64,000 bases of DNA from Methanocaldococcus sp. (GCF_024490875.1 NZ_JACCLX010000007.1:1-64000), one strand, 5' to 3'. Shown: positions 1 through 64,000, numbered from the stretch's first letter. Notes: generated from the sequence alone by a model not told the origin. Numbers and translations are program-made.

Positions 1-486
1 GTTAATAAAAAACCTTATGTAGCTCCTGCAGATGTAGTTCCAGTAGTCGCTGATATGGGTGTGTTGGTTACTGCTATTGCATTGGCTGGTATTTTAGATT
101 ATTATAGTATAGGTACAAGAGTTATTAAAGCTCCTAAAAAAATGATTGAAATGCAAATTGTTAGGTCTTTAGAGAGTTTAGGATCAATAATTGAAATTTT
201 AGGCGTTCCAGGATTATTAAAAATAATAGATCCAGAATTAGTTGTCAATAGTGTCATATCTATGAAGTTATTAGAAGAGCAAAAAGATATAGATATATGT
301 TTAGAAATCCTTAGAAGAAATATTAATGAGTCATTAATAAAAGAAAGTGAAAAAGTAGAATTAAAACCTATAACCTTGGTAGCCACCCAAGCATTAGTCC
401 AAGAATTAAGAACATTATTGGGTGAAAAGGCATCTGAGGGGGCTATAAAAAGAAGTAGATTAAGATTATTTAAAGAATTCAGATAA
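1..486 (+). CDS. Unrecognised protein, 5' end cut by window edge
   Basis: The frame is open from the first base to a TAA at 484-486, giving at least 161 residues, so the true start may lie outside the window. An internal ATG at 55 sits in the middle of a conserved-looking hydrophobic run (GVLVTAIALAGIL) and is unlikely to be the start. The rest is predicted helical and mixed-charge, ending in a basic tail (IKRSRLRLFKEFR). I do not recognise the family. It is followed by about 180 bp of non-coding DNA and then a roadblock-domain gene with its own promoter, so the two need not be cotranscribed. Confidence 0.7.
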   Translation, partial: VNKKPYVAPADVVPVVADMGVLVTAIALAGILDYYSIGTRVIKAPKKMIEMQIVRSLESLGSIIEILGVPGLLKIIDPELVVNSVISMKLLEEQKDIDICLEILRRNINESLIKESEKVELKPITLVATQALVQELRTLLGEKASEGAIKRSRLRLFKEFR

Positions 487-610
487 ATAAATATTAAGGA
501 TAATAAGGAAAAACTAATATAGAAGAAGTTATAAACTATTTAATTCAAAATTTGTAATCTACACTATCTTAAATCATATTCAGAAATGATATTTAAAACT
601 TTAAAAAATT

Positions 611-618
611 TTATATAG
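611..618 (+). promoter_or_regulatory. Probable TATA box of the roadblock gene
   Basis: TTATATAG lies about 50 bp before the ATG at 669. Initiation is expected near 640. A GGTGA ribosome binding site follows at 660-664. The rest of the 487-668 gap is A+T-rich and I see nothing else in it. Confidence 0.4.
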
Positions 619-668
619 TAAAACAATGATATAATTGTGGTGAGGTACTTTATAATTTAGGTGAAAAT

Positions 669-1013
669 ATGATAGATAGGGTATTAGTAGAACTAAATAA
701 GACAGAAGGAATTAAAGGTTCAATGGTAGTAGGAAAGGATGGTTTAGTCATTGCCTCACAATTGCCAGGAAATATCGATGCTGAACTTGTAGGGGCTATG
801 GCTTCTGCGGCATTTGGGGCTTCTGAAAGAACTGTATCAGAAATAGGGATGGGTAATTTAGAGCAGGCAATGGTTGAAGGAGAGCATGGAAAAATATTGA
901 TGATTGATACAGGAGAAGGGATTTTAGTCGTTTTAACAGATGCAAAAGTTAATTTAGGTTTAATTAGAATTAACATGAAAAGAGCCGCTGAAAAGATAAA
1001 GGCAATGATTTAA
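669..1013 (+). CDS. Roadblock/LC7 (MglB-like) domain protein
   Basis: This 114-residue protein is a single roadblock/LC7 domain. It opens with a helix ([15 protein letters not shown]), followed by the typical strand pattern [14 protein letters not shown] and a GKILMID strand. Roadblock proteins form homodimers and act as partners or GAPs of small Ras-like GTPases in bacteria and archaea. No GTPase gene is next to it, so its partner is unknown. The start is fixed by a GGTGA site ending five bases before the ATG. Its 3' end overlaps the convergent gene on the minus strand by four bases. Confidence 0.8.
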
Positions 1014-1948
1014 TCTAAAATAGAAATTAATATATTAAGAATTTCATTTATAGTTTCACTGTTTAACTCTGAAATTTCAATTTTCTTTGTTTCAAAAACA
1101 ATTCCTTTTTTTAAAATTCTATCATAATTTGGGCATATAGTTGTTATTGACTTTCTATTGTCTAATTTTATTAGACTGTTAATTTTCTTAGAAATAGTTT
1201 TTGGGTTATCACATTCAATAAATGTAGAGATTCCTTCTAAATCCTTAAAATAAGCATTTTTAATATTTTTCTTAATTATCTTATTAACTTCAACATACTT
1301 TTTATATGTTTTTTTAGCATTTAATAATTCTTCTTTTAAAAGACCAAAATAGTTTATAGTTTTATATGTTCTATAGATTAATTTAATTCTATTTAAAATA
1401 TCCTCTAATTTTTCCCCAACTTCATAACTTATTCCTAAAAATCCCCCATACTCACAGTTCAAGATTTTTGGACTACCAGTTGAACATACAATTATATCTC
1501 CATAGCCACAATCTCCTCCAATTTTGCCAGATATATCTTCAATAAATAGGATTTCTTTTTCTTCACATATTTTTTTTATGTCTTTCAATGGTTGTGGGGC
1601 TAAATAACCTGATAAAGATGTTAAAATTATTGATGATTTATTATTTACTTCTTCTAAATTTTTTATATCTATAATTCCTAAATTTGTTTTTAGTTGTTTG
1701 GTTTTAATATCTAAAATTTTTGGAAATTTTAAAAATCCATTCCATCCTCCCATATCTGGAATTAAAATTTCGTCACTATAATATTTAGATATCCACAGTG
1801 ATAAAAATACTGCTGAACTTCCAGAGGGTAAAAATATTATTTTATAGTCATTATATAAAAGTTTATTTATAATTTCCTCAACTTCTTCTTTATTTCCTTC
1901 TTTTTTCACTAATCCATATAAATTTGGTCGTCTATGCCTTAGTATCAC
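1010..1948 (-). CDS. PLP-dependent aminotransferase-fold protein
   Basis: A 312-residue protein with the sequence logic of a fold-type I PLP enzyme. A glycine/serine turn near the N-terminus (LPSGSSAVF) would bind the phosphate. An aspartate in IEDISG would pair with the pyridine nitrogen. The lysine in STGSPKILN is in the position of the Schiff-base lysine. It is shorter than most DegT/DnrJ aminotransferases and its substrate is not evident. GTG is the likely start, preceded by GGTGA with about six bases spacing. It lies 19 bp downstream of isopentenyl phosphate kinase on the same strand and is probably in that operon. The specific reaction is unknown. Confidence 0.65.
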
Positions 1949-1967
1949 TTTACTTCACCAATAAATG

Positions 1968-2759
1968 TTATATTTTGCTTCTAAAATCTATTTCAGTTCC
2001 TCCTTCCACTATGCCCAACAAAGATTTATAAATATTATTTATTTTATTTCCATTAAATATAATACCCTTACATTTATTTTTCATAATTGTTTCTATTTTG
2101 TATCTCATTCCACCAGTAACATCTATTTTATTAGATTCCTTTAAATATTCTAAGATTTTAGAAATGTTATTTTTGTCAATCCTTTTTATAGGTTTGTTAT
2201 TTATCAATACTCCATCAACATCAGTAGCGTAGAGTATTACATCAGTTTTTAACTCCTTAGATAAATACGGAACTATATCATCGCCAGATAGAATTTTATA
2301 GTTATTATTGTCATCAACTACTATATCTCCATGAACTACTGGAATTAAATCTCTTTTAATCATCTCCCTTATTGCCGAAGTGTCAAAAATCAATTTTTCT
2401 CCAAAGACGACAAATGAAGATGGCTGTATAGAAACTGCTGGAATGTCATAACTCTGTAAAGTGTCTATAATTATATTGTTAAATCTTCTCATAGCCCTTT
2501 GAATTTCCCAGAAACCTTTTTCCATATTTACAAATGTTTTTTTGTCATTCTCATTTTTTAAGTATTTTTTAGCAACAGGATGCCCAAAAGAGCCACCACC
2601 ATGGACTAATATTAACTTTATATCTTTATTTTGGCTTTTGTAATAATCTAAGGCATTTTTTATTTCTCTCGAAATTCTATCAAGATTATCCCAATTAACT
2701 GAGTAAGGAATATTTTTATTTGATAAAATACTTCCTCCCAATTTTAGTATAATTAACAT
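1968..2759 (-). CDS. ipk: Isopentenyl phosphate kinase
   Basis: This 263-residue amino acid kinase-family protein phosphorylates isopentenyl phosphate to isopentenyl diphosphate in the archaeal mevalonate pathway, supplying lipid precursors. Visible motifs are the N-terminal KLGGSILSNK nucleotide loop, HGGGSFGHP with the histidine characteristic of this family, and the C-terminal KIDVTGGMRYKIE segment. The length fits archaeal IPK. An AGGGGAT ribosome site precedes the ATG. It sits ten bases from the methyltransferase gene upstream, suggesting an operon that also includes the PLP-fold gene downstream. Confidence 0.88.
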   Translation of the reverse strand: MLIILKLGGSILSNKNIPYSVNWDNLDRISREIKNALDYYKSQNKDIKLILVHGGGSFGHPVAKKYLKNENDKKTFVNMEKGFWEIQRAMRRFNNIIIDTLQSYDIPAVSIQPSSFVVFGEKLIFDTSAIREMIKRDLIPVVHGDIVVDDNNNYKILSGDDIVPYLSKELKTDVILYATDVDGVLINNKPIKRIDKNNISKILEYLKESNKIDVTGGMRYKIETIMKNKCKGIIFNGNKINNIYKSLLGIVEGGTEIDFRSKI

Positions 2760-2769
2760 TCTATCCCCT

Positions 2770-3555
2770 TTACTCTTTTATTCCTTTAATTACATATCTT
2801 AATCTATTTCCTGTTTTTATTTCATCAACTTCCACATCTAAGTTAATATTTTTCATTTTTTCAATTATTAACTCTCTCCTTTTCTCAGGTTTTTTTGGCA
2901 TCATTAAAGAAATTACTCCTTTTTTATTTAAAAAATTAATACCTTCTTCAATTATTCTAAATGAAAATTCCTCTCCATACTTACCTCTACCTATCAATTC
3001 AACGCTCTTTGCCTTAGCTCCTCCAAATTTTCTTCCACTACTTACAGAATTTTTTGAATAAAATGGAGGATAGGATATAATTAAATCAAATTTTTTACCT
3101 TTAATTTCTTCTATTCCATCAATAATTTTTCCCTTAGAATTTATAAGTTTTATATCTAATTTATTTTTTTCAATGTTTCTTTTAGCAAATTTTAAAAATT
3201 CTTCATCAACTTCTGTAGCATATACATCAGCATCGTAAAACTTTTTTATTAATAGAGAAATTATTGCTGAATGTCCTGTTCCTATCTCTAAAACTTTAGG
3301 TTTTTTTATTCCCAATCTATATAATGTTTCAAAAGTAGATTTTACAAAGTAATATCTGTTTATTGGTGTAGGAACTAAACCATTTTTATGAAAGTCCTCA
3401 TCTAAATTAAATAAAACCTTTAAAATAGTTTTATTGTATTCTATTAAAGCATCTTTATTTTTAAAATCTATCCTAAGTTTATCCCCTTTTTTATAGACAT
3501 ATTTTTTTAAATTTTCATTGTATTTTAATGCTGTCTCAATTTTAAGTCCTAACAT
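2770..3555 (-). CDS. RlmF/METTL16-type RNA adenine-N6 methyltransferase homologue
   Basis: A class I SAM-dependent methyltransferase of about 261 residues. The SAM-binding motif I is LEIGTGHSAIISLL, followed by an acidic strand end (YATEVDEEF). The catalytic motif is SYPPFYS, in place of the NPPF seen in the RlmF (YbiN) and METTL16 family, which methylates N6 of adenosine in structured RNA. The N-terminal region before motif I matches that family's arrangement. The RNA target in archaea cannot be read from the sequence. A GTG at 3561 is possible, but GGTG three bases before the ATG at 3555 favours the ATG. Confidence 0.75.
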   Translation of the reverse strand: MLGLKIETALKYNENLKKYVYKKGDKLRIDFKNKDALIEYNKTILKVLFNLDEDFHKNGLVPTPINRYYFVKSTFETLYRLGIKKPKVLEIGTGHSAIISLLIKKFYDADVYATEVDEEFLKFAKRNIEKNKLDIKLINSKGKIIDGIEEIKGKKFDLIISYPPFYSKNSVSSGRKFGGAKAKSVELIGRGKYGEEFSFRIIEEGINFLNKKGVISLMMPKKPEKRRELIIEKMKNINLDVEVDEIKTGNRLRYVIKGIKE

Positions 3556-3623
3556 ATCCACACCAAGTATTTTTAAATTTTAAAAATTTAAGACAAAAAT
3601 AAAATCTAAAAAATAATTTAATA

Positions 3624-4913
3624 CTATAATCTTATCTTCTCTCCTAATTTTGGAACTATTGCATCAAATCCATGCTCCAAAGCCCAGTTTCTTAATACTG
3701 TTGCCTGAGTTTCCTCTCCATGCTGTATAATTAACAACTCTGGATTTACCTTTTTAATTATTTCATGTAGTTCATCCATTCCAGCGTGGCATGAGAAGTT
3801 ATATAAACAAACCTCTAAGTTTGGTTTAACCTCATTTTCTCCAATATATATTTTTCCAGTTTCAATTAAATGTCTACCATTAGAATCTCTAACCTGATAA
3901 CCTGTTAATAATAGAGCATTCCTTGGATCATGCATGAATAATTTTAAATAATATAGTATTGGTCCTCCATCTAACATTCCAGCAGTTGTTACAACAATTC
4001 CCCCATTTTTTGATAGATTTTCAATTGCTTTAACTCTATCTTCTGGCTTTTCAATTAATTTAACATTTTTTAAACATTCTTCCAATTTATACCCTTCATT
4101 TAATAGTTCTTTATATTTAAGCATCAATTTGGTTACATCAACCGCCATTCCATCTAAGTAAATAGGAGCATCAATATTATAGTCATTCAATATTAATAAA
4201 ATCTCTTGAGCCCTATCAACAGCAAATACTGGAATTAAGGCAATTCCTCCTTTAAATAATATTTCCTTAATTTTTTCTATAAATGACAACTCAACAGCCT
4301 TCCTATTTGGATGGATACTATTTCCATAGGTTGATTCTATAATTAAAATATCAATATCATCTTTTATATAACTCAAATCAGCCCCTTTTGTTAATCTTGT
4401 ATTTCTTAACTTTGTATCTCCAGTATAAAGTATAGTTTTATTTTTCTCCTCATACTCTAACAAAATTGAGGCACTCCCAGGAATATGTCCAGCATTAAAA
4501 AATTCGTATGAAAAATCTTTATAGTATTTTTTATCTTTGTAATTTAAAGGAATTGTATGTCTTATAGTTTCCTTCACATCATGATTATTAAATAAAATTT
4601 TTTTATTTTCAAATTCAGCAATTTTAACCATATCCTTTAACAAAATTTTAATTAATTTTTTTGTTAATTCTGTTGTTACTACTGGAACATCTATTTTTTT
4701 GTGAAATAGTATTGGCAAAGCCCCAGAATGATCCAAGTGAGCATGAGAGACAAAAACTTTATCAACATCTCTTATAGATTCATCTAATATTGGGTATTCA
4801 ATAGTTTTTCCAAGTTTAACTCCGCAATCTAATAATATTTTACTTTTATCGGTTTTTATTTCAATACAACTTCTACCAACCTCTAATGCTGCACCCCTAA
4901 AAATAATTTTCAT
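3624..4913 (-). CDS. Metallo-beta-lactamase/beta-CASP ribonuclease (archaeal CPSF-like)
   Basis: A 429-residue RNA-processing nuclease of the beta-CASP family. It carries the zinc-binding motif SHAHLDHSG near residue 57, GHIPGSA and YTGDTKL as further metallo-beta-lactamase motifs, and the beta-CASP motifs ending in LLTGYQ and FSCHAGMDELHEI. It has no N-terminal KH domains, which places it with the short archaeal CPSF/RNase J-like group rather than the KH-containing aCPSF1 termination factor. Members act as 5'-3' exo- or endoribonucleases in mRNA turnover. It starts with ATG and stands slightly apart from the downstream methyltransferase. Confidence 0.88.
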   Translation of the reverse strand: MKIIFRGAALEVGRSCIEIKTDKSKILLDCGVKLGKTIEYPILDESIRDVDKVFVSHAHLDHSGALPILFHKKIDVPVVTTELTKKLIKILLKDMVKIAEFENKKILFNNHDVKETIRHTIPLNYKDKKYYKDFSYEFFNAGHIPGSASILLEYEEKNKTILYTGDTKLRNTRLTKGADLSYIKDDIDILIIESTYGNSIHPNRKAVELSFIEKIKEILFKGGIALIPVFAVDRAQEILLILNDYNIDAPIYLDGMAVDVTKLMLKYKELLNEGYKLEECLKNVKLIEKPEDRVKAIENLSKNGGIVVTTAGMLDGGPILYYLKLFMHDPRNALLLTGYQVRDSNGRHLIETGKIYIGENEVKPNLEVCLYNFSCHAGMDELHEIIKKVNPELLIIQHGEETQATVLRNWALEHGFDAIVPKLGEKIRL

Positions 4914-4973
4914 AGTTACCCAACCTCTAATAATTTCTTTTTTAATTCTATAAAAAAGTTAGAAAAGATAAAA

Positions 4974-5882
4974 TTACTTTAAGCTTTGCAAATATTTAAT
5001 AATATTTGCCATAGCAACACATCCATCTCCAACAGCCTTAGCTACTTGCATAACTCCTCCTCTAACATCTCCTACGGCATAAATTCCTTCTATATTCGTT
5101 TTGCAATTCTTATCTGTTATAATAAATCCTTTTTTATTTAATTCTATTCCACTATCTTTTAAAAATTCAGTATTTGGAATGTGCCCTAAACTTATAAATA
5201 TCCCATCAGCCTTTATAATCTCTTCTTTTTCATTGACTAATATTTTTACACCCTCTGCCTTTTCATTTCCAATAATTTCTAAAGGTTTTGCATTGTATAT
5301 TATTTCAATATTTTTTGCCTCTTTAAGTTTATCTAACATTATAGGCTCAGCAGCCTTTAACTCTGATTTATCAGTAATTACAGTAACTTTTTTGGCAATG
5401 TCTTTTAAATTTATAGCACTCATTATTGCTGGAGTATCTCTTCCAATAACAATTACCTCCTTATTTAAATAAAAAAAGGCATCACACATAGTGCAATAAC
5501 TAACACCCTTACCAATAAACTTATCCTCATTTAAACCTAACTTTTTAGGTCTTGTTCCTGTGGCTATAACGATAGTTTTAGTTTCATATGTTGAATTTTT
5601 TGTAATAACTTTGAAGGGTTTTTCTTTAATTTCTATTTTAATAACTTCGTCATATATTATAGGTAGTTTAAACTTTTCAGCGTGATTTTTAAATTTTTCT
5701 GCCAATTCAAATCCTCTAATTTCTTCAAATCCAGGATAATTCTCAACAATCCCCGCCTCTGCAATTCTGCCTCCTGCATTTTCTTTTTCTATACATATAG
5801 CATTTAACTTACCTCTCATTGCGTATATTCCTGCTGTTAAACCTCCTGGACCAGCTCCTATAATTATTGTGTCGTATATCAT
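4974..5882 (-). CDS. trxB: Thioredoxin reductase-like flavoprotein
   Basis: A 302-residue low-molecular-weight thioredoxin reductase. It has an N-terminal FAD-binding IIGAGPGG motif, the redox-active pair in YCTMCDAFF (CxxC around residues 132-135), a second dinucleotide fold with VIGRDTPA, and the C-terminal FAD motif [11 protein letters not shown]. The second dinucleotide motif lacks the usual GxGxxA and the following HRR-type basic triplet. This agrees with the known use of a donor other than NADPH by the M. jannaschii enzyme. It follows a 100-bp gap after the beta-CASP gene and is bordered upstream by the CRISPR leader. Confidence 0.9.
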
Positions 5883-6320
5883 ATTACCCCTATACTAATT
5901 TTATAATATATTTAATCAATATTATCTCTATAATTTCTCTTTTTTATAATTTGTCTTCCCTCGCTAAAAATTTTTATTTTTTAATTTAGAGGAGTTTAAT
6001 TTATTATTTTTTAATTTTAAGGAATTTTATCAAATTTCGAAGGGTCGCCTGTTTTGATTAATTTTAATATTTAATTTTATTAAATTATTAAGATTTTTTG
6101 GAGATTTTATTTAATTGTTTCTATTTTCAATTTTCCCCGATAAATAAATTAATAATAAAAATTTTAAGGATTTTTAAGTAAATAAATAAGAATAGAAAAG
6201 TATAAATAAAAGTTCGGAGGTATATAAATAACAGGGGTAATTGACCCTCCGAACTATAACCCCTATATAAAGGAGAATAATAAAGTAATTTTAAAAGTTT
6301 ATCTCTTCAAATTGTGTCCT
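5883..6320 (+). promoter_or_regulatory. CRISPR leader region with TATA box
   Basis: About 440 bp without a gene, mostly A+T, between trxB and the first repeat. It fits a CRISPR leader because repeats downstream are intact at this end and degenerate at the far end. A TATA-like CTATATAAAGG at 6264-6273 would start transcription near 6296, about 25 bases before the first repeat. A second TATA-like TATAAATA near 6201 precedes a strong inverted repeat (listed separately). No open frame of note is present. Confidence 0.6.
6211..6264 (+). other. GC-rich inverted repeat in the leader with H-type pseudoknot potential
   Basis: AGTTCGGAGG at 6211-6220 is perfectly complementary to CCTCCGAACT at 6246-6255, with a 25-base loop. 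Inside the loop AGGGGT (6233-6238) can pair with ACCCCT just after the stem (6259-6264), giving an interleaved H-type pseudoknot if transcribed. GC-rich structure is unusual in this A+T-rich background. It may be a structured RNA, an operator, or a site recognised during spacer acquisition. A TATA-like element about ten bases upstream makes transcription possible. Confidence 0.55.
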
Positions 6321-6627
6321 GTTTAAAATCAAGCCCCAAAGGGGATGGAAACTTTTTTCCTCGATTGCTTCCTCTATCGCTTTAATTTGGTTTAAAATCA
6401 AGCCCCAAAGGGGATGGAAACTACCTGCAAACGTAATCTGTTTCAATTGATATAATAGTTTAAAATCAAGCCCCAAAGGGGATGGAAACTCATTATTGAA
6501 TTTAAAAATATCGATATAAATAAAGTTGTTTAAAATCAAGCCCCAAAGGGGATGGAAACATCATAATCAATTGTATGTTTTGCCATAAGTTCCCCGTTTA
6601 AAATCAGGCCCCAAAGGGGAAAGGCAA
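6321..6627 (+). CRISPR. CRISPR array, four intact 32-bp repeats plus a degenerate terminal repeat
   Basis: Identical 32-bp repeats lie at 6321-6352, 6390-6421, 6458-6489 and 6528-6559. Each begins GTTTAAAATC, has a self-complementary CCCC-AAA-GGGG core and ends ATGGAAAC. A fifth copy at 6596-6627 has one internal change and a diverged 3' end. The four spacers are 37, 36, 38 and 36 bp. The ATGGAAAC end matches the usual 8-nt crRNA handle, and the degenerate repeat is on the right, so transcription is left to right from the leader. No cas genes adjoin it. The nearest are the csm genes 16 kb away, and no cas1, cas2 or cas6 is in the window. Confidence 0.95.
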
Positions 6628-6725
6628 AAAGAGGCATTGCTTCTTAAAAGAAGCAATGCATCGGGGGTATCCCAATAGGGCGGAGCCCTATGGGTATAAA
6701 ATCATGCCCCAAAGGGGACAAAAGC
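6596..6725 (+). ncRNA. Two degenerate CRISPR repeats flanking a 66-bp double-hairpin element (candidate small RNA)
   Basis: A sixth repeat-like copy at 6694-6725 keeps the ATAAAATC and CCCC-AAA-GGGG core but has lost the 3' handle, like the copy at 6596-6627. Between them is a 66-bp segment with two hairpins. GCATTGCTTCTT (6634-6645) pairs perfectly with 6648-6659. ATAGGGC (6675-6681) pairs with GCCCTAT (6685-6691) across a GGA loop, extended by a CCC/GGG pair with one bulged A. This is too long and too structured for a normal spacer here. It could be a repeat-derived regulatory RNA or a remnant of array decay. No terminator-like T tract follows directly. Confidence 0.5.
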
Positions 6726-6729
6726 ATTT

Positions 6730-7309
6730 AAATTCTTTATTTTTTTAATAATATAAAATATTTATAGATTTATATATTTACATCTTTTTTAAGAGTAATA
6801 CTGACCCTCGGGAAAATCTTGATCTGAATATTATAAAATATGAAAAATATCAAAAAAATATTATGGTAATATGAGAAATTTCAAAATTGTAATATTGTTA
6901 TAATAAAAATTTTCTATTTTTTACGATTTGATATTATCAAGTCCCGAGTGTGGATAATATGCTTATATGAAAATCTATAAGAGTAATATTACGAACATAC
7001 TTCATAAATTTAAATCTTCCGATATGGTTATAATTTTTAGGTATAAAAGAAAGGCAAAATATCCTTTATTTCCTATTAAACTCATAAATTTTTATATTTA
7101 TATACTTTTTAAGAGTAATATCGAATCCCGGGAAAATCTCTATCTGAATATTACTAAATCATATAAATATCTAAAAAATATTATACTAATATGAAAAATC
7201 TTAAAATCATAATATTACTATAATAAAAATTTAAAATTTTTTACGATTTAATATTATCGAACCCCGGGAAATTTTCTTGCTGAATATGATTTATTATGAA
7301 AATTTATAA
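6730..7309. repeat. Imperfect direct repeat with 320-bp period
   Basis: The segments around 6761-6948 and 7081-7268 align base for base at an offset of 320, with small indels at both ends (about 6730-6980 and 7060-7309). Each copy holds two GC-rich motifs about 135 bp apart in otherwise A+T-rich DNA: TGACCCTCGGG (6802) and TCAAGTCCCGAG (6937), then TCGAATCCCGGG (7121) and TCGAACCCCGGG (7257). They resemble the 3' strand of a tRNA T arm, but no tRNA can be folded around them. A short open frame across the second copy lacks any recognisable product. Function unknown. Confidence 0.7.
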
Positions 7310-7327
7310 AAATAGTATTATCAACAA

Positions 7328-7909
7328 TTATGGCAGTTTAACTTCTCCCTTGGTACTTATCATTCCCTTTCTCTCATCAAACTTGGTGGCTAAATCTAAG
7401 GCAACACCAAAAGCCTTAAATAATGCTTCAACTTTGTGATGCTCATTTTTTCCAATAACTTCATAGTGTATATTTAGCATTCCATAACTTGCAACTGACT
7501 CAAAGAAGTGATTTATATTCTCTAATGATAAATCTCCAATTTTTTCTCTTTCTGGTTTGTAACTTCCCACGCAGTAACTTCTACCACTTAAATCAATAGA
7601 AACCATCGCCCTTGCATCATCCATAGGAATTATTGCCCATCCGAATCTGAAAATATTTTTCTTTTCAATTTGATTTAAAGCCAAACCTAAGCAAATTCCA
7701 ACATCTTCAACTGTGTGATGGTCATCTACATCTAAATCTCCTCTTGCCTTAACAATTAAGTCAAAGCATCCATGCTTAGCAAATGCTGAAAGTAGATGAT
7801 CAAAAAAAGGAATTCCAGTGTCTATTTTGTATTTTCCTACACCATCAATGTTTATTTTCAAATATACATTTGTCTCCTTTGTCTCTCTCATAACTTCAAA
7901 AACTCTCAT
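7328..7909 (-). CDS. hisB: Imidazoleglycerol-phosphate dehydratase
   Basis: A 193-residue enzyme of histidine biosynthesis that dehydrates imidazoleglycerol phosphate to imidazole-acetol phosphate in the cytoplasm. The two internally repeated metal-binding motifs are clear: [11 protein letters not shown] near residue 60 and [11 protein letters not shown] near residue 156, with the GIPFFDHLL segment near the N-terminus. It is the monofunctional archaeal form, with no phosphatase domain. No other his genes are nearby. GGTGAAAGT precedes the ATG. It lies 28 bp after flpA on the same strand and may be cotranscribed with it. Confidence 0.95.
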
Positions 7910-7937
7910 ACTTTCACCATATAATTTAAAAATTGAT

Positions 7938-8624
7938 TTATCCTAACCACTTACCTACAAACATTATGTGATCTTTTTCAAATGGCTCTATATCTACTTC
8001 ATCGACTATTTTAAATCCATTACTTTCTAAAATTTCTTTTTGTTCTTTAAATATTTCCTTAGGGTCTTTTGTAACATCTATACTTCTGGCTTTTATTGCT
8101 ATCATTCCATATCCTCCCTTCTTTAAAAACCATTTAGCATTTTTTATTAAAATCTCTGCTTGGTTTGGTTGAGCAACATCCTCATAGATGACATCAACTT
8201 TCTCAACGATATTTGAATACTCCTGTGGCTTATTTGCATCTCCTAAAATTGGAATTAAGTTTATTCTATCTTTACATGAATCTAAAAATTCTCTCATAAT
8301 TCTTGGAGCATACTCAACAGCGTAAATTATTCCTCTATCTGCAATGTCAGAGACATGAGAAGGAGTTGTTCCAGCAGATGCCCCTAAGTATAAAACCTTT
8401 GAATTTCTCTTTATAGGCATGACTTTTAAGCCTTTAATTATTGCTGCACCTAACTTACTCTTATGAGGATTCCAAATTCTATATTCTTCATCATCAACTT
8501 TTACAATTTTTTCATCATAAACTTTTTTTCCTTTAACAATTGATTTTGTTCCTATCCTTTTTACACCATCTCCTAAATCAATTTCATAAACATTTTCAAA
8601 GATTTCTTTTATCTTAATGTCCAT
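7938..8624 (-). CDS. flpA: Fibrillarin-like rRNA/tRNA 2'-O-methyltransferase
   Basis: The catalytic subunit of archaeal box C/D ribonucleoproteins, which transfers methyl groups from SAM to ribose 2'-OH at sites chosen by guide RNAs. It has about 228 residues, an N-terminal beta domain, then the SAM motif [14 protein letters not shown], an acidic EYAPRI turn, GDANKP, and the [11 protein letters not shown] strand with the catalytic-site aspartate. The ATG at 8624 follows GGTG at the right spacing. A GTG further upstream overlaps that ribosome site and is rejected. Its partner Nop5 is encoded 1.7 kb away on the same strand. Confidence 0.95.
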
Positions 8625-8708
8625 TTTATTCACCACAGTAAAAATTATATCTTAAAATAATCTATTATTATTTAATATATTAAGTTATTTGTTAAAATGA
8701 GGGAAAAT

Positions 8709-8939
8709 ATGGATTTCTTATTATTATTTGTTTTTATGATTCTTATAGATAGTTTAGTAATTTATAGAATAACAAAGTATTCAAAAGATAAAACCTATAA
8801 TGATGTGATTAAAAAGATAAAAATGAATTATCTCTATCTAATTTATGGAGATAAAGCAAAGTATGATAAAAAATTTTTCCCAATTTTGATAGGAATCTTA
8901 ATATTATTTGGTAGTTTTATTAAATATTTTTATGTATAA
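8709..8939 (+). CDS. Small membrane protein, possibly the N-terminal part of a split gene
   Basis: About 76 residues with two predicted membrane segments, LLLFVFMILIDSLVIY at the N-terminus and ILIGILILFGSFI at the C-terminus, joined by a basic loop. GAGGG lies five bases before the ATG at 8709. An ATG at 8697 is also possible. The stop codon overlaps the start of the next gene (ATGTATAA), either translational coupling or a frameshift within one membrane/PH-like protein. I do not recognise the family. Confidence 0.6.
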   Translation: MDFLLLFVFMILIDSLVIYRITKYSKDKTYNDVIKKIKMNYLYLIYGDKAKYDKKFFPILIGILILFGSFIKYFYV

Positions 8940-9246
8940 TTCAAATATAAACATTTATAAATTAATTGTAGAAATATCTTTTGAAACTATAATAATCTTA
9001 TTATTAATTATTTTCTGGAAAAATCTAAATATAGAAATAGATGTTTATATTTGCAAAGAGGGAATAGGTTTCAAAAATGTATTCGTAAAATGGGATGAAT
9101 TTGAAGGCTACTCCAAAAAAGATAACTTTATTATTTTAAAAAGAAAGTTAAAACCACAGATTATTCAAAAACTATCAACGTCAAAAAATATTTATTTAAA
9201 TAAAGATGTTGAAGATATTATAAAAAATTTTTTACCTAAAAAATAA
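8932..9246 (+). CDS. Membrane-anchored protein with small C-terminal globular domain
   Basis: About 104 residues. A membrane segment (FETIIILLLIIFW) is followed by a domain of alternating strands containing VYICKEGIGFKNVFVKWDEF and IILKRK. This resembles the compact PH-like domain found in small archaeal and bacterial membrane proteins of the DUF5673 type. The ATG at 8932 overlaps the stop of the preceding membrane gene. A TTG 24 bases upstream is possible. Reading the two genes together would give a single protein with three membrane helices and this domain, so a frameshift should be considered. Confidence 0.55.
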   Translation: MYNSNINIYKLIVEISFETIIILLLIIFWKNLNIEIDVYICKEGIGFKNVFVKWDEFEGYSKKDNFIILKRKLKPQIIQKLSTSKNIYLNKDVEDIIKNFLPKK

Positions 9247-9268
9247 TATAAAATAGGTGTGAATAAAA

Positions 9269-9718
9269 ATGGGAAAGTGTAAGCATAATGGAGAAGTGAG
9301 TATTTTTGGTTTAAGACCTGTCAGTTTTCCAAACTTTCCATTTCACTTATTGGATAAAATAGGAGGGTTTGTCATATTAGATGAATTGTGGTTAAGGATG
9401 TGGAGTGAAATTATAAAATATCCAATAAGAACTCCAACATTATATATACCTATTGAAGACTATGGAATCCCTACTGTTGAAGATATGGATTTAATCGTTG
9501 ATTTCATAAAATATCATGTTTCTAAGAAAAAAGAGGTCGTAGTTTCATGTATTGGAGGACATGGAAGAACTGGGACTGTATTATCTGTTTGGGCTGGATT
9601 AAATGGTATTGAGAATCCAATAAAGTATGTTAGAGAACATTACTGTAAGTGTGCTGTTGAAACTGAGGAACAAGAGAAGTTTGTAGAATATTATTTAAGC
9701 ATAAGAAAAAAACATTAA
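9269..9718 (+). CDS. Protein tyrosine/dual-specificity phosphatase-like protein
   Basis: A 149-residue protein with the cysteine phosphatase loop CIGGHGRTGT (C-x5-R-T/S) near residue 94 and an upstream aspartate in PIEDYGIP that could serve as general acid. The length and motif order match small archaeal dual-specificity phosphatases. An N-terminal MGKCKHNGE segment with two cysteines is not part of the core fold. A GGTGTG ribosome site precedes the ATG. Its substrate is unknown. It is 22 bp downstream of the membrane/PH-like gene and may share its transcript. Confidence 0.8.
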   Translation: MGKCKHNGEVSIFGLRPVSFPNFPFHLLDKIGGFVILDELWLRMWSEIIKYPIRTPTLYIPIEDYGIPTVEDMDLIVDFIKYHVSKKKEVVVSCIGGHGRTGTVLSVWAGLNGIENPIKYVREHYCKCAVETEEQEKFVEYYLSIRKKH

Positions 9719-9817
9719 TTATTTTAAAATTCCTCCAATGAGAGATGAACCTATATATTATATAAACCATTACTTTTAATATGTTGTTAGAAGAAAATTT
9801 TTAGAGAGTTGATAAGA

Positions 9818-10285
9818 ATGGATATAGAAAAAGTATTGCAAAAGTTAGAGATACCAAAAGAGGGAATTTTTTATAAATGTCCATATTGCGACTATAAAAA
9901 TGTAGATAAGAAGGTAGTGGTAAAGCATATAAAAAGTAAGCATCAGGATGAATTAAAAAAGGAGGTTGAGAAAATGAACAAAAAACAGCAACAGAAGAAA
10001 AAACAACAGGCAAAGAAAAAACCACAAAAGAAACAAAAACAAAATACTGAAATAATAGAATACAAAGATTATATATATTTATTTGCTCATAAAAAGACAT
10101 GTATGATTATATTAGAAGATGGGACTACTATAAAAGGTTTAGTTAAGGCAAAGGATAGATATACAATAATGGTTTTGAATAGCGATTATATACCTAAAGG
10201 ATTCGATAAACCACCAGAAAGAATTATACTGCATAAAGGACATATTGTTAGTGTCATCCCATTAGAAGAAAATAAAAATGAGTAA
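9818..10285 (+). CDS. C2H2 zinc finger fused to Hfq/LSm-like domain
   Basis: About 155 residues in three parts. Residues about 19-43 form a C2H2 finger (CPYC ... HIKSKH). Residues about 45-75 are a Lys/Gln-rich linker. Residues about 80-150 look like an Sm fold: strands CMIILEDGTTIKGLVKAKD and YTIMVLN, then an Hfq-like second motif ILHKGHIVSVIP. Both ends would bind nucleic acid, and the gene is wedged between the box C/D protein genes, so an RNA role is likely. A TTG at 9809 is possible, but GTTGAT six bases before the ATG at 9818 favours that start. The domain call is my inference from motif pattern. Confidence 0.7.
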   Translation: MDIEKVLQKLEIPKEGIFYKCPYCDYKNVDKKVVVKHIKSKHQDELKKEVEKMNKKQQQKKKQQAKKKPQKKQKQNTEIIEYKDYIYLFAHKKTCMIILEDGTTIKGLVKAKDRYTIMVLNSDYIPKGFDKPPERIILHKGHIVSVIPLEENKNE

Positions 10286-10299
10286 AGTAATTAGACAAA

Positions 10300-11517
10300 T
10301 TACTTACCTCTCGTCTTACCTATAATTTTCCTCTCTTTTTTTCTCTTTTTGTCTTTCTTTTTAGGTTTCTTTTTACTCTTATCTTTTTTATCTTTTTTCT
10401 TTTCTTTAACTTTTTTCTTCTTTGGTTTAGGATACTTTCTCTTTATTTCTTCAACTCTCTTATTTAATTTCTCTAACAATTCATCTGCAATATAATCTCC
10501 AATATAATCTCCTCTTGCCGCTATTGCCAACTTACATGCCAAAGCCCTTGCTATCTTACCTCTCTGCCATGGAGGAGAACCTTTAATTAAAGGATGATTA
10601 AATATAATTCCATGCTTTGGTGGAGTTGCTTTATTTCTCAAATGTGCAAACAACGCCTTTTCAGCACCTAAAACTTGTATAGTTGAGGCGGGCATCTTAG
10701 ATAACTTTTCCAAACCTCCTGCCAGTCCTATTAATTTTGCCCCCAAAGAAACGCCAGCGAGTTTTGTAATATTTGGACATTCTTCACTCATCAATTTCTC
10801 TAAGTATTCATAAAGTTCTTTTCTCTTTTCATATAGATGATTAATTTCCTCGGTAAATTTACCTATTACATCTAAATCGTAATCTTCTAACTCTCCACCC
10901 ATTGAATTTTTTGCCGCCTCAGCAATTTTTTCAGCCAACTTTGATGGTAGTATCTTTTTTAATTGGCTCTTTGTAAAGTTCTCTCTCTTTTTTAACTTTG
11001 CTACTAAATAGGCATAAACCTCGTGCTTACTAACTAAGTGGTCCAACTCTGGGAAGTATAAGGAATACCACTCCCTTAATCTTTCTGAAAGTAAATTTAA
11101 AGTTTTATCTAAATCAGATATTGCCTCAGCAACTTGAATAATTATTTTATCTTTCTGTTGAGTATAACTTTTTATAAGTTTTTTTGTTAGTTCTGTATTC
11201 CAATAGTGCATTTTATTTTTAAAATCCTCATAATCTTTAAAGTATTCAAACTCCTTACCAATTTCAAATAAATTATTTCTCAAATACTCTCCAATTTTGA
11301 ATGGCTCAATACTTAAAATTTCTAACTTTACTTCCTCATTCCACTCTTCTTTTAACTCATCTGCCATTTTATTTGGATTAGTTCTTAATAAAAACAGTAT
11401 TTCTGGAATTTCTTTCTCATCAAATAATTTTTTATATTCAATGTCATCTAAATTATTAACTTCCTTGTTATCTTTAACTCCAAACGCACCATAAGGAGTA
11501 AATGCTACATATATCAA
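10300..11517 (-). CDS. nop5: Nop5 (Nop56/58-like), box C/D RNP scaffold
   Basis: A 405-residue scaffold that bridges L7Ae-bound box C/D guide RNA and fibrillarin. An N-terminal domain that binds fibrillarin is followed by a long coiled coil (around residues 110-240) and the Nop domain with KLAGVSLGAKLIGLAGGLEKL and the conserved KHGIIFNHPLI and GKIARALACKLAIAARGDY segments. The last 60 residues are almost all Lys, Arg and Lys-rich repeats, typical of this family. The start is TTG at 11517, chosen because GGGGGG lies six bases upstream and no ATG occurs near the N-terminus. Its partner flpA lies downstream on the same strand. Confidence 0.95.
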   Translation of the reverse strand: MIYVAFTPYGAFGVKDNKEVNNLDDIEYKKLFDEKEIPEILFLLRTNPNKMADELKEEWNEEVKLEILSIEPFKIGEYLRNNLFEIGKEFEYFKDYEDFKNKMHYWNTELTKKLIKSYTQQKDKIIIQVAEAISDLDKTLNLLSERLREWYSLYFPELDHLVSKHEVYAYLVAKLKKRENFTKSQLKKILPSKLAEKIAEAAKNSMGGELEDYDLDVIGKFTEEINHLYEKRKELYEYLEKLMSEECPNITKLAGVSLGAKLIGLAGGLEKLSKMPASTIQVLGAEKALFAHLRNKATPPKHGIIFNHPLIKGSPPWQRGKIARALACKLAIAARGDYIGDYIADELLEKLNKRVEEIKRKYPKPKKKKVKEKKKDKKDKSKKKPKKKDKKRKKERKIIGKTRGK

Positions 11518-11621
11518 AGTAATCCCCCCATAAATGTCATAATTTTTTAAGAATATTTTTATAATAAAGAGTTATCAATATAAAAGTTTAGTTATAAAAT
11601 ATTTTTGAATAGGAGATACTT

Positions 11622-12239
11622 ATGAATGTTGAAGATTTAGAGAGGATGTTAATTCCTAAGGGAGAGGTTTCAGTTATAGGTTGTGGTAGATTAGGAGTTA
11701 GAGTTATATTTGATTTATTGGAAGTGCATAGGGGTGGAGTAGAGAAAGTTTATGTTTTTGACAGCGCTAAGATAGAGAAAAACGATATTATTCATAGAAA
11801 ATTAGGAGGAAATGTTGGTGAGTATAAAGTAGATTTTATAAAAAGATTTTTTAAAGATAGAGTAGAATCTTACAAAGTAAATATAAATGAAAAAAATTTA
11901 AACTTAATTAGAGGAGATGTTGCAATTATATGTATCGCTGGTGGTGACACTATTCCAACAACAAAGGCTATTATAGAATACTGCAAAAGTAAAGGTATTA
12001 AAACGATAGGAACTAATGGAGTATTTGGCATTGATGAAAAAGTAAAGGTTTGTGATGCTAAGTATGCAAAGGGTCCAGCAAAGTTTTTAAATTTAAATGA
12101 AGATGGGCATATTGTAGTAGGAACTGAAAAGTTTATCAAAGATTTTGAGCCAATAACTCCTTATACATTAGATGAAATTGCCAAAAGGATGGTTATTGAA
12201 TGTTTAAGAATACTGTGGAAAAAATATTATTCTAAATAA
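11622..12239 (+). CDS. ThiF/E1-like adenylyltransferase family protein (HcgE-like candidate)
   Basis: A 205-residue protein with a Rossmann ATP-binding start (VSVIGCGRLGVRVIFDLL), the arginine in DIIHRKLGG that corresponds to the R-finger of MoeB/ThiF/E1 enzymes, and the late strand VAIICIAGGDT. It lacks the CxxC zinc pairs of full MoeB. Short ThiF-like proteins of hydrogenotrophic methanogens include HcgE, which adenylylates the pyridinol precursor of the iron-guanylylpyridinol cofactor of Hmd hydrogenase. The length and position next to nop5 fit my recollection of that gene, but no other hcg gene is nearby, so the name is left open. Confidence 0.6.
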   Translation: MNVEDLERMLIPKGEVSVIGCGRLGVRVIFDLLEVHRGGVEKVYVFDSAKIEKNDIIHRKLGGNVGEYKVDFIKRFFKDRVESYKVNINEKNLNLIRGDVAIICIAGGDTIPTTKAIIEYCKSKGIKTIGTNGVFGIDEKVKVCDAKYAKGPAKFLNLNEDGHIVVGTEKFIKDFEPITPYTLDEIAKRMVIECLRILWKKYYSK

Positions 12240-12378
12240 TAATATAAATAATAATATAATTCATTAACCCAAAGGTATAAATATAATAAGATAGTAATAA
12301 ATTATTACCAAACATTATTTAAATAATTAACAATACAATTATACCGTGTAATGATTATTATTTCACTTGGTGATGATT

Positions 12379-13659
12379 ATGGTTTTTGAAGAATTTTTAG
12401 GATTAAATAAAGAAAAAAAATCTTTTGAAGAATTTAAAGAAGAAAAAACTAAAAAAGAAACTTTAAGTAACAATATAATTAATAATGATCTAAAAGATAA
12501 AGCAACTATTGCAGAATTAGAGAGTAAAATTTTAAAATTAGAATTAGAAAAAAAAGAACTTGAAAGAGAAAATTTACAATTAATGAAAGAAAATGAAATT
12601 TTAAGAAGAGAATTAGACAGAATGAGAGTTCCTCCATTAATTGTAGGGACAGTAGTTGATAAAGTTGGAGAGAGGAAAGTAATTGTTAAAAGTTCAACAG
12701 GTCCAAGTTTTTTAGTTAATATTTCACACTTTGTAAATCCAGACGATATCACTCCAGGAAAAAGAGTATGTCTAAATCAGCAAACATTGACTGTTGTTGA
12801 TGTTCTTCCAGAAAATAAAGATTATAGAGCAAGGGCTATGGAAGTCGATGAAAGACCTAATGTTAGGTATGAAGATATTGGAGGTTTAGATAAACAAATA
12901 CAAGAAGTTAGGGAGGTTGTAGAACTTCCAATGAAACATCCAGAATTATTTGAAAAAGTAGGAATTGAACCACCAAAAGGAGTTTTACTTTATGGACCAC
13001 CAGGAACTGGTAAGACATTATTGGCTAAGGCTGTTGCAACAGAAACCAATGCAACATTTATAAGAGTTGTTGGTTCAGAATTGGTTAAAAAGTTTATTGG
13101 AGAAGGTGCTTCATTAGTTAAAGATATATTCAAATTAGCAAAAGAGAAGGCACCGTCAATAATATTCATTGATGAAATTGACGCTATTGCCGCAAAGAGA
13201 ACTGATGCTTTAACTGGAGGAGATAGAGAAGTCCAAAGAACTTTAATGCAGTTATTGGCAGAGATGGATGGTTTTGATACAAGAGGAGATGTTAAGATAA
13301 TAGGAGCTACAAACAGATTAGATATTTTAGATCCAGCAATATTGAGACCAGGAAGATTTGATAGAATTATTGAAGTTCCACCACCAGATGAAAAAGGTAG
13401 GTTAGAGATATTGAAAATACATACAAGAAGAATGAATTTAGCTAAAGATGTTAATTTAGAAAAAATAGCAAAAATGACAGAAGGATGTGTAGGGGCTGAT
13501 TTAAAGGCAATCTGTACAGAGGCAGGAATGAATGCTATAAGGGAACTTAGAGATTATGTAACTATGGAGGACTTCAAAAAAGCAGTTGAAAGAATTATGG
13601 AAAAGAAAAGAGGTAAAGTTAAAGAAGAACCAAAACATCTATCAGTTCTTTACAGATAA
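12379..13659 (+). CDS. pan: Proteasome-activating nucleotidase (PAN)
   Basis: A 426-residue AAA+ ATPase forming the hexameric ring that unfolds substrates for the 20S proteasome. An N-terminal coiled coil (about residues 45-85) precedes an OB domain ([19 protein letters not shown]). The AAA module has Walker A GPPGTGKT, Walker [15 protein letters not shown] and sensor [21 protein letters not shown]. The protein ends LYR, a hydrophobic-Tyr-X tail that opens the proteasome gate. The ATG at 12379 follows GGTGATG. Upstream in-frame TTG and GTG codons overlap the ribosome site. Two TATA-like elements lie within the preceding 127 bp. Confidence 0.96.
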
Positions 13660-13666
13660 AATTAAA

Positions 13667-13679
13667 CTTTTTTATTTTT
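13667..13679 (+). terminator. Oligo-T terminator after pan
   Basis: Starting eight bases after the pan stop codon, a run of six T, one A and five T occurs, followed by further T-rich stretches to about 13740. Archaeal RNA polymerase terminates at such tracts without a hairpin. aroC then has its own ribosome site at about 13788. Confidence 0.5.
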
Positions 13680-13799
13680 GAAAATTTTAATTTTTATTTT
13701 GAAATATTTTAACTATTTTAGTTATATTTTAATTTTTATGAGAAGATTTTTATTTTACTTTAATATAAAATAAGATTATTAAAATTTTGGTGATTTTAA

Positions 13800-14924
13800 A
13801 TGAACACCTATGGGGATATGTTTAGAGTTACAGTTTTTGGCGAGAGTCACGGAAAGGCTGTTGGGGCAGTTGTTGATGGCTGTCCTGCAAATTTACCATT
13901 ATCTGAAGAAGATATTCAAAAAGAGCTTAATAGGAGAAAGCCAGGAAGTAGTATATTCTCGACTCCAAGAAAGGAAGATGATATTGTAAATGTATTATCA
14001 GGTATTTTTGAGGGAAAAACTACTGGAACGCCAATATGTGCAATTGTCTATAATAAAAATGCAAGACCAAAAGATTATTCATTGATAAAGGACACTCCAA
14101 GACCTGGACACGCAGATTTAACCTATAAATTAAAATATAAAAATTATGATTATAGAGGAGGAGGTAGAGCCAGTGGAAGAGTAACAGTAGGGCATGTTAT
14201 TGGTGGAGCAATTGCAAAAAAATTACTTTCTTACACATATAACATAAAAATCGTTGGTTATACAATAAAAATTGGAAAAATAAAAGGAGATTTTAATTAT
14301 TACAAAAATCCTGATATATTTGAAGATGAAAAATCTCTTGAAAGTTTGATAGAAAAAATTGAAAGTAATCCTTTAAGATGTCCTTCAATGAATGAAAAAG
14401 AGATGGAAGAGTATGTGTTAAACGCCATGAAAAATAAAGACAGTGTTGGTGGAGTTGTAGAAATAATAGTAGTAAATGTTCCTGTTGGAGTTGGAAATCC
14501 AATATTTAATAAGTTAAATGGAGAATTGGCAAGAGGTTTAATGAGTATAAATGCAGTTAAAGGTGTAGAGATTGGAAGAGGTTTTGAATCAACTGAATTG
14601 TATGGAAGTGAGATGAATGATGAAATGTATTTTGATGAAGACAAAAATATAAGATTTAGAACTAACAACTGTGGAGGAATTTTGGGAGGAATTAGTTGTG
14701 GAACTCCAATTGTTATAAGGATTGCTGTAAAACCAACGCCTTCAATAGGTAAAAAGCAAAGTACTATAAATTTAAAAACATTAGAAAATACTGAAATTGA
14801 AATTAAAGGGAGACATGATCCAATTATAGTTCCAAGAATTATCCCAGTTGCAGAATCTATTGTAGCAATAACCTTAGCTGATTTAATGATTAAAGGAGGT
14901 TTTATTCATCCGTGTAGTTTATAA
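13800..14924 (+). CDS. aroC: Chorismate synthase
   Basis: A 374-residue enzyme that converts 5-enolpyruvylshikimate-3-phosphate to chorismate using reduced FMN, the last step of the shikimate pathway. Diagnostic segments are GESHGKAVGAVVDGCPAN at the start, RPGHADLTYKLKY, the flavin-site YRGGGRASGRVTVG near residue 120, and RHDPIIVPRIIPVAE near the C-terminus. No domain is missing. GGTGATT precedes the ATG by about five bases. It is followed after 24 bp by pyrG on the same strand and the two may be cotranscribed. Confidence 0.96.
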   Translation: MNTYGDMFRVTVFGESHGKAVGAVVDGCPANLPLSEEDIQKELNRRKPGSSIFSTPRKEDDIVNVLSGIFEGKTTGTPICAIVYNKNARPKDYSLIKDTPRPGHADLTYKLKYKNYDYRGGGRASGRVTVGHVIGGAIAKKLLSYTYNIKIVGYTIKIGKIKGDFNYYKNPDIFEDEKSLESLIEKIESNPLRCPSMNEKEMEEYVLNAMKNKDSVGGVVEIIVVNVPVGVGNPIFNKLNGELARGLMSINAVKGVEIGRGFESTELYGSEMNDEMYFDEDKNIRFRTNNCGGILGGISCGTPIVIRIAVKPTPSIGKKQSTINLKTLENTEIEIKGRHDPIIVPRIIPVAESIVAITLADLMIKGGFIHPCSL

Positions 14925-16559
<1,635 letters not shown>

Positions 16560-16564
16560 AAATT

Positions 16565-17389
16565 TTAAATTAAATCTGGGTTGCTATCTACTGAAATATA
16601 CAATTGCCCTTTTGGTTTTCTATTTACATAGTCTCCTGTAAATTTGTAGAATGTTCCTTCTATTGGAACTCCTTCATCTTTTTTACGTAATTTGATTATT
16701 GGATTTTCTACTATTCCTTCAAACTTAAATGAGGGTAAAACATCCTCAACCTTTCCATAAACTACTATAGCTCCTGCTTTCATTTCACCTCCTACTCTAA
16801 CATCTACATTTCCATCAATATATATTATTCCCCCATTCTGGTGAATTCCTGCCATTATACCTACATTTCCTTTTATATGAATAACTCCATTTTTCATAAA
16901 CTCTCCAATTTCATCTCCAGCATTACCTTCTACAATAATTTTTCCTCCACTCATCCCTCTCCAATCTCCCCTATAAGATGAACCAACGTAATCTCTTGCA
17001 TTTCCTTTAATTAGTAACTTTCCTCCTTTCATATTCTGCCCAGCCCAACTGTCAGCATTTCCATTTACAATAATTTTTCCTCCTTTCATTTCAGCGCCAA
17101 CATACATTCCTACATCTCCTTCAACAATTATCTCCCCTCTACTCATCTTTGAGCCAATATATTTTAATTTTTGATTTGAATTCTTTATAATAATTCTTGG
17201 CTCTCCTTCAATATCATTTAATTCAACATCAAAAATATCGCCAACTTTAACTTTTTTTCTACCTTGTATTAACTCAATATTTTTTATTTCATCTAAACTC
17301 ATCTTTTCAATAACTTCTGGCAATACTTTGTCCATCTCTACCGGAACAATTATATCCTCCTTTTGTAGAGTTAGTATTAACTCTTTCAT
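16565..17389 (-). CDS. fwdC: Tungsten formylmethanofuran dehydrogenase subunit C
   Basis: A 274-residue subunit of the complex that reduces CO2 to formylmethanofuran, the first step of hydrogenotrophic methanogenesis. After a short N-terminal domain it is built of repeating GxxxGxxMxxGxIxVxGNxG units (about residues 85-215), the right-handed beta-helix shared with the C-terminal domain of glutamate synthase. It helps hold the tungstopterin subunit FwdB. It is the last gene of the fwd run here. The fwdB gene that follows fwdC in some methanogens is absent. Confidence 0.93.
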   Translation of the reverse strand: MKELILTLQKEDIIVPVEMDKVLPEVIEKMSLDEIKNIELIQGRKKVKVGDIFDVELNDIEGEPRIIIKNSNQKLKYIGSKMSRGEIIVEGDVGMYVGAEMKGGKIIVNGNADSWAGQNMKGGKLLIKGNARDYVGSSYRGDWRGMSGGKIIVEGNAGDEIGEFMKNGVIHIKGNVGIMAGIHQNGGIIYIDGNVDVRVGGEMKAGAIVVYGKVEDVLPSFKFEGIVENPIIKLRKKDEGVPIEGTFYKFTGDYVNRKPKGQLYISVDSNPDLI

Positions 17390-17403
17390 AACATCACCAA
17401 TTT

Positions 17404-17673
17404 TTATTTTTCATTATCTTTTGGTTCGACAATAACAGCAGTTCCATATGCATAGTATGTTAATTCAGGAATAGAATAATTTTTATCACATGCGATTTCT
17501 GTCATAATTTCATTAGAAATTCTTATCCCTATGATTGCATTAGCTCCTAATTCTTTAGATACATCTATTAAATCATCTAAGGCATCTTCTGGATCATCTC
17601 CATATCCTATTACAACACCTAAATATTTTACAATTTTAAAACCTTCTAAATGGTCTGTTGTCGATGTTATCAT
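17404..17673 (-). CDS. YbjQ family (UPF0145) protein
   Basis: An 89-residue small protein of the YbjQ/UPF0145 family, seen from the pattern TTDHLEGFKIVKYLGVVIG, DDLIDVSKELGANAIIGIR and the C-terminal strand YYAYGTAVIVEP. The family forms pentamers and is sometimes called a heavy-metal-binding domain, but its function is unproven. It sits inside the fwd operon between fwdA and fwdC with short gaps, so it may have a role in assembly of the dehydrogenase, an inference from position only. Confidence 0.8.
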   Translation of the reverse strand: MITSTTDHLEGFKIVKYLGVVIGYGDDPEDALDDLIDVSKELGANAIIGIRISNEIMTEIACDKNYSIPELTYYAYGTAVIVEPKDNEK

Positions 17674-17699
17674 TAAAATCCCTTTATTAAAAATTATAA

Positions 17700-19403
17700 T
17701 TAGGTAATATCAGTTGCATCTATCTTTATAACCTTCCAACTATTTGCATATTCCTCAGTAACTGGATAGTTATCTAAATTGACTGAATAGTATTTTGTGA
17801 ATTTCTCTTTTAAATCTTTCATAATTTCCTGTTCTAATGTTTCATCTACTTTAACATCTACATATATTGTGTCTCCAAAAATCTCTTTGACAACATTTCC
17901 ATCTTTAACGACTAATTTTCCTCCTTTCAATACATACTTAGCATATCTAAATGCTCTCTCTATTTTCTTACCATCTTTTTCTTCTGGGTTTATTTCATAA
18001 ATTGCTATATCTGCATCAGCCCCAATACCTAAATGACCTTTCTCTTTGCTTAATCCTAAAACTTTTGCTTGATTTGCTCTTGTAACTTTTGCTATTTCAT
18101 ACAAGTCATATTCTTTATCACTATCAGCCACATGGCTTCTCTGTTGAGCCCACTTATGAACTTTGTTATATAACCACTCATCTCTGTATTTTTTACTCAT
18201 TAACCATGCAATAATTCTTGGATATCTTGTGAATGGCCCTGCATTGGGATGATCAGTTGTTAATAATACTTTATCTGTGTCTATATTTAGGAAGATATCC
18301 AAACCAATTGCCCATTGTAGAGCATAAACAGGGCCCTTTGGAGAGTAAATAAATGGAACGACTCCTGAACCTGTTTCAAGTTCAACATCACAGTTTGCCC
18401 ATTTTAAACCATTTGTCATGTGTAAATCATATTCCATTGGTCCATCTGCTGTCATTGTTGTAGTTTCATCTAATGTAATTTGCCCTACATCAACCACTAA
18501 ATGGTCGTTTTTATTAACATATTCAGCAATTTCTAAACCTTTACTTACAAAATCTTTCCATGAAGTTCCTCCATAGGAGTGGAATTGGACATGAGTATTG
18601 TAGTAAATGGTTTCTCTCTCTCCATATTTTGGTTTTGCTTTTATACCTTTAACACAATCCATTGTTTCAAGAGTAGTTTCCCAGTTTCCAGGGTGTCCTA
18701 AGTTGTTTGGATGGACGTGGATTGAGTGAGGTAATCCAAGAAGTTCATTAACTTCACATAAACCTCTTACAATTTCTCTTGGAGTTATATCAAAGTATGG
18801 AACTGGATCATCAAGGCTATGGACATTTTTACCCCAACCCCATGCCTCAGTTCCTCCTGGATTAACTATCTTTATTGCAAAACCCCTTGTGGCTTTTAAA
18901 AGCCATGCTACATAAGCGGCACATTTTTTAATATCACCTTCTTTTAAATACTCTAAAACAAACCAATTATTACCAAATAGTGTTAGAACTCCTTTATCTA
19001 CTTGAGGAGTTTCTATAAATTCCTCATGTGTATGTCTTGCTAATAATGGAGGCATTGCTGCTTCAAAAACTGTTGTATATCCCATCTCTGAGTATTGATA
19101 ACCAGTTTTGTATGTTGATGGGACTGAAAACCCAGTTCCAGTTCTTAAACCTTTTTTTGCATAAATTTCTTTTTTACTGTCCTCTGGTCTAAACATTCTA
19201 CCTACATTAACTTTTGGTCCTGCAACGTGGGTGTGGGAATCAATACCCCCTGGCATAACAACGCAGTTTGATGCATCAATAATCTTTGCATTTTCAGAAA
19301 CTTTTTCAACTATTTTCCCATCTTTTACACAAATATCCATTTTTTCTCCATTAATGCCATTTAATGGATCATAAACAATTCCATTTTTTATTATATATTC
19401 CAT
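17700..19403 (-). CDS. fwdA: Tungsten formylmethanofuran dehydrogenase subunit A
   Basis: A 567-residue amidohydrolase-fold subunit that condenses formate, delivered through an internal tunnel, with methanofuran at a dinuclear zinc site. The metal ligands are visible in GIDSHTHVAGPK, a lysine in GFAIKIVNPGG that should be carboxylated, HSIHVHPNNLG, and a final aspartate in LLTTDHPNAGP. GGTGATAG lies just before the ATG at 19403, which is preferred to an in-frame GTG inside that ribosome site. It is followed by the YbjQ gene and preceded by fwdD. Confidence 0.96.
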   Translation of the reverse strand: MEYIIKNGIVYDPLNGINGEKMDICVKDGKIVEKVSENAKIIDASNCVVMPGGIDSHTHVAGPKVNVGRMFRPEDSKKEIYAKKGLRTGTGFSVPSTYKTGYQYSEMGYTTVFEAAMPPLLARHTHEEFIETPQVDKGVLTLFGNNWFVLEYLKEGDIKKCAAYVAWLLKATRGFAIKIVNPGGTEAWGWGKNVHSLDDPVPYFDITPREIVRGLCEVNELLGLPHSIHVHPNNLGHPGNWETTLETMDCVKGIKAKPKYGERETIYYNTHVQFHSYGGTSWKDFVSKGLEIAEYVNKNDHLVVDVGQITLDETTTMTADGPMEYDLHMTNGLKWANCDVELETGSGVVPFIYSPKGPVYALQWAIGLDIFLNIDTDKVLLTTDHPNAGPFTRYPRIIAWLMSKKYRDEWLYNKVHKWAQQRSHVADSDKEYDLYEIAKVTRANQAKVLGLSKEKGHLGIGADADIAIYEINPEEKDGKKIERAFRYAKYVLKGGKLVVKDGNVVKEIFGDTIYVDVKVDETLEQEIMKDLKEKFTKYYSVNLDNYPVTEEYANSWKVIKIDATDIT

Positions 19404-19430
19404 ATCTATCACCATAAAAGATTTTTAGAT

Positions 19431-19832
19431 TTACTCAAGATTTTCAATGTATTTTTTTCTCATTAAAGTTTTCATATCTAAAAATTCTTCATCAGTTTTT
19501 TCTATCTCAACATAAAATCCAGGATATCCTTTAAGACAGGGCATTCCTGTACTGTGAGTGTCTGGCTTAACTACACAGTTTGCCCATGGGCCCATAGGGA
19601 TAAATACCATACCTTCTGGCATTCTCTGGGTAGCTTTTTTTACATAAACTACAACCTCTCCATATTCAGACTTAACTTTTACTTTATCTCCTTCTTTAAC
19701 TCCTAATTTTCTCATATCTTCTTCATTAATGTAAATAACTCCTGCTGCTTTAACATACAAATCGAGATTTTTTCCAGCCTCTATTGCTTCACCTTGCCAA
19801 ATAGTTCTACCTGTATTTAAAATAAACTTCAT
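19431..19832 (-). CDS. fwdD: Tungsten formylmethanofuran dehydrogenase subunit D
   Basis: A 133-residue subunit equivalent to the C-terminal molybdopterin dinucleotide-binding domain of FdhA/DMSO reductase enzymes. The domain signature is NTGRTIWQGEA at the start, INEEDMRKLGVKEGDKVKV in the middle and PMGPWANCV near the cofactor-contacting end. It works with FwdB to bind the tungstopterin. GGTGAAAAA precedes its ATG. It is nine bases downstream of fwdG, so translation is probably coupled. Confidence 0.93.
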   Translation of the reverse strand: MKFILNTGRTIWQGEAIEAGKNLDLYVKAAGVIYINEEDMRKLGVKEGDKVKVKSEYGEVVVYVKKATQRMPEGMVFIPMGPWANCVVKPDTHSTGMPCLKGYPGFYVEIEKTDEEFLDMKTLMRKKYIENLE

Positions 19833-19841
19833 TTTTTCACC

Positions 19842-20090
19842 TTATTTTCTTATGAAAACTAATTCTATGGCGTTAACTGGACATGCCTCTATACATGCTC
19901 CACATCCTCCACATAAATCAGGATTTACTATATTAACTACTCCATTCTCAACTCTAATAACTACATCGTCACTGTATGGTCCCTTTCCTCCCCATGTTTC
20001 TGGATGTTTAGCATTGACAGGACATGAAACTACGCAATTACCACATCCATGACATCTTTCTGGATAGACAACTAATTTATAAGCTTTCAT
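19842..20090 (-). CDS. fwdG: Formylmethanofuran dehydrogenase ferredoxin subunit G
   Basis: An 82-residue 2[4Fe-4S] ferredoxin. The two cluster motifs are CHGCGNCVVSCPVNAKHP near residue 14 and CGGCGACIEACPVNAIE near residue 60. It carries electrons between the polyferredoxin FwdF and the tungsten site. The long insertion between motifs is typical of FwdG/FmdG rather than a free ferredoxin. It follows fwdF after 46 bp and precedes fwdD by nine. Confidence 0.92.
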   Translation of the reverse strand: MKAYKLVVYPERCHGCGNCVVSCPVNAKHPETWGGKGPYSDDVVIRVENGVVNIVNPDLCGGCGACIEACPVNAIELVFIRK

Positions 20091-20136
20091 TTCCTCACCT
20101 TTAAAGTTTTTAATATTTTTTAATGATTATATAATA

Positions 20137-21207
20137 TTAATTTTGTAATAGTTTTTCAAACGCCTTTTTCCAGGCAATTGCTTTTGGTTCTCTTTCAAAG
20201 TTAATCTCTTTTCTAACTACCTTTATAGCATTAATTGGACATGCTTTGCTACAAGCTCCACATAAAACACATAAGTTTTGATTAACGATTAATCTTGGAA
20301 CTTTTTCAGCCTTATCTTTTGGTTTAGGGAATTCTAAAGCACCACATGGACATATTGAGATACAAGCTCCACATGCGTTACAGGCATCAACATCAATTAT
20401 AACCTCTCCCTTGAATGGTTTCTCAACTTCTATGGCATTTGCTGGACATATATAAGCACACCATCCACAGGTTACACATAAATCTTTATCAACGACCGTT
20501 TTTCCTTGAATATCTTCATATAACTTTGCTTGAGGTATTCTTTTCATCATTGGACACTTATAACAAATAACCTCTATTGCATCATGAGGACAAACAAATT
20601 CACAAACTTTACAATAGACACATTTATCACTATTAACTTCAATGTCAGTTATTGGTTTTGGATTTGATGGAGTAGGATAGTTGTATTTTAAATCAATAGC
20701 ATCTGCTGGACAGTATTCAGCACAAATTCCACATAAAACACACTTATCTTTTTTTATATTTACCTCACCAATAACAAATTTACTTCTTTCTGCTAAACTT
20801 CTATCAACGGTAATAGCCGCCTGAGGACAAACCATTTCACACTGCTCACACAAGACACACTTATCTTGATATATCTTAATATCTCTTTTAATTTTTGGAT
20901 ATCTTTCATCCTCTTTTATTGATTTTCCATTGATTTTTAAATCTAATGCGTCAAATGGACATGCTGATGCACACATTCCACATAAAACACAAGTATCTTT
21001 ATCAATATCTAATTTTGGAGCAACAACATCTCCTTTAGCAATAGCCCCTAATGGTCCCATAGCTATTGCATTTACTGGACAGATATCGGCACAGATTCCA
21101 CAGCCAACACAAAATTCATCGTTCCAGAAAAGTTCTCTTTTTTCAATTTTTCCATCTCTATATATTGTGAATCCATTTTCATATACTTCTTTTACCTGTT
21201 CAATCAT
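20137..21207 (-). CDS. fwdF: Formylmethanofuran dehydrogenase polyferredoxin subunit F
   Basis: A 356-residue polyferredoxin. I count eight CxxCxxCxxxCP-type motifs (CVGCGICADICP, CVLCGMCASACP, CVLCEQCEMVCP, CVLCGICAEYCP, CVYCKVCEFVCP, CVTCGWCAYICP, CNACGACISICP, CVLCGACSKACP), which can hold eight [4Fe-4S] clusters. It forms the electron wire of the Fwd complex and can link to heterodisulfide reductase. The ATG overlaps the end of the upstream HTH-ferredoxin gene by eight bases, implying coupled translation. Confidence 0.94.
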   Translation of the reverse strand: MIEQVKEVYENGFTIYRDGKIEKRELFWNDEFCVGCGICADICPVNAIAMGPLGAIAKGDVVAPKLDIDKDTCVLCGMCASACPFDALDLKINGKSIKEDERYPKIKRDIKIYQDKCVLCEQCEMVCPQAAITVDRSLAERSKFVIGEVNIKKDKCVLCGICAEYCPADAIDLKYNYPTPSNPKPITDIEVNSDKCVYCKVCEFVCPHDAIEVICYKCPMMKRIPQAKLYEDIQGKTVVDKDLCVTCGWCAYICPANAIEVEKPFKGEVIIDVDACNACGACISICPCGALEFPKPKDKAEKVPRLIVNQNLCVLCGACSKACPINAIKVVRKEINFEREPKAIAWKKAFEKLLQN

Positions 21208-21646
21208 AACTCTCCCTCACAAATTTTAATGAGTTAGTTGGGCAGTTTATTATACAATTTCCACATAGTATGCAAGAATTGTAATCGATATTTATAGTCA
21301 AATAATCGAGTGTGAGTGCTTCACACATAAGGCAAGTGCCACAAAATATACATGAATCTTTATCCCAAGAAAGTTTTATTCCATATAACTCTTTTATTAA
21401 ATTCTTTGCAAGTTCTTTATCATCAGTTAAAGAATGTATTATTCTTGCTCCATATTCAGGAGGGATCTCTCCAATAGTTTTTGCTATTTTTAAAATTTTT
21501 TCCTTTGGATATCTTCCAGAGAGATAGTGAGAAACTATTGACCTATCACTCTTAATAATTTTTGCTATTTCTTTTTGTGTTAAACCTTTTCTTCTCAGTT
21601 TCATTGAAACTATTGCCTTTATTCCAGAGAGAATATGATCTGGCAT
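21200..21646 (-). CDS. HTH DNA-binding protein with C-terminal ferredoxin domain, first gene of fwd operon
   Basis: A 148-residue two-domain protein. Residues about 20-50 form a helix-turn-helix (LTQKEIAKIIKSDRSIVSHYLSG). After a linker, residues about 95-140 carry two iron-sulfur motifs, an altered CIFCGTCLMC and a standard CILCGNCIINCP. The combination suggests a redox-responsive regulator, and its position as leader of the fwd run suggests it controls that operon. It may correspond to the small fwdH gene at the same place in other methanogens, but I am not certain of that. GTGAG lies before the ATG. Confidence 0.75.
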   Translation of the reverse strand: MPDHILSGIKAIVSMKLRRKGLTQKEIAKIIKSDRSIVSHYLSGRYPKEKILKIAKTIGEIPPEYGARIIHSLTDDKELAKNLIKELYGIKLSWDKDSCIFCGTCLMCEALTLDYLTINIDYNSCILCGNCIINCPTNSLKFVRESYD

Positions 21647-21907
21647 TGTCTCACATTGACATAATTTTAGTTAGTAATACTCACTATATAAATGGTTTAT
21701 ACTAAATTTAAGTAGAAATTAATATATAATATTGTGGGTTTTACTCACATCATTATCTCTATTGTAGAACTATTATTCAAAATATATGAATGATTTATCT
21801 ATTTTTGGTAGATAAAGTTTATATTAGTAAAGTTCAATAATATGAAATATAAATCGTAAAAAATAAATATAACCTTGATTTGAATTAGAAAAATTTATGG
21901 TGATATT
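21647..21907. promoter_or_regulatory. Divergent promoter region between the fwd operon and an HTH regulator
   Basis: On the minus strand TTTATATA (21692-21685) would start the fwd transcript near 21660. On the plus strand TTTATATT at 21828-21835 would start the regulator gene near 21858. TACTCAC occurs at 21678-21684, next to the fwd TATA box, and again at 21742-21748, where it forms an imperfect palindrome with GTGGGT at 21734. These are candidate operators for either regulator flanking the region. Confidence 0.5.
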
Positions 21908-22861
21908 ATGAGAGAAATGTTAATATCCGAATGTATCGAATTATTAAGAGCACATAAATTTATTGTTTCAAAACCATTAAGTAGAAGTTGTTTTGACATA
22001 ATTGCAAGTAAAGATAGTATTAGACTTATTTTGAAAGTTTTAAAAAATATTGATAGTTTAAGTAAAGAACAATCAAAGGAATTAAAAAAAATTAGTAGAA
22101 TATTACGTGGAACTCCTTTAATAATTGGTATCAGAACAAGAAATGCTCCAATGGAGCATGGAGTAGTTTATGATAGATACAACATAAAGGCTGTAACTTT
22201 TAAAACATTTAAGGACTATTTAGAAGGTAGTCCGCCAGTTGTTTATGCAAAGAGAGGAGGGTTTTTTGTAAATATAGATGGAAAAGTTTTAAGAGAGGCT
22301 ATAGAATCTATGGGTATATCTGTTGGAAAATTGGCCGAAGTTGCAGGAGTTTCAAGAAAGACAATATATAAATATGAGACACAAATGGCTAATCCTTCTG
22401 TAGAGGTAGCAATGAAAATTGAAGAATTTTTAGATGTTCCATTAGTTAAAGGAATTGATTTATTTGAACCTATTGAAGAGGAAGATTTTGAAAATAAATT
22501 AGAAAAATTAGAAGACTACAAGAAAGAAGCTTTACATTTCCTAAATAGATTAGGATTTAACTTATTTGTTATTGATAAAGCTCCATTTGATGCTGTAGCA
22601 GAGAAAGATTTAGGAGAATCTCAAAATATTCTATTGACAAATATTGAACAACAAAACAATGAGGAAGTTAGAAGAAAGGCATTATTTGTCAAAGAATTAT
22701 CAAAATTATTGGAAGGTTATTCATTATTGATATTAGAGAAAAAAGAGAAAGAATATAAGAACTTACCAGTAGTGAGTATTGAAGAGCTAAAAAAGATGGA
22801 TGATGCTCTTGATTTAATTGAGCACATAAAATCAATATTAAGAAAAAATATGTCATTTTAA
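21908..22861 (+). CDS. HTH-type transcriptional regulator (MJ1164-like)
   Basis: A 317-residue archaeal regulator. The N-terminal about 110 residues (ECIELLRAHKFIVSKPL, LILKVLKNID) resemble a nuclease-like or sensor fold and are followed by a Xre-type HTH near residues 135-165 (MGISVGKLAEVAGVSRKTIY). A C-terminal half of unknown role repeats the N-terminal pattern (ALHFLNRLGFNLFVID). It is divergently transcribed from the fwd operon, so fwd control is plausible. GGTGAT precedes the ATG. The effector is not known. Confidence 0.82.
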   Translation: MREMLISECIELLRAHKFIVSKPLSRSCFDIIASKDSIRLILKVLKNIDSLSKEQSKELKKISRILRGTPLIIGIRTRNAPMEHGVVYDRYNIKAVTFKTFKDYLEGSPPVVYAKRGGFFVNIDGKVLREAIESMGISVGKLAEVAGVSRKTIYKYETQMANPSVEVAMKIEEFLDVPLVKGIDLFEPIEEEDFENKLEKLEDYKKEALHFLNRLGFNLFVIDKAPFDAVAEKDLGESQNILLTNIEQQNNEEVRRKALFVKELSKLLEGYSLLILEKKEKEYKNLPVVSIEELKKMDDALDLIEHIKSILRKNMSF

Positions 22862-22950
22862 AGTCTATTTTTATTAATTTTTTACTTTAAAAAAGTAAAT
22901 TTATTCTTAATACTTTACACTTTGCATTTAATTTTTATAGAGGTATATTT

Positions 22951-22966
22951 CGAAAACTTTATATAT
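22951..22966 (+). promoter_or_regulatory. Promoter of the csm/CARF operon
   Basis: A purine-rich BRE-like CGAAAA at 22951 is followed by TTATATAT at 22959-22966. Initiation is expected near 22990, giving a leader of about 65 bases to the TTG start at 23057. Nothing else stands out between 22862 and 23056. Confidence 0.5.
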
Positions 22967-23056
22967 TATTTTGTTGTTCTACTTATCATAATTTTAAAGT
23001 TATTCTATAGGTTTAGTAGGAGAATTTTATTATTTTTTAGTGTTAGGTGATGATAT

Positions 23057-24802
23057 TTGGCTAAAATATTAATAGCCCCATTGGGTGTGGGAGATACTAA
23101 CGAAGATATATACAAAAGGCAATATCGAACCGCAAAATACAGATTCGAAGGGGATAATAAAGAAATAGAGAGTCCATTTGTTTTATCAGTTTTAGTTGAA
23201 AAGTTAAAGATAGATAAGATTATAGTTGTTGGAACAAGTAAATCTATGTGGGAGGAACTCTATAAACATTATGCTCAAAAAATTGGGAAATTTAATGAAG
23301 AATATTGGAAATATATCGGAGAAAATGTTGGAAAATCTAATTATAAAAATCATGAATTGAAAGAAGAGGATTTAAAAGAACTATGTAATGTTTTAGATGA
23401 ATATTTAAAAAAGATTAATCCTAATGCAAAAGGAGGCTCTAAGTGTTTGCTTATTAAGTATGGAATAAATAAAGAAGAAATTTGGGAGAATTTCGATATT
23501 TTTATGTCTTTAACTAATGAAATAAATGACAATGACGAAATTTATTTAGATATTACTCATTCATTTAGGTCTATTCCTCTATTTATGTATGTAATGTTAG
23601 AGTTCCTTAGATACTTCAAAAATGTTAAACTTGAAGGAATATATTATGGAATGTTAGATGTTTATAAAGAACTAAATTATGCTCCAATTGTGGATTTAAG
23701 CCCTATATTTGAAATTCTTGAATGGATTAAAGGAATGTATGAATTTACAAAATATGGAAATAGTTATTTAATCTCTGATTTGTTGGAAGAGGAAAACAAA
23801 TTATTGGCTAATAATCTTAGAAAAATCTCAATCCATATAGATGCAAACTATTTAAGGGAAGTTAGGGAAGATATAGAGGAATTAAATAAAATATTAAATA
23901 ACATCAATGAAGATTCTGGAAGATTTACAAAATATATTATTCCAAAGTTAAAGGAATTTAGTGAAAGATTTAATAATGTATCTTCATACTATGAGTTTCA
24001 AAAATTAATGGCAGAGTGGAATTTTGATAATAAAAAATACAGTTCTGGCTATCTATGTTTAACTGATTCTATATTTTGGATGCTATGTGAAAAATATGGA
24101 TTAACTCCAACACACAAAAATAGGGACTTAATGAAAAGATTATCTTATGCCGTAGATTTATTGTTCTTTAAGGAAGTTAATGCAATTTATGAAAAATTGA
24201 GAGATATAAGAAATACAATAGCACATGCAGATGCTGTCCGTAAAGGTGTGGAATTTAATACTGAAAAAGATTTAGAAAATATTGAAGAATTATATAAAAA
24301 GAACCCTCCAGATATAGAGGAAGTTATAGACAATTTAATAGAGAGAATTAATAATAATGAGAAAAATAGAGAATATTATTTAAATTTACTAAATAGATTA
24401 CTTAAAACTTTGCTAATTCAAAAAGTTATTAATGCATATAAACTTGAAAATAATGAAATATATTGGAATTTTGTAGAGAAGAATTTGTTATCTCCTAAAT
24501 GTAAAAATAGATGTACTAATGAAAAATTAAAGGATGTTATTGAAATTTTGGAAGAACTTGATAATAACGAGAATGTAGTAGAGAAGGTTAATACTATAAT
24601 GAATATAGTTAATAACTACAAAGATGAGGATTTCTATGATTTTAATGCTTTAGAATTTGCTCTATTAAATTATATTTCCTTCAATCTATCAAAAACATAC
24701 AATGTGAGGGGTAAATATTCTTTCGAATTATTTAAATGGCTCATATTGAATAGAAGATTATGCTCTAAAAATCAGATTATGAATTCTCTAAATAATAAAT
24801 AA
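23057..24802 (+). CDS. CARF-HEPN effector, TM1812/Csx1-type
   Basis: A 581-residue type III CRISPR ancillary effector. The N-terminal CARF domain has KILIAPLGVGDTN and the family signature DITHSFRSIPLFMYV near residue 165, expected to bind cyclic oligoadenylate. A helical HEPN region has RDIRNTIAHAD near residue 390, the RxxxxH ribonuclease motif. About 170 further residues follow and I recognise no domain in them. The start is TTG, five bases after GGTGAT. It opens the csm transcript, and by family precedent it would degrade RNA when Cas10 makes the signal. Confidence 0.85.
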   Translation: MAKILIAPLGVGDTNEDIYKRQYRTAKYRFEGDNKEIESPFVLSVLVEKLKIDKIIVVGTSKSMWEELYKHYAQKIGKFNEEYWKYIGENVGKSNYKNHELKEEDLKELCNVLDEYLKKINPNAKGGSKCLLIKYGINKEEIWENFDIFMSLTNEINDNDEIYLDITHSFRSIPLFMYVMLEFLRYFKNVKLEGIYYGMLDVYKELNYAPIVDLSPIFEILEWIKGMYEFTKYGNSYLISDLLEEENKLLANNLRKISIHIDANYLREVREDIEELNKILNNINEDSGRFTKYIIPKLKEFSERFNNVSSYYEFQKLMAEWNFDNKKYSSGYLCLTDSIFWMLCEKYGLTPTHKNRDLMKRLSYAVDLLFFKEVNAIYEKLRDIRNTIAHADAVRKGVEFNTEKDLENIEELYKKNPPDIEEVIDNLIERINNNEKNREYYLNLLNRLLKTLLIQKVINAYKLENNEIYWNFVEKNLLSPKCKNRCTNEKLKDVIEILEELDNNENVVEKVNTIMNIVNNYKDEDFYDFNALEFALLNYISFNLSKTYNVRGKYSFELFKWLILNRRLCSKNQIMNSLNNK

Positions 24803-24819
24803 TAATAAATATTATAAAA

Positions 24820-24964
24820 TTTTCAGCTATATAACGAAATTCTTTCCTATGTGAAGGATATAATAAATCAATTGAATGAGGATTTATCGTCTATTAAAGA
24901 AAATTTACCTCTTGATATGTTAAAAAAAGAATATGAAAAATTCTCAAATTCTAAAAATAGGTGA
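24820..24964 (+). pseudogene. Possible C-terminal remnant of a second CARF/HEPN-type gene
   Basis: After several in-frame stops downstream of the first CARF gene, 47 codons stay open to a TGA at 24962-24964. They encode a helical, charged peptide (LYNEILSYVKDIINQL, LPLDMLKKEYEKF). It is in the same frame as the gene before it, but no good start is seen. The peptide looks like a C-terminal helix bundle end. It may be a gene relic, or an untranslated stretch that happens to be open. Confidence 0.35.
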
Positions 24965-24969
24965 TAATT

Positions 24970-25353
24970 TTGCCAAAGATGTTTTTATTATTTTCTCATA
25001 ATCTTACTGATGACCAAATAAATGATGCAAGAGAAAATTTAAAGGTAGATAAATTTATATATTTACCAAAAGAATTACAAAATATTTGGAGCAATATTCC
25101 TCCAGAAATTGAGGATATAACCGATTATCTAAAACCAATAAAAGAATTTCTAAAAAATAATGCAAATGATGGGGACTATGTATTAATACAGGGGGACTTT
25201 GGAGCAACATACAATATGGTTAATTATGCCTTTGAGAATAATTTAATTCCTATTTATGCAACTACAAAAAGAGTGGTTAAAGAAGTTATAGAAGATGGTA
25301 AAGTAATAACAATTAGAGAATTTAAACATTGTAGATTCAGAAAATATAAATAG
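24970..25353 (+). CDS. csx20: Csx20-like CRISPR accessory protein (candidate ring nuclease)
   Basis: About 127 residues with the pattern I associate with Csx20: LLFSHNLTDDQINDAR at the start, then YLPKELQNIWSNIPPE, DYVLIQGDFGATYNMV, PIYATTKRVVKE and a C-terminal FKHCRFRKYK. Csx20 proteins occur with type III CRISPR loci and have been proposed to cleave cyclic oligoadenylate, switching off CARF effectors. It sits between a CARF effector and cas10, which agrees with that. TTG at 24970 is chosen because GGTGAT ends five bases upstream. The family call is from memory of the motif pattern. Confidence 0.7.
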   Translation: MPKMFLLFSHNLTDDQINDARENLKVDKFIYLPKELQNIWSNIPPEIEDITDYLKPIKEFLKNNANDGDYVLIQGDFGATYNMVNYAFENNLIPIYATTKRVVKEVIEDGKVITIREFKHCRFRKYK

Positions 25354-25390
25354 ATCTATTAACAAATATTACTTATTATGGGGGATTGGT

Positions 25391-28057
25391 ATGGATAACG
25401 ATTATAAAGCGTTAATGATTGGAAGTTTATTGCACGATATTGGGAAGTTTATACAGAGGGCTAAAAATCCAAGAATAAAACATCAAAAGTGTGGGCCAGA
25501 GTTTATTGAAAAATATTACAAAAACTTAGGAATTAATGAAGAGATTAAAAATTTAGTCATTGAATTGATTAGAGAGCATCACAATAAAAGTAATTCTAAC
25601 CCCTTAGTTAAAATTCTAATATTATCTGACTGGCTAAGTAGTGGAGAGAGGGAAGATTTTGAAGAATGCCTAAATGTACCAAAAAAAGATCAGGCATTAC
25701 TGTCAGTTTTTGAACTTATAGATATTAGTGATGATAAGTTTTATCATAAAAAAATAAAGAAAAACAAAGAGGAACTATACAGAAATGGAATGAAATACTA
25801 TTTAAAACCTCTTTCAATTAAAGAAGAGGTAATTTTTCCATACTTTAATGATGAAGAAAAGCAATCAAACAGTTCAAGTTCAGATAATCCCTATAAAGAT
25901 TTATACAATGCATTTAAAAATGAATTAGAAAATAAAAATAAAAAAGTAAAAATTGACAACTTTGAAAAGTTATTCCAGTTAATTCAAAAATACTTATGGT
26001 GTGTTCCCTCAGCAACCAATTGGAAAAAGGAAGGTTATTTGCCAGATATCTCATTATTTGACCATTTAAAAACTACTTGTGCCATTGCCTGTTGTTTATA
26101 TAAATTATATAAAATAGAGGAACATTTAGATGCTAAACTAACTGATGATATGTTATCTAAATTATTAAAAAGAATCCCATTAGAAAAAGGGAAATATAAA
26201 AAAGAGTTAAATCCTTTCTGGGAAAAATATGAGTTATTTTCATTAATTCACGGAGATATATCAGGAATTCAGAATTTTATCTTTAAAGTAACTACAAAAT
26301 ATGCCACAAAGTCGTTAAAAGGTAGGAGTTTTTACTTAGATTTTTTAACTGAAATAATTGCAAACTACATAATACAAAAGTTGGATTTGCCAATAACAAA
26401 TATACTATTTTGTGGAGGAGGACACTTCTATATTTTATCATATAAAGTAAAAGATAATTTTATTAAAGATATTGAAGAAGAAATAAATGACTTAATCTAT
26501 CAGAAATTCAGAACTGATTTATACATTACTTTGGGAAAAGTAAATATTAAACCATATGAATTCTTATCACAAGCAGAATCTAACTTTTCAAAAAAATGGA
26601 AAGATGTTGGAGAAGTTACTGCAATAAAGAAAATGCAGAAGTATCATTATAAGATAAAATTAAGTATTGAAAAGTTCTTTAAACCAGAAGGTTCTGGTGA
26701 TGAAAATAAGATATGTAGATGTTGTAGAGGAGAATTTGAAAAAGGAATACAACTATATGATGAAGGAGAAGACAAAGTATGTGAAAATTGTTATTCGTTC
26801 GTAGAATTGACAGAATTTTTAAAAGAATTTAAAAAATTAGGGCAGATAGATTATAACTATGAAAAACCTTCAAGAGCTAAGGTTATAGAAAACCCAGATA
26901 GAGAAATTACAATGAAAAAACTTCCAGCCCTGCAAGAGTTATTTGAAAAAGTTAAATTTGAAAATGAAACATATTACCTTCCAAAAGAAAATGGAGATTT
27001 AGAAATTCCCTATAAAATTTGGAGTATTGCCTTTCCATTAGACGATAATAAAAAAATAAAAGATTTTGATGAATTGGCAGAACAGGCAGAAGAAAGAACT
27101 GGAACTAATAAGATAGGAATTTTAAAGATGGATGTTGATAACTTAGGAAAGGTTTTTACTAAGGGTTTAGGAGAATTTGCATCTATATCAAGAATGAGCA
27201 CATTGAGTTCTATGCTAACTTTGTTTTTCACTGGCTATATTCCTCACTTAATTGAGACAGGATATTGTAAAATTAAAGATAAAGAAGTACCTTACAAAGA
27301 TAATGTTTATTTAGTTTATTCTGGAGGGGATGATACTCTTATAGTAGGTTCCTGGGATGTTATATGGGAGTTAGCAAAAGACATTAGGAGAAAATTTAAA
27401 AGATTTACGTGCTACAATCCTAATTTATCTCTAAGTGCTGGAATTGTTATAGTTAATCCAAAGTTTGAGTTTAAAAAGGCAGTTAATATGGCTAATGTAG
27501 AATTGGACGATATTGCAAAAGAAGATAAGATAGTTTTACCAGTTAATGGTAAGTATGAGGATATTAAGAAAAATGCCATATCTATCTTTGGTTGTCCATT
27601 AAATTGGGACTTTGAAGTTTATTACGATGAAGATTTAATAAAAAGATTAGAAAAACTTTACTCAATAAAATATAATAAAGAAATTAAAATCGACGATAAG
27701 ATTAAAGAACTTATGAAAAAATACAACGAGACAGAGTTAGAGAATCATTTTGAAAAAGCCCTTAAGTCAAATATTAGTAGAAGAATATTATTTATCTCTC
27801 AAACTGTTGCAGATAAGTTAAATAGAGTTATAGAATACAAAGGAGAGGAATTCCTTATAAACTTTCCATATTATTGGAGAATTTTGTATTACTTACATAG
27901 AAATTTCAAAAGTGGTGATAAATTGGATGTAAATGTTAAATTCTTAGAAGATTATGTCAAAGAGAAAATAACCTATGGGCTTAAATGTGGAAATGTAAGA
28001 TTCAACGACTTAAAAGTTTCTGCAAAAATTATAGAACTTAAAAATAGAAATGGGTGA
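25391..28057 (+). CDS. csm1: Cas10/Csm1, type III-A large subunit
   Basis: An 888-residue effector subunit. The N-terminal HD nuclease motif (SLLHDIGKF, REHH) would cut single-stranded DNA. A palm-like domain begins near residue 290, and a zinc-ribbon-like CRCC ... CENC pair lies near residues 440-465. The second palm domain has the cyclase motif YSGGDDTLIVG near residue 645, preceded by KMDVDNLGKVF. With HD and GGDD intact it should both cleave DNA and make cyclic oligoadenylates upon target RNA binding. The next gene's GGTGA site lies inside its last codons. Confidence 0.95.
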   Translation: MDNDYKALMIGSLLHDIGKFIQRAKNPRIKHQKCGPEFIEKYYKNLGINEEIKNLVIELIREHHNKSNSNPLVKILILSDWLSSGEREDFEECLNVPKKDQALLSVFELIDISDDKFYHKKIKKNKEELYRNGMKYYLKPLSIKEEVIFPYFNDEEKQSNSSSSDNPYKDLYNAFKNELENKNKKVKIDNFEKLFQLIQKYLWCVPSATNWKKEGYLPDISLFDHLKTTCAIACCLYKLYKIEEHLDAKLTDDMLSKLLKRIPLEKGKYKKELNPFWEKYELFSLIHGDISGIQNFIFKVTTKYATKSLKGRSFYLDFLTEIIANYIIQKLDLPITNILFCGGGHFYILSYKVKDNFIKDIEEEINDLIYQKFRTDLYITLGKVNIKPYEFLSQAESNFSKKWKDVGEVTAIKKMQKYHYKIKLSIEKFFKPEGSGDENKICRCCRGEFEKGIQLYDEGEDKVCENCYSFVELTEFLKEFKKLGQIDYNYEKPSRAKVIENPDREITMKKLPALQELFEKVKFENETYYLPKENGDLEIPYKIWSIAFPLDDNKKIKDFDELAEQAEERTGTNKIGILKMDVDNLGKVFTKGLGEFASISRMSTLSSMLTLFFTGYIPHLIETGYCKIKDKEVPYKDNVYLVYSGGDDTLIVGSWDVIWELAKDIRRKFKRFTCYNPNLSLSAGIVIVNPKFEFKKAVNMANVELDDIAKEDKIVLPVNGKYEDIKKNAISIFGCPLNWDFEVYYDEDLIKRLEKLYSIKYNKEIKIDDKIKELMKKYNETELENHFEKALKSNISRRILFISQTVADKLNRVIEYKGEEFLINFPYYWRILYYLHRNFKSGDKLDVNVKFLEDYVKEKITYGLKCGNVRFNDLKVSAKIIELKNRNG

Positions 28058-28062
28058 GAATT

Positions 28063-28476
28063 ATGAATGGATATGTGAAAAGAACAGAAATTGACAATAA
28101 TTTGAATGATATATTAAATCTAAATGAAAATAATGCTCTAAAAGTTATGAATCTTGCAGAACGATTTGGAAAATATAATCTTAGGAACTTAGCATCAACA
28201 AAATTAAGAAAGTTTTATGATTATATTCTTGATATTGATACCAATAAAAAAGAATGGTTTGTTAGGTTGGTTTTATTAAAACCAAAAATAGCTTATAATA
28301 TAGGTAAAGAAACAAAAGAGGCTAAAAAATCTTTAGAAGATTTGGAATACTTAGTTAATAAAGTTATTGATAAAATTGAAGAAGCTAAAAATGACGAAAA
28401 AATTAAGAAATTCAATAATTTTAAAAAATTCTTTGAAGCAGTTGTTGCATATCACAGAATCGTAAATAAAAATTAA
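28063..28476 (+). CDS. csm2: Csm2, type III-A small subunit (Cas11)
   Basis: A 137-residue helical protein of the Csm2 family, recognised by position between csm1 and csm3 and by the FVRLVLLKPKIAYNIGKE and FFEAVVAYHR helices. Several Csm2 copies line the minor filament of the Csm complex and contact the target RNA. A GTG overlapping csm1 is in frame, but it forms part of the GGTGA ribosome site for the ATG at 28063. Confidence 0.88.
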   Translation: MNGYVKRTEIDNNLNDILNLNENNALKVMNLAERFGKYNLRNLASTKLRKFYDYILDIDTNKKEWFVRLVLLKPKIAYNIGKETKEAKKSLEDLEYLVNKVIDKIEEAKNDEKIKKFNNFKKFFEAVVAYHRIVNKN

Positions 28477-28493
28477 TTGTGGGGTGTTAATAT

Positions 28494-29444
28494 ATGGAAT
28501 TAACATTGAAAGGAAAAGTAATCTTAAAAGGTTATATCATAACTGAAACTGGATTACATATTGGGGGTTTAAGTGAAACTTTAAAAATTGGGGGTGTAGA
28601 TATTCAAGTTATTAAAGATCCAGAAGGAAAAATTATAATCCCAGGAAGTTCATTAAAAGGAAAAATTAGAAGTTTATTAGAAAAGAAGGATGGTCAATAT
28701 AATATAAAAGTAGAATACTATAAAGAAGTTGAAAAAAAGGGTAAAAAAGATTTCGAAAAGACAAGAACTATAGAAATATACTATGAATATGACGAAAAAA
28801 GGGAGAGTATTAATAAAAAAATGAAAATAACTTATGAAAATGATAAAAGCAATCCAATAATAACTGATTTTGATGCAGATAAATTAAAATTAGATGATAA
28901 TGAAGTTCATAAAAAAGTTTCAGGTATGCCATGTAGTTGTGGAGCGTGTGATATTTGTAAATTATTTGGACCACACAATTCAAAAAATATTAAAGAATCT
29001 GCAAGAGTAATAGTTAGAGATGCATTTTTAATTAGCAAAGATAATGATAAAATTTTAAATAAAAAAGACAAGAACTATGAAAATTATTTAGAAATAAAAC
29101 CAGAAAATGTTATAGATAGAGTTAAAGGGATTGCACAACACCCAAGGCAAATTGAAAGAGTCGTCGCAGGTAGTAAATTTAAGTTTGAAGTTGTATTTAA
29201 CATATACAAAGATGGAGACAAAGAATTAATAAAAAAATTTGTTGAAGGGATGAAACTTTTAGAAGATGACTACTTAGGGGGAAGCGGTTCAAGAGGTTAT
29301 GGTAAAATTAAATTTGAAAATATGGAATTAATTTATAAACCAAAAGAATACTATGAAGGTAATAATGAGGCAATAGTAATAAAAGAAAATATTAAAGATG
29401 TTGATGAAATGTATAACAAAGTTGAAGAACTTCCCTTTAAATAA
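28494..29444 (+). CDS. csm3: Csm3, type III-A backbone RAMP with RNase activity
   Basis: A 316-residue RAMP protein forming the helical backbone of the crRNP. The conserved aspartate in KIGGVDIQVIKD corresponds to the catalytic residue that cuts target RNA at six-base steps. GSSLKGKIRSLLE and the C-terminal GGSGSRGYGKI glycine-rich loop are RAMP signatures. A cysteine cluster (PCSCGACDICKLFGP) near residue 145 probably binds zinc. It is longer than many Csm3 proteins because of an inserted charged loop around residues 75-125. Spacing to csm2 is 17 bp. Confidence 0.94.
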   Translation: MELTLKGKVILKGYIITETGLHIGGLSETLKIGGVDIQVIKDPEGKIIIPGSSLKGKIRSLLEKKDGQYNIKVEYYKEVEKKGKKDFEKTRTIEIYYEYDEKRESINKKMKITYENDKSNPIITDFDADKLKLDDNEVHKKVSGMPCSCGACDICKLFGPHNSKNIKESARVIVRDAFLISKDNDKILNKKDKNYENYLEIKPENVIDRVKGIAQHPRQIERVVAGSKFKFEVVFNIYKDGDKELIKKFVEGMKLLEDDYLGGSGSRGYGKIKFENMELIYKPKEYYEGNNEAIVIKENIKDVDEMYNKVEELPFK

Positions 29445-29469
29445 TTTATTTTAATTTTTTGGTGAAATT

Positions 29470-30459
29470 ATGATGAAGTTAGTGAGATTAATACCAAAAG
29501 AAAACAGTAAATATCATTTTGGGGAGGGATATTTGGAAGAGAGTTCTTTAATATTCCACTCTCACAGTTTATTTTCTGCAATAGTTAATAATTTTGTTAA
29601 ACTATATGGAGAATTTGATAAAAGATTATTAGATTTAAAGGTATCATCATTACTATTTAAATTTGAGGATATTTACTTTATACCTAAGCCAATAGTTCCT
29701 TTTTTTAATATTCCAAAAAGTGACGATGCTAAAAAAATAAAAAAGATAAAATTTATATCTTTAGAGGCATTTAATGAATATTTAAATAAATCTCTAAATA
29801 TAGAAAACATAAAAGAACGAATTATTGGAAAAGAGTTTCTTATCGGAGAGAAAGAAGTTGATAGTTTAAAAAAATATGGCAGTTTAAATGAAATAAATCT
29901 TATCTCAAAAGAAATTGAACAAAAAGTAGCAATAGATAGAATTAAAAATACAACTCTCGAAAAAGATGGAAGAGGACAACTTTACAGTGTAGAATTCATT
30001 AGATTAAATTATGGAGCAGAATTTTATTTTTTAGTTGATTATGATGGATTAGATAAAGATTTAATAAAAAAAATAAATGCTTCAATAAAACTTATTGAAG
30101 ATGAGGGATTAGGAGGAAAAAGAAGTGTTGGGGCTGGATTTTTTGATAAAGTGATTATTGAGGATTTAGATAAAAGATTTATTGAGTTGTTTGATAGAGA
30201 GAAGAATTGTTATTTAACATTATCCACAGCAATTCCAAAGAATGACAAAGTAAAATATTACAATTTAGTAGAAATTGGTGGCTACATATATACACTAAAA
30301 AAATTAACATACTTAAAAAAGAGAATTTTGGCATTATCAGAAGGCTCAATTGTTGAAAAAGGATTTGTTGGAGATTATAAAGATTTAAAACCAAATAATA
30401 GTATAAATCCAGTTTATGTTAATGGAAAACCAATTTTAATGCCTACTAAGGTTTATTGA
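29470..30459 (+). CDS. csm4: Csm4, RAMP at the crRNA 5' end
   Basis: A 329-residue RAMP protein of the Csm4 family. It starts with KLVRLIPKENSKYHFGEGYLEE and SLIFHSHSLFSAIVNNF, and has the glycine-rich loop GLGGKRSVGAGFF near residue 215. It binds the 5' handle of the crRNA and holds Cas10 in the complex. Two adjacent ATGs at 29470 and 29473 are possible starts after GGTGAAATT. It lies 25 bp after csm3 and 12 bp before csm5. Confidence 0.92.
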   Translation: MMKLVRLIPKENSKYHFGEGYLEESSLIFHSHSLFSAIVNNFVKLYGEFDKRLLDLKVSSLLFKFEDIYFIPKPIVPFFNIPKSDDAKKIKKIKFISLEAFNEYLNKSLNIENIKERIIGKEFLIGEKEVDSLKKYGSLNEINLISKEIEQKVAIDRIKNTTLEKDGRGQLYSVEFIRLNYGAEFYFLVDYDGLDKDLIKKINASIKLIEDEGLGGKRSVGAGFFDKVIIEDLDKRFIELFDREKNCYLTLSTAIPKNDKVKYYNLVEIGGYIYTLKKLTYLKKRILALSEGSIVEKGFVGDYKDLKPNNSINPVYVNGKPILMPTKVY

Positions 30460-30471
30460 GGAGGGAAGTTT

Positions 30472-31587
30472 ATGGAAGTTAAATGTAAAACTATAACACC
30501 AATTTTTATAGGTTGTGGAGATGAATATTCTCCTTTAGATTATTATATAGTAGGTAAAACGGCAAAAATCATTGATTTAGAAAAGGCTATGATGAGTTTA
30601 AAAAATATTGATGATATAAATTATTTATCTGAACTAATAAAATCATATATCTATAACAACAGATTAGAAGTTAATGTAAAAGACCTTTTAAAAGAAGTAG
30701 GTATTGACGCTGAGAAATATGTGATTAGAGAAGTTGAATGTGAAATTGAAGAGCATAGAAATATTAAAGTTAAAAAATTCATAAATCAAAATGGGTTTCC
30801 ATACATTCCCGGAAGTTCAATAAAAGGGGCTATAAGAACGGCGTATATCTTTGATTACTATGATGATAAAAAAAGAATTTATGAACTTATAGATATTTTA
30901 AAAAGAAGAGATATCGAAATCTGGAAGAAAGGAGAGGCTGTTGTTAAAAATGCTATTTCAAAAAATATTCAGGATGATTTTTTTAAACATTTAATAGTTT
31001 CTGATAGTGAATGTTTAAATGGAAAATTTAAGTTTATTATGACAAAGAGATGGAATATTAAAAAGAGAAAACTTCAAGTTCCTACACCATTAGAGGCGTT
31101 TATGAATAACAATGAATTTAATTTAAGAATAATAATTAAAGATGAATTTATAAAAGAAATGTTTAAAAAAACTGAAAGGACTTACAAGGATATGGACGAA
31201 AAGAAAAAATTTGATGAATTAAAAAGAATGTGTAATAAATTAACTGAAACTGTTATTGATTTTGAATTAGAAAGAGAAAATAATGAAAATTTAAAAAAAT
31301 TTTATAAAGATTTAAAAAATAAACTGAATAATAAAGAAATATATTTAAATGTTGGCTTTGGTGGAGGTTTTTTAACAAAAACGATTTATTTATTGTTATG
31401 GAAGTATGATAAAGGAAATAAATATCTAAATCTAATGAAAAAAATCTTTAGGAATGAAAAAAATAAGAATTTAAGGACATCTTGGAATAAAACCTATAAA
31501 TATTATGATTTCCCAAAGACAAAAACCGTTTATGTTAAAGATGATGAGATAATTAGTCCATTAGGATGGATTAAAATAAATTATTGA
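30472..31587 (+). CDS. csm5: Csm5, RAMP at the crRNA 3' end
   Basis: A 371-residue RAMP protein. PIFIGCGDEYSPLDYYI at the N-terminus and FPYIPGSSIKGAIRTAYIFDYY near residue 105 are family signatures, and the GFGGGFLTKT loop near residue 290 is the glycine-rich RAMP motif. Csm5 caps the complex near the crRNA 3' end and assists crRNA maturation in characterised systems. GAGGAGGGAAG supplies the ribosome site. Confidence 0.9.
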   Translation: MEVKCKTITPIFIGCGDEYSPLDYYIVGKTAKIIDLEKAMMSLKNIDDINYLSELIKSYIYNNRLEVNVKDLLKEVGIDAEKYVIREVECEIEEHRNIKVKKFINQNGFPYIPGSSIKGAIRTAYIFDYYDDKKRIYELIDILKRRDIEIWKKGEAVVKNAISKNIQDDFFKHLIVSDSECLNGKFKFIMTKRWNIKKRKLQVPTPLEAFMNNNEFNLRIIIKDEFIKEMFKKTERTYKDMDEKKKFDELKRMCNKLTETVIDFELERENNENLKKFYKDLKNKLNNKEIYLNVGFGGGFLTKTIYLLLWKYDKGNKYLNLMKKIFRNEKNKNLRTSWNKTYKYYDFPKTKTVYVKDDEIISPLGWIKINY

Positions 31588-31597
31588 GGTGGGTGTA

Positions 31598-32932
31598 TTG
31601 ACATTGCTAACTTTTTTAGGAACAGGAAATTATGATGAAGTAAAATATTACTATGGAGATAAAACAAATTATTTTAAATCAAAGTTTATTCAAGAAGCAT
31701 TAATGAACATTTTTAATGAGAATAAAATGATAGTATTTGTAACGCCTCAAGCAATCGTTAATAAAAATTTTGAGGAACTCTTAGAAAAATTTCCAAACTT
31801 AAAAGCTGTTGAAATACCAGTCCCTAAATCAGAAGAAGAGTTTTGGAAATTATTTGAAATTATAATTGAAAGTGTTGGTGAAGGAGAAGAGATTATATTT
31901 GATATAACTCACTCATTTAGATCAATTCCATTTATTGGATTTTTAATAGCCCTATTTTTAAAAGAAGTAAAAAATGTTAAAATAAAAGGAGTTTATTATG
32001 GGGCATATGAACCTAATAAAGAGTATGCTCCAATAATTGATTTAACTCCAATGATTAACTTGGCTGAGTGGATTTATGCAGTTAAAGACCTAAAAAAATA
32101 TGGTAGATCTGACAGTATTAAAGAATTTTTAGATAATTCAAGAGGTAAAAAGTTGGGTAGTCTTTTGGACAATATAAGTAAGTCAATCTATTACAATTTG
32201 TGTGGAATTACTATCTCAAAAGCATATGAATTAAATAGCCAAAAAGAAAAACTAAATAAAATTCTTCCACAGATAAAACCAATGGAATACATTAAAAATG
32301 ATATATTTGAATTCACAAAATTTGGAATTAAGGATTTTGTTAATAAAAGTGACAATAGTATTAAAGCCAAATTGAATATAGAAATTTTAGAAAAACTATT
32401 CGAGTTAGCAAAATATCAAAAAGAGAAGCAACTTATACCTCAATTTTTCCAATCTATAAGAGAGTGGTTAATTGATATGTTAATTTATGAAGTTGGAAAG
32501 GATAATGAATATTTCTTGAACACATGGGTTGATGAAAATACAAGAAAATTTATAGAATATATCCTCTACAATATTAGCATTAACAAGGACAAAAGTGAAT
32601 CTAAAATAGTTAAAATAATTGAAAATAGCTTAAATAATGATGAAAAAGAAAATAAAGAAATTGAAGAGTATCTAAAAGAACTAAAGGAAAATAATATAGA
32701 AATTAAAGATGTAGTTAGTAAATTAAAAAACACAATTGACAATTTCAAAGAAGAAAAAATTGACATAATAAAATTGCTAAATGATATAAGAAATATTCGT
32801 AACCCTATATCACATGCTGGAAGAAAAAAGAGTGTCAGTTACAAGAAATTAGATAAGATTGAAAATCTTGCAAACAATATTCTTAAAGAATGTGAGAAAA
32901 TACTTTCATATATAAAAACTGTTGAAAAATAA
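31598..32932 (+). CDS. Second CARF-HEPN effector, TM1812/Csx1-type
   Basis: A 444-residue paralogue of the first CARF effector. It starts LTLLTFLGTGNYDE and carries the same signature (DITHSFRSIPFIGF) and the following YYGAYE and APIIDLTPM segments. The HEPN ribonuclease motif is IRNIRNPISHAG near residue 405. TTG at 31598 is chosen because family members begin just before FLGTGNY and GAGGT lies seven bases upstream. GTG at 31589 is inside the ribosome site. Two different CARF effectors in one operon may respond to different ring sizes or give redundancy. Confidence 0.86.
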   Translation: MTLLTFLGTGNYDEVKYYYGDKTNYFKSKFIQEALMNIFNENKMIVFVTPQAIVNKNFEELLEKFPNLKAVEIPVPKSEEEFWKLFEIIIESVGEGEEIIFDITHSFRSIPFIGFLIALFLKEVKNVKIKGVYYGAYEPNKEYAPIIDLTPMINLAEWIYAVKDLKKYGRSDSIKEFLDNSRGKKLGSLLDNISKSIYYNLCGITISKAYELNSQKEKLNKILPQIKPMEYIKNDIFEFTKFGIKDFVNKSDNSIKAKLNIEILEKLFELAKYQKEKQLIPQFFQSIREWLIDMLIYEVGKDNEYFLNTWVDENTRKFIEYILYNISINKDKSESKIVKIIENSLNNDEKENKEIEEYLKELKENNIEIKDVVSKLKNTIDNFKEEKIDIIKLLNDIRNIRNPISHAGRKKSVSYKKLDKIENLANNILKECEKILSYIKTVEK

Positions 32933-32939
32933 ATTATCT

Positions 32940-33944
32940 TTAACCAACATAGTTTAACAACATCTTACCTTTTTCACTGATTTTTATATATCTTGACCTA
33001 CCTATTCTTTCAGGCTTTTCTATTAACTCCAACTCTAAAAGTTTTTCAACAACATTTTTATTGATCCATACTATATCATTTTGGCTTGTAGTTTTTTTAG
33101 ATACTTTACTTTTATTTCTCCACTCAACAATTTTTTTTAAATCTTCTATATCATTACCAACAAGTTTCCTTAGTTTTATAACTAATTTTTTCATATTTTT
33201 AATACTTTGAGGGCTAACTTCTTTTTCATTCTTTCCTTCTACCACCATTACTAATTTTTTCACACTCTCATCATTATTTAAATCCACATTTAAAAACTCC
33301 TCTTTTGTTAAAATACTAAGTTCTTTTATTGTCAAACCTTTATCTCCTGCTCTACTAATAAATTTTAAAAATATTAACAATTCGTCTCTTGGCAAAGTTA
33401 CTTCAAAAGGATAGATTAACTTAATTCCTCTAACTCCAAAACTCCTTGGAAGATAAGAACAATTATATTTGCTTAAATATTCTTTTTTTAATTCTTCTTT
33501 TTCATTTTCAGATAAATCATCAAACAATCTTTCAGGAACTACATAATATGGAATTATCTTCGAATTTTCTTTATTCAATATCATTGCACATGTTATTCCT
33601 GCAATACAACCAATTGTAGAGCCAGATGAAACATTAATGTAAAATTTAACATCTCCAAACTCTTTTCTTTCATATTTTATAATTGATTTTATTTTTTTAA
33701 TAATATCTTCTAAATCAAATAAATCCGCCTCAACGATCTCATAATTTATTCTATTTTCTTCAAACTTTTTAATTATAACATTTTTAAATGCCTTTCCTCT
33801 TTCAGAATCAATATTTTCAGGCATACAAATTAAATAAACCTTCTCAGCCCTCCTCATTATTGGAATTTCGGTAATTCTATCTACTTCGTATCCTTGAACT
33901 GCTATATGAACGCCTCCTCTTATTTTCTCAATATCATTTATCAT
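32940..33944 (-). CDS. CARF-HTH transcriptional regulator (DUF6293/HFX_2341-like)
   Basis: A 334-residue regulator. The N-terminal half has VHIAVQGYEVDRITEIPIMRR and FYINVSSGSTIGCIAGITCAMI, the strand and glycine loop of a CARF-type sensor. The C-terminal half has winged-HTH features (LTIKELSILTKEEF, then a wing region GRSRYIKISEKGKML). CARF-HTH proteins are thought to adjust cas expression in response to cyclic nucleotides. It is convergent with the csm operon and divergent from the orphan gene downstream, with tandem 9-bp repeats in the shared promoter. GGTGAAAGA precedes the ATG. Confidence 0.78.
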   Translation of the reverse strand: MINDIEKIRGGVHIAVQGYEVDRITEIPIMRRAEKVYLICMPENIDSERGKAFKNVIIKKFEENRINYEIVEADLFDLEDIIKKIKSIIKYERKEFGDVKFYINVSSGSTIGCIAGITCAMILNKENSKIIPYYVVPERLFDDLSENEKEELKKEYLSKYNCSYLPRSFGVRGIKLIYPFEVTLPRDELLIFLKFISRAGDKGLTIKELSILTKEEFLNVDLNNDESVKKLVMVVEGKNEKEVSPQSIKNMKKLVIKLRKLVGNDIEDLKKIVEWRNKSKVSKKTTSQNDIVWINKNVVEKLLELELIEKPERIGRSRYIKISEKGKMLLNYVG

Positions 33945-33978
33945 TCTTTCACCAATATTAATACACCAATATTAATAA

Positions 33979-33996
33979 TAGTAAGTATTGTAAGTT
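33979..33996 (+). repeat. Two 9-bp tandem repeats in a divergent promoter
   Basis: TAGTAAGTA followed by TTGTAAGTT lies between the CARF-HTH gene and the orphan gene at 34071, 18 bp before a TATA box at 34014-34022 (TTATATAAA). The same 9-bp unit recurs four times at 34618-34653, so it is a candidate operator shared by both promoters. The CARF-HTH protein is the nearest candidate binder. Confidence 0.5.
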
Positions 33997-34070
33997 TAAT
34001 TAGACAATTAGCATTATATAAATTCTGGTATATATTAATTTTTGATGTTTTAGAATAAGAGGTGGAAAGT

Positions 34071-34613
34071 ATGGGTTCTGCAAACGCCTTTATAATGGTA
34101 GGATGGTCAGATTTTCTGCATAATGGAATTTATCCAACACATTGTTTAATCCTTCACGAGAACGATAGACCTTGGTGGGTTTTAACACCAATCTTTAGAT
34201 TCCAAGATGAGTGCAAGCCTGAGAATTGTAAAATTGTTGTATGGATACCTACAGCTGAACATATGCTTGAAGATGCTCTGTTGATGATAGGAATATATGT
34301 GCTCAAGGATAAAGAACTCGTAACTCTTGCCAAGAGATTTTTCAGAAATAAAGAAAAGAATAGAATTTGGCTATACGAGGATATTGATAAAAAAGATTTG
34401 GAAAAACTTAGAGAAGTTTGTAAAAAAGTATTACCAAAATATAATCTTAAGATTATAGTAACTATAACTTGTGATAGTACAATTTTATATCAAATTGATG
34501 TTTTAAAAGATTATAAAATAATGTGTGAGGTTTGTACTACAAGATTTAGGAGAGAAGAGGAAGATTTTGAGGAATATGATATTATTTCCATGAGAAGGAG
34601 TGAGTTGTTATAA
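34071..34613 (+). CDS. Unrecognised 180-residue protein
   Basis: I do not recognise this family. It begins MGSANAFIMVGWSDFLHNG, with a tryptophan-rich stretch (RPWWVLTPIF) and several cysteines (CKPENC, TCDS, CEVC) that could bind metal. The C-terminus is acidic then basic (REEEDFEEYDIISMRR). GAGGTGG six bases before the ATG at 34071 sets the start. A GTG at 34062 is part of that site. It is flanked on both sides by promoters carrying the same 9-bp tandem repeats, lies between a CARF-HTH regulator and a peptide-modifying gene pair, and appears to have its own transcript. Confidence 0.75.
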   Translation: MGSANAFIMVGWSDFLHNGIYPTHCLILHENDRPWWVLTPIFRFQDECKPENCKIVVWIPTAEHMLEDALLMIGIYVLKDKELVTLAKRFFRNKEKNRIWLYEDIDKKDLEKLREVCKKVLPKYNLKIIVTITCDSTILYQIDVLKDYKIMCEVCTTRFRREEEDFEEYDIISMRRSELL

Positions 34614-34617
34614 ATAA

Positions 34618-34653
34618 TAGTAAGCATAGTAAGTATAGTAAATTTAGTAAGCA
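34618..34653 (+). repeat. Four 9-bp tandem repeats before the GGCT/GATase operon
   Basis: Four consecutive 9-bp units (TAGTAAGCA, TAGTAAGTA, TAGTAAATT, TAGTAAGCA) start five bases after the stop codon of the preceding gene. A TATA box TATATAAAT follows at 34662-34670, only about eight bases away. Regulator binding here would touch the core promoter. The unit matches the two copies at 33979-33996. Confidence 0.65.
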
Positions 34654-34722
34654 TAGAAAACTATATAAATATATTCATCAATACTATTATTCATGAAAAT
34701 AACAAACTCAACTCGTGAGATT

Positions 34723-35097
34723 ATGGAGTATGTGTTTGTCTATGGAAGTTTGAGAAAAGACTTTTGGAATCATAAACATTACTTAAAAAATTCAAAATTC
34801 ATTGGAAAAGGCAAAACTAAAGAAAAATATGCAATGTATGCTGATATAATCCCTTATGTTGTTGAAAATGAGAAAATCTCCCATATTGTTGGAGAAGTTT
34901 ATGAGGTTGATAAAAAAACCTTAGAAAGAATTGACTACCTTGAAGGGCATCCTAATTATTATTTTAGGAAGAAAGTTCCAATTGTGTTAGAGACTGGGAA
35001 GGAGATAAAGGCTTGGATGTATTTTTATCCAGAACCTTATGGAGTTTTAGTGAAATCTGGAGATTACAAAGATTATATGGGGGATAGGCATGTGTGA
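34723..35097 (+). CDS. Gamma-glutamylcyclotransferase-like (AIG2/GGCT) protein
   Basis: About 124 residues with the GGCT signature YVFVYGSLRKDFWNH at the N-terminus, a glutamate in DYLEGHPNYYFRK in the position of the family's catalytic acid, and AWMYFYPEPYG near the end. Family members cyclise gamma-glutamyl amines to 5-oxoproline. GTGAG five bases before the ATG at 34723 is preferred to the ATG at 34693, which would be nearly leaderless from the TATA box at 34662. It overlaps the following amidotransferase gene by eight bases. Confidence 0.8.
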   Translation: MEYVFVYGSLRKDFWNHKHYLKNSKFIGKGKTKEKYAMYADIIPYVVENEKISHIVGEVYEVDKKTLERIDYLEGHPNYYFRKKVPIVLETGKEIKAWMYFYPEPYGVLVKSGDYKDYMGDRHV

Positions 35098-36157
35098 ATT
35101 GCTTGGAATCTGCTTTAATAAAAAAGTTAATGTTGAATTGACCCTAAATAGTTTTAAAAAGGATAGTGAGATGCATCCAAATGGCTGGGGGATTGCATTC
35201 TATCCAGATGAGTTTGTTAGGGTGATAAAGGAGCCAATTAAAATGAATGATGCCTTATTACCAAGATGTATTAATTGGAATAATATTAAATCAAAGATTT
35301 TCATAGCACACATAAGAAAGGCGAGTACTGGAAGTGAATCTTATGTTAATACTCATCCATTTGTTAGAAAATTGGATGATAAAGAGATTGTATTTGCCCA
35401 CAATGGAACTTTGTTAGGTTATGAGGATTTAGAACTTGATGGCTATTATCCAATTGGAGACACGGATTCTGAGTATGTATTCTGCTATATGCTATCCCAA
35501 ATTGAAAAGAGAGAAATTACATGGGATAAGGAGGGATTTGATGAATTATTGGATATATTGTTGGATATTAACTACTATGGTGCATTTAATTGCTTATTCT
35601 CTGATGGAGAGTATTTATTTGCTTATAGGGATTGTAAAGGAAAGAAAGATTTGCATTTCCTAAAAAGAAAGCCTCCCTATGGAAAAATTAGGTTGAAGGA
35701 TGAAGATTATGTTATAAACTTAGGAGACGTTAAGAATGTGAGCGAAGAGGGGTTTATTATTGCTACAAATCCTTTAACTAATGAAAATTGGGAATCTTTT
35801 GAAAATGGAGAGTTGATAGTATTCAAAAATGGGGAAATGATTTACTCTAATAAAAGATTAACAGATTTAGAGTTAAAAATCTTAAAAATCCTTAGAAAAA
35901 GCCCACATAGAGTTAGTTTAAAGAAAATTATTGAAAATATTAGAAATTCATACAGAAATATTGAATACACATCACATATGGTAAAAATTGGAATTAAAAG
36001 TTTGTTAGACAAGGAATATATTAAGCAAGATAGCACGGATTCTGTAGATTGGGATGATTTGGAAGCAACATTTTATACAAGAAAAGGAAAAAGAAAAAAA
36101 ATTGATAAAAAGCTTAAAGAATTTGAAAGGAAAGAAACTGGGAATATTTTATATTAA
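35090..36157 (+). CDS. Class II glutamine amidotransferase with C-terminal HTH-like domain
   Basis: A 355-residue protein. Cys2 follows the initiator Met directly (MCELLGICFN) and would be the Ntn nucleophile. GWGIAFY, HIRKAST and FAHNGTLLG near residue 105 are YafJ/EgtC-type glutaminase motifs. From residue about 255, LTDLELKILKILRKSPHRV begins a winged-helix-like domain with a basic tail. The eight-base overlap with the GGCT gene points to joint action on gamma-glutamyl compounds, perhaps removal or hydrolysis of a gamma-glutamyl group, which is inference. The HTH fusion is uncommon. Confidence 0.78.
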   Translation: MCELLGICFNKKVNVELTLNSFKKDSEMHPNGWGIAFYPDEFVRVIKEPIKMNDALLPRCINWNNIKSKIFIAHIRKASTGSESYVNTHPFVRKLDDKEIVFAHNGTLLGYEDLELDGYYPIGDTDSEYVFCYMLSQIEKREITWDKEGFDELLDILLDINYYGAFNCLFSDGEYLFAYRDCKGKKDLHFLKRKPPYGKIRLKDEDYVINLGDVKNVSEEGFIIATNPLTNENWESFENGELIVFKNGEMIYSNKRLTDLELKILKILRKSPHRVSLKKIIENIRNSYRNIEYTSHMVKIGIKSLLDKEYIKQDSTDSVDWDDLEATFYTRKGKRKKIDKKLKEFERKETGNILY

Positions 36158-36181
36158 TTTGTCATAAAATAGGGTGATACT

Positions 36182-36555
36182 ATGAATGAAATGGAATTAA
36201 TGCAAATAAAGGAGTTTGTTAAAGATATGGACAAACAGCAAAAAATTGTTTATTATGAGCAAAAGAAAAAGAATGCTGGAATTGCAGTATTGCTTAGTGT
36301 TATAATTCCCGGGGCTGGACAAATATACCTTGGAAAGGTTGGAAAGGGAATTATATTGTTCATAACTACTGGAACATTAATTGCATTTGGATTATTGCTA
36401 TCTCTATTGGTCATTGGAATACCTCTTTTGTTATTAGGTGTCTTATTATTTGGATATATAGTATTTACGACGCCTATAAGTCAGCAAAAGATTACAATGC
36501 CCAACTTTATGAAATAATATTTGGCAATAATACTCATACTGAAAATAAATCTTAG
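36182..36555 (+). pseudogene. TM2-domain membrane protein with a frameshift
   Basis: The first frame encodes a cytosolic helix, then ILIPGAGQIYLGKVGKG-like TM2 features (the visible string is SVIIPGAGQIYLGKVGKG) and a second membrane helix, ending at 36517 with an atypical tail. In another frame the sequence after about 36441 reads WIYSIYDAYKSAKDYN, the expected end of a TM2 protein, and continues to a TAG at 36553-36555. The switch needs a -1 shift between about 36435 and 36452. It is either a mutation, a sequence error or programmed frameshifting. TM2 proteins are membrane modules of unknown function. Confidence 0.7.
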
Positions 36556-36568
36556 TAAATGTGAGAGT

Positions 36569-36889
36569 ATGGGTAGTAGTTCCTTAAAGACTTTCTTTAT
36601 CTTATTAACTTTATCATTCATAGGTTTTATACTTGGAGTTGCTGTAAGAAATTATTGGTTTTGGTTTTTGGCTGCAATTCCAACAATTGTATTGGAAATC
36701 TGGATTATTTATAAATTTATCACTTGGAAGCATTTCTGGAAAGTCGTTTTGCCATTTCTAATAATCATATTTATAGCCTCTCCAGAATCTGCAATACTTT
36801 TGGTTTTTAGTTTATATATTCTAAGACAGGCACTGCTTTGTATAAAAGAGAGTTCAAAGACAGAAAATAACAAAAAAATATATGAATAA
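36569..36889 (+). CDS. Small multi-pass membrane protein, unrecognised
   Basis: About 106 residues with three or four predicted membrane helices (FFILLTLSFIGFILGVAV, WFWFLAAIPTIVLEIWIIY, VVLPFLIIIFIASPESAILLVFSLYIL) and a short polar C-terminus. GTGAG lies just before the ATG at 36569. A TTG at 36521 is in frame but has no ribosome site and would overlap the true end of the TM2 gene. I do not recognise the family. Confidence 0.6.
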   Translation: MGSSSLKTFFILLTLSFIGFILGVAVRNYWFWFLAAIPTIVLEIWIIYKFITWKHFWKVVLPFLIIIFIASPESAILLVFSLYILRQALLCIKESSKTENNKKIYE

Positions 36890-36927
36890 TTACATATATT
36901 AAAATTGAGGGATTGAGGTGGGATATT

Positions 36928-37329
36928 ATGGAAATTAGGATATATATTCCAAAAGAAAATGAAAAGGGGGAGTTTTACAGAAGATTGCTTATAATATCAA
37001 ACAATGAAATAAAGTATAATTTAAAAATTGGTTTTTTAAGTTATTCAAATATTGATTTACCAGAGGAACTATACGAATCTTTAGTATTAATCCATAATTG
37101 TGGTAGAGCCTATTTATTAAACTTTGGAGACATATCTGAGGATGAGGAGTTAATAAGATTAATTGTAAAGGAAGTAATAAATGAAATGGCTCCACTTAGT
37201 GATTTTTTAGAAAGTCCAGCATTGTTTGTATTTCTAAATGAAGACCAAAAAATAGACTTAGATAATTTAGACTCTGAATTAAAAATAACTTTATATTATT
37301 TCATGTTTTTCATAGGAATGAAAGATTAA
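36928..37329 (+). CDS. Unrecognised 133-residue acidic protein
   Basis: A cytosolic-looking protein (MEIRIYIPKENEKGEFYRR) with alternating strands in the first half and acidic helices later (DISEDEELIRLIVKEV). The ATG at 36928 follows GAGGTGGG by five bases. A TTG 15 bases upstream is inside that ribosome site. No motif allows a functional guess. It closes the run of small accessory genes ahead of the McrBC genes. Confidence 0.65.
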   Translation: MEIRIYIPKENEKGEFYRRLLIISNNEIKYNLKIGFLSYSNIDLPEELYESLVLIHNCGRAYLLNFGDISEDEELIRLIVKEVINEMAPLSDFLESPALFVFLNEDQKIDLDNLDSELKITLYYFMFFIGMKD

Positions 37330-37418
37330 ATCCCACAAAAATAGAAATTGTTGAGTTTGAATTATAGTTAAAAATAATACCGTTGAAAATTTTATTATAA
37401 CAACATATAGGTGATAAA

Positions 37419-40026
37419 GTGATAGTCATTCAAAAATCAGATCTTTCTTATGAAGACCTTGACAAATTTTTAAAAAGTATAAAATATTTAGAAAATAATA
37501 TCCGAGAAAATCCTGATAAGTTCAATATGGAGTTAAATAATGAATTGAGAGAGATTTACCATATACTATATTTAGTTAAAAAGCAGAATCCTCATATTAA
37601 CTTAAAATCTGAAATTAATAAAATATTAAACAATCCAAATTATGATGGAATTATAGGATATTTCATCCATAATAATAAAGCTATATTTTATGTAAAATAT
37701 GGAGATAAAATTTACATTCCACACTATAATGTCATATTTTTAGCATCAATGTTTTTAGAACATAATGTTAGTGTTGATAATGTCAAATTAAGTATCGCTA
37801 AAGAACAGCGCGGTACATTATACATAAGAGTTATTTCTCCAGAACTCAAAAAAAGGAATTTTTATTATTTATTTAATGGAAAATATACTGTAGATGATAA
37901 TGGCTACTTAATGGATGGACCTAGAAAAAAAGTTAAAAGTTTTTTAAATATTAAAATTCTGGGAATGGAAAATAACGACTCTATTATAAACAATAGTGAG
38001 GAAAACTCAAATCCTATAGGAATCGTTGCAAAACTTGCATGGTCATTTAATAGGTGGGAAGGATTAAGTCCAGATTTAAAGGAATTTAAGTTTAGAGATA
38101 GATATGGTTTTGAATTTGTAAAGAAATGGGGATATGCCCATGAATTTTGGAACTTTAATGAAGATTTTAATTCAAAGTATTATTATGGCTGTATGACAGG
38201 GAAAGTAAATAATTTTAGAGAAGGTCTAATTATATTCATATCAAAAAATATTGAAGATGGTAAGTGGTATTTTGTTGGATTATATGGTAAAGGCAAATAT
38301 TTAGAAACTCCTAAGGATACTGGAATAAAAATGTCAGATTTACTTCCAGAAAAAATAATAGAACATAATTAAAAATAATATTGAAAAGGCTGAAGGTAAT
38401 GAAAAAGAATATCTTGAAAGAGTGCTGAGTGGTGAGGAAACATATAAAGTAAAAATATGTGGGGAAAAGGAGTATTCTACAGTTTTTGATGAGGAAGGAT
38501 ATGTAGAAGTTCCTAACGATAGAATTTCAGTAGGAATGGCTGGATTTTCATACATTGGGGAAAATAATAATATAAAACCAGAAACAATAAAAGAAATTTT
38601 AATTAAAGCAAAAAATAAACATGAAGAATTATTAAAAAATGAAAATATAGATGAAAATAGAAAAAAAGAGTTAAAGGAAATTATTGAAAAGATAGATAAG
38701 GTTTTAAAATTATATTTTGGGGGTGATACTATTATAGACAAAATTTTAGATAAAAAAGGACAAATTATTCTTTATGGAGTTCCAGGAACTGGAAAAACAT
38801 ACTTAGCAAGGAAATATGTTGAAGAAAAAACTAACGATAATAAAAATAAATATGGATTCATTACATTTCATCAATCTTATTCCTATGAAGATTTTATTGA
38901 AGGCTTTAGACCAAAAACTAAGGATAATGGAAATGGTAATAATATCATTTATGAAGTTGAGGACGGGATATTTAAGAGAATGTGTATTTTGGCTATTTGG
39001 GAAGTTCTAAAGAAAAAAGAATACAATGAAAATATAATTGTCAGTAATATTGATTTTAGCACATTAATTGAAAAATTCAAAGAAAAATATCCTGTAGGAA
39101 GTACATTAAAAACAAAAACTGGAAAAGAGTTTGAAATATGTAGATATACTGATGCTACCATTTATGTAAAACCACTTAATGGAAATAATGAACAGGACCT
39201 ATCAATTTTAATTAATAAATTAAAGGAATTTTACAATAATAATCCCAACATAAAAAAACCTTCAGATATTAAATTTGCTCATCCATCATACTACTATGCA
39301 ATCTTAGAAGAATTAAGACAAATAGAGAATGAATTAAAAAATACTAAAAATGAAAACTTAACATACGACCAAATAAAACAAAAAGTAATCGAAGCTATTA
39401 AAAATAAATCTCTAACAAAAGAAGACTTTGAAAATGCACCAAAATACTACCTAATAATTGATGAAATAAACAGAGGAAACATATCAAACATTTTAGGAGA
39501 GTTAATCACACTTTTAGAAAAAGATAAAAGATTAGGGGAAGAGAACGAAATAATTACAACTTTACCATACTCAAAAGAGCCGTTTGCTGTTCCACCAAAC
39601 TTATACATAATTGGAACGATGAATACAGCAGATAGGAGTATTGCATTATTAGATATTGCTTTAAGAAGGAGATTTGGATTTATAGAAATTGAGCCAGATT
39701 ATGATGTCTTGAATGACAAAAATATTGATGAAATTAACTTAGCAGAGTTATTAAAAGCTTTAAATGATAAAATTGTTAAATTAAAAGATAGAGACCACAG
39801 AATAGGACATTCATATTTCTTAAATGTAAATAATAAAGATAATTTATGGTTTGTTTGGTATCATGAAATAATCCCATTGTTAGAAGAATACTTCTATGGG
39901 GACTTTGATAGTTTAAAAAAAGTTCTTGGAGAGAAATTTGTAGATGTTGATAATTGTGAAATTAAAAAACTTGAAGGAGATGAGTTTATCAATGCATTAA
40001 AAGAAATTATCCAAAATAACCAATAA
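37419..40026 (+). pseudogene. mcrB: McrB-type AAA+ restriction GTPase, probably frameshifted
   Basis: The first open frame (37419-38372, GTG start after GGTGAT) gives a 317-residue N-terminal domain of a kind found before McrB motors (SFNRWEGLSPDLKEF, WYFVGLYGKGKYL). A second frame, open from 38359 to 40026, carries the motor: Walker A LYGVPGTGKTYL, Walker B YYLIIDEINRGNISNI and the McrB signature GTMNTADRSIALLDIALRRRF. No ribosome site precedes any start codon of the second frame, so one gene with a +1 shift near 38360-38375 is the simplest reading. If the parts are made separately, the motor would begin near GTG 38422. McrB powers modification-dependent cleavage with McrC. Confidence 0.7.
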
Positions 40027-40036
40027 GGGGAGGGGA

Positions 40037-41398
40037 ATGAATAATACACTTACTTTTTATGAACATCAATCCATAAACTTTGAAGACTTGAAAGAAAAAT
40101 TAAATTTGAGTAAAAATAAGATTGTAGAACTATTTAAAACAATTAATAGAAAAAATAAATCAATTGTAAAAGATAATGAATATGAAGAGAATGAATATGA
40201 CAGTATTTTTAGAATTTATTATAATGAAATAAAAGCTAAACACTATGTTGGATTTGTAGCAGTTGATAACAAAGTTATCCAAATTCTACCAAAAGTTTTT
40301 AAAAATGAGGATTACTCTGACATAGAAAAAATCCTCGCCTTTGTAAAAATGATGAACTATGCATATAACTTAAACATCAAAGAGCAGGAATTGGCAAAAG
40401 TAAAAAATGAGGAATCAAAAACAACAATATTAGAAGTTTTTATTTATCTCTTTGCTTATTCATTGTTAAAAGAAATTGGGAGGGGATTTTATAGGGAGTA
40501 TGTGAGAGTTAGAGAAGAGAAAAAATTCTTAAAAGGGAAGTTATTGATAGATAAGCAAATAAGAAAACTTCCTCATCAAAGGCATAAATTTTCCATAGAA
40601 TATCATGTATTCACTGAAAACAATCTTCTAAATCAAATATTTTACTACACAACCTACATTTCAATGAAAAAAACAAAATGGCAAATAAATAAAAAACTCC
40701 TAAGTGAGTTAATGTTAATTTTTGATGGTATTAACTTAAGAAAAATAACTATTCATGATTTTAAGAAAGTGCATTTTATTCGACTGAATGAGAGGTTTAA
40801 AAAACCATTCAATTTAGCCAAAATAATCTTATCAACATTTGGAGAAGTTGAAGGAGAAGATGCGGTTGGATTCTTTGTAGATATGAACGATTTGTTTGAG
40901 AAGTTTATTTGTTCAATATTATCAAAGAATTTAGACTTTGAAATTAGATATCAAGATAGTTTTGATTTATTTAAAAAAGAAACATTAAAAGGATTAAAAA
41001 ATATACAACAAAAACCAGATTATGTTATTTATAAAAACAATAAACCATTGTTAGTTTTAGATGCAAAATATAAGGAAATTAAAAAAGAAAATGGAAAAAT
41101 AGACTTATCATCTGATATACTAAGGCAAGTTTATACTTATGCAAAATACTACTCTACAAATGATAAAAATGTCAATGCTGTCCTAATCTTCCCAAAATAT
41201 AAAAACTATAATAGTTTTAGAAGAGAAAATCCAATAATTGGTGAGGCTACATTCTTTGATAATGAGATAAAACTCTATGTATTAACTTACGATATGGAAA
41301 AGTTGATTACTGGGGATGGGATTGATGAGGAGTTTATAAATTGTCTTAATACACTAATAAATGAACAAAATTATTTAATTAATTTATCCAATATTTAA
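40037..41398 (+). CDS. mcrC: McrC, nuclease subunit of modification-dependent restriction
   Basis: A 453-residue protein. The N-terminal part has the McrC pattern (YNEIKAKHYVGFVAVDNKVIQILPKVF and YREYVRVREEKKFLKGKL). The C-terminal PD-(D/E)xK nuclease is visible as QQKPDYVIYKNNKPLLVLDAKYKEIK, with the aspartate and D-A-K core. GGGGAGGGG precedes the ATG. It is ten bases after mcrB and looks intact, but without a whole McrB it could not cleave DNA in the usual way. Confidence 0.9.
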   Translation: MNNTLTFYEHQSINFEDLKEKLNLSKNKIVELFKTINRKNKSIVKDNEYEENEYDSIFRIYYNEIKAKHYVGFVAVDNKVIQILPKVFKNEDYSDIEKILAFVKMMNYAYNLNIKEQELAKVKNEESKTTILEVFIYLFAYSLLKEIGRGFYREYVRVREEKKFLKGKLLIDKQIRKLPHQRHKFSIEYHVFTENNLLNQIFYYTTYISMKKTKWQINKKLLSELMLIFDGINLRKITIHDFKKVHFIRLNERFKKPFNLAKIILSTFGEVEGEDAVGFFVDMNDLFEKFICSILSKNLDFEIRYQDSFDLFKKETLKGLKNIQQKPDYVIYKNNKPLLVLDAKYKEIKKENGKIDLSSDILRQVYTYAKYYSTNDKNVNAVLIFPKYKNYNSFRRENPIIGEATFFDNEIKLYVLTYDMEKLITGDGIDEEFINCLNTLINEQNYLINLSNI

Positions 41399-41412
41399 AT
41401 TGGTGGGGGATT

Positions 41413-44400
41413 ATGGAATTAAGAGTTAGAGATATGAGTAGGTTTAGGGAAGATTGGATAAAAAATAGCATACTTGGAAAAAGGCTTTCAGAAAAAGATT
41501 ATGATGAAGTGTCAAAGAATATAAGAGAATTTTTTCATATAGTTCATGGTGATAAAAGTAATATTGAAAGTTTTCTAAATAAAGAAATAAATTTAACTGG
41601 AGACTACCAAATAATCTATGAATTAATGCAAAATGCTGAGGATGCAGATGCAGATAAATTACTTGTGTATTATAATGATAAATATCTTCTTTTTGTTAAT
41701 AATGGAGAACCATTTTCAGATAGAAATATAAAATCAATATGTAATGTTGGGCAATCAACTAAAAGTTCTAATAATGAAAATAGTTTAATTAAACATAGAA
41801 AATATATTGGAAAGTTTGGAATTGGTTTCAAACTTGTATATCATTTATTGGGAGGAGTAGAACAAATAATGAAATATAAAGCACCAATAATTTTTAGTTG
41901 GGGTGATAAAAAAGAAATAGAAGATTTTTTAAATTGTGATAGTTTTGAATCTGCAGATGTTGAACATCCTGTATTGTTTAAGCCAATTTTAACGGCTGTT
42001 CCAGTAGGAATTAACGAAAAAGTTTATGATTTAGATGGAAATGAAAGAATATTATTTGAAGAAAAAGAAATTATTGAATTGAAAAAATTCATAGAAGAAA
42101 TGAATATTAATGATACATTAAAAAATTTTGAAAGAGGTAGTTTATTTTTCTTGGAATTAATAAATAAAGATAATTTTGAGGAAAATTTAAAGAAACAAAT
42201 AAATGAGATAGAAAATTCATTAATATTCTTAAGTAGCTTAAGGAAAGTAATAATAAATGGAATATCTTTTAAAAAACCAGAAGAAAATATAAAACACATA
42301 ATATTAAAAGAAAACAAAGAAAATAATGAAAAAGAGATTGTTTTTGCATACAGTCCATTTAACGATATTTTAAAAGATAGACCAAACTTTTATTGTTATT
42401 TCCCTATTGCAGATGAAAAACATGGATTAAACTTTATAATTAACTCTTCAAAATTTAAAATTGAAACATCAAGAAGGAAATTAAAAGGAAGTGGTAAAGA
42501 TAATATAAATATTAATATCCTTAAAGAATCTGTTAAATTAATAAAAAATAAATTGGAAGAAATAAAAGAAATTACTAAAAGAACTAAAAATATCAAAGAA
42601 TTTGAAGAGTTATTTTATGCAATATTAAGTAGTGATGAACCAAAAGATGAAAATGTCAAAAAGTTCGTGTATGATGAGTTAATGAGTTATATTAGTGAAA
42701 ATATCCCTTGTAAAGATAAAAATGGAGATATTTTATTTGAAAATAAAGATAAAGTTATAATTAAAAATACTGAGCTTAATATACATCCAAAAGATTTTGG
42801 AATTAATAAATATTGGCTATATGTTGATAATAAAAAACTTGAAAAACTTATTAGGAGTAAAAAATTCAAAAATAAAAAGTTTTTAAAAAATTATTCTATC
42901 GTTAGTTTATTGAAGGATAGTGAAGCAGATTTTGAGAAGATTAATGAATGGATTAAAAATCTTGATTATAGTATTTATCTTAAATTTCTTAATGAACTAA
43001 TCGAGAATTGGAGCGAAAATGATGAATTTTTAGACAAAATAAGAAAGTTAAAGTTTATATTAACAGAATCTGAAAATTTTGTATGTTTGGATGAGGGCGT
43101 ATATTTCCCTGTTAAAGATAGCGAAAATCTTAAAATTGAAAGATTTAATTTTATTAATAAAAGATTGTTGAAAGATGATAAAATCAAAAAATTCTTTGAA
43201 GAAAAACTTAAAATTAAAGAATTAAATGAAAAGATTATAATTTTAGAGGGAATTTTGCTAAAATATGAAAATGAAGTACCAGATGTTAGTTATGAAGAAA
43301 ATATTGAAGATTTAAGATATATTAAAGAAAATTTAAATAAGTTGAAAGGAAGTGAGAAAAAAGAGGTTTTGGATAAAATAAAAGAAAGTTATATTATTCA
43401 AGTTAGGGATAAAGATGGAAATATTAAATTTTCAAAACCTATAAATGCTTATATTCTAAAAAAGTATAGTGGCGATGATTCACTTGAAGTGTATTTTACT
43501 GGATATCCGCTGATTTCGTAATTGAAAATTATTTAGATAATGAAAAAGAAAGAAAAGAATGGTTCAAATTTTTAAAAGAGATTGGATGTAATGATAAACC
43601 AATTTTGAAGTATAAAATATGGGTTTGTGAAAAAAGGGGTTGTTGTTACGATTATAACTATATAATTAAAATGGAAACAGAAAAAAACCAATTTAGTGAA
43701 GTTATATATATTAGTAGTGAATGGGGCATAATACCTTTAATTGAATCTAGATTAAAAAGAAGATTATATGGAGATGAATATTCCAACCATTGTTATATTT
43801 TATGTGATTGGGAAATTGAAGGTCTTGAAAATGCATTAAATAATATAAAAAATGGACAAAATGCTTTTGAAATTTCTAAAAGTATATGGAAGTTTTTAAA
43901 AGACATTACATTAGAAAATGAAAATACATTAGAAAATGAAAAATTAAAGGGAATGTATCATTGGTTTTATCGTGGTCATAAAACAAAATCTTTTGATAGT
44001 TATATTTACACACTACTTAAAGAATCTGAATGGTTATATGATGAAAATAGAGTATTTAGGAAACCTACTGAGTTATTCTATCCAACAAATGAAAATAAAG
44101 AACTATTGGGAGATAATGTTAATTATCTACATTCAGATTTTGTTGATGAATATTCAAAATCCATTGCAGAAATTGTAGGAATTAAAATAAATGCTAATAT
44201 TTATGATATTTTGGACTATCTTAAAGGTTTAAGCGGAAATGATGTAGAATTCAATAAAATACTTAAAATTTATAAGTTTATTTATTCTGAAATCATAAAA
44301 AATAATAATATAGAGAAAGTAAAAGATTATTTCTCAAAGTATCCATTAATATATATCCCAAAATCCAAAAAATGGAGAAAAATTGATGAAGTATTTTGGG

Positions 44401-47400
44401 AAGATGAAAGCATTGTATTTGAAGATCTAAAAGACTATTTAGTCAAATACTATAAGGATGAAGAAATGAAACTATTCTTTGAAAAAATTGGAGTTAAAGT
44501 AAAAGCAAACATATCTGATTATATTAACGCTATAATAGATATTAGTGAGAATGTAGAAGCAATAAATGACAAAATTAAAAAAAGGATTCAAAGATTGTAT
44601 AAAAAAATTTGGGATGATTTAAAATTAGATGAAAACTTATGGATAGAGTATGAATCTGAACTCAATAAATTAAAAAATGGGCGATATTGGCTTGCTAATA
44701 AAAATGGGGAGTATAAATTTTATTATATTAATGAAATTGTTATAAACGACCATAAACATTATTATGAATTATTTAAAGACAAAGTACCATTTTGGGAATT
44801 TAATAAAGAATTTACAAAAGAATTTGGTGCGGAAAGTTTATCTGAGAGTATAAAAATATCGATAAAATATGGAAATAAAGAAAAGGAATTGAGTGTATGG
44901 ACTAACAAACTTAATGAAATCATGCCTGAGATTATAAAATTTATATTATCAAAAAATGAAGAAGATGAGGAACTTGAGGATATTCTTAAAAAACTACCAA
45001 AAATAAAGATTTGGAAAACTGATAAAATATTTGCAGAATATGAAATTAAAAATAAAACTGCTAATGATGAAATTGAAAGTTATTTAGACTTAGAAAATAG
45101 AACCCTTTATGTTTCAAGTGTTGAAGATATACCTGATTTAATTGGCGATGCTTTTGAAGAATACTTTATGAAATATAAAATTAATAATTTGAGAGAATTC
45201 ATAAAAGATTTAATGATTACAAAAAATAAAGAAAAAATATTAAAAAAATGGTGTAAAAGAGGCATTAACTTTGATATTGATGTTAAAAAATATTTTGAAA
45301 TAACTGATTATGAGGATACTAATGAAGAAAATGCCATTAATAACAATATTGACACTAATTTAAATGAAATAAATAAAGAAGATGAATCTAAAAATATCGA
45401 AAAAATTGAAGAAAGTAACAAAATAGATAATGGTAAGATAAAAGAATACGATAAGACTAATGAAATAAAAACAGATGACAAAAAGGATAATGATATAACT
45501 GAAATAAAAGATTTAGGAGATAATAAAAACAATCATGAAGGTATAAAACCTGATATTGGTGGATCTAATAAAATTTATAAAGAATATGATAATTATGATA
45601 AATTAATATCTAAAAGGAATGAAAAAATAAAGAAAACAGAAAGTTTAAAAGATAAAAAAAGATTAAAAAATAAAATTTCTGATAAGAAACAAAAAAGAGA
45701 AGAAAATTATATAAAAGATGATACAAACAGTGTCGAATGTTTAAAAAGCAATTATGAATGTAGAAAAATTACAAAAATACAAAAACCAATAAAATACTAT
45801 GAGAATGAGAGAAATGATTACATAAATAAATTAATAGAAAAATTAAATGAAACATTGGAAGAATTTTATTCATCAGAACCATATTCAGTAGATTGGTTTA
45901 AAAAACTTATAGAAATTGAATTAATGATGTCAAAAAGAAAATTTGTAAGTAATACATTAAAAATAACTTTCTATAAAGTTAAAAAAATATCTAACTATTT
46001 ATTGGAATTATCATTGTCAAATAAACCTGTCCCACAATTTATTGAGGATTTACCAAACATTAGAATTTATGATGAAAATAATAACCTAATTGAATTCTCT
46101 GCAATTTCAGTTGATAAAAACAAAGTAAGAATTAAAGTTAAATCAATTACCAGAGAACCCAAGAAAATAACCATTGAAATTGGGGATTTAAGCTATTTAT
46201 TAGAAACATTAAAAGAAATATATGATTCGTTATCTTATAATATTAAAGGAGAAATATTAAATAAACTTAACAAAATAAAAATCATATATGGACCACCGGG
46301 GACGGGGAAAACAACAAAAATTGTTGAAGATATTTTAAAAATTGAAGATTTAAAAAATAAGAAAATATTATTCCTTGCACCAACAAATAAAGCAGTGGAT
46401 GTATTTGTCCAGAAGATTAGAGATGTTTCCGAAGGAAAAATTGAACATTTAAAACAATATCAAAATAAAGCAGAAGAATTAATTAATAACAAATTGGTTG
46501 TAAGATACAAATCAACTTCAAATGAAAAAATTGAAGATTTAGCAAGTGAGAATATAAACAATGCAAGTATTGTAGCTACAACCATTGTAAAAATAAGTTA
46601 TGATGAAACATTACAGAATTACAATCCTAACATTTTAATTATTGATGAATGTTCAATGATTCCATTGCCTTATATAATATGTGCAATACTACATTATGAT
46701 AATGACAATTTAGAAAGTATATGGATTTCAGGAGACCCAAACCAAATACAACCAGTAGGGATGTCAGAATATTGGAGAGAATACAACATTTACAAAATGT
46801 TTAATGATTTATTGGAAATAGACATGCATAACATTACAGAAGATTATGAGACTCATTTTAGATGTGGCTATGTTAGATTAACAAAACAATATAGAAGCAT
46901 AACACCAATTGGAGAATTGTTTAGTAGATACACATATAATGGAATTCTAAAACACTATAGAGAATCTGAAAAACCAGATTACTTATCCAATATGACTAAT
47001 TCAAATATATGCGTCGTTAAGTGTGATATTAAAGAAGGTGAAAGGTTAAAAGATGTCTATAAAATTGAAAATTCACCAATAAATATTTACTCTGCAATAT
47101 TGGCAACAGAATTAGCCCTAAAGATAAAAGAAATATTTAAAAATCAAAGATTAAAAAAATCAATTGGTATAATTTCTCCATATAAATTTCAAAGCCATTT
47201 AATCGAAGGTTTAATTTCAAACCAAATAGAAGATGACGATATTGAAATTTATGCTTCAACTGTCCATAAATTCCAAGGAGAAGAGTGTGATATTATAATT
47301 GTTGTATTAAACCCACCAAATACTAACAATATTAACAATAATTCCCTTCTAAATAACAAAAACTTGCTAAATGTTGCCATTAGTAGGGCAAGAGACTATT

Positions 47401-47675
47401 TATTTATTCTACTCCCAAATGTCAATAACATTTCAGAAAATTTAATTAGATTGTATGGGTATATTAAACAGTTAGATGGTGGTGTTAAAATAATAGGTAG
47501 TGAAGAATTAGAAAAATCACTCCTCAATGGAAAAATAATAAAGAATATATCCTTTATTTCAACTCATGGAAAGATAAATACTTATGGAAAGGATATTGGT
47601 GTAAAATATGAAATAAAACTTGATGAAATAAATAATAAGAATCTAAATTCAATTGATGTATTTATTAATAAATGA
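41413..47675 (+). pseudogene. Giant GHKL ATPase (sacsin/NO VEIN-like) fused to SF1 helicase, one frameshift
   Basis: Read as one gene of about 2,087 codons. The first frame (41413-43521) has a GHKL ATPase: YELMQNAEDADADKL, NNGEPFSDRNIKSICNVGQS, KYIGKFGIGFK. At about 43500 the frame must slip by -1. The new frame reads ISADFVIENYLDNEKERKEW and continues to 47675. Later come a charged linker (codons from about 45300 to 45760) and an Upf1-like SF1 helicase with [11 protein letters not shown] near 46287, LIIDECSMIP, SGDPNQIQPV, TKQYRS, VHKFQGEECD and NVAISRARDY. It overlaps the next gene by four bases. Likely a DNA-acting defence protein linked to McrBC; the fusion is inferred. Confidence 0.7.
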
Positions 47676-50600
47676 ATAATGAAATTAAAATTACAATTTT
47701 TGGGAGGGGTAGTATGCATCTCACCACATTAATAGCATGGCATGATAGTGGATGGAATGGAAAAATCTGTAGAAATCCTGAAAAGAATAAATATTGTGAG
47801 AGTTTTAGACATATTAAAAAAGGAAAATTTGGATTGCAATATGGTAAAAATCCAATTGAAGAAATTAAATGCGAAAATAATGCTGGAAAAATAGCAAATG
47901 AAGTTGAATATAATGGTAAAAAATGGGACGCATGTGGTAATGAAATAAATTTATTCTATCAATACAAATTTAACAGCATGGTTTATGGATGGACTACAAT
48001 TAAAGAGGAAAATAATAAGAAAATTGATGTATTAAAAGATATTTTTTTAGATTACTGGTTTAATTTCTACTACAACGATGATGCATTATGCTTTTTGTAT
48101 TGTAGAGAAAACCCTGTTGTTGATGATAGATTTTTAGTAGCATGTGTTAAGCCAAAAGATAAAAAATTAGTAATTGAATGCTCAGTTAAAGATAATAATG
48201 GAAATTATCAAAAATATCTAATATCTATCGAAGATAAAGATTTTAATAAACTAAATGATGTTAATTTTTATAAATCACTCTTTAAAAATTTAAATTATGG
48301 AAAAATATATCCATATATCTCTATTGAATTTGATCCAGAGGATATTATATTTATCATCCCATACCAAGAACTGGGAGAATACTTTGGATATGAGAATATT
48401 CCTGAAGATTTAATATTAAATATTCCAAATGAAATGAAAAAATCATTTTTATATACCACAAACTTCCTACCAAATGAATTCTCATGTATTATCTTAGAAA
48501 AAGCGTTAGAAATTATAAAAAATATCAAAAATTTAATGGAAGAACATTAAGGGCTAAAAGGTAAGTTAAAAGAGTTTAGGAAGGTAGAAATTGAAAAATA
48601 TGAAGAAAGAATTAAAAAGCAATTAGATGAATTAAAAAAATTAAAATTTAAGTATCCTTCTCTACCTTCAGTTTTGAGATTTTGTGGAGTAGAAGATGCT
48701 ATTTCCATGTATATTGATGCAGTTAAAAATGGAAAAGAAGAGGAGATGTATAAGGAAGTTAAAGAATCTTTAGAAGAAAACAAACCTAACCCTAAGTGGA
48801 AAATTGATAGAAATGTTTTAAATAATTTTAATAAACTATCAAAGCCAGAACAGAATTTTTTAATAAACTATATCCCATACTATTCATTAACTAAATCACA
48901 AATTGAAGAAATTTTTAAACAGTATAATAAGAAAAAATTTATTAATATAAATAAAGTTTTAGAAAATCCATATTTACTTTATGAAGAGTTAAAGCCAAAA
49001 GAACAATTGTTTTTAGATATAAGCTTTTGGGAACTTGATAGTTGGGAAAAGAGAAGATTGAAAGATAATTTTGATATTACAAATAAGCATAGAATAAGAG
49101 CTTTACTTATTGCTATATTAAAAAAAGCGTTGTCTGATGGGTATACTGTTCTACCATTACCCCCAAATGATTTACCTTCTGTTAAAAAGGATTTGAAATA
49201 TTATTATAACGAAATAAACAAATATGTTCCTGAAGAAGTTAGATTTGATTTTGATAGATTTTTGGAGTTGATTGATGAACATATAGATTACATTAAAGAA
49301 AAAATTTGGATAGGAGAGACAACATTTAAAGATGAACTTGATAGACCCTATAACCTAAAATTATTTGCATTAAAAGATATTAGAGAAAAGGAAACGTATA
49401 TTGAAGATAGGATTAATGAAATGTTAGAAAAATCTTGGAATGTTGAAATCAGTGAAGAAGAGATAAAAGAAAAATTAAAAGATAAAAAACCTATTAATAT
49501 ACCTGAAGAGCTATATAAAAAAGCTCTTGAAGACCAAACAAATGCTATAAAATTATTATTAGAAAATGGATGCTCCATATTAACAGGTCCAGCAGGTACT
49601 GGAAAGACATCCGTTATTAGAGTGTTATTAGAGATTATCTGTGAGAAAGAAAAACCAAATAATATTGTAATTTTAACCCCCACAGGAAAAGCAGGAGTTA
49701 GAATTAAAAAGGCACTTGAAGATATTGCAGATAAGTATGAATGTATAAAAAGCCCAACAACAATTCATAGATTTATAAAAGAATGTGGTAGATTTGATTG
49801 GGAGTATAAGGAGTTTGAAATAACTACTAAAAAAGATGTAGATGTCTTAATAATAGATGAGGCATCAATAGTAGGAACTGAAATGCTTTACAATCTATTA
49901 AAATGTATAAATTTAGGGAAATTAAAAAGGATTATATTTATAGGGGATGTAAATCAACTTCCACCTGTAGAGCCAGGAAAACCATTCTTTGATTTATATC
50001 AATACTTAAAAAGAAAAGAAAATAAAGATAAACAATACATTGCTGAACTTAAAATTTGTTTAAGAGCAGAGTCAAAGAGAATAGTTGAATTCTCTGAATT
50101 ATTCTTAAATGTTAACAAAGAGAGCAAATACAAAATTATTAAGGAATTAAAATTATCTGAGGAGGTAATGAGTGGATTTACAAAATATTCCCTTAAAGAT
50201 GAAAATGGAATAGAGAGAATAATTGTTTTAGTTTGGAAAGATAATCCACAAAAGGCATTAGAATATGCCATTGATGAAATAATAAAAGATAATAATGGAA
50301 ATCCAGAGAATTATAGGGATTTCTTTAAATGTTTTGTATATGATGATAAGGTTCAAATTTTAACTTACACAAAAAATAGAGGTTTCTTAAGTTCTTATTG
50401 GATTAATCAGTGGATTAGAGATGATTCAAAATATATAAATGAATCTATTAGAAATAATTTTATAAGGTTTAAATTTACTTGTGGTTGGGGCTATGCTGAC
50501 AAAGTAATACAAACAGAGAATATTTGGAATTTAGATGTTTGGGATTATAAAAGAAACAAACCTATATACAATCATGGAGTTTTTAATGGAATGATGGGAT

Positions 50601-51349
50601 ATATTGATAAAACATCTCAAAATAGGACATTTGTTGTGAAATTCTATTTCCCACAAGTTCAGGTATTTTTAGAAAAATTAAAGAATACACTAGAACATGC
50701 TTATGCAATAACTACGCATAAATCACAGGGTAGTGAGTTTGAAAATGTTATATTTGTTCTACCAAAATATAGCAACATCTCAAAAGAACTTATATACACT
50801 GCTATAACAAGGGCTAAAAAGAAACTATATATTATTACAGATAGTTTAGATACTTTATTTAATGCTGGAAAATATTCTGAAGTTATTGGAAGATATTCAA
50901 TATTGTTTAATTCACCAATAGACCCAAGACATTACCCAGAACATTTGAAGGTTATTACTTTAAAAGGTGATATTGTTAGAAGTTGGCAGGAGTGTTTAAT
51001 TGCCAATCTGCTGTATTATGAAAATATTAACTATGAGTACGAAGTTCCTTATGGTGATATGCTTCCAGATTTTAGGTTAAATTCTAATTATGAAAATAAA
51101 ATAATACTTTGGGAGCATTTAGGAATGTTGAATAATGAGGATTATAATAAAACTGCAGAATAGAAACTAAAAGTATATGAAAATGAAGGATTTTGTAGAA
51201 TATACATTAAAGATTTAGATAAAGAATGTTTTGAGAAGATATTTGAAGAAAATGACAAGATATTAATCATATCTACTACTGAAGATGTTAGGAATTCGAA
51301 AGAACTATACAATAAAATTAAAATCCTAAAGGAATGTTTAACCTTATAA
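47672..51349 (+). pseudogene. RecD-like SF1 helicase gene with two in-frame stops
   Basis: The N-terminal domain (HLTTLIAWHDSGWNGKICRNP and conserved cysteines) runs to a TAA at 48548-48550. The same frame then continues without a usable start to a TAG at 51161-51163, and again for 61 codons to a TAA at 51347-51349. The middle part is a RecD-like helicase: LTGPAGTGKTSVIRVLL, VLIIDEASIVGTEM, FIGDVNQLPPVEPGKP, TTHKSQGSEFENVIFVLP, YTAITRAKKKLYII. The final segment (WEHLGMLNNEDYNK before and KLKVYENEGF after the TAG) reads like one continuous domain. So it is probably a single gene inactivated by nonsense changes. Confidence 0.7.
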
Positions 51350-51393
51350 ATTTTTAATTAAGAAATCCTCAAGAGTTGGGGAGGGGAATTAAT

Positions 51394-51535
51394 ATGAAAA
51401 TAACCATTTACGATGGGGCAAATAATAGAAGAGAATGGAAATGGATTATTCTTAGATTTTGGTATGAATTTTGCTAAATATTCCAAATATTATGAAGAAT
51501 ATCTTAGTGAGAGAACTGTAAGGGGAGAGCTTTAA
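51394..51535 (+). pseudogene. Remnant of an MBL-fold (RNase J-like) gene
   Basis: After GAGGGG and an ATG the codons read MKITIYDGAN, the start of an archaeal RNase J-like metallo-beta-lactamase. A short deletion follows, and another frame (from 51425) reads LFLDFGMNFAKYSKYYEEYL and SERTVRGEL before a TAA at 51533-51535. Only about 45 codons of an expected several-hundred-residue protein remain. The zinc-binding HxHxDH motif is gone. It follows the RecD-like gene, suggesting a former operon member. Confidence 0.65.
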
Positions 51536-51655
51536 TGTTTAAAATTAGTTATTATTAAGGTTAAAAAATCTGTTTTTAAAAGATTAATATCCTAATTAAA
51601 TGTTAAGTATCCATATTATTATATTATGAATAAAAAAGAAAAATAGAGAAAAATA

Positions 51656-52868
<1,213 letters not shown>

Positions 52869-54782
52869 ATGAATCTTGAAGAAAGAAAAAAGTTAGAAAC
52901 TAAATCAATTGATGAACTAAATCTTATAGGGAAAAAAGTTTGTGTTGATACTTGTGTGGTTATTGATGGAAGAATTACTGAACTAATTGAGAGAGGAAAT
53001 CTCAAAGATGCTGTAATAATAATTCCTGAGGCTGTTGTTTCTGAATTAGAATATCAGGCAAATATGGGTAGAGAAATTGGTTATAGAGGAATAGAAGAGT
53101 TAAGAAAACTTATAGAAAAAGCCAGTGAGCATAATATAAAAGTTGAGTATGTTGGAGAAAGACCTACAAGGGAAGAGATATTTTTAGCAAAAAGTGGAGA
53201 AATTGATGCGATGATTAGAAAAGTGGCTAAAGAGACAAATTCTATATTATTAACGAGTGATTGGATTCAGTATAATTTAGCTAAAGCCCAAGGAATTGAA
53301 GCATATTTCTTAGAAACCTTAGAGGAAGAAGTTGAACTTGTATTGGAAAAATACTTTGATAACGAAACGATGTCAGTTCATTTAAAAGAAGGTTGTCTTC
53401 CTTATGCTAAAAAAGGAAAACCTGGAGATGTTAAATTAGTCCCTATTGGTGATAAGGAATTAACTAAGGAAGAAATGGAGGATATAATAGATAACATTAT
53501 AAAATATGCCGAACAAAACAATGGATTTTTTGAAATTCAAAGAAAAGGAGCCACTGTAATTCAATTAGGAAATTTAAGAATTTCCATAGCAAGACCTCCA
53601 TTTTCTGAAGCGTTGGAAGTTACTGCTGTAAGACCAATAGTTAAAGCATCATTAGAAGATTATGAACTGTCAGAGAAACTATTACAAAGATTAAAAGAAA
53701 GAGCAGAAGGAATTTTTGTCTCTGGCCCACCTGGAAGTGGAAAATCTACATTTGTAGCGGCATTGGCAGAATTTTATAGACAGCAAGGAAAAATAGTTAA
53801 AACAATGGAAAGTCCAAGAGATTTGCAAGTTAGTAAGGAGATAACTCAATATGCACCATTAGAGGGCGATATGGAAAAAACTTGCGACATCTTACTGTTA
53901 GTTAGACCAGATTATACAATCTATGATGAAGTTAGAAAAACCAGAGATTTTGAAATTTTTGCAGATATGAGAATGGCAGGAGTAGGAATGGTTGGAGTAG
54001 TTCATGCCTCAAAACCAATAGATGCTATTCAAAGATTAATTGGGAGAGTAGAACTTGGAGTTATTCCACAAGTTGTAGATACAGTAATATTTATAAAAGA
54101 TGGTAAGATTCAGAAAGTTTATGAAATTGATTTTACAGTTAAAGTTCCTTATGGAATGGTTGAGGAAGATTTAGCAAGACCAGTAATTGAAGTTATGGAT
54201 TTTGAAACTGGTAAAGTTGAATATGAGATTTACACTTATGGAGAGCAAGTCGTAGTTATGCCAATTAAAGAAGATACAAAGAAATCTCCAATCTATGGAT
54301 ATGCTGAGGAGAGATTAGAGGAAATTTTAAAAAAACTTCTACCAAGAAAAGCTAAACCAATGGTAAAAGTTACAGGAGATAACTCAATAGATTTAATAGT
54401 TCCAGAGAAATATGTTGGGACTATAATAGGAAAAGGAGGAAAAGAAATATCTAAGTTAGAAGATATGCTAGGTTTAAAGATTTCAGTTAAAGAAAAAGAG
54501 ACTGAAGAAAAAAAGGATATGGAAAAAATATATAGAAAGTATGAATTTGTAAATGAACTTGAATCTACAAAAATATATGAAACTGATAAATATGTTGTTG
54601 TTGATGTTGGGGAAGATTACGCTGGAGAGAATATAAAGATATATATTGATGGGAAGTTACTAACAACTGTAACTGTTAGAAATGATGGAACAGTTAGGAT
54701 AAACAAAAAAACAAAGGTTGGTAAAGAAATTTTAGATGCAATGATAAAAGGAAAAGATATTTATGTTGATATACATTCATAA
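52869..54782 (+). CDS. PIN domain-ATPase-KH protein
   Basis: A 637-residue archaeal protein. An N-terminal PIN-like domain has CVDTCVVIDGRI, EYQANMGREIG and the aspartates in TSDWIQYNLAKAQG. The central PilT/VirB11-like ATPase has GIFVSGPPGSGKSTFVAAL near residue 280 and YTIYDEVRKTRDFEIFADMRMAG. A KH domain (KYVGTIIGKGGKEISKLEDM) follows, then a small C-terminal domain. It is widespread in archaea and probably acts on RNA, possibly at the ribosome, but the function is not settled. GGTGAT before the ATG at 52869 sets the start. Confidence 0.9.
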   Translation: MNLEERKKLETKSIDELNLIGKKVCVDTCVVIDGRITELIERGNLKDAVIIIPEAVVSELEYQANMGREIGYRGIEELRKLIEKASEHNIKVEYVGERPTREEIFLAKSGEIDAMIRKVAKETNSILLTSDWIQYNLAKAQGIEAYFLETLEEEVELVLEKYFDNETMSVHLKEGCLPYAKKGKPGDVKLVPIGDKELTKEEMEDIIDNIIKYAEQNNGFFEIQRKGATVIQLGNLRISIARPPFSEALEVTAVRPIVKASLEDYELSEKLLQRLKERAEGIFVSGPPGSGKSTFVAALAEFYRQQGKIVKTMESPRDLQVSKEITQYAPLEGDMEKTCDILLLVRPDYTIYDEVRKTRDFEIFADMRMAGVGMVGVVHASKPIDAIQRLIGRVELGVIPQVVDTVIFIKDGKIQKVYEIDFTVKVPYGMVEEDLARPVIEVMDFETGKVEYEIYTYGEQVVVMPIKEDTKKSPIYGYAEERLEEILKKLLPRKAKPMVKVTGDNSIDLIVPEKYVGTIIGKGGKEISKLEDMLGLKISVKEKETEEKKDMEKIYRKYEFVNELESTKIYETDKYVVVDVGEDYAGENIKIYIDGKLLTTVTVRNDGTVRINKKTKVGKEILDAMIKGKDIYVDIHS

Positions 54783-54792
54783 AGATTAAAAC

Positions 54793-55053
54793 TCAATAAA
54801 ATCTTAATACAATTCTTTTATCTTTTTTAGTATGTGCTACCTCTATTATATCATCTAAAATTTTCTCAATCTCTATCTCAATAATTCCATATTTTTCATG
54901 AAATAATCTTAAAAATCCATCTTCATAAAGCAATAATTTTCCTTCAACATGAACTCTACCAAAGTATATTTCAATATACTCTCCATAATCTACATTTTCA
55001 AAATAAGCATAGATTTCTTCAGAATTTTTAATATCAATAAATTCTTCAATCAT
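54793..55053 (-). CDS. Unrecognised 86-residue protein
   Basis: A small acidic protein of alternating strands (YAYFENVDYGEYIEIYFGRV, GKLLLYEDGFLRLFH, IIEIEIEKILDDIIEVAH). The pattern resembles a small beta-barrel and it may belong to a methanogen-specific family such as DUF2097, which I cannot confirm. It lies ten bases downstream of the NMN adenylyltransferase gene on the same strand and is likely cotranscribed. Confidence 0.65.
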   Translation of the reverse strand: MIEEFIDIKNSEEIYAYFENVDYGEYIEIYFGRVHVEGKLLLYEDGFLRLFHEKYGIIEIEIEKILDDIIEVAHTKKDKRIVLRFY

Positions 55054-55063
55054 AATATTAACC

Positions 55064-59210
<4,147 letters not shown>

Positions 59211-59323
59211 TTTCTATCCCCTTTTTAATGTTATATAATTATTTTTATTAAAGAAGTATATAAACTTTTTTATCTTTGTAGATTTAAATATATTGATCTG
59301 AAATATAATAAAAAATAGTTAAT

Positions 59324-59848
59324 TTAAAATTTGAGTAACTCTTTTCCTTGCTCAACAACGATTTTACAAGGCATTGGTAATTTCATTGCCGCTCTTCTTA
59401 ATGCTTCCTTAGCATCTTGGAATTTATCAGGATTAACCCAAACAGTCATTACAGGTTGTCCTTCTCTAACTCTTGCAGCTGTTCCAATTGGCTTTCCAAA
59501 TGCCAATCTCATACCGTCTGAAATTCTATCAGCCCCTGCTCCTGTAGCCATCTTGTGTTCTCTTAAAATTTGGTGTGGATAGACTCTAATCTGAAATTTA
59601 TATCCTAATCTTCCACATTTCTTTGTTAAATATTTGTTTGCCGCAACTCTCGCAGCCTCTAAAGCATTGTGTCTTATTTGAATATGTTTTGTAGAAACTA
59701 AATTAACTTTAACTGGGAACTCTGCTGATAAATTACCCATTATGTAATGAACTACTTTTGGTTGTGGAACACCTTTAACATACTCTTTTCTTGTGTATGG
59801 TGGCTTATCCACATCTCTGTAACATCTATTAGGTCTCAAAGTAGCCAT
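59324..59848 (-). CDS. rpl10e: Ribosomal protein L10e (uL16 family)
   Basis: A 174-residue large-subunit ribosomal protein, the archaeal/eukaryotic counterpart of bacterial L16, which binds near the A-site tRNA. Recognisable segments are [41 protein letters not shown] and [30 protein letters not shown] precedes the ATG at 59848. Two upstream in-frame start-like codons fall in that ribosome site. It has a separate promoter region from ppsA, about 110 bp away. Confidence 0.95.
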
Positions 59849-59959
59849 TATCATCACCTGTTTTTAACTGTTTAATAACTAATAAATTTTAAAACCGTCA
59901 TGCTATGAATATATTTTCTGCTTATATTTTTTAACATAATATTTAAACCTTACTGTTAT

Positions 59960-60646
59960 TTAGAAAATAAACTTTATAACCTTCTCAGCGACTTCTAAGA
60001 TTTTCCTAATTGTTATATATGAAACTGCTTCATCATGATATTCAACATTTACATACTCTTCAACAATCTTAGCCCCTTTTTTTGCTAACTGTAAGGCGAT
60101 AAAGTGTTCAACAGCATAACCTTCTCCAAAGTTAATATCCTTTAATAACTCTGCCTTTATAATTCTAAATCCACATTGGACATCTCTAAAAAAATAGAAT
60201 CTCTTTGCATATATAAAAACTGCCAATGAAATTAAAATAGATGCAAAGAAGTTGGATATTCTCCTATGGAAAGGGATATATTTATATTTTCTAACTCCAA
60301 AAACAGCATCTGCATTATATTTCTTTAATTTATTTAATAGTTTTGGAATATCCATAGGTTTGTGTTGATAATCTCCATCAATGTATATAATATATTTATA
60401 ATTTTTTAAAGATAATGCAAATTTTGTTCCAACTTCAATAGCTTTTGCTTTACCTAAATTTTTTTCATTTCTTATCAAATAAACTTTAATATTGCAATTC
60501 TTAGCAAAATCTTTAACAACTTTTGAAGTATTATCTATAGAACCATCATCAACTACTATAACATCAATTTTCAACTTTTCTAAATCTTTTAAAACTTTTA
60601 AAATATTTTTCTCTTCGTTATAAGCAGGAATTACTGCAATAATCAT
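59960..60646 (-). CDS. Family 2 glycosyltransferase (dolichyl-phosphate mannosyltransferase-like)
   Basis: A 228-residue GT-A glycosyltransferase. VIPAYNEEKNILKVLKDLEK begins the fold, DVIVVDDGSIDNT binds the nucleotide, and YIIYIDGDYQHKP supplies the D-x-D metal site. There is one possible membrane-associated segment (FFASILISLAVFIY) but no long C-terminal membrane domain. Homologues transfer a sugar to a polyprenyl phosphate for N-glycosylation or cell-surface glycan. The donor sugar cannot be told from the sequence. Confidence 0.85.
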   Translation of the reverse strand: MIIAVIPAYNEEKNILKVLKDLEKLKIDVIVVDDGSIDNTSKVVKDFAKNCNIKVYLIRNEKNLGKAKAIEVGTKFALSLKNYKYIIYIDGDYQHKPMDIPKLLNKLKKYNADAVFGVRKYKYIPFHRRISNFFASILISLAVFIYAKRFYFFRDVQCGFRIIKAELLKDINFGEGYAVEHFIALQLAKKGAKIVEEYVNVEYHDEAVSYITIRKILEVAEKVIKFIF

Positions 60647-60688
60647 AATTTATCACGATATTTAAAACTTTAAAAAAGTTAATAATAT

Positions 60689-61039
60689 TTATAATTTAAT
60701 TAGATATATGACAACATATCCAAATATTATTCCCAATATTAATCCTAAAAGTCCATAAAAGAAGATAAATATAAAGTTAGTATTTTGCTGTTGAGTTTGT
60801 TGATATTTCATATTACTATTAATGATTACATTGTTTGATCCATTTGAATTATTAGTGTTATTTGTAACAGTAGCATCAATAGCAGTCGCATTAGTTTTTT
60901 TTGGAATATTACTGGTGTTTGTTATAATAGTTACATTTTTTGTATCCTTTGAGATATTATATATTTCGGAATTATTTAAAGCATAACTTAATTCTACAAT
61001 TGAAAATATTAAAAGGAGGAGTAAAAGTATTTTTTTCAT
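60689..61039 (-). CDS. Small exported membrane-anchored protein
   Basis: A 116-residue protein with an N-terminal signal peptide (KKILLLLLLIFSIVELSYAL), a low-complexity Asn/Thr-rich middle (ATVTNNTNNSNGSNNV, likely N-glycosylated because it contains N-x-S/T sites) and a C-terminal membrane helix (IFFYGLLGLILGIIFGYVV). The middle part should lie outside the cell. GAGGG before the ATG is only seven bases upstream and lies inside the end of the preceding small gene, so translation is coupled. Confidence 0.7.
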   Translation of the reverse strand: MKKILLLLLLIFSIVELSYALNNSEIYNISKDTKNVTIITNTSNIPKKTNATAIDATVTNNTNNSNGSNNVIINSNMKYQQTQQQNTNFIFIFFYGLLGLILGIIFGYVVIYLIKL

Positions 61040-61041
61040 AA

Positions 61042-61221
61042 TTATCCCTCAATTTTTAATTTTCTTAACCTCTCATTTAGTTTCTCAACCTCCTCTTTTG
61101 TTAATCTTGTAGCTTTTTTAACATTTTCTAATTCTTTTTGTAGTTGTATTACTTTTATACCCAATATTATATTTAACAGGATACTAATCGTTACAATAAT
61201 ATACAGTATCGTCAAATCCAT
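61042..61221 (-). CDS. 59-residue membrane protein with a C-terminal coiled coil
   Basis: The frame opens with ATG at 61221 after GGGGGGAG and stops with TAA at 61042-61044. It has one membrane helix (LTILYIIVTISILLNIILGI) and a charged helix (QLQKELENVKKATRLTKEEV, then EKLNERLRKL), a typical anchored coiled coil. It lies two bases from minD upstream and two bases from the exported protein downstream, so all three are likely one transcript. A role with MinD at the membrane is possible, which is inference from position. Confidence 0.72.
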   Translation of the reverse strand: MDLTILYIIVTISILLNIILGIKVIQLQKELENVKKATRLTKEEVEKLNERLRKLKIEG

Positions 61222-61223
61222 TA

Positions 61224-62006
61224 TTATCTCCCCCCAAACAATCCTTTAAGGAACCTGGAGATAAAGGTGTCTTTTTTCTTCTTAATTTTCGCCTCATATT
61301 TAACTCCAATTAATTTTGCGGCGATTTCCATAATTGCCTGAGCTGCTGGAGAGTCAGGATATAATATAACTAATGGAGTTCCAAATGCCGCGGCTTTTCT
61401 AACATGTGGATCTTCTGGAACAACACCAATAACTGGAACTTCTAAAATAGTTTCTATTGCTTTAGCACTCAATTCAGTACTTTCATTTGAAACTCTATTA
61501 ACAATAGCTCCTAAGATTTCAGTTCCTAATCTTCTTGTAATTGCTATAACTTTTAAAGCATCTGATATTGAAGAAATTTCAGGATTTACTACTACTACAA
61601 CACCATCTGCTGATGATATAGCAATTAATGTTTCTTTTCCAATACCTGCAGGACAGTCAATGATTAATATTTCAACTAAATCGTGTATAGCTTTTAAAAC
61701 TTCTTCGAGTTTTTCTGGATTGGCCTTTTTGAACTTTTCTAAAGATATACCTGCTGGAATTACCAAAACTCCTTCAGGACCTTCATAAATAGCATCTTTT
61801 ATATCAGCCCTACCTGCTAAAACATCATTTAATGTTATAGGTTTCCCTTCCAAACCCATAATTAACTCTAAGTTTGCCATAGCAATGTCTGCATCTAAAA
61901 CTGCAACTTTTTTTCCAAATTTTGCCATAGCCACAGCAAGATTAGCAGCAATTGTTGTTTTTCCAGTTCCACCCTTTCCAGAAGCAATTGCAATCGCTAT
62001 TGCCAT
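61224..62006 (-). CDS. minD: MinD family ATPase
   Basis: A 260-residue deviant Walker A ATPase (AIASGKGGTGKTTIAANL) with AVLDADIAMANLELI, LIIDCPAGIGKETL and the Walker B-like aspartate. Archaeal MinD homologues cycle on and off membranes, but their partner MinE is absent. Here the neighbours are two tiny membrane proteins that might act as anchors. The C-terminus is basic and amphipathic (KDTFISRFLKGLFGGR), which could bind membrane. GGTGAC before the ATG at 62006 sets the start. Confidence 0.9.
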   Translation of the reverse strand: MAIAIAIASGKGGTGKTTIAANLAVAMAKFGKKVAVLDADIAMANLELIMGLEGKPITLNDVLAGRADIKDAIYEGPEGVLVIPAGISLEKFKKANPEKLEEVLKAIHDLVEILIIDCPAGIGKETLIAISSADGVVVVVNPEISSISDALKVIAITRRLGTEILGAIVNRVSNESTELSAKAIETILEVPVIGVVPEDPHVRKAAAFGTPLVILYPDSPAAQAIMEIAAKLIGVKYEAKIKKKKDTFISRFLKGLFGGR

Positions 62007-62123
62007 TAATGTCACCTTTTACTAATTATATTAATTTAGAAAGTTACTAAAAATTTATACCTCTTTAATTTACTAATGTAATAATTAGTATATAACTTTA
62101 ATCATTTGTCATCAGTTGGTTAT

Positions 62124-63008
62124 TCAAAATTTATGGCAAATTATATAATTTGTCATTACTTTTTTATTGGTTCCTTTTATTTTCATATCGCCGTTTTCAA
62201 TCACTACTATATCTCCATCTTTAAAATCTCCTTCAACTTCTATTACTTTAAATACATTTGGATTAGGATCTATTTTGTCTATGGCTATATAGTCATCATA
62301 AAGATGTAGTTTTCCATCTTTAATAATTCCGATTTCTCCATTTTTTACAATTTTATTAACAATAGTCATAACCTTTCCAAAGTCAATCAACTTCTGTCTT
62401 AATTTATCTCTATATTTAAATAATTCCTCTATATCTTTCTTAATAACTTCTTCAAAATTTTTTTCATATTTATTTACACTATATATATCATACTCCTTAC
62501 TTAGTGTGGGATTCCACTTAAATTTTTCAAAAATATTTTTTATAGTTTCCTCAATATTTTTTAATGGCATCATTGGAAAAAGTTTAGCTGTCTTTTTTAA
62601 TTCTTCCTCAGCTTTCTTTTTTAAAAATTTATTTCCAAAAACTACTATTCCAAAGCCTTCTTTTATTATTTGATTTGTAACTTCATCATTTAAAATTTCT
62701 AAAATTGCACATTTTCCTTTGGTAGCATAAACTCTTCTTCTTTTTGCATCTATTCCTAAACTTCTAACTTCTCCGACGACAACTGAATCAGATAATTTTC
62801 TAACTTTTTCTCTATTGTCTTCAATTATAATTTTTATATTAAGTTCTTCAGCTAATTTATATAATTCTTCTTCTGACTTTATTTCTCCATTGTATAATTT
62901 TTCTTCCAATAATTTTCTATTTTGTTCATTGCCTCTAAAAAATATTTGTCTTCGATCGCCTCCAATAACAGCCCCGTTATTTCCATAATAGCATATAACT
63001 AATGTCAT
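62124..63008 (-). CDS. Conserved methanogen protein (DUF2121-like)
   Basis: A 294-residue protein starting [20 protein letters not shown], a pattern resembling an Ntn-hydrolase or proteasome-like first strand, followed by a charged helical middle and two short C-terminal strands ([22 protein letters not shown]). I associate it with the DUF2121 family of methanogens, whose function is unknown. It is divergent from nikR and followed by minD after about 115 bp. Confidence 0.6.
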
Positions 63009-63103
63009 TTTCTCACCATATTAAAATTAATTTTAACACTCTATATGTATTTTTTGAAATTGTTTATTAATAATTTTTTAGTATTATTATCATCATAGTT
63101 AAT

Positions 63104-63140
63104 CTTATATATTGGATATTAAATAGTAATAAGTATTACT
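63104..63140 (+). promoter_or_regulatory. nikR promoter with palindromic candidate operator
   Basis: A TATA box CTTATATA at 63104-63111 would initiate near 63131. AGTAAT at 63125-63130 and ATTACT at 63135-63140 form a 6-bp inverted repeat around AAGT that straddles this position. NikR binds inverted repeats, so autoregulation by nickel is possible. The spacing is shorter than the bacterial NikR operator. Confidence 0.4.
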
Positions 63141-63170
63141 TAATTATTTAAAAATTTTATGAGGGGGACT

Positions 63171-63596
63171 ATGACTGAGATGGATAGAATAAGCATATCT
63201 CTCCCAATAAAACTCCTAGAAGAATTTGATAAAATAATTGCTGAAAGAGGATATGCTAGTAGAAGTGAAGCTATTAGAGATGCTATTAGAGATTATATAA
63301 TAAAACACAAATGGATACACAGTTTAGAAGGAGAAAGAGCAGGAAATATTAGCGTAATTTATAATCATCATGAATCTGATGTTATGGAAAAAATTACTGA
63401 GATTCAGCATGAATATACTGATATAATTGTTGCCACTTTGCATTTACACTTAGACCATGACCACTGTTTAGAATCTATATTAGTTAGAGGAGATGCTAAA
63501 AGGATTAGAGAATTAACTGATAAATTAACAGCCTTAAAAGGAGTTAAACTTGTTAAATTAAGTGTTATGGTTCCAGAAGTAGGTATTCCTGAATAA
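63171..63596 (+). CDS. nikR: Nickel-responsive regulator NikR
   Basis: A 141-residue regulator. The N-terminal ribbon-helix-helix (DRISISLPIKLLEEFDKIIAE) binds DNA and the C-terminal ACT-like domain binds nickel through the His and Cys residues in LHLHLDHDHCLES, matching the H-x-H and Cys ligands of characterised NikR. It controls nickel uptake, essential here for hydrogenases and methyl-coenzyme M reductase. GAGGGGG before the ATG at 63171 is preferred to an ATG at 63159 that overlaps that site. Confidence 0.92.
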   Translation: MTEMDRISISLPIKLLEEFDKIIAERGYASRSEAIRDAIRDYIIKHKWIHSLEGERAGNISVIYNHHESDVMEKITEIQHEYTDIIVATLHLHLDHDHCLESILVRGDAKRIRELTDKLTALKGVKLVKLSVMVPEVGIPE

Positions 63597-63601
63597 AAAT
63601 A

Positions 63602-64000
63602 TTATTTGAAAATTTTTCTCTCATCCCCTAAAGGAACTATATTTTTACTCTCAACATATAAATATGCTTCCCATAACTTTTTACATTCGCATTCTACATT
63701 TAAAACATCAATATCTTGCGTTAAAGTAAATTTTTCTAATCTTTTTTTAATTATTTTGTTACACTTACATCCATATAGATTATGTGCCCCCCTCTCACTA
63801 CCAACTCCTGAAGTATCACACATAATCAAAGCATTTTTATTTTCTTTTTTTACATTTTTTAATATTTCAATAATACTCCATAAAAATGGTGGTCTATATT
63901 GATTTTTATTCCAGAAGTATTCTATTAAACTTCCTTTGTGGATTGTAGTAGGACAGAATGATATTCTTGAACAGCCCAACTTTATACATTCGTTTGCTGA
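63602..64000 (-). CDS. RaSEA-like archaeosine biosynthesis radical SAM protein, 5' end outside window
   Basis: The frame is open through the right edge, so only about 132 C-terminal residues are seen. The segment CPTTIHKGSLIEYFW, YRPPFLWSIIEILK, CDTSGVGSERGAHNLYGCKC and FTLTQDIDVLNVECECKKLW matches my memory of the C-terminal part of RaSEA (TIGR01210), which with ArcS converts preQ0-tRNA to archaeosine. The N-terminal radical SAM cysteines would lie beyond the window. The identification is by pattern only. Confidence 0.65.
   Translation of the reverse strand, partial: SANECIKLGCSRISFCPTTIHKGSLIEYFWNKNQYRPPFLWSIIEILKNVKKENKNALIMCDTSGVGSERGAHNLYGCKCNKIIKKRLEKFTLTQDIDVLNVECECKKLWEAYLYVESKNIVPLGDERKIFK

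What the first reader, a model, noticed from the sequence alone, without database searches (positions are those of the whole stretch)
41413..47675. Giant GHKL ATPase-SF1 helicase linked to McrBC, possible new defence component
The joined protein would have a sacsin/NO VEIN-like GHKL ATPase, a long middle region, a charged linker and an Upf1-like helicase. It directly follows mcrBC and overlaps a RecD-like helicase gene. I know of no named system with mcrB, mcrC, GHKL-helicase, RecD-like and an MBL nuclease together. A -1 shift at about 43500 splits it here, so relatives would be needed for a working copy.
Basis: partly seen in the sequence, partly recalled or inferred. Interest (0 to 1): 0.65.

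Follow-up and report, generated by a model that had tools for sequence, protein, structure and literature searches.

The report
Broken helicase-nuclease cassette inside McrBC operon
A methane-making archaeon carries, inserted into an old restriction-enzyme operon, the broken remains of a two-gene defence cassette (a giant Hsp90-like ATPase fused to a helicase, plus a helicase-nuclease), intact relatives of which turn up inside or beside unrelated restriction operons in many bacteria.

Summary
The giant GHKL ATPase–SF1 helicase gene is real, and a −1 frameshift splits it. It is not part of a conserved five-gene McrBC system. Closely related Methanocaldococcus genomes carry mcrB–mcrC–MBL at this site with no insert. 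Here the GHKL-helicase gene and a RecD-like gene sit between mcrC and a 130-bp MBL remnant. None of 44 GHKL-helicase relatives has McrBC nearby. Intact single-ORF relatives (1,564–2,645 aa) occur in bacteria: some alone, some in type I or type III restriction operons, seven with the same RecD-like gene. The N-terminal half belongs to the Tiamat (TmtA) profile family. The helicase resembles Mokosh MkoA. No PADLOC TmtA profile covers the helicase. The RecD-like partner is PADLOC's unvalidated candidate PDC-S68: a Cys-rich N-terminus, a RecD2-like helicase, and a C-terminal PD-(D/E)xK-like motif. In an unbiased Bacteroidia sample, 4 of 8 S68 genes lie in hsd operons and 2 of 8 touch the GHKL gene. 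The window copy is decayed: mcrB frameshift, GHKL-helicase frameshift, two S68 stop codons, MBL truncated. Best reading: an autonomous embedded defence cassette that moved into a type IV operon and died. This is a new variant of a known kind. Function is inferred; no assay exists.

The parts
37419..38372 (+). 5' fragment of mcrB (N-terminal recognition region), cut by a frameshift
   Evidence: 62% identical to residues 180-301 of the intact 847-aa McrB of G007; the next frame continues at residue 305
38422..40026 (+). 3' part of mcrB (AAA/GTPase domain)
   Evidence: AAA_5 8e-18; NF008457 McrB 7.6e-45
40037..41398 (+). mcrC, intact
   Evidence: PF10117 McrBC 1.1e-62; 75-76% identical to G007/G008 McrC
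41413..43521 (+). N-terminal half of the giant protein: sacsin/Hsp90-like GHKL ATPase and start of the middle region
   Evidence: PF25794, NF047352, TmtA PDLC03970 2.5e-120
43485..43518 (+). zone of the -1 frameshift joining the two halves
   Evidence: overlap of the two open frames; 33 relatives have one ORF
43527..47675 (+). C-terminal half: middle region, charged linker (about 45282-45806), SF1 Upf1/MkoA-like helicase (about 46269-47411)
   Evidence: AAA_11/AAA_12, MkoA PDLC03920 8e-36, TmtA PDLC03969 over the middle region
47714..51349 (+). PDC-S68-type gene: Cys-rich N-terminus, RecD2-like helicase, C-terminal PD-(D/E)xK-like motif; broken by in-frame TAA (48548-48550) and TAG (51161-51163)
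   Evidence: PDLC05065 3.8e-119; 80% aa identity to intact G006 protein; stops confirmed
51394..51525 (+). remnant of the MBL (RNase J-like beta-CASP) gene that directly follows mcrC in related genomes
   Evidence: 88% DNA identity over 101 bp to the start of the 510-aa G007 gene

Best explanation
The 10-kb segment 41413-51349 is a decayed two-gene defence cassette that entered a native mcrB-mcrC-MBL type IV restriction operon between mcrC and MBL. Gene 1 is a Tiamat-family (TmtA-like) GHKL ATPase whose C-terminus is a Upf1/MkoA-type SF1 helicase. Gene 2 is a PDC-S68 protein: a RecD2-like 5'-3' helicase with a probable PD-(D/E)xK nuclease at its end. In intact relatives the likely working is as follows: the Hsp90/sacsin-like ATPase acts as an ATP-gated dimer clamp or sensor on an aberrant nucleic acid or nucleoprotein; the helicase translocates; S68 unwinds and cuts invading DNA. 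The cassette is probably autonomous, and the restriction operon around it is interchangeable. Shown: gene identities, the insertion, the lesions, and recurrence with type I and type III operons. Inferred: defence function, the clamp model, and nuclease activity.
For: Empty-site comparison: G007 and G012 have mcrB-mcrC-MBL at this locus with no insert, and the GHKL-helicase is absent from the 13 other genomes of the genus. Relatives: about 44 GHKL-helicase loci with single-ORF proteins. Restriction context: HsdM-HsdS-S68-GHKLhelicase-HsdR with near-zero gaps in Hyunsoonleella (L045/L127); Mod-Res-GHKLhelicase in L015, L016, L055, L091, L092; HsdM beside it in L049 and L126. Pairing: S68 lies near 7 of 43 GHKL-helicase genes against under 1% expected, and next to helicase-less TmtA-like genes in L059, L062 and L064. 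In an unbiased Bacteroidia sample, 4 of 8 S68 genes are in hsd operons versus 0 of 21 generic helicases (Fisher p = 0.003). Folds: S68 matches RecD2; the GHKL part matches Hsp90 and sacsin SR1. Lesions.
Against: Most GHKL-helicase genes lie outside restriction operons in the DNA available, and many S68 genes stand alone, including the one in G004 (M. jannaschii by its size). In the window the two genes may have arrived separately: the S68 is close kin of a solitary S68 elsewhere in G006, while the GHKL-helicase has no kin in the genus. The seeds used to detect restriction genes came partly from the same loci. No phage-protection data exist. The nuclease is read from a sequence motif, and the structure search returned only the helicase. 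The window's helicase sits on a long, unresolved tree branch.
Confidence: 0.72

Rival explanations
1. The GHKL-helicase and S68 are working accessories of the restriction enzyme beside them: they extend or finish the cutting of DNA that a type I, III or IV system has marked or opened, as RecBCD does after a cut.
For: Direct adjacency or overlap inside hsd operons, with S68 between HsdS and HsdR in G394, G683 and G575. Also S68-mcrB-mcrC-MBL in G035 and type III operons. Both proteins are nucleic-acid translocases.
Against: The same proteins occur without any restriction genes. Partners span unrelated restriction types. Embedding of autonomous systems between hsdS and hsdR is documented, e.g. 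DarTG2 (PMC12255303).
Confidence: 0.2
2. The five genes are one functional McrBC-linked system, broken here only by sequencing errors.
For: Same strand and short gaps, with catalytic motifs still readable in both halves. Frameshifts are a common draft-assembly error.
Against: No McrBC near any GHKL-helicase relative. Empty site in relatives. Two of the lesions are substitutions that create stops and the MBL gene is truncated, which homopolymer errors do not explain.
Confidence: 0.05
3. The -1 shift is a programmed frameshift that makes a GHKL-only and a full-length product.
For: An A AAA AAG heptamer lies about 50 bp upstream of the stop.
Against: The -1 frame after that heptamer meets a stop at once and only opens at 43485. 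Relatives have one uninterrupted ORF. Neighbouring genes carry other lesions.
Confidence: 0.02

Closest known systems
Tiamat (TmtA, PADLOC PDLC03964-03972; Millman et al. 2022)
   Same: Sacsin-like GHKL ATPase and long middle region; the N-terminal half scores 2.5e-120 to PDLC03970, and 34% identity over 544 residues to a helicase-less TmtA-type protein
   Different: No PADLOC TmtA profile covers the SF1 helicase. The TmtA-type protein in L123 is 1,574 aa and ends without a helicase
Mokosh (MkoA, PADLOC PDLC03920)
   Same: SF1 Upf1-like helicase domain, 8e-36
   Different: Only the helicase core matches; no MkoB, no NERD or PLD domain found; GHKL domain added
PDC-S68 (PADLOC candidate from the guilt-by-embedding screen, Payne et al. 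2024; MJ1519 of M. jannaschii, name from memory)
   Same: Full-length match of the partner gene, 3.8e-119
   Different: Known only as a single-gene candidate; here and in several bacteria it adjoins a GHKL/TmtA-like gene. The copy in the window is broken
CoCoNuT types II/III (McrBC with CnuH Upf1-like helicase; PMC11090510)
   Same: McrBC beside a Upf1-like SF1 helicase
   Different: No GHKL domain is mentioned in that paper; no CnuE effector here; McrBC association not conserved
DarTG2 embedded between hsdS and hsdR (PMC12255303)
   Same: A defence module embedded in a restriction operon
   Different: Different genes; the window's host operon is type IV

Membership tests
Tiamat (TmtA) | GHKL N-terminus matching TmtA profiles | tested here: met
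   PDLC03970 2.5e-120; SACS and P_loop_sacsin above curated cut-offs
Tiamat (TmtA) | Whole-length TmtA architecture without an added helicase | tested here: not met
   C-terminal 380 residues are an SF1 helicase that no TmtA profile covers
Mokosh type I | MkoA helicase plus MkoB, NERD/PLD domains | tested here: not met
   Only the helicase core matches MkoA; neighbours are McrC and PDC-S68
PDC-S68 | Full-length profile match, about 1,200 aa | tested here: met
   PDLC05065, positions 343-1169 in one ORF and the N-terminus in the other; 4-1219 in intact relatives
PDC-S68 | Anti-phage activity | not testable with these tools
   Candidate only; [quoted passage not shown]
McrBC type IV restriction | McrB AAA GTPase plus McrC nuclease | tested here: met
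   PF10117 and McrB model; mcrB broken here, intact in G007
CoCoNuT type II/III | CnuH helicase with CnuE effector and coiled-coil McrBC | tested here: not met
   No effector gene between or beside; GHKL fusion instead; the deletion in the McrB GTPase signature that marks CoCoNuTs was not examined
RecD2 helicase (partner gene) | SF1B RecD fold | tested here: met
   Foldseek to RecD2 3gpl, E 2e-25, TM-score 0.73 by target length
PD-(D/E)xK nuclease (C-terminus of partner) | Acidic-E/H...K catalytic motif | tested here: inconclusive
   Conserved RSKSE...PDFT...EHxG...K pattern in 13 S68 proteins; no nuclease returned by the structure search

The most novel reading that the evidence does not exclude
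A GHKL ATPase (with or without a fused SF1 helicase) and S68 form a portable two-component effector that plugs into type I, III and IV restriction enzymes alike and turns their DNA recognition or first cut into processive destruction.
Probability: 0.17. Interest if true: 0.78.

Novelty: new variant of a known kind. Interest (0 to 1): 0.46.

Why it matters
It links three separately catalogued items: Tiamat, the Mokosh helicase, and the unvalidated candidate PDC-S68. It shows that S68 repeatedly sits beside a sacsin/Hsp90-like ATPase, so S68 may not be a true single-gene system. It adds an apparent case of a defence cassette embedded in a type IV operon to those known in type I and Hma operons. 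It also shows by synteny that the Methanocaldococcus copy is dead, so tests should use the bacterial relatives.

Tried and rejected
A conserved five-gene McrBC system: rejected. Programmed frameshift at the A AAA AAG site: rejected because the -1 frame is closed there. Overlap of helicase and RecD-like genes: rejected, the homologous start is 47714. The upstream 317-aa ORF as a separate gene: rejected, it is the mcrB 5' part. NO VEIN (DUF3883) domain in the giant protein: not found by Pfam; the C-terminus of the helicase-less TmtA in L123 looks nuclease-like by eye, but Pfam gave no hit. Sister clade of the window helicase: unresolved, long branch. Hidden nuclease in the GHKL/middle part: the fold search gave only Hsp90, gyrase B and sacsin ATPases. 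Clostridia S68 survey: one hit, the known one. Literature: searches found no paper on a GHKL-helicase/McrBC system, and MJ1519 / PDC-S68 gave none.

Full report
WHAT IS IN THE SEQUENCE. The window lies in a 1.47-Mb draft genome (44 contigs) that I take to be Methanocaldococcus from the matching genus set and gene content. The ORF at 41413-43521 encodes a sacsin/Hsp90-like GHKL ATPase (PF25794, NF047352, and PADLOC TmtA PDLC03970 at 2.5e-120). The frame that runs from 43485 to 47675 encodes the rest: a middle region co-linear with TmtA profiles, a linker of about 60% K/E/D/N, and an SF1 helicase related to Upf1 and MkoA. The two frames overlap only at about 43485-43518, so the shift lies there. 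The helicase frame has no ATG near its start, and at least 33 relatives of 1,564-2,645 aa carry both halves in one ORF, so this is a broken gene and not two genes. A programmed shift is unlikely: the only classical slippery heptamer lies where the -1 frame is closed.

THE NEIGHBOURS ARE BROKEN TOO. mcrB is split: the upstream 317-aa ORF and the 534-aa ORF align back to back (residues to 301, then from 305) on the intact 847-aa McrB of G007. mcrC is intact. The RecD-like gene is one gene with two in-frame stops (one search reports 1 TAG and 1 TAA). Its intact counterpart in G006 is 80% identical in protein and about 88% in DNA, and has glutamate at both places. After it comes a remnant of about 130 bp of an MBL gene. 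Substitution stops and a truncated gene argue against simple indel errors, though I could not see reads.

IT IS AN INSERTION. In G007 and G012 of the same genus the same locus reads mcrB-mcrC-MBL (the MBL is an RNase J-like beta-CASP protein), with the same upstream genes as the window. In G007 the MBL ATG overlaps the mcrC stop. The GHKL-helicase is absent from the 13 other genomes of the genus. In G035, another genus of the order, the order is S68-mcrB-mcrC-MBL near the same GATase gene. In G004 (1.66 Mb, presumably M. jannaschii) S68 stands alone between the GATase gene and the same downstream oxidoreductase. The site is therefore a defence hot spot. The GHKL-helicase is a foreign arrival, and S68 is a gene that circulates in the order.

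RELATIVES. A genome-wide scan with the helicase region, a viral-contig scan and plasmid searches gave about 44 loci. phmmer with the window's McrB and McrC found neither in any of them. Contexts vary. In Hyunsoonleella the pair is embedded as HsdM-HsdS-S68-GHKLhelicase-HsdR with gaps of -4 to +9 bp. Mod-Res-GHKLhelicase occurs in L015, L016, L055, L091 and L092. HsdM lies beside it in L049 and L126, with HsdR near L126. An Eco57I-type enzyme lies beside L038 and a Qat system beside L124. Many others stand alone. Restriction genes were found in 9 of 43 non-redundant loci against 0 of 21 loci of generic helicases from the same scan (p = 0.02). The seeds came partly from these loci, so this is only indicative, and contig ends hide neighbours.

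THE PARTNER. S68 lies near 7 of 43 GHKL-helicase genes (L030, L031, L045, L054, L060, L067 and the Hymenobacter plasmid), where chance would give under 1% per locus. In L059, L062 and L064 it follows a TmtA-like GHKL gene without a helicase by 10 bp, behind a DrmD-like SNF2 gene. An unbiased scan of 395 Bacteroidia genomes found 8 S68 genes. Four are in hsd operons (G394, G618, G683, G575), and two of these also touch the GHKL gene (G394, G618). The model of an intact S68 (pLDDT 76) matches RecD2. Its C-terminal RSKSE...PDFT...EHxG...K pattern looks like a PD-(D/E)xK nuclease, but no structure match confirms it. The second stop in the window falls just before the conserved lysine.

HOW IT MOST LIKELY WORKS. 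The GHKL/middle model (pLDDT 80) matches Hsp90, gyrase B and sacsin SR1, so ATP-driven dimer clamping is the natural reading. A Upf1-like motor is fused to it, and S68 adds a RecD2-like motor and a probable nuclease. I propose a sensor/clamp-translocase plus helicase-nuclease that attacks invading DNA. Because the pair, or either gene, occurs with type I, III and IV restriction and also alone, I favour an autonomous cassette embedded in restriction operons over an obligate restriction cofactor. Embedding between hsdS and hsdR is known for DarTG2 (PMC12255303), and PDCs were collected by exactly such 'guilt-by-embedding' (PMC12988326, PMC10855318). No step of the mechanism has been shown experimentally.

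NOVELTY. Each piece falls in a known profile family. The fused GHKL-SF1 architecture is not covered by PADLOC's TmtA profiles, NCBIfam names only its domains, and I found no paper describing it or its pairing with S68; the library lacks most subscription papers. I rate it a new variant of a known kind.

Noticed in passing
G004 locus L167:7090-10617: Intact S68 homologue in the genome that by size is M. jannaschii sits alone at the same chromosomal site where other species keep mcrBC; this site looks like a defence hot spot of the order.
   Followed up: partly
L169 (G035): S68-mcrB-mcrC-MBL in a second genus of the order, with S68 upstream instead of downstream of mcrBC.
   Followed up: partly
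L133:12541-14073 and L141:9604-11157: An RNase J-like beta-CASP MBL protein is a constant third gene after mcrC in Methanococcales; a possible component of their type IV system.
   Followed up: no
L059, L062, L064: Three-gene unit: DrmD-like SNF2 helicase, TmtA-like GHKL ATPase, S68.
   Followed up: partly
L156:12002-13666: A GmrSD-type gene sits with S68 between HsdS and HsdR, a double embedding.
   Followed up: no
L150 and L154: S68 beside a DarT-domain protein (L150), and a broken S68 beside a Piwi-domain protein and an SF1 helicase (L154).
   Followed up: no
L054, L055: The GHKL-helicase gene is also split in Siphonobacter (two ORFs) and in a Clostridia genome (three ORFs), so inactivation seems recurrent.
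   Followed up: no
window 55644-59210 (-): Phosphoenolpyruvate synthase ORF with an apparent intein.
   Followed up: no
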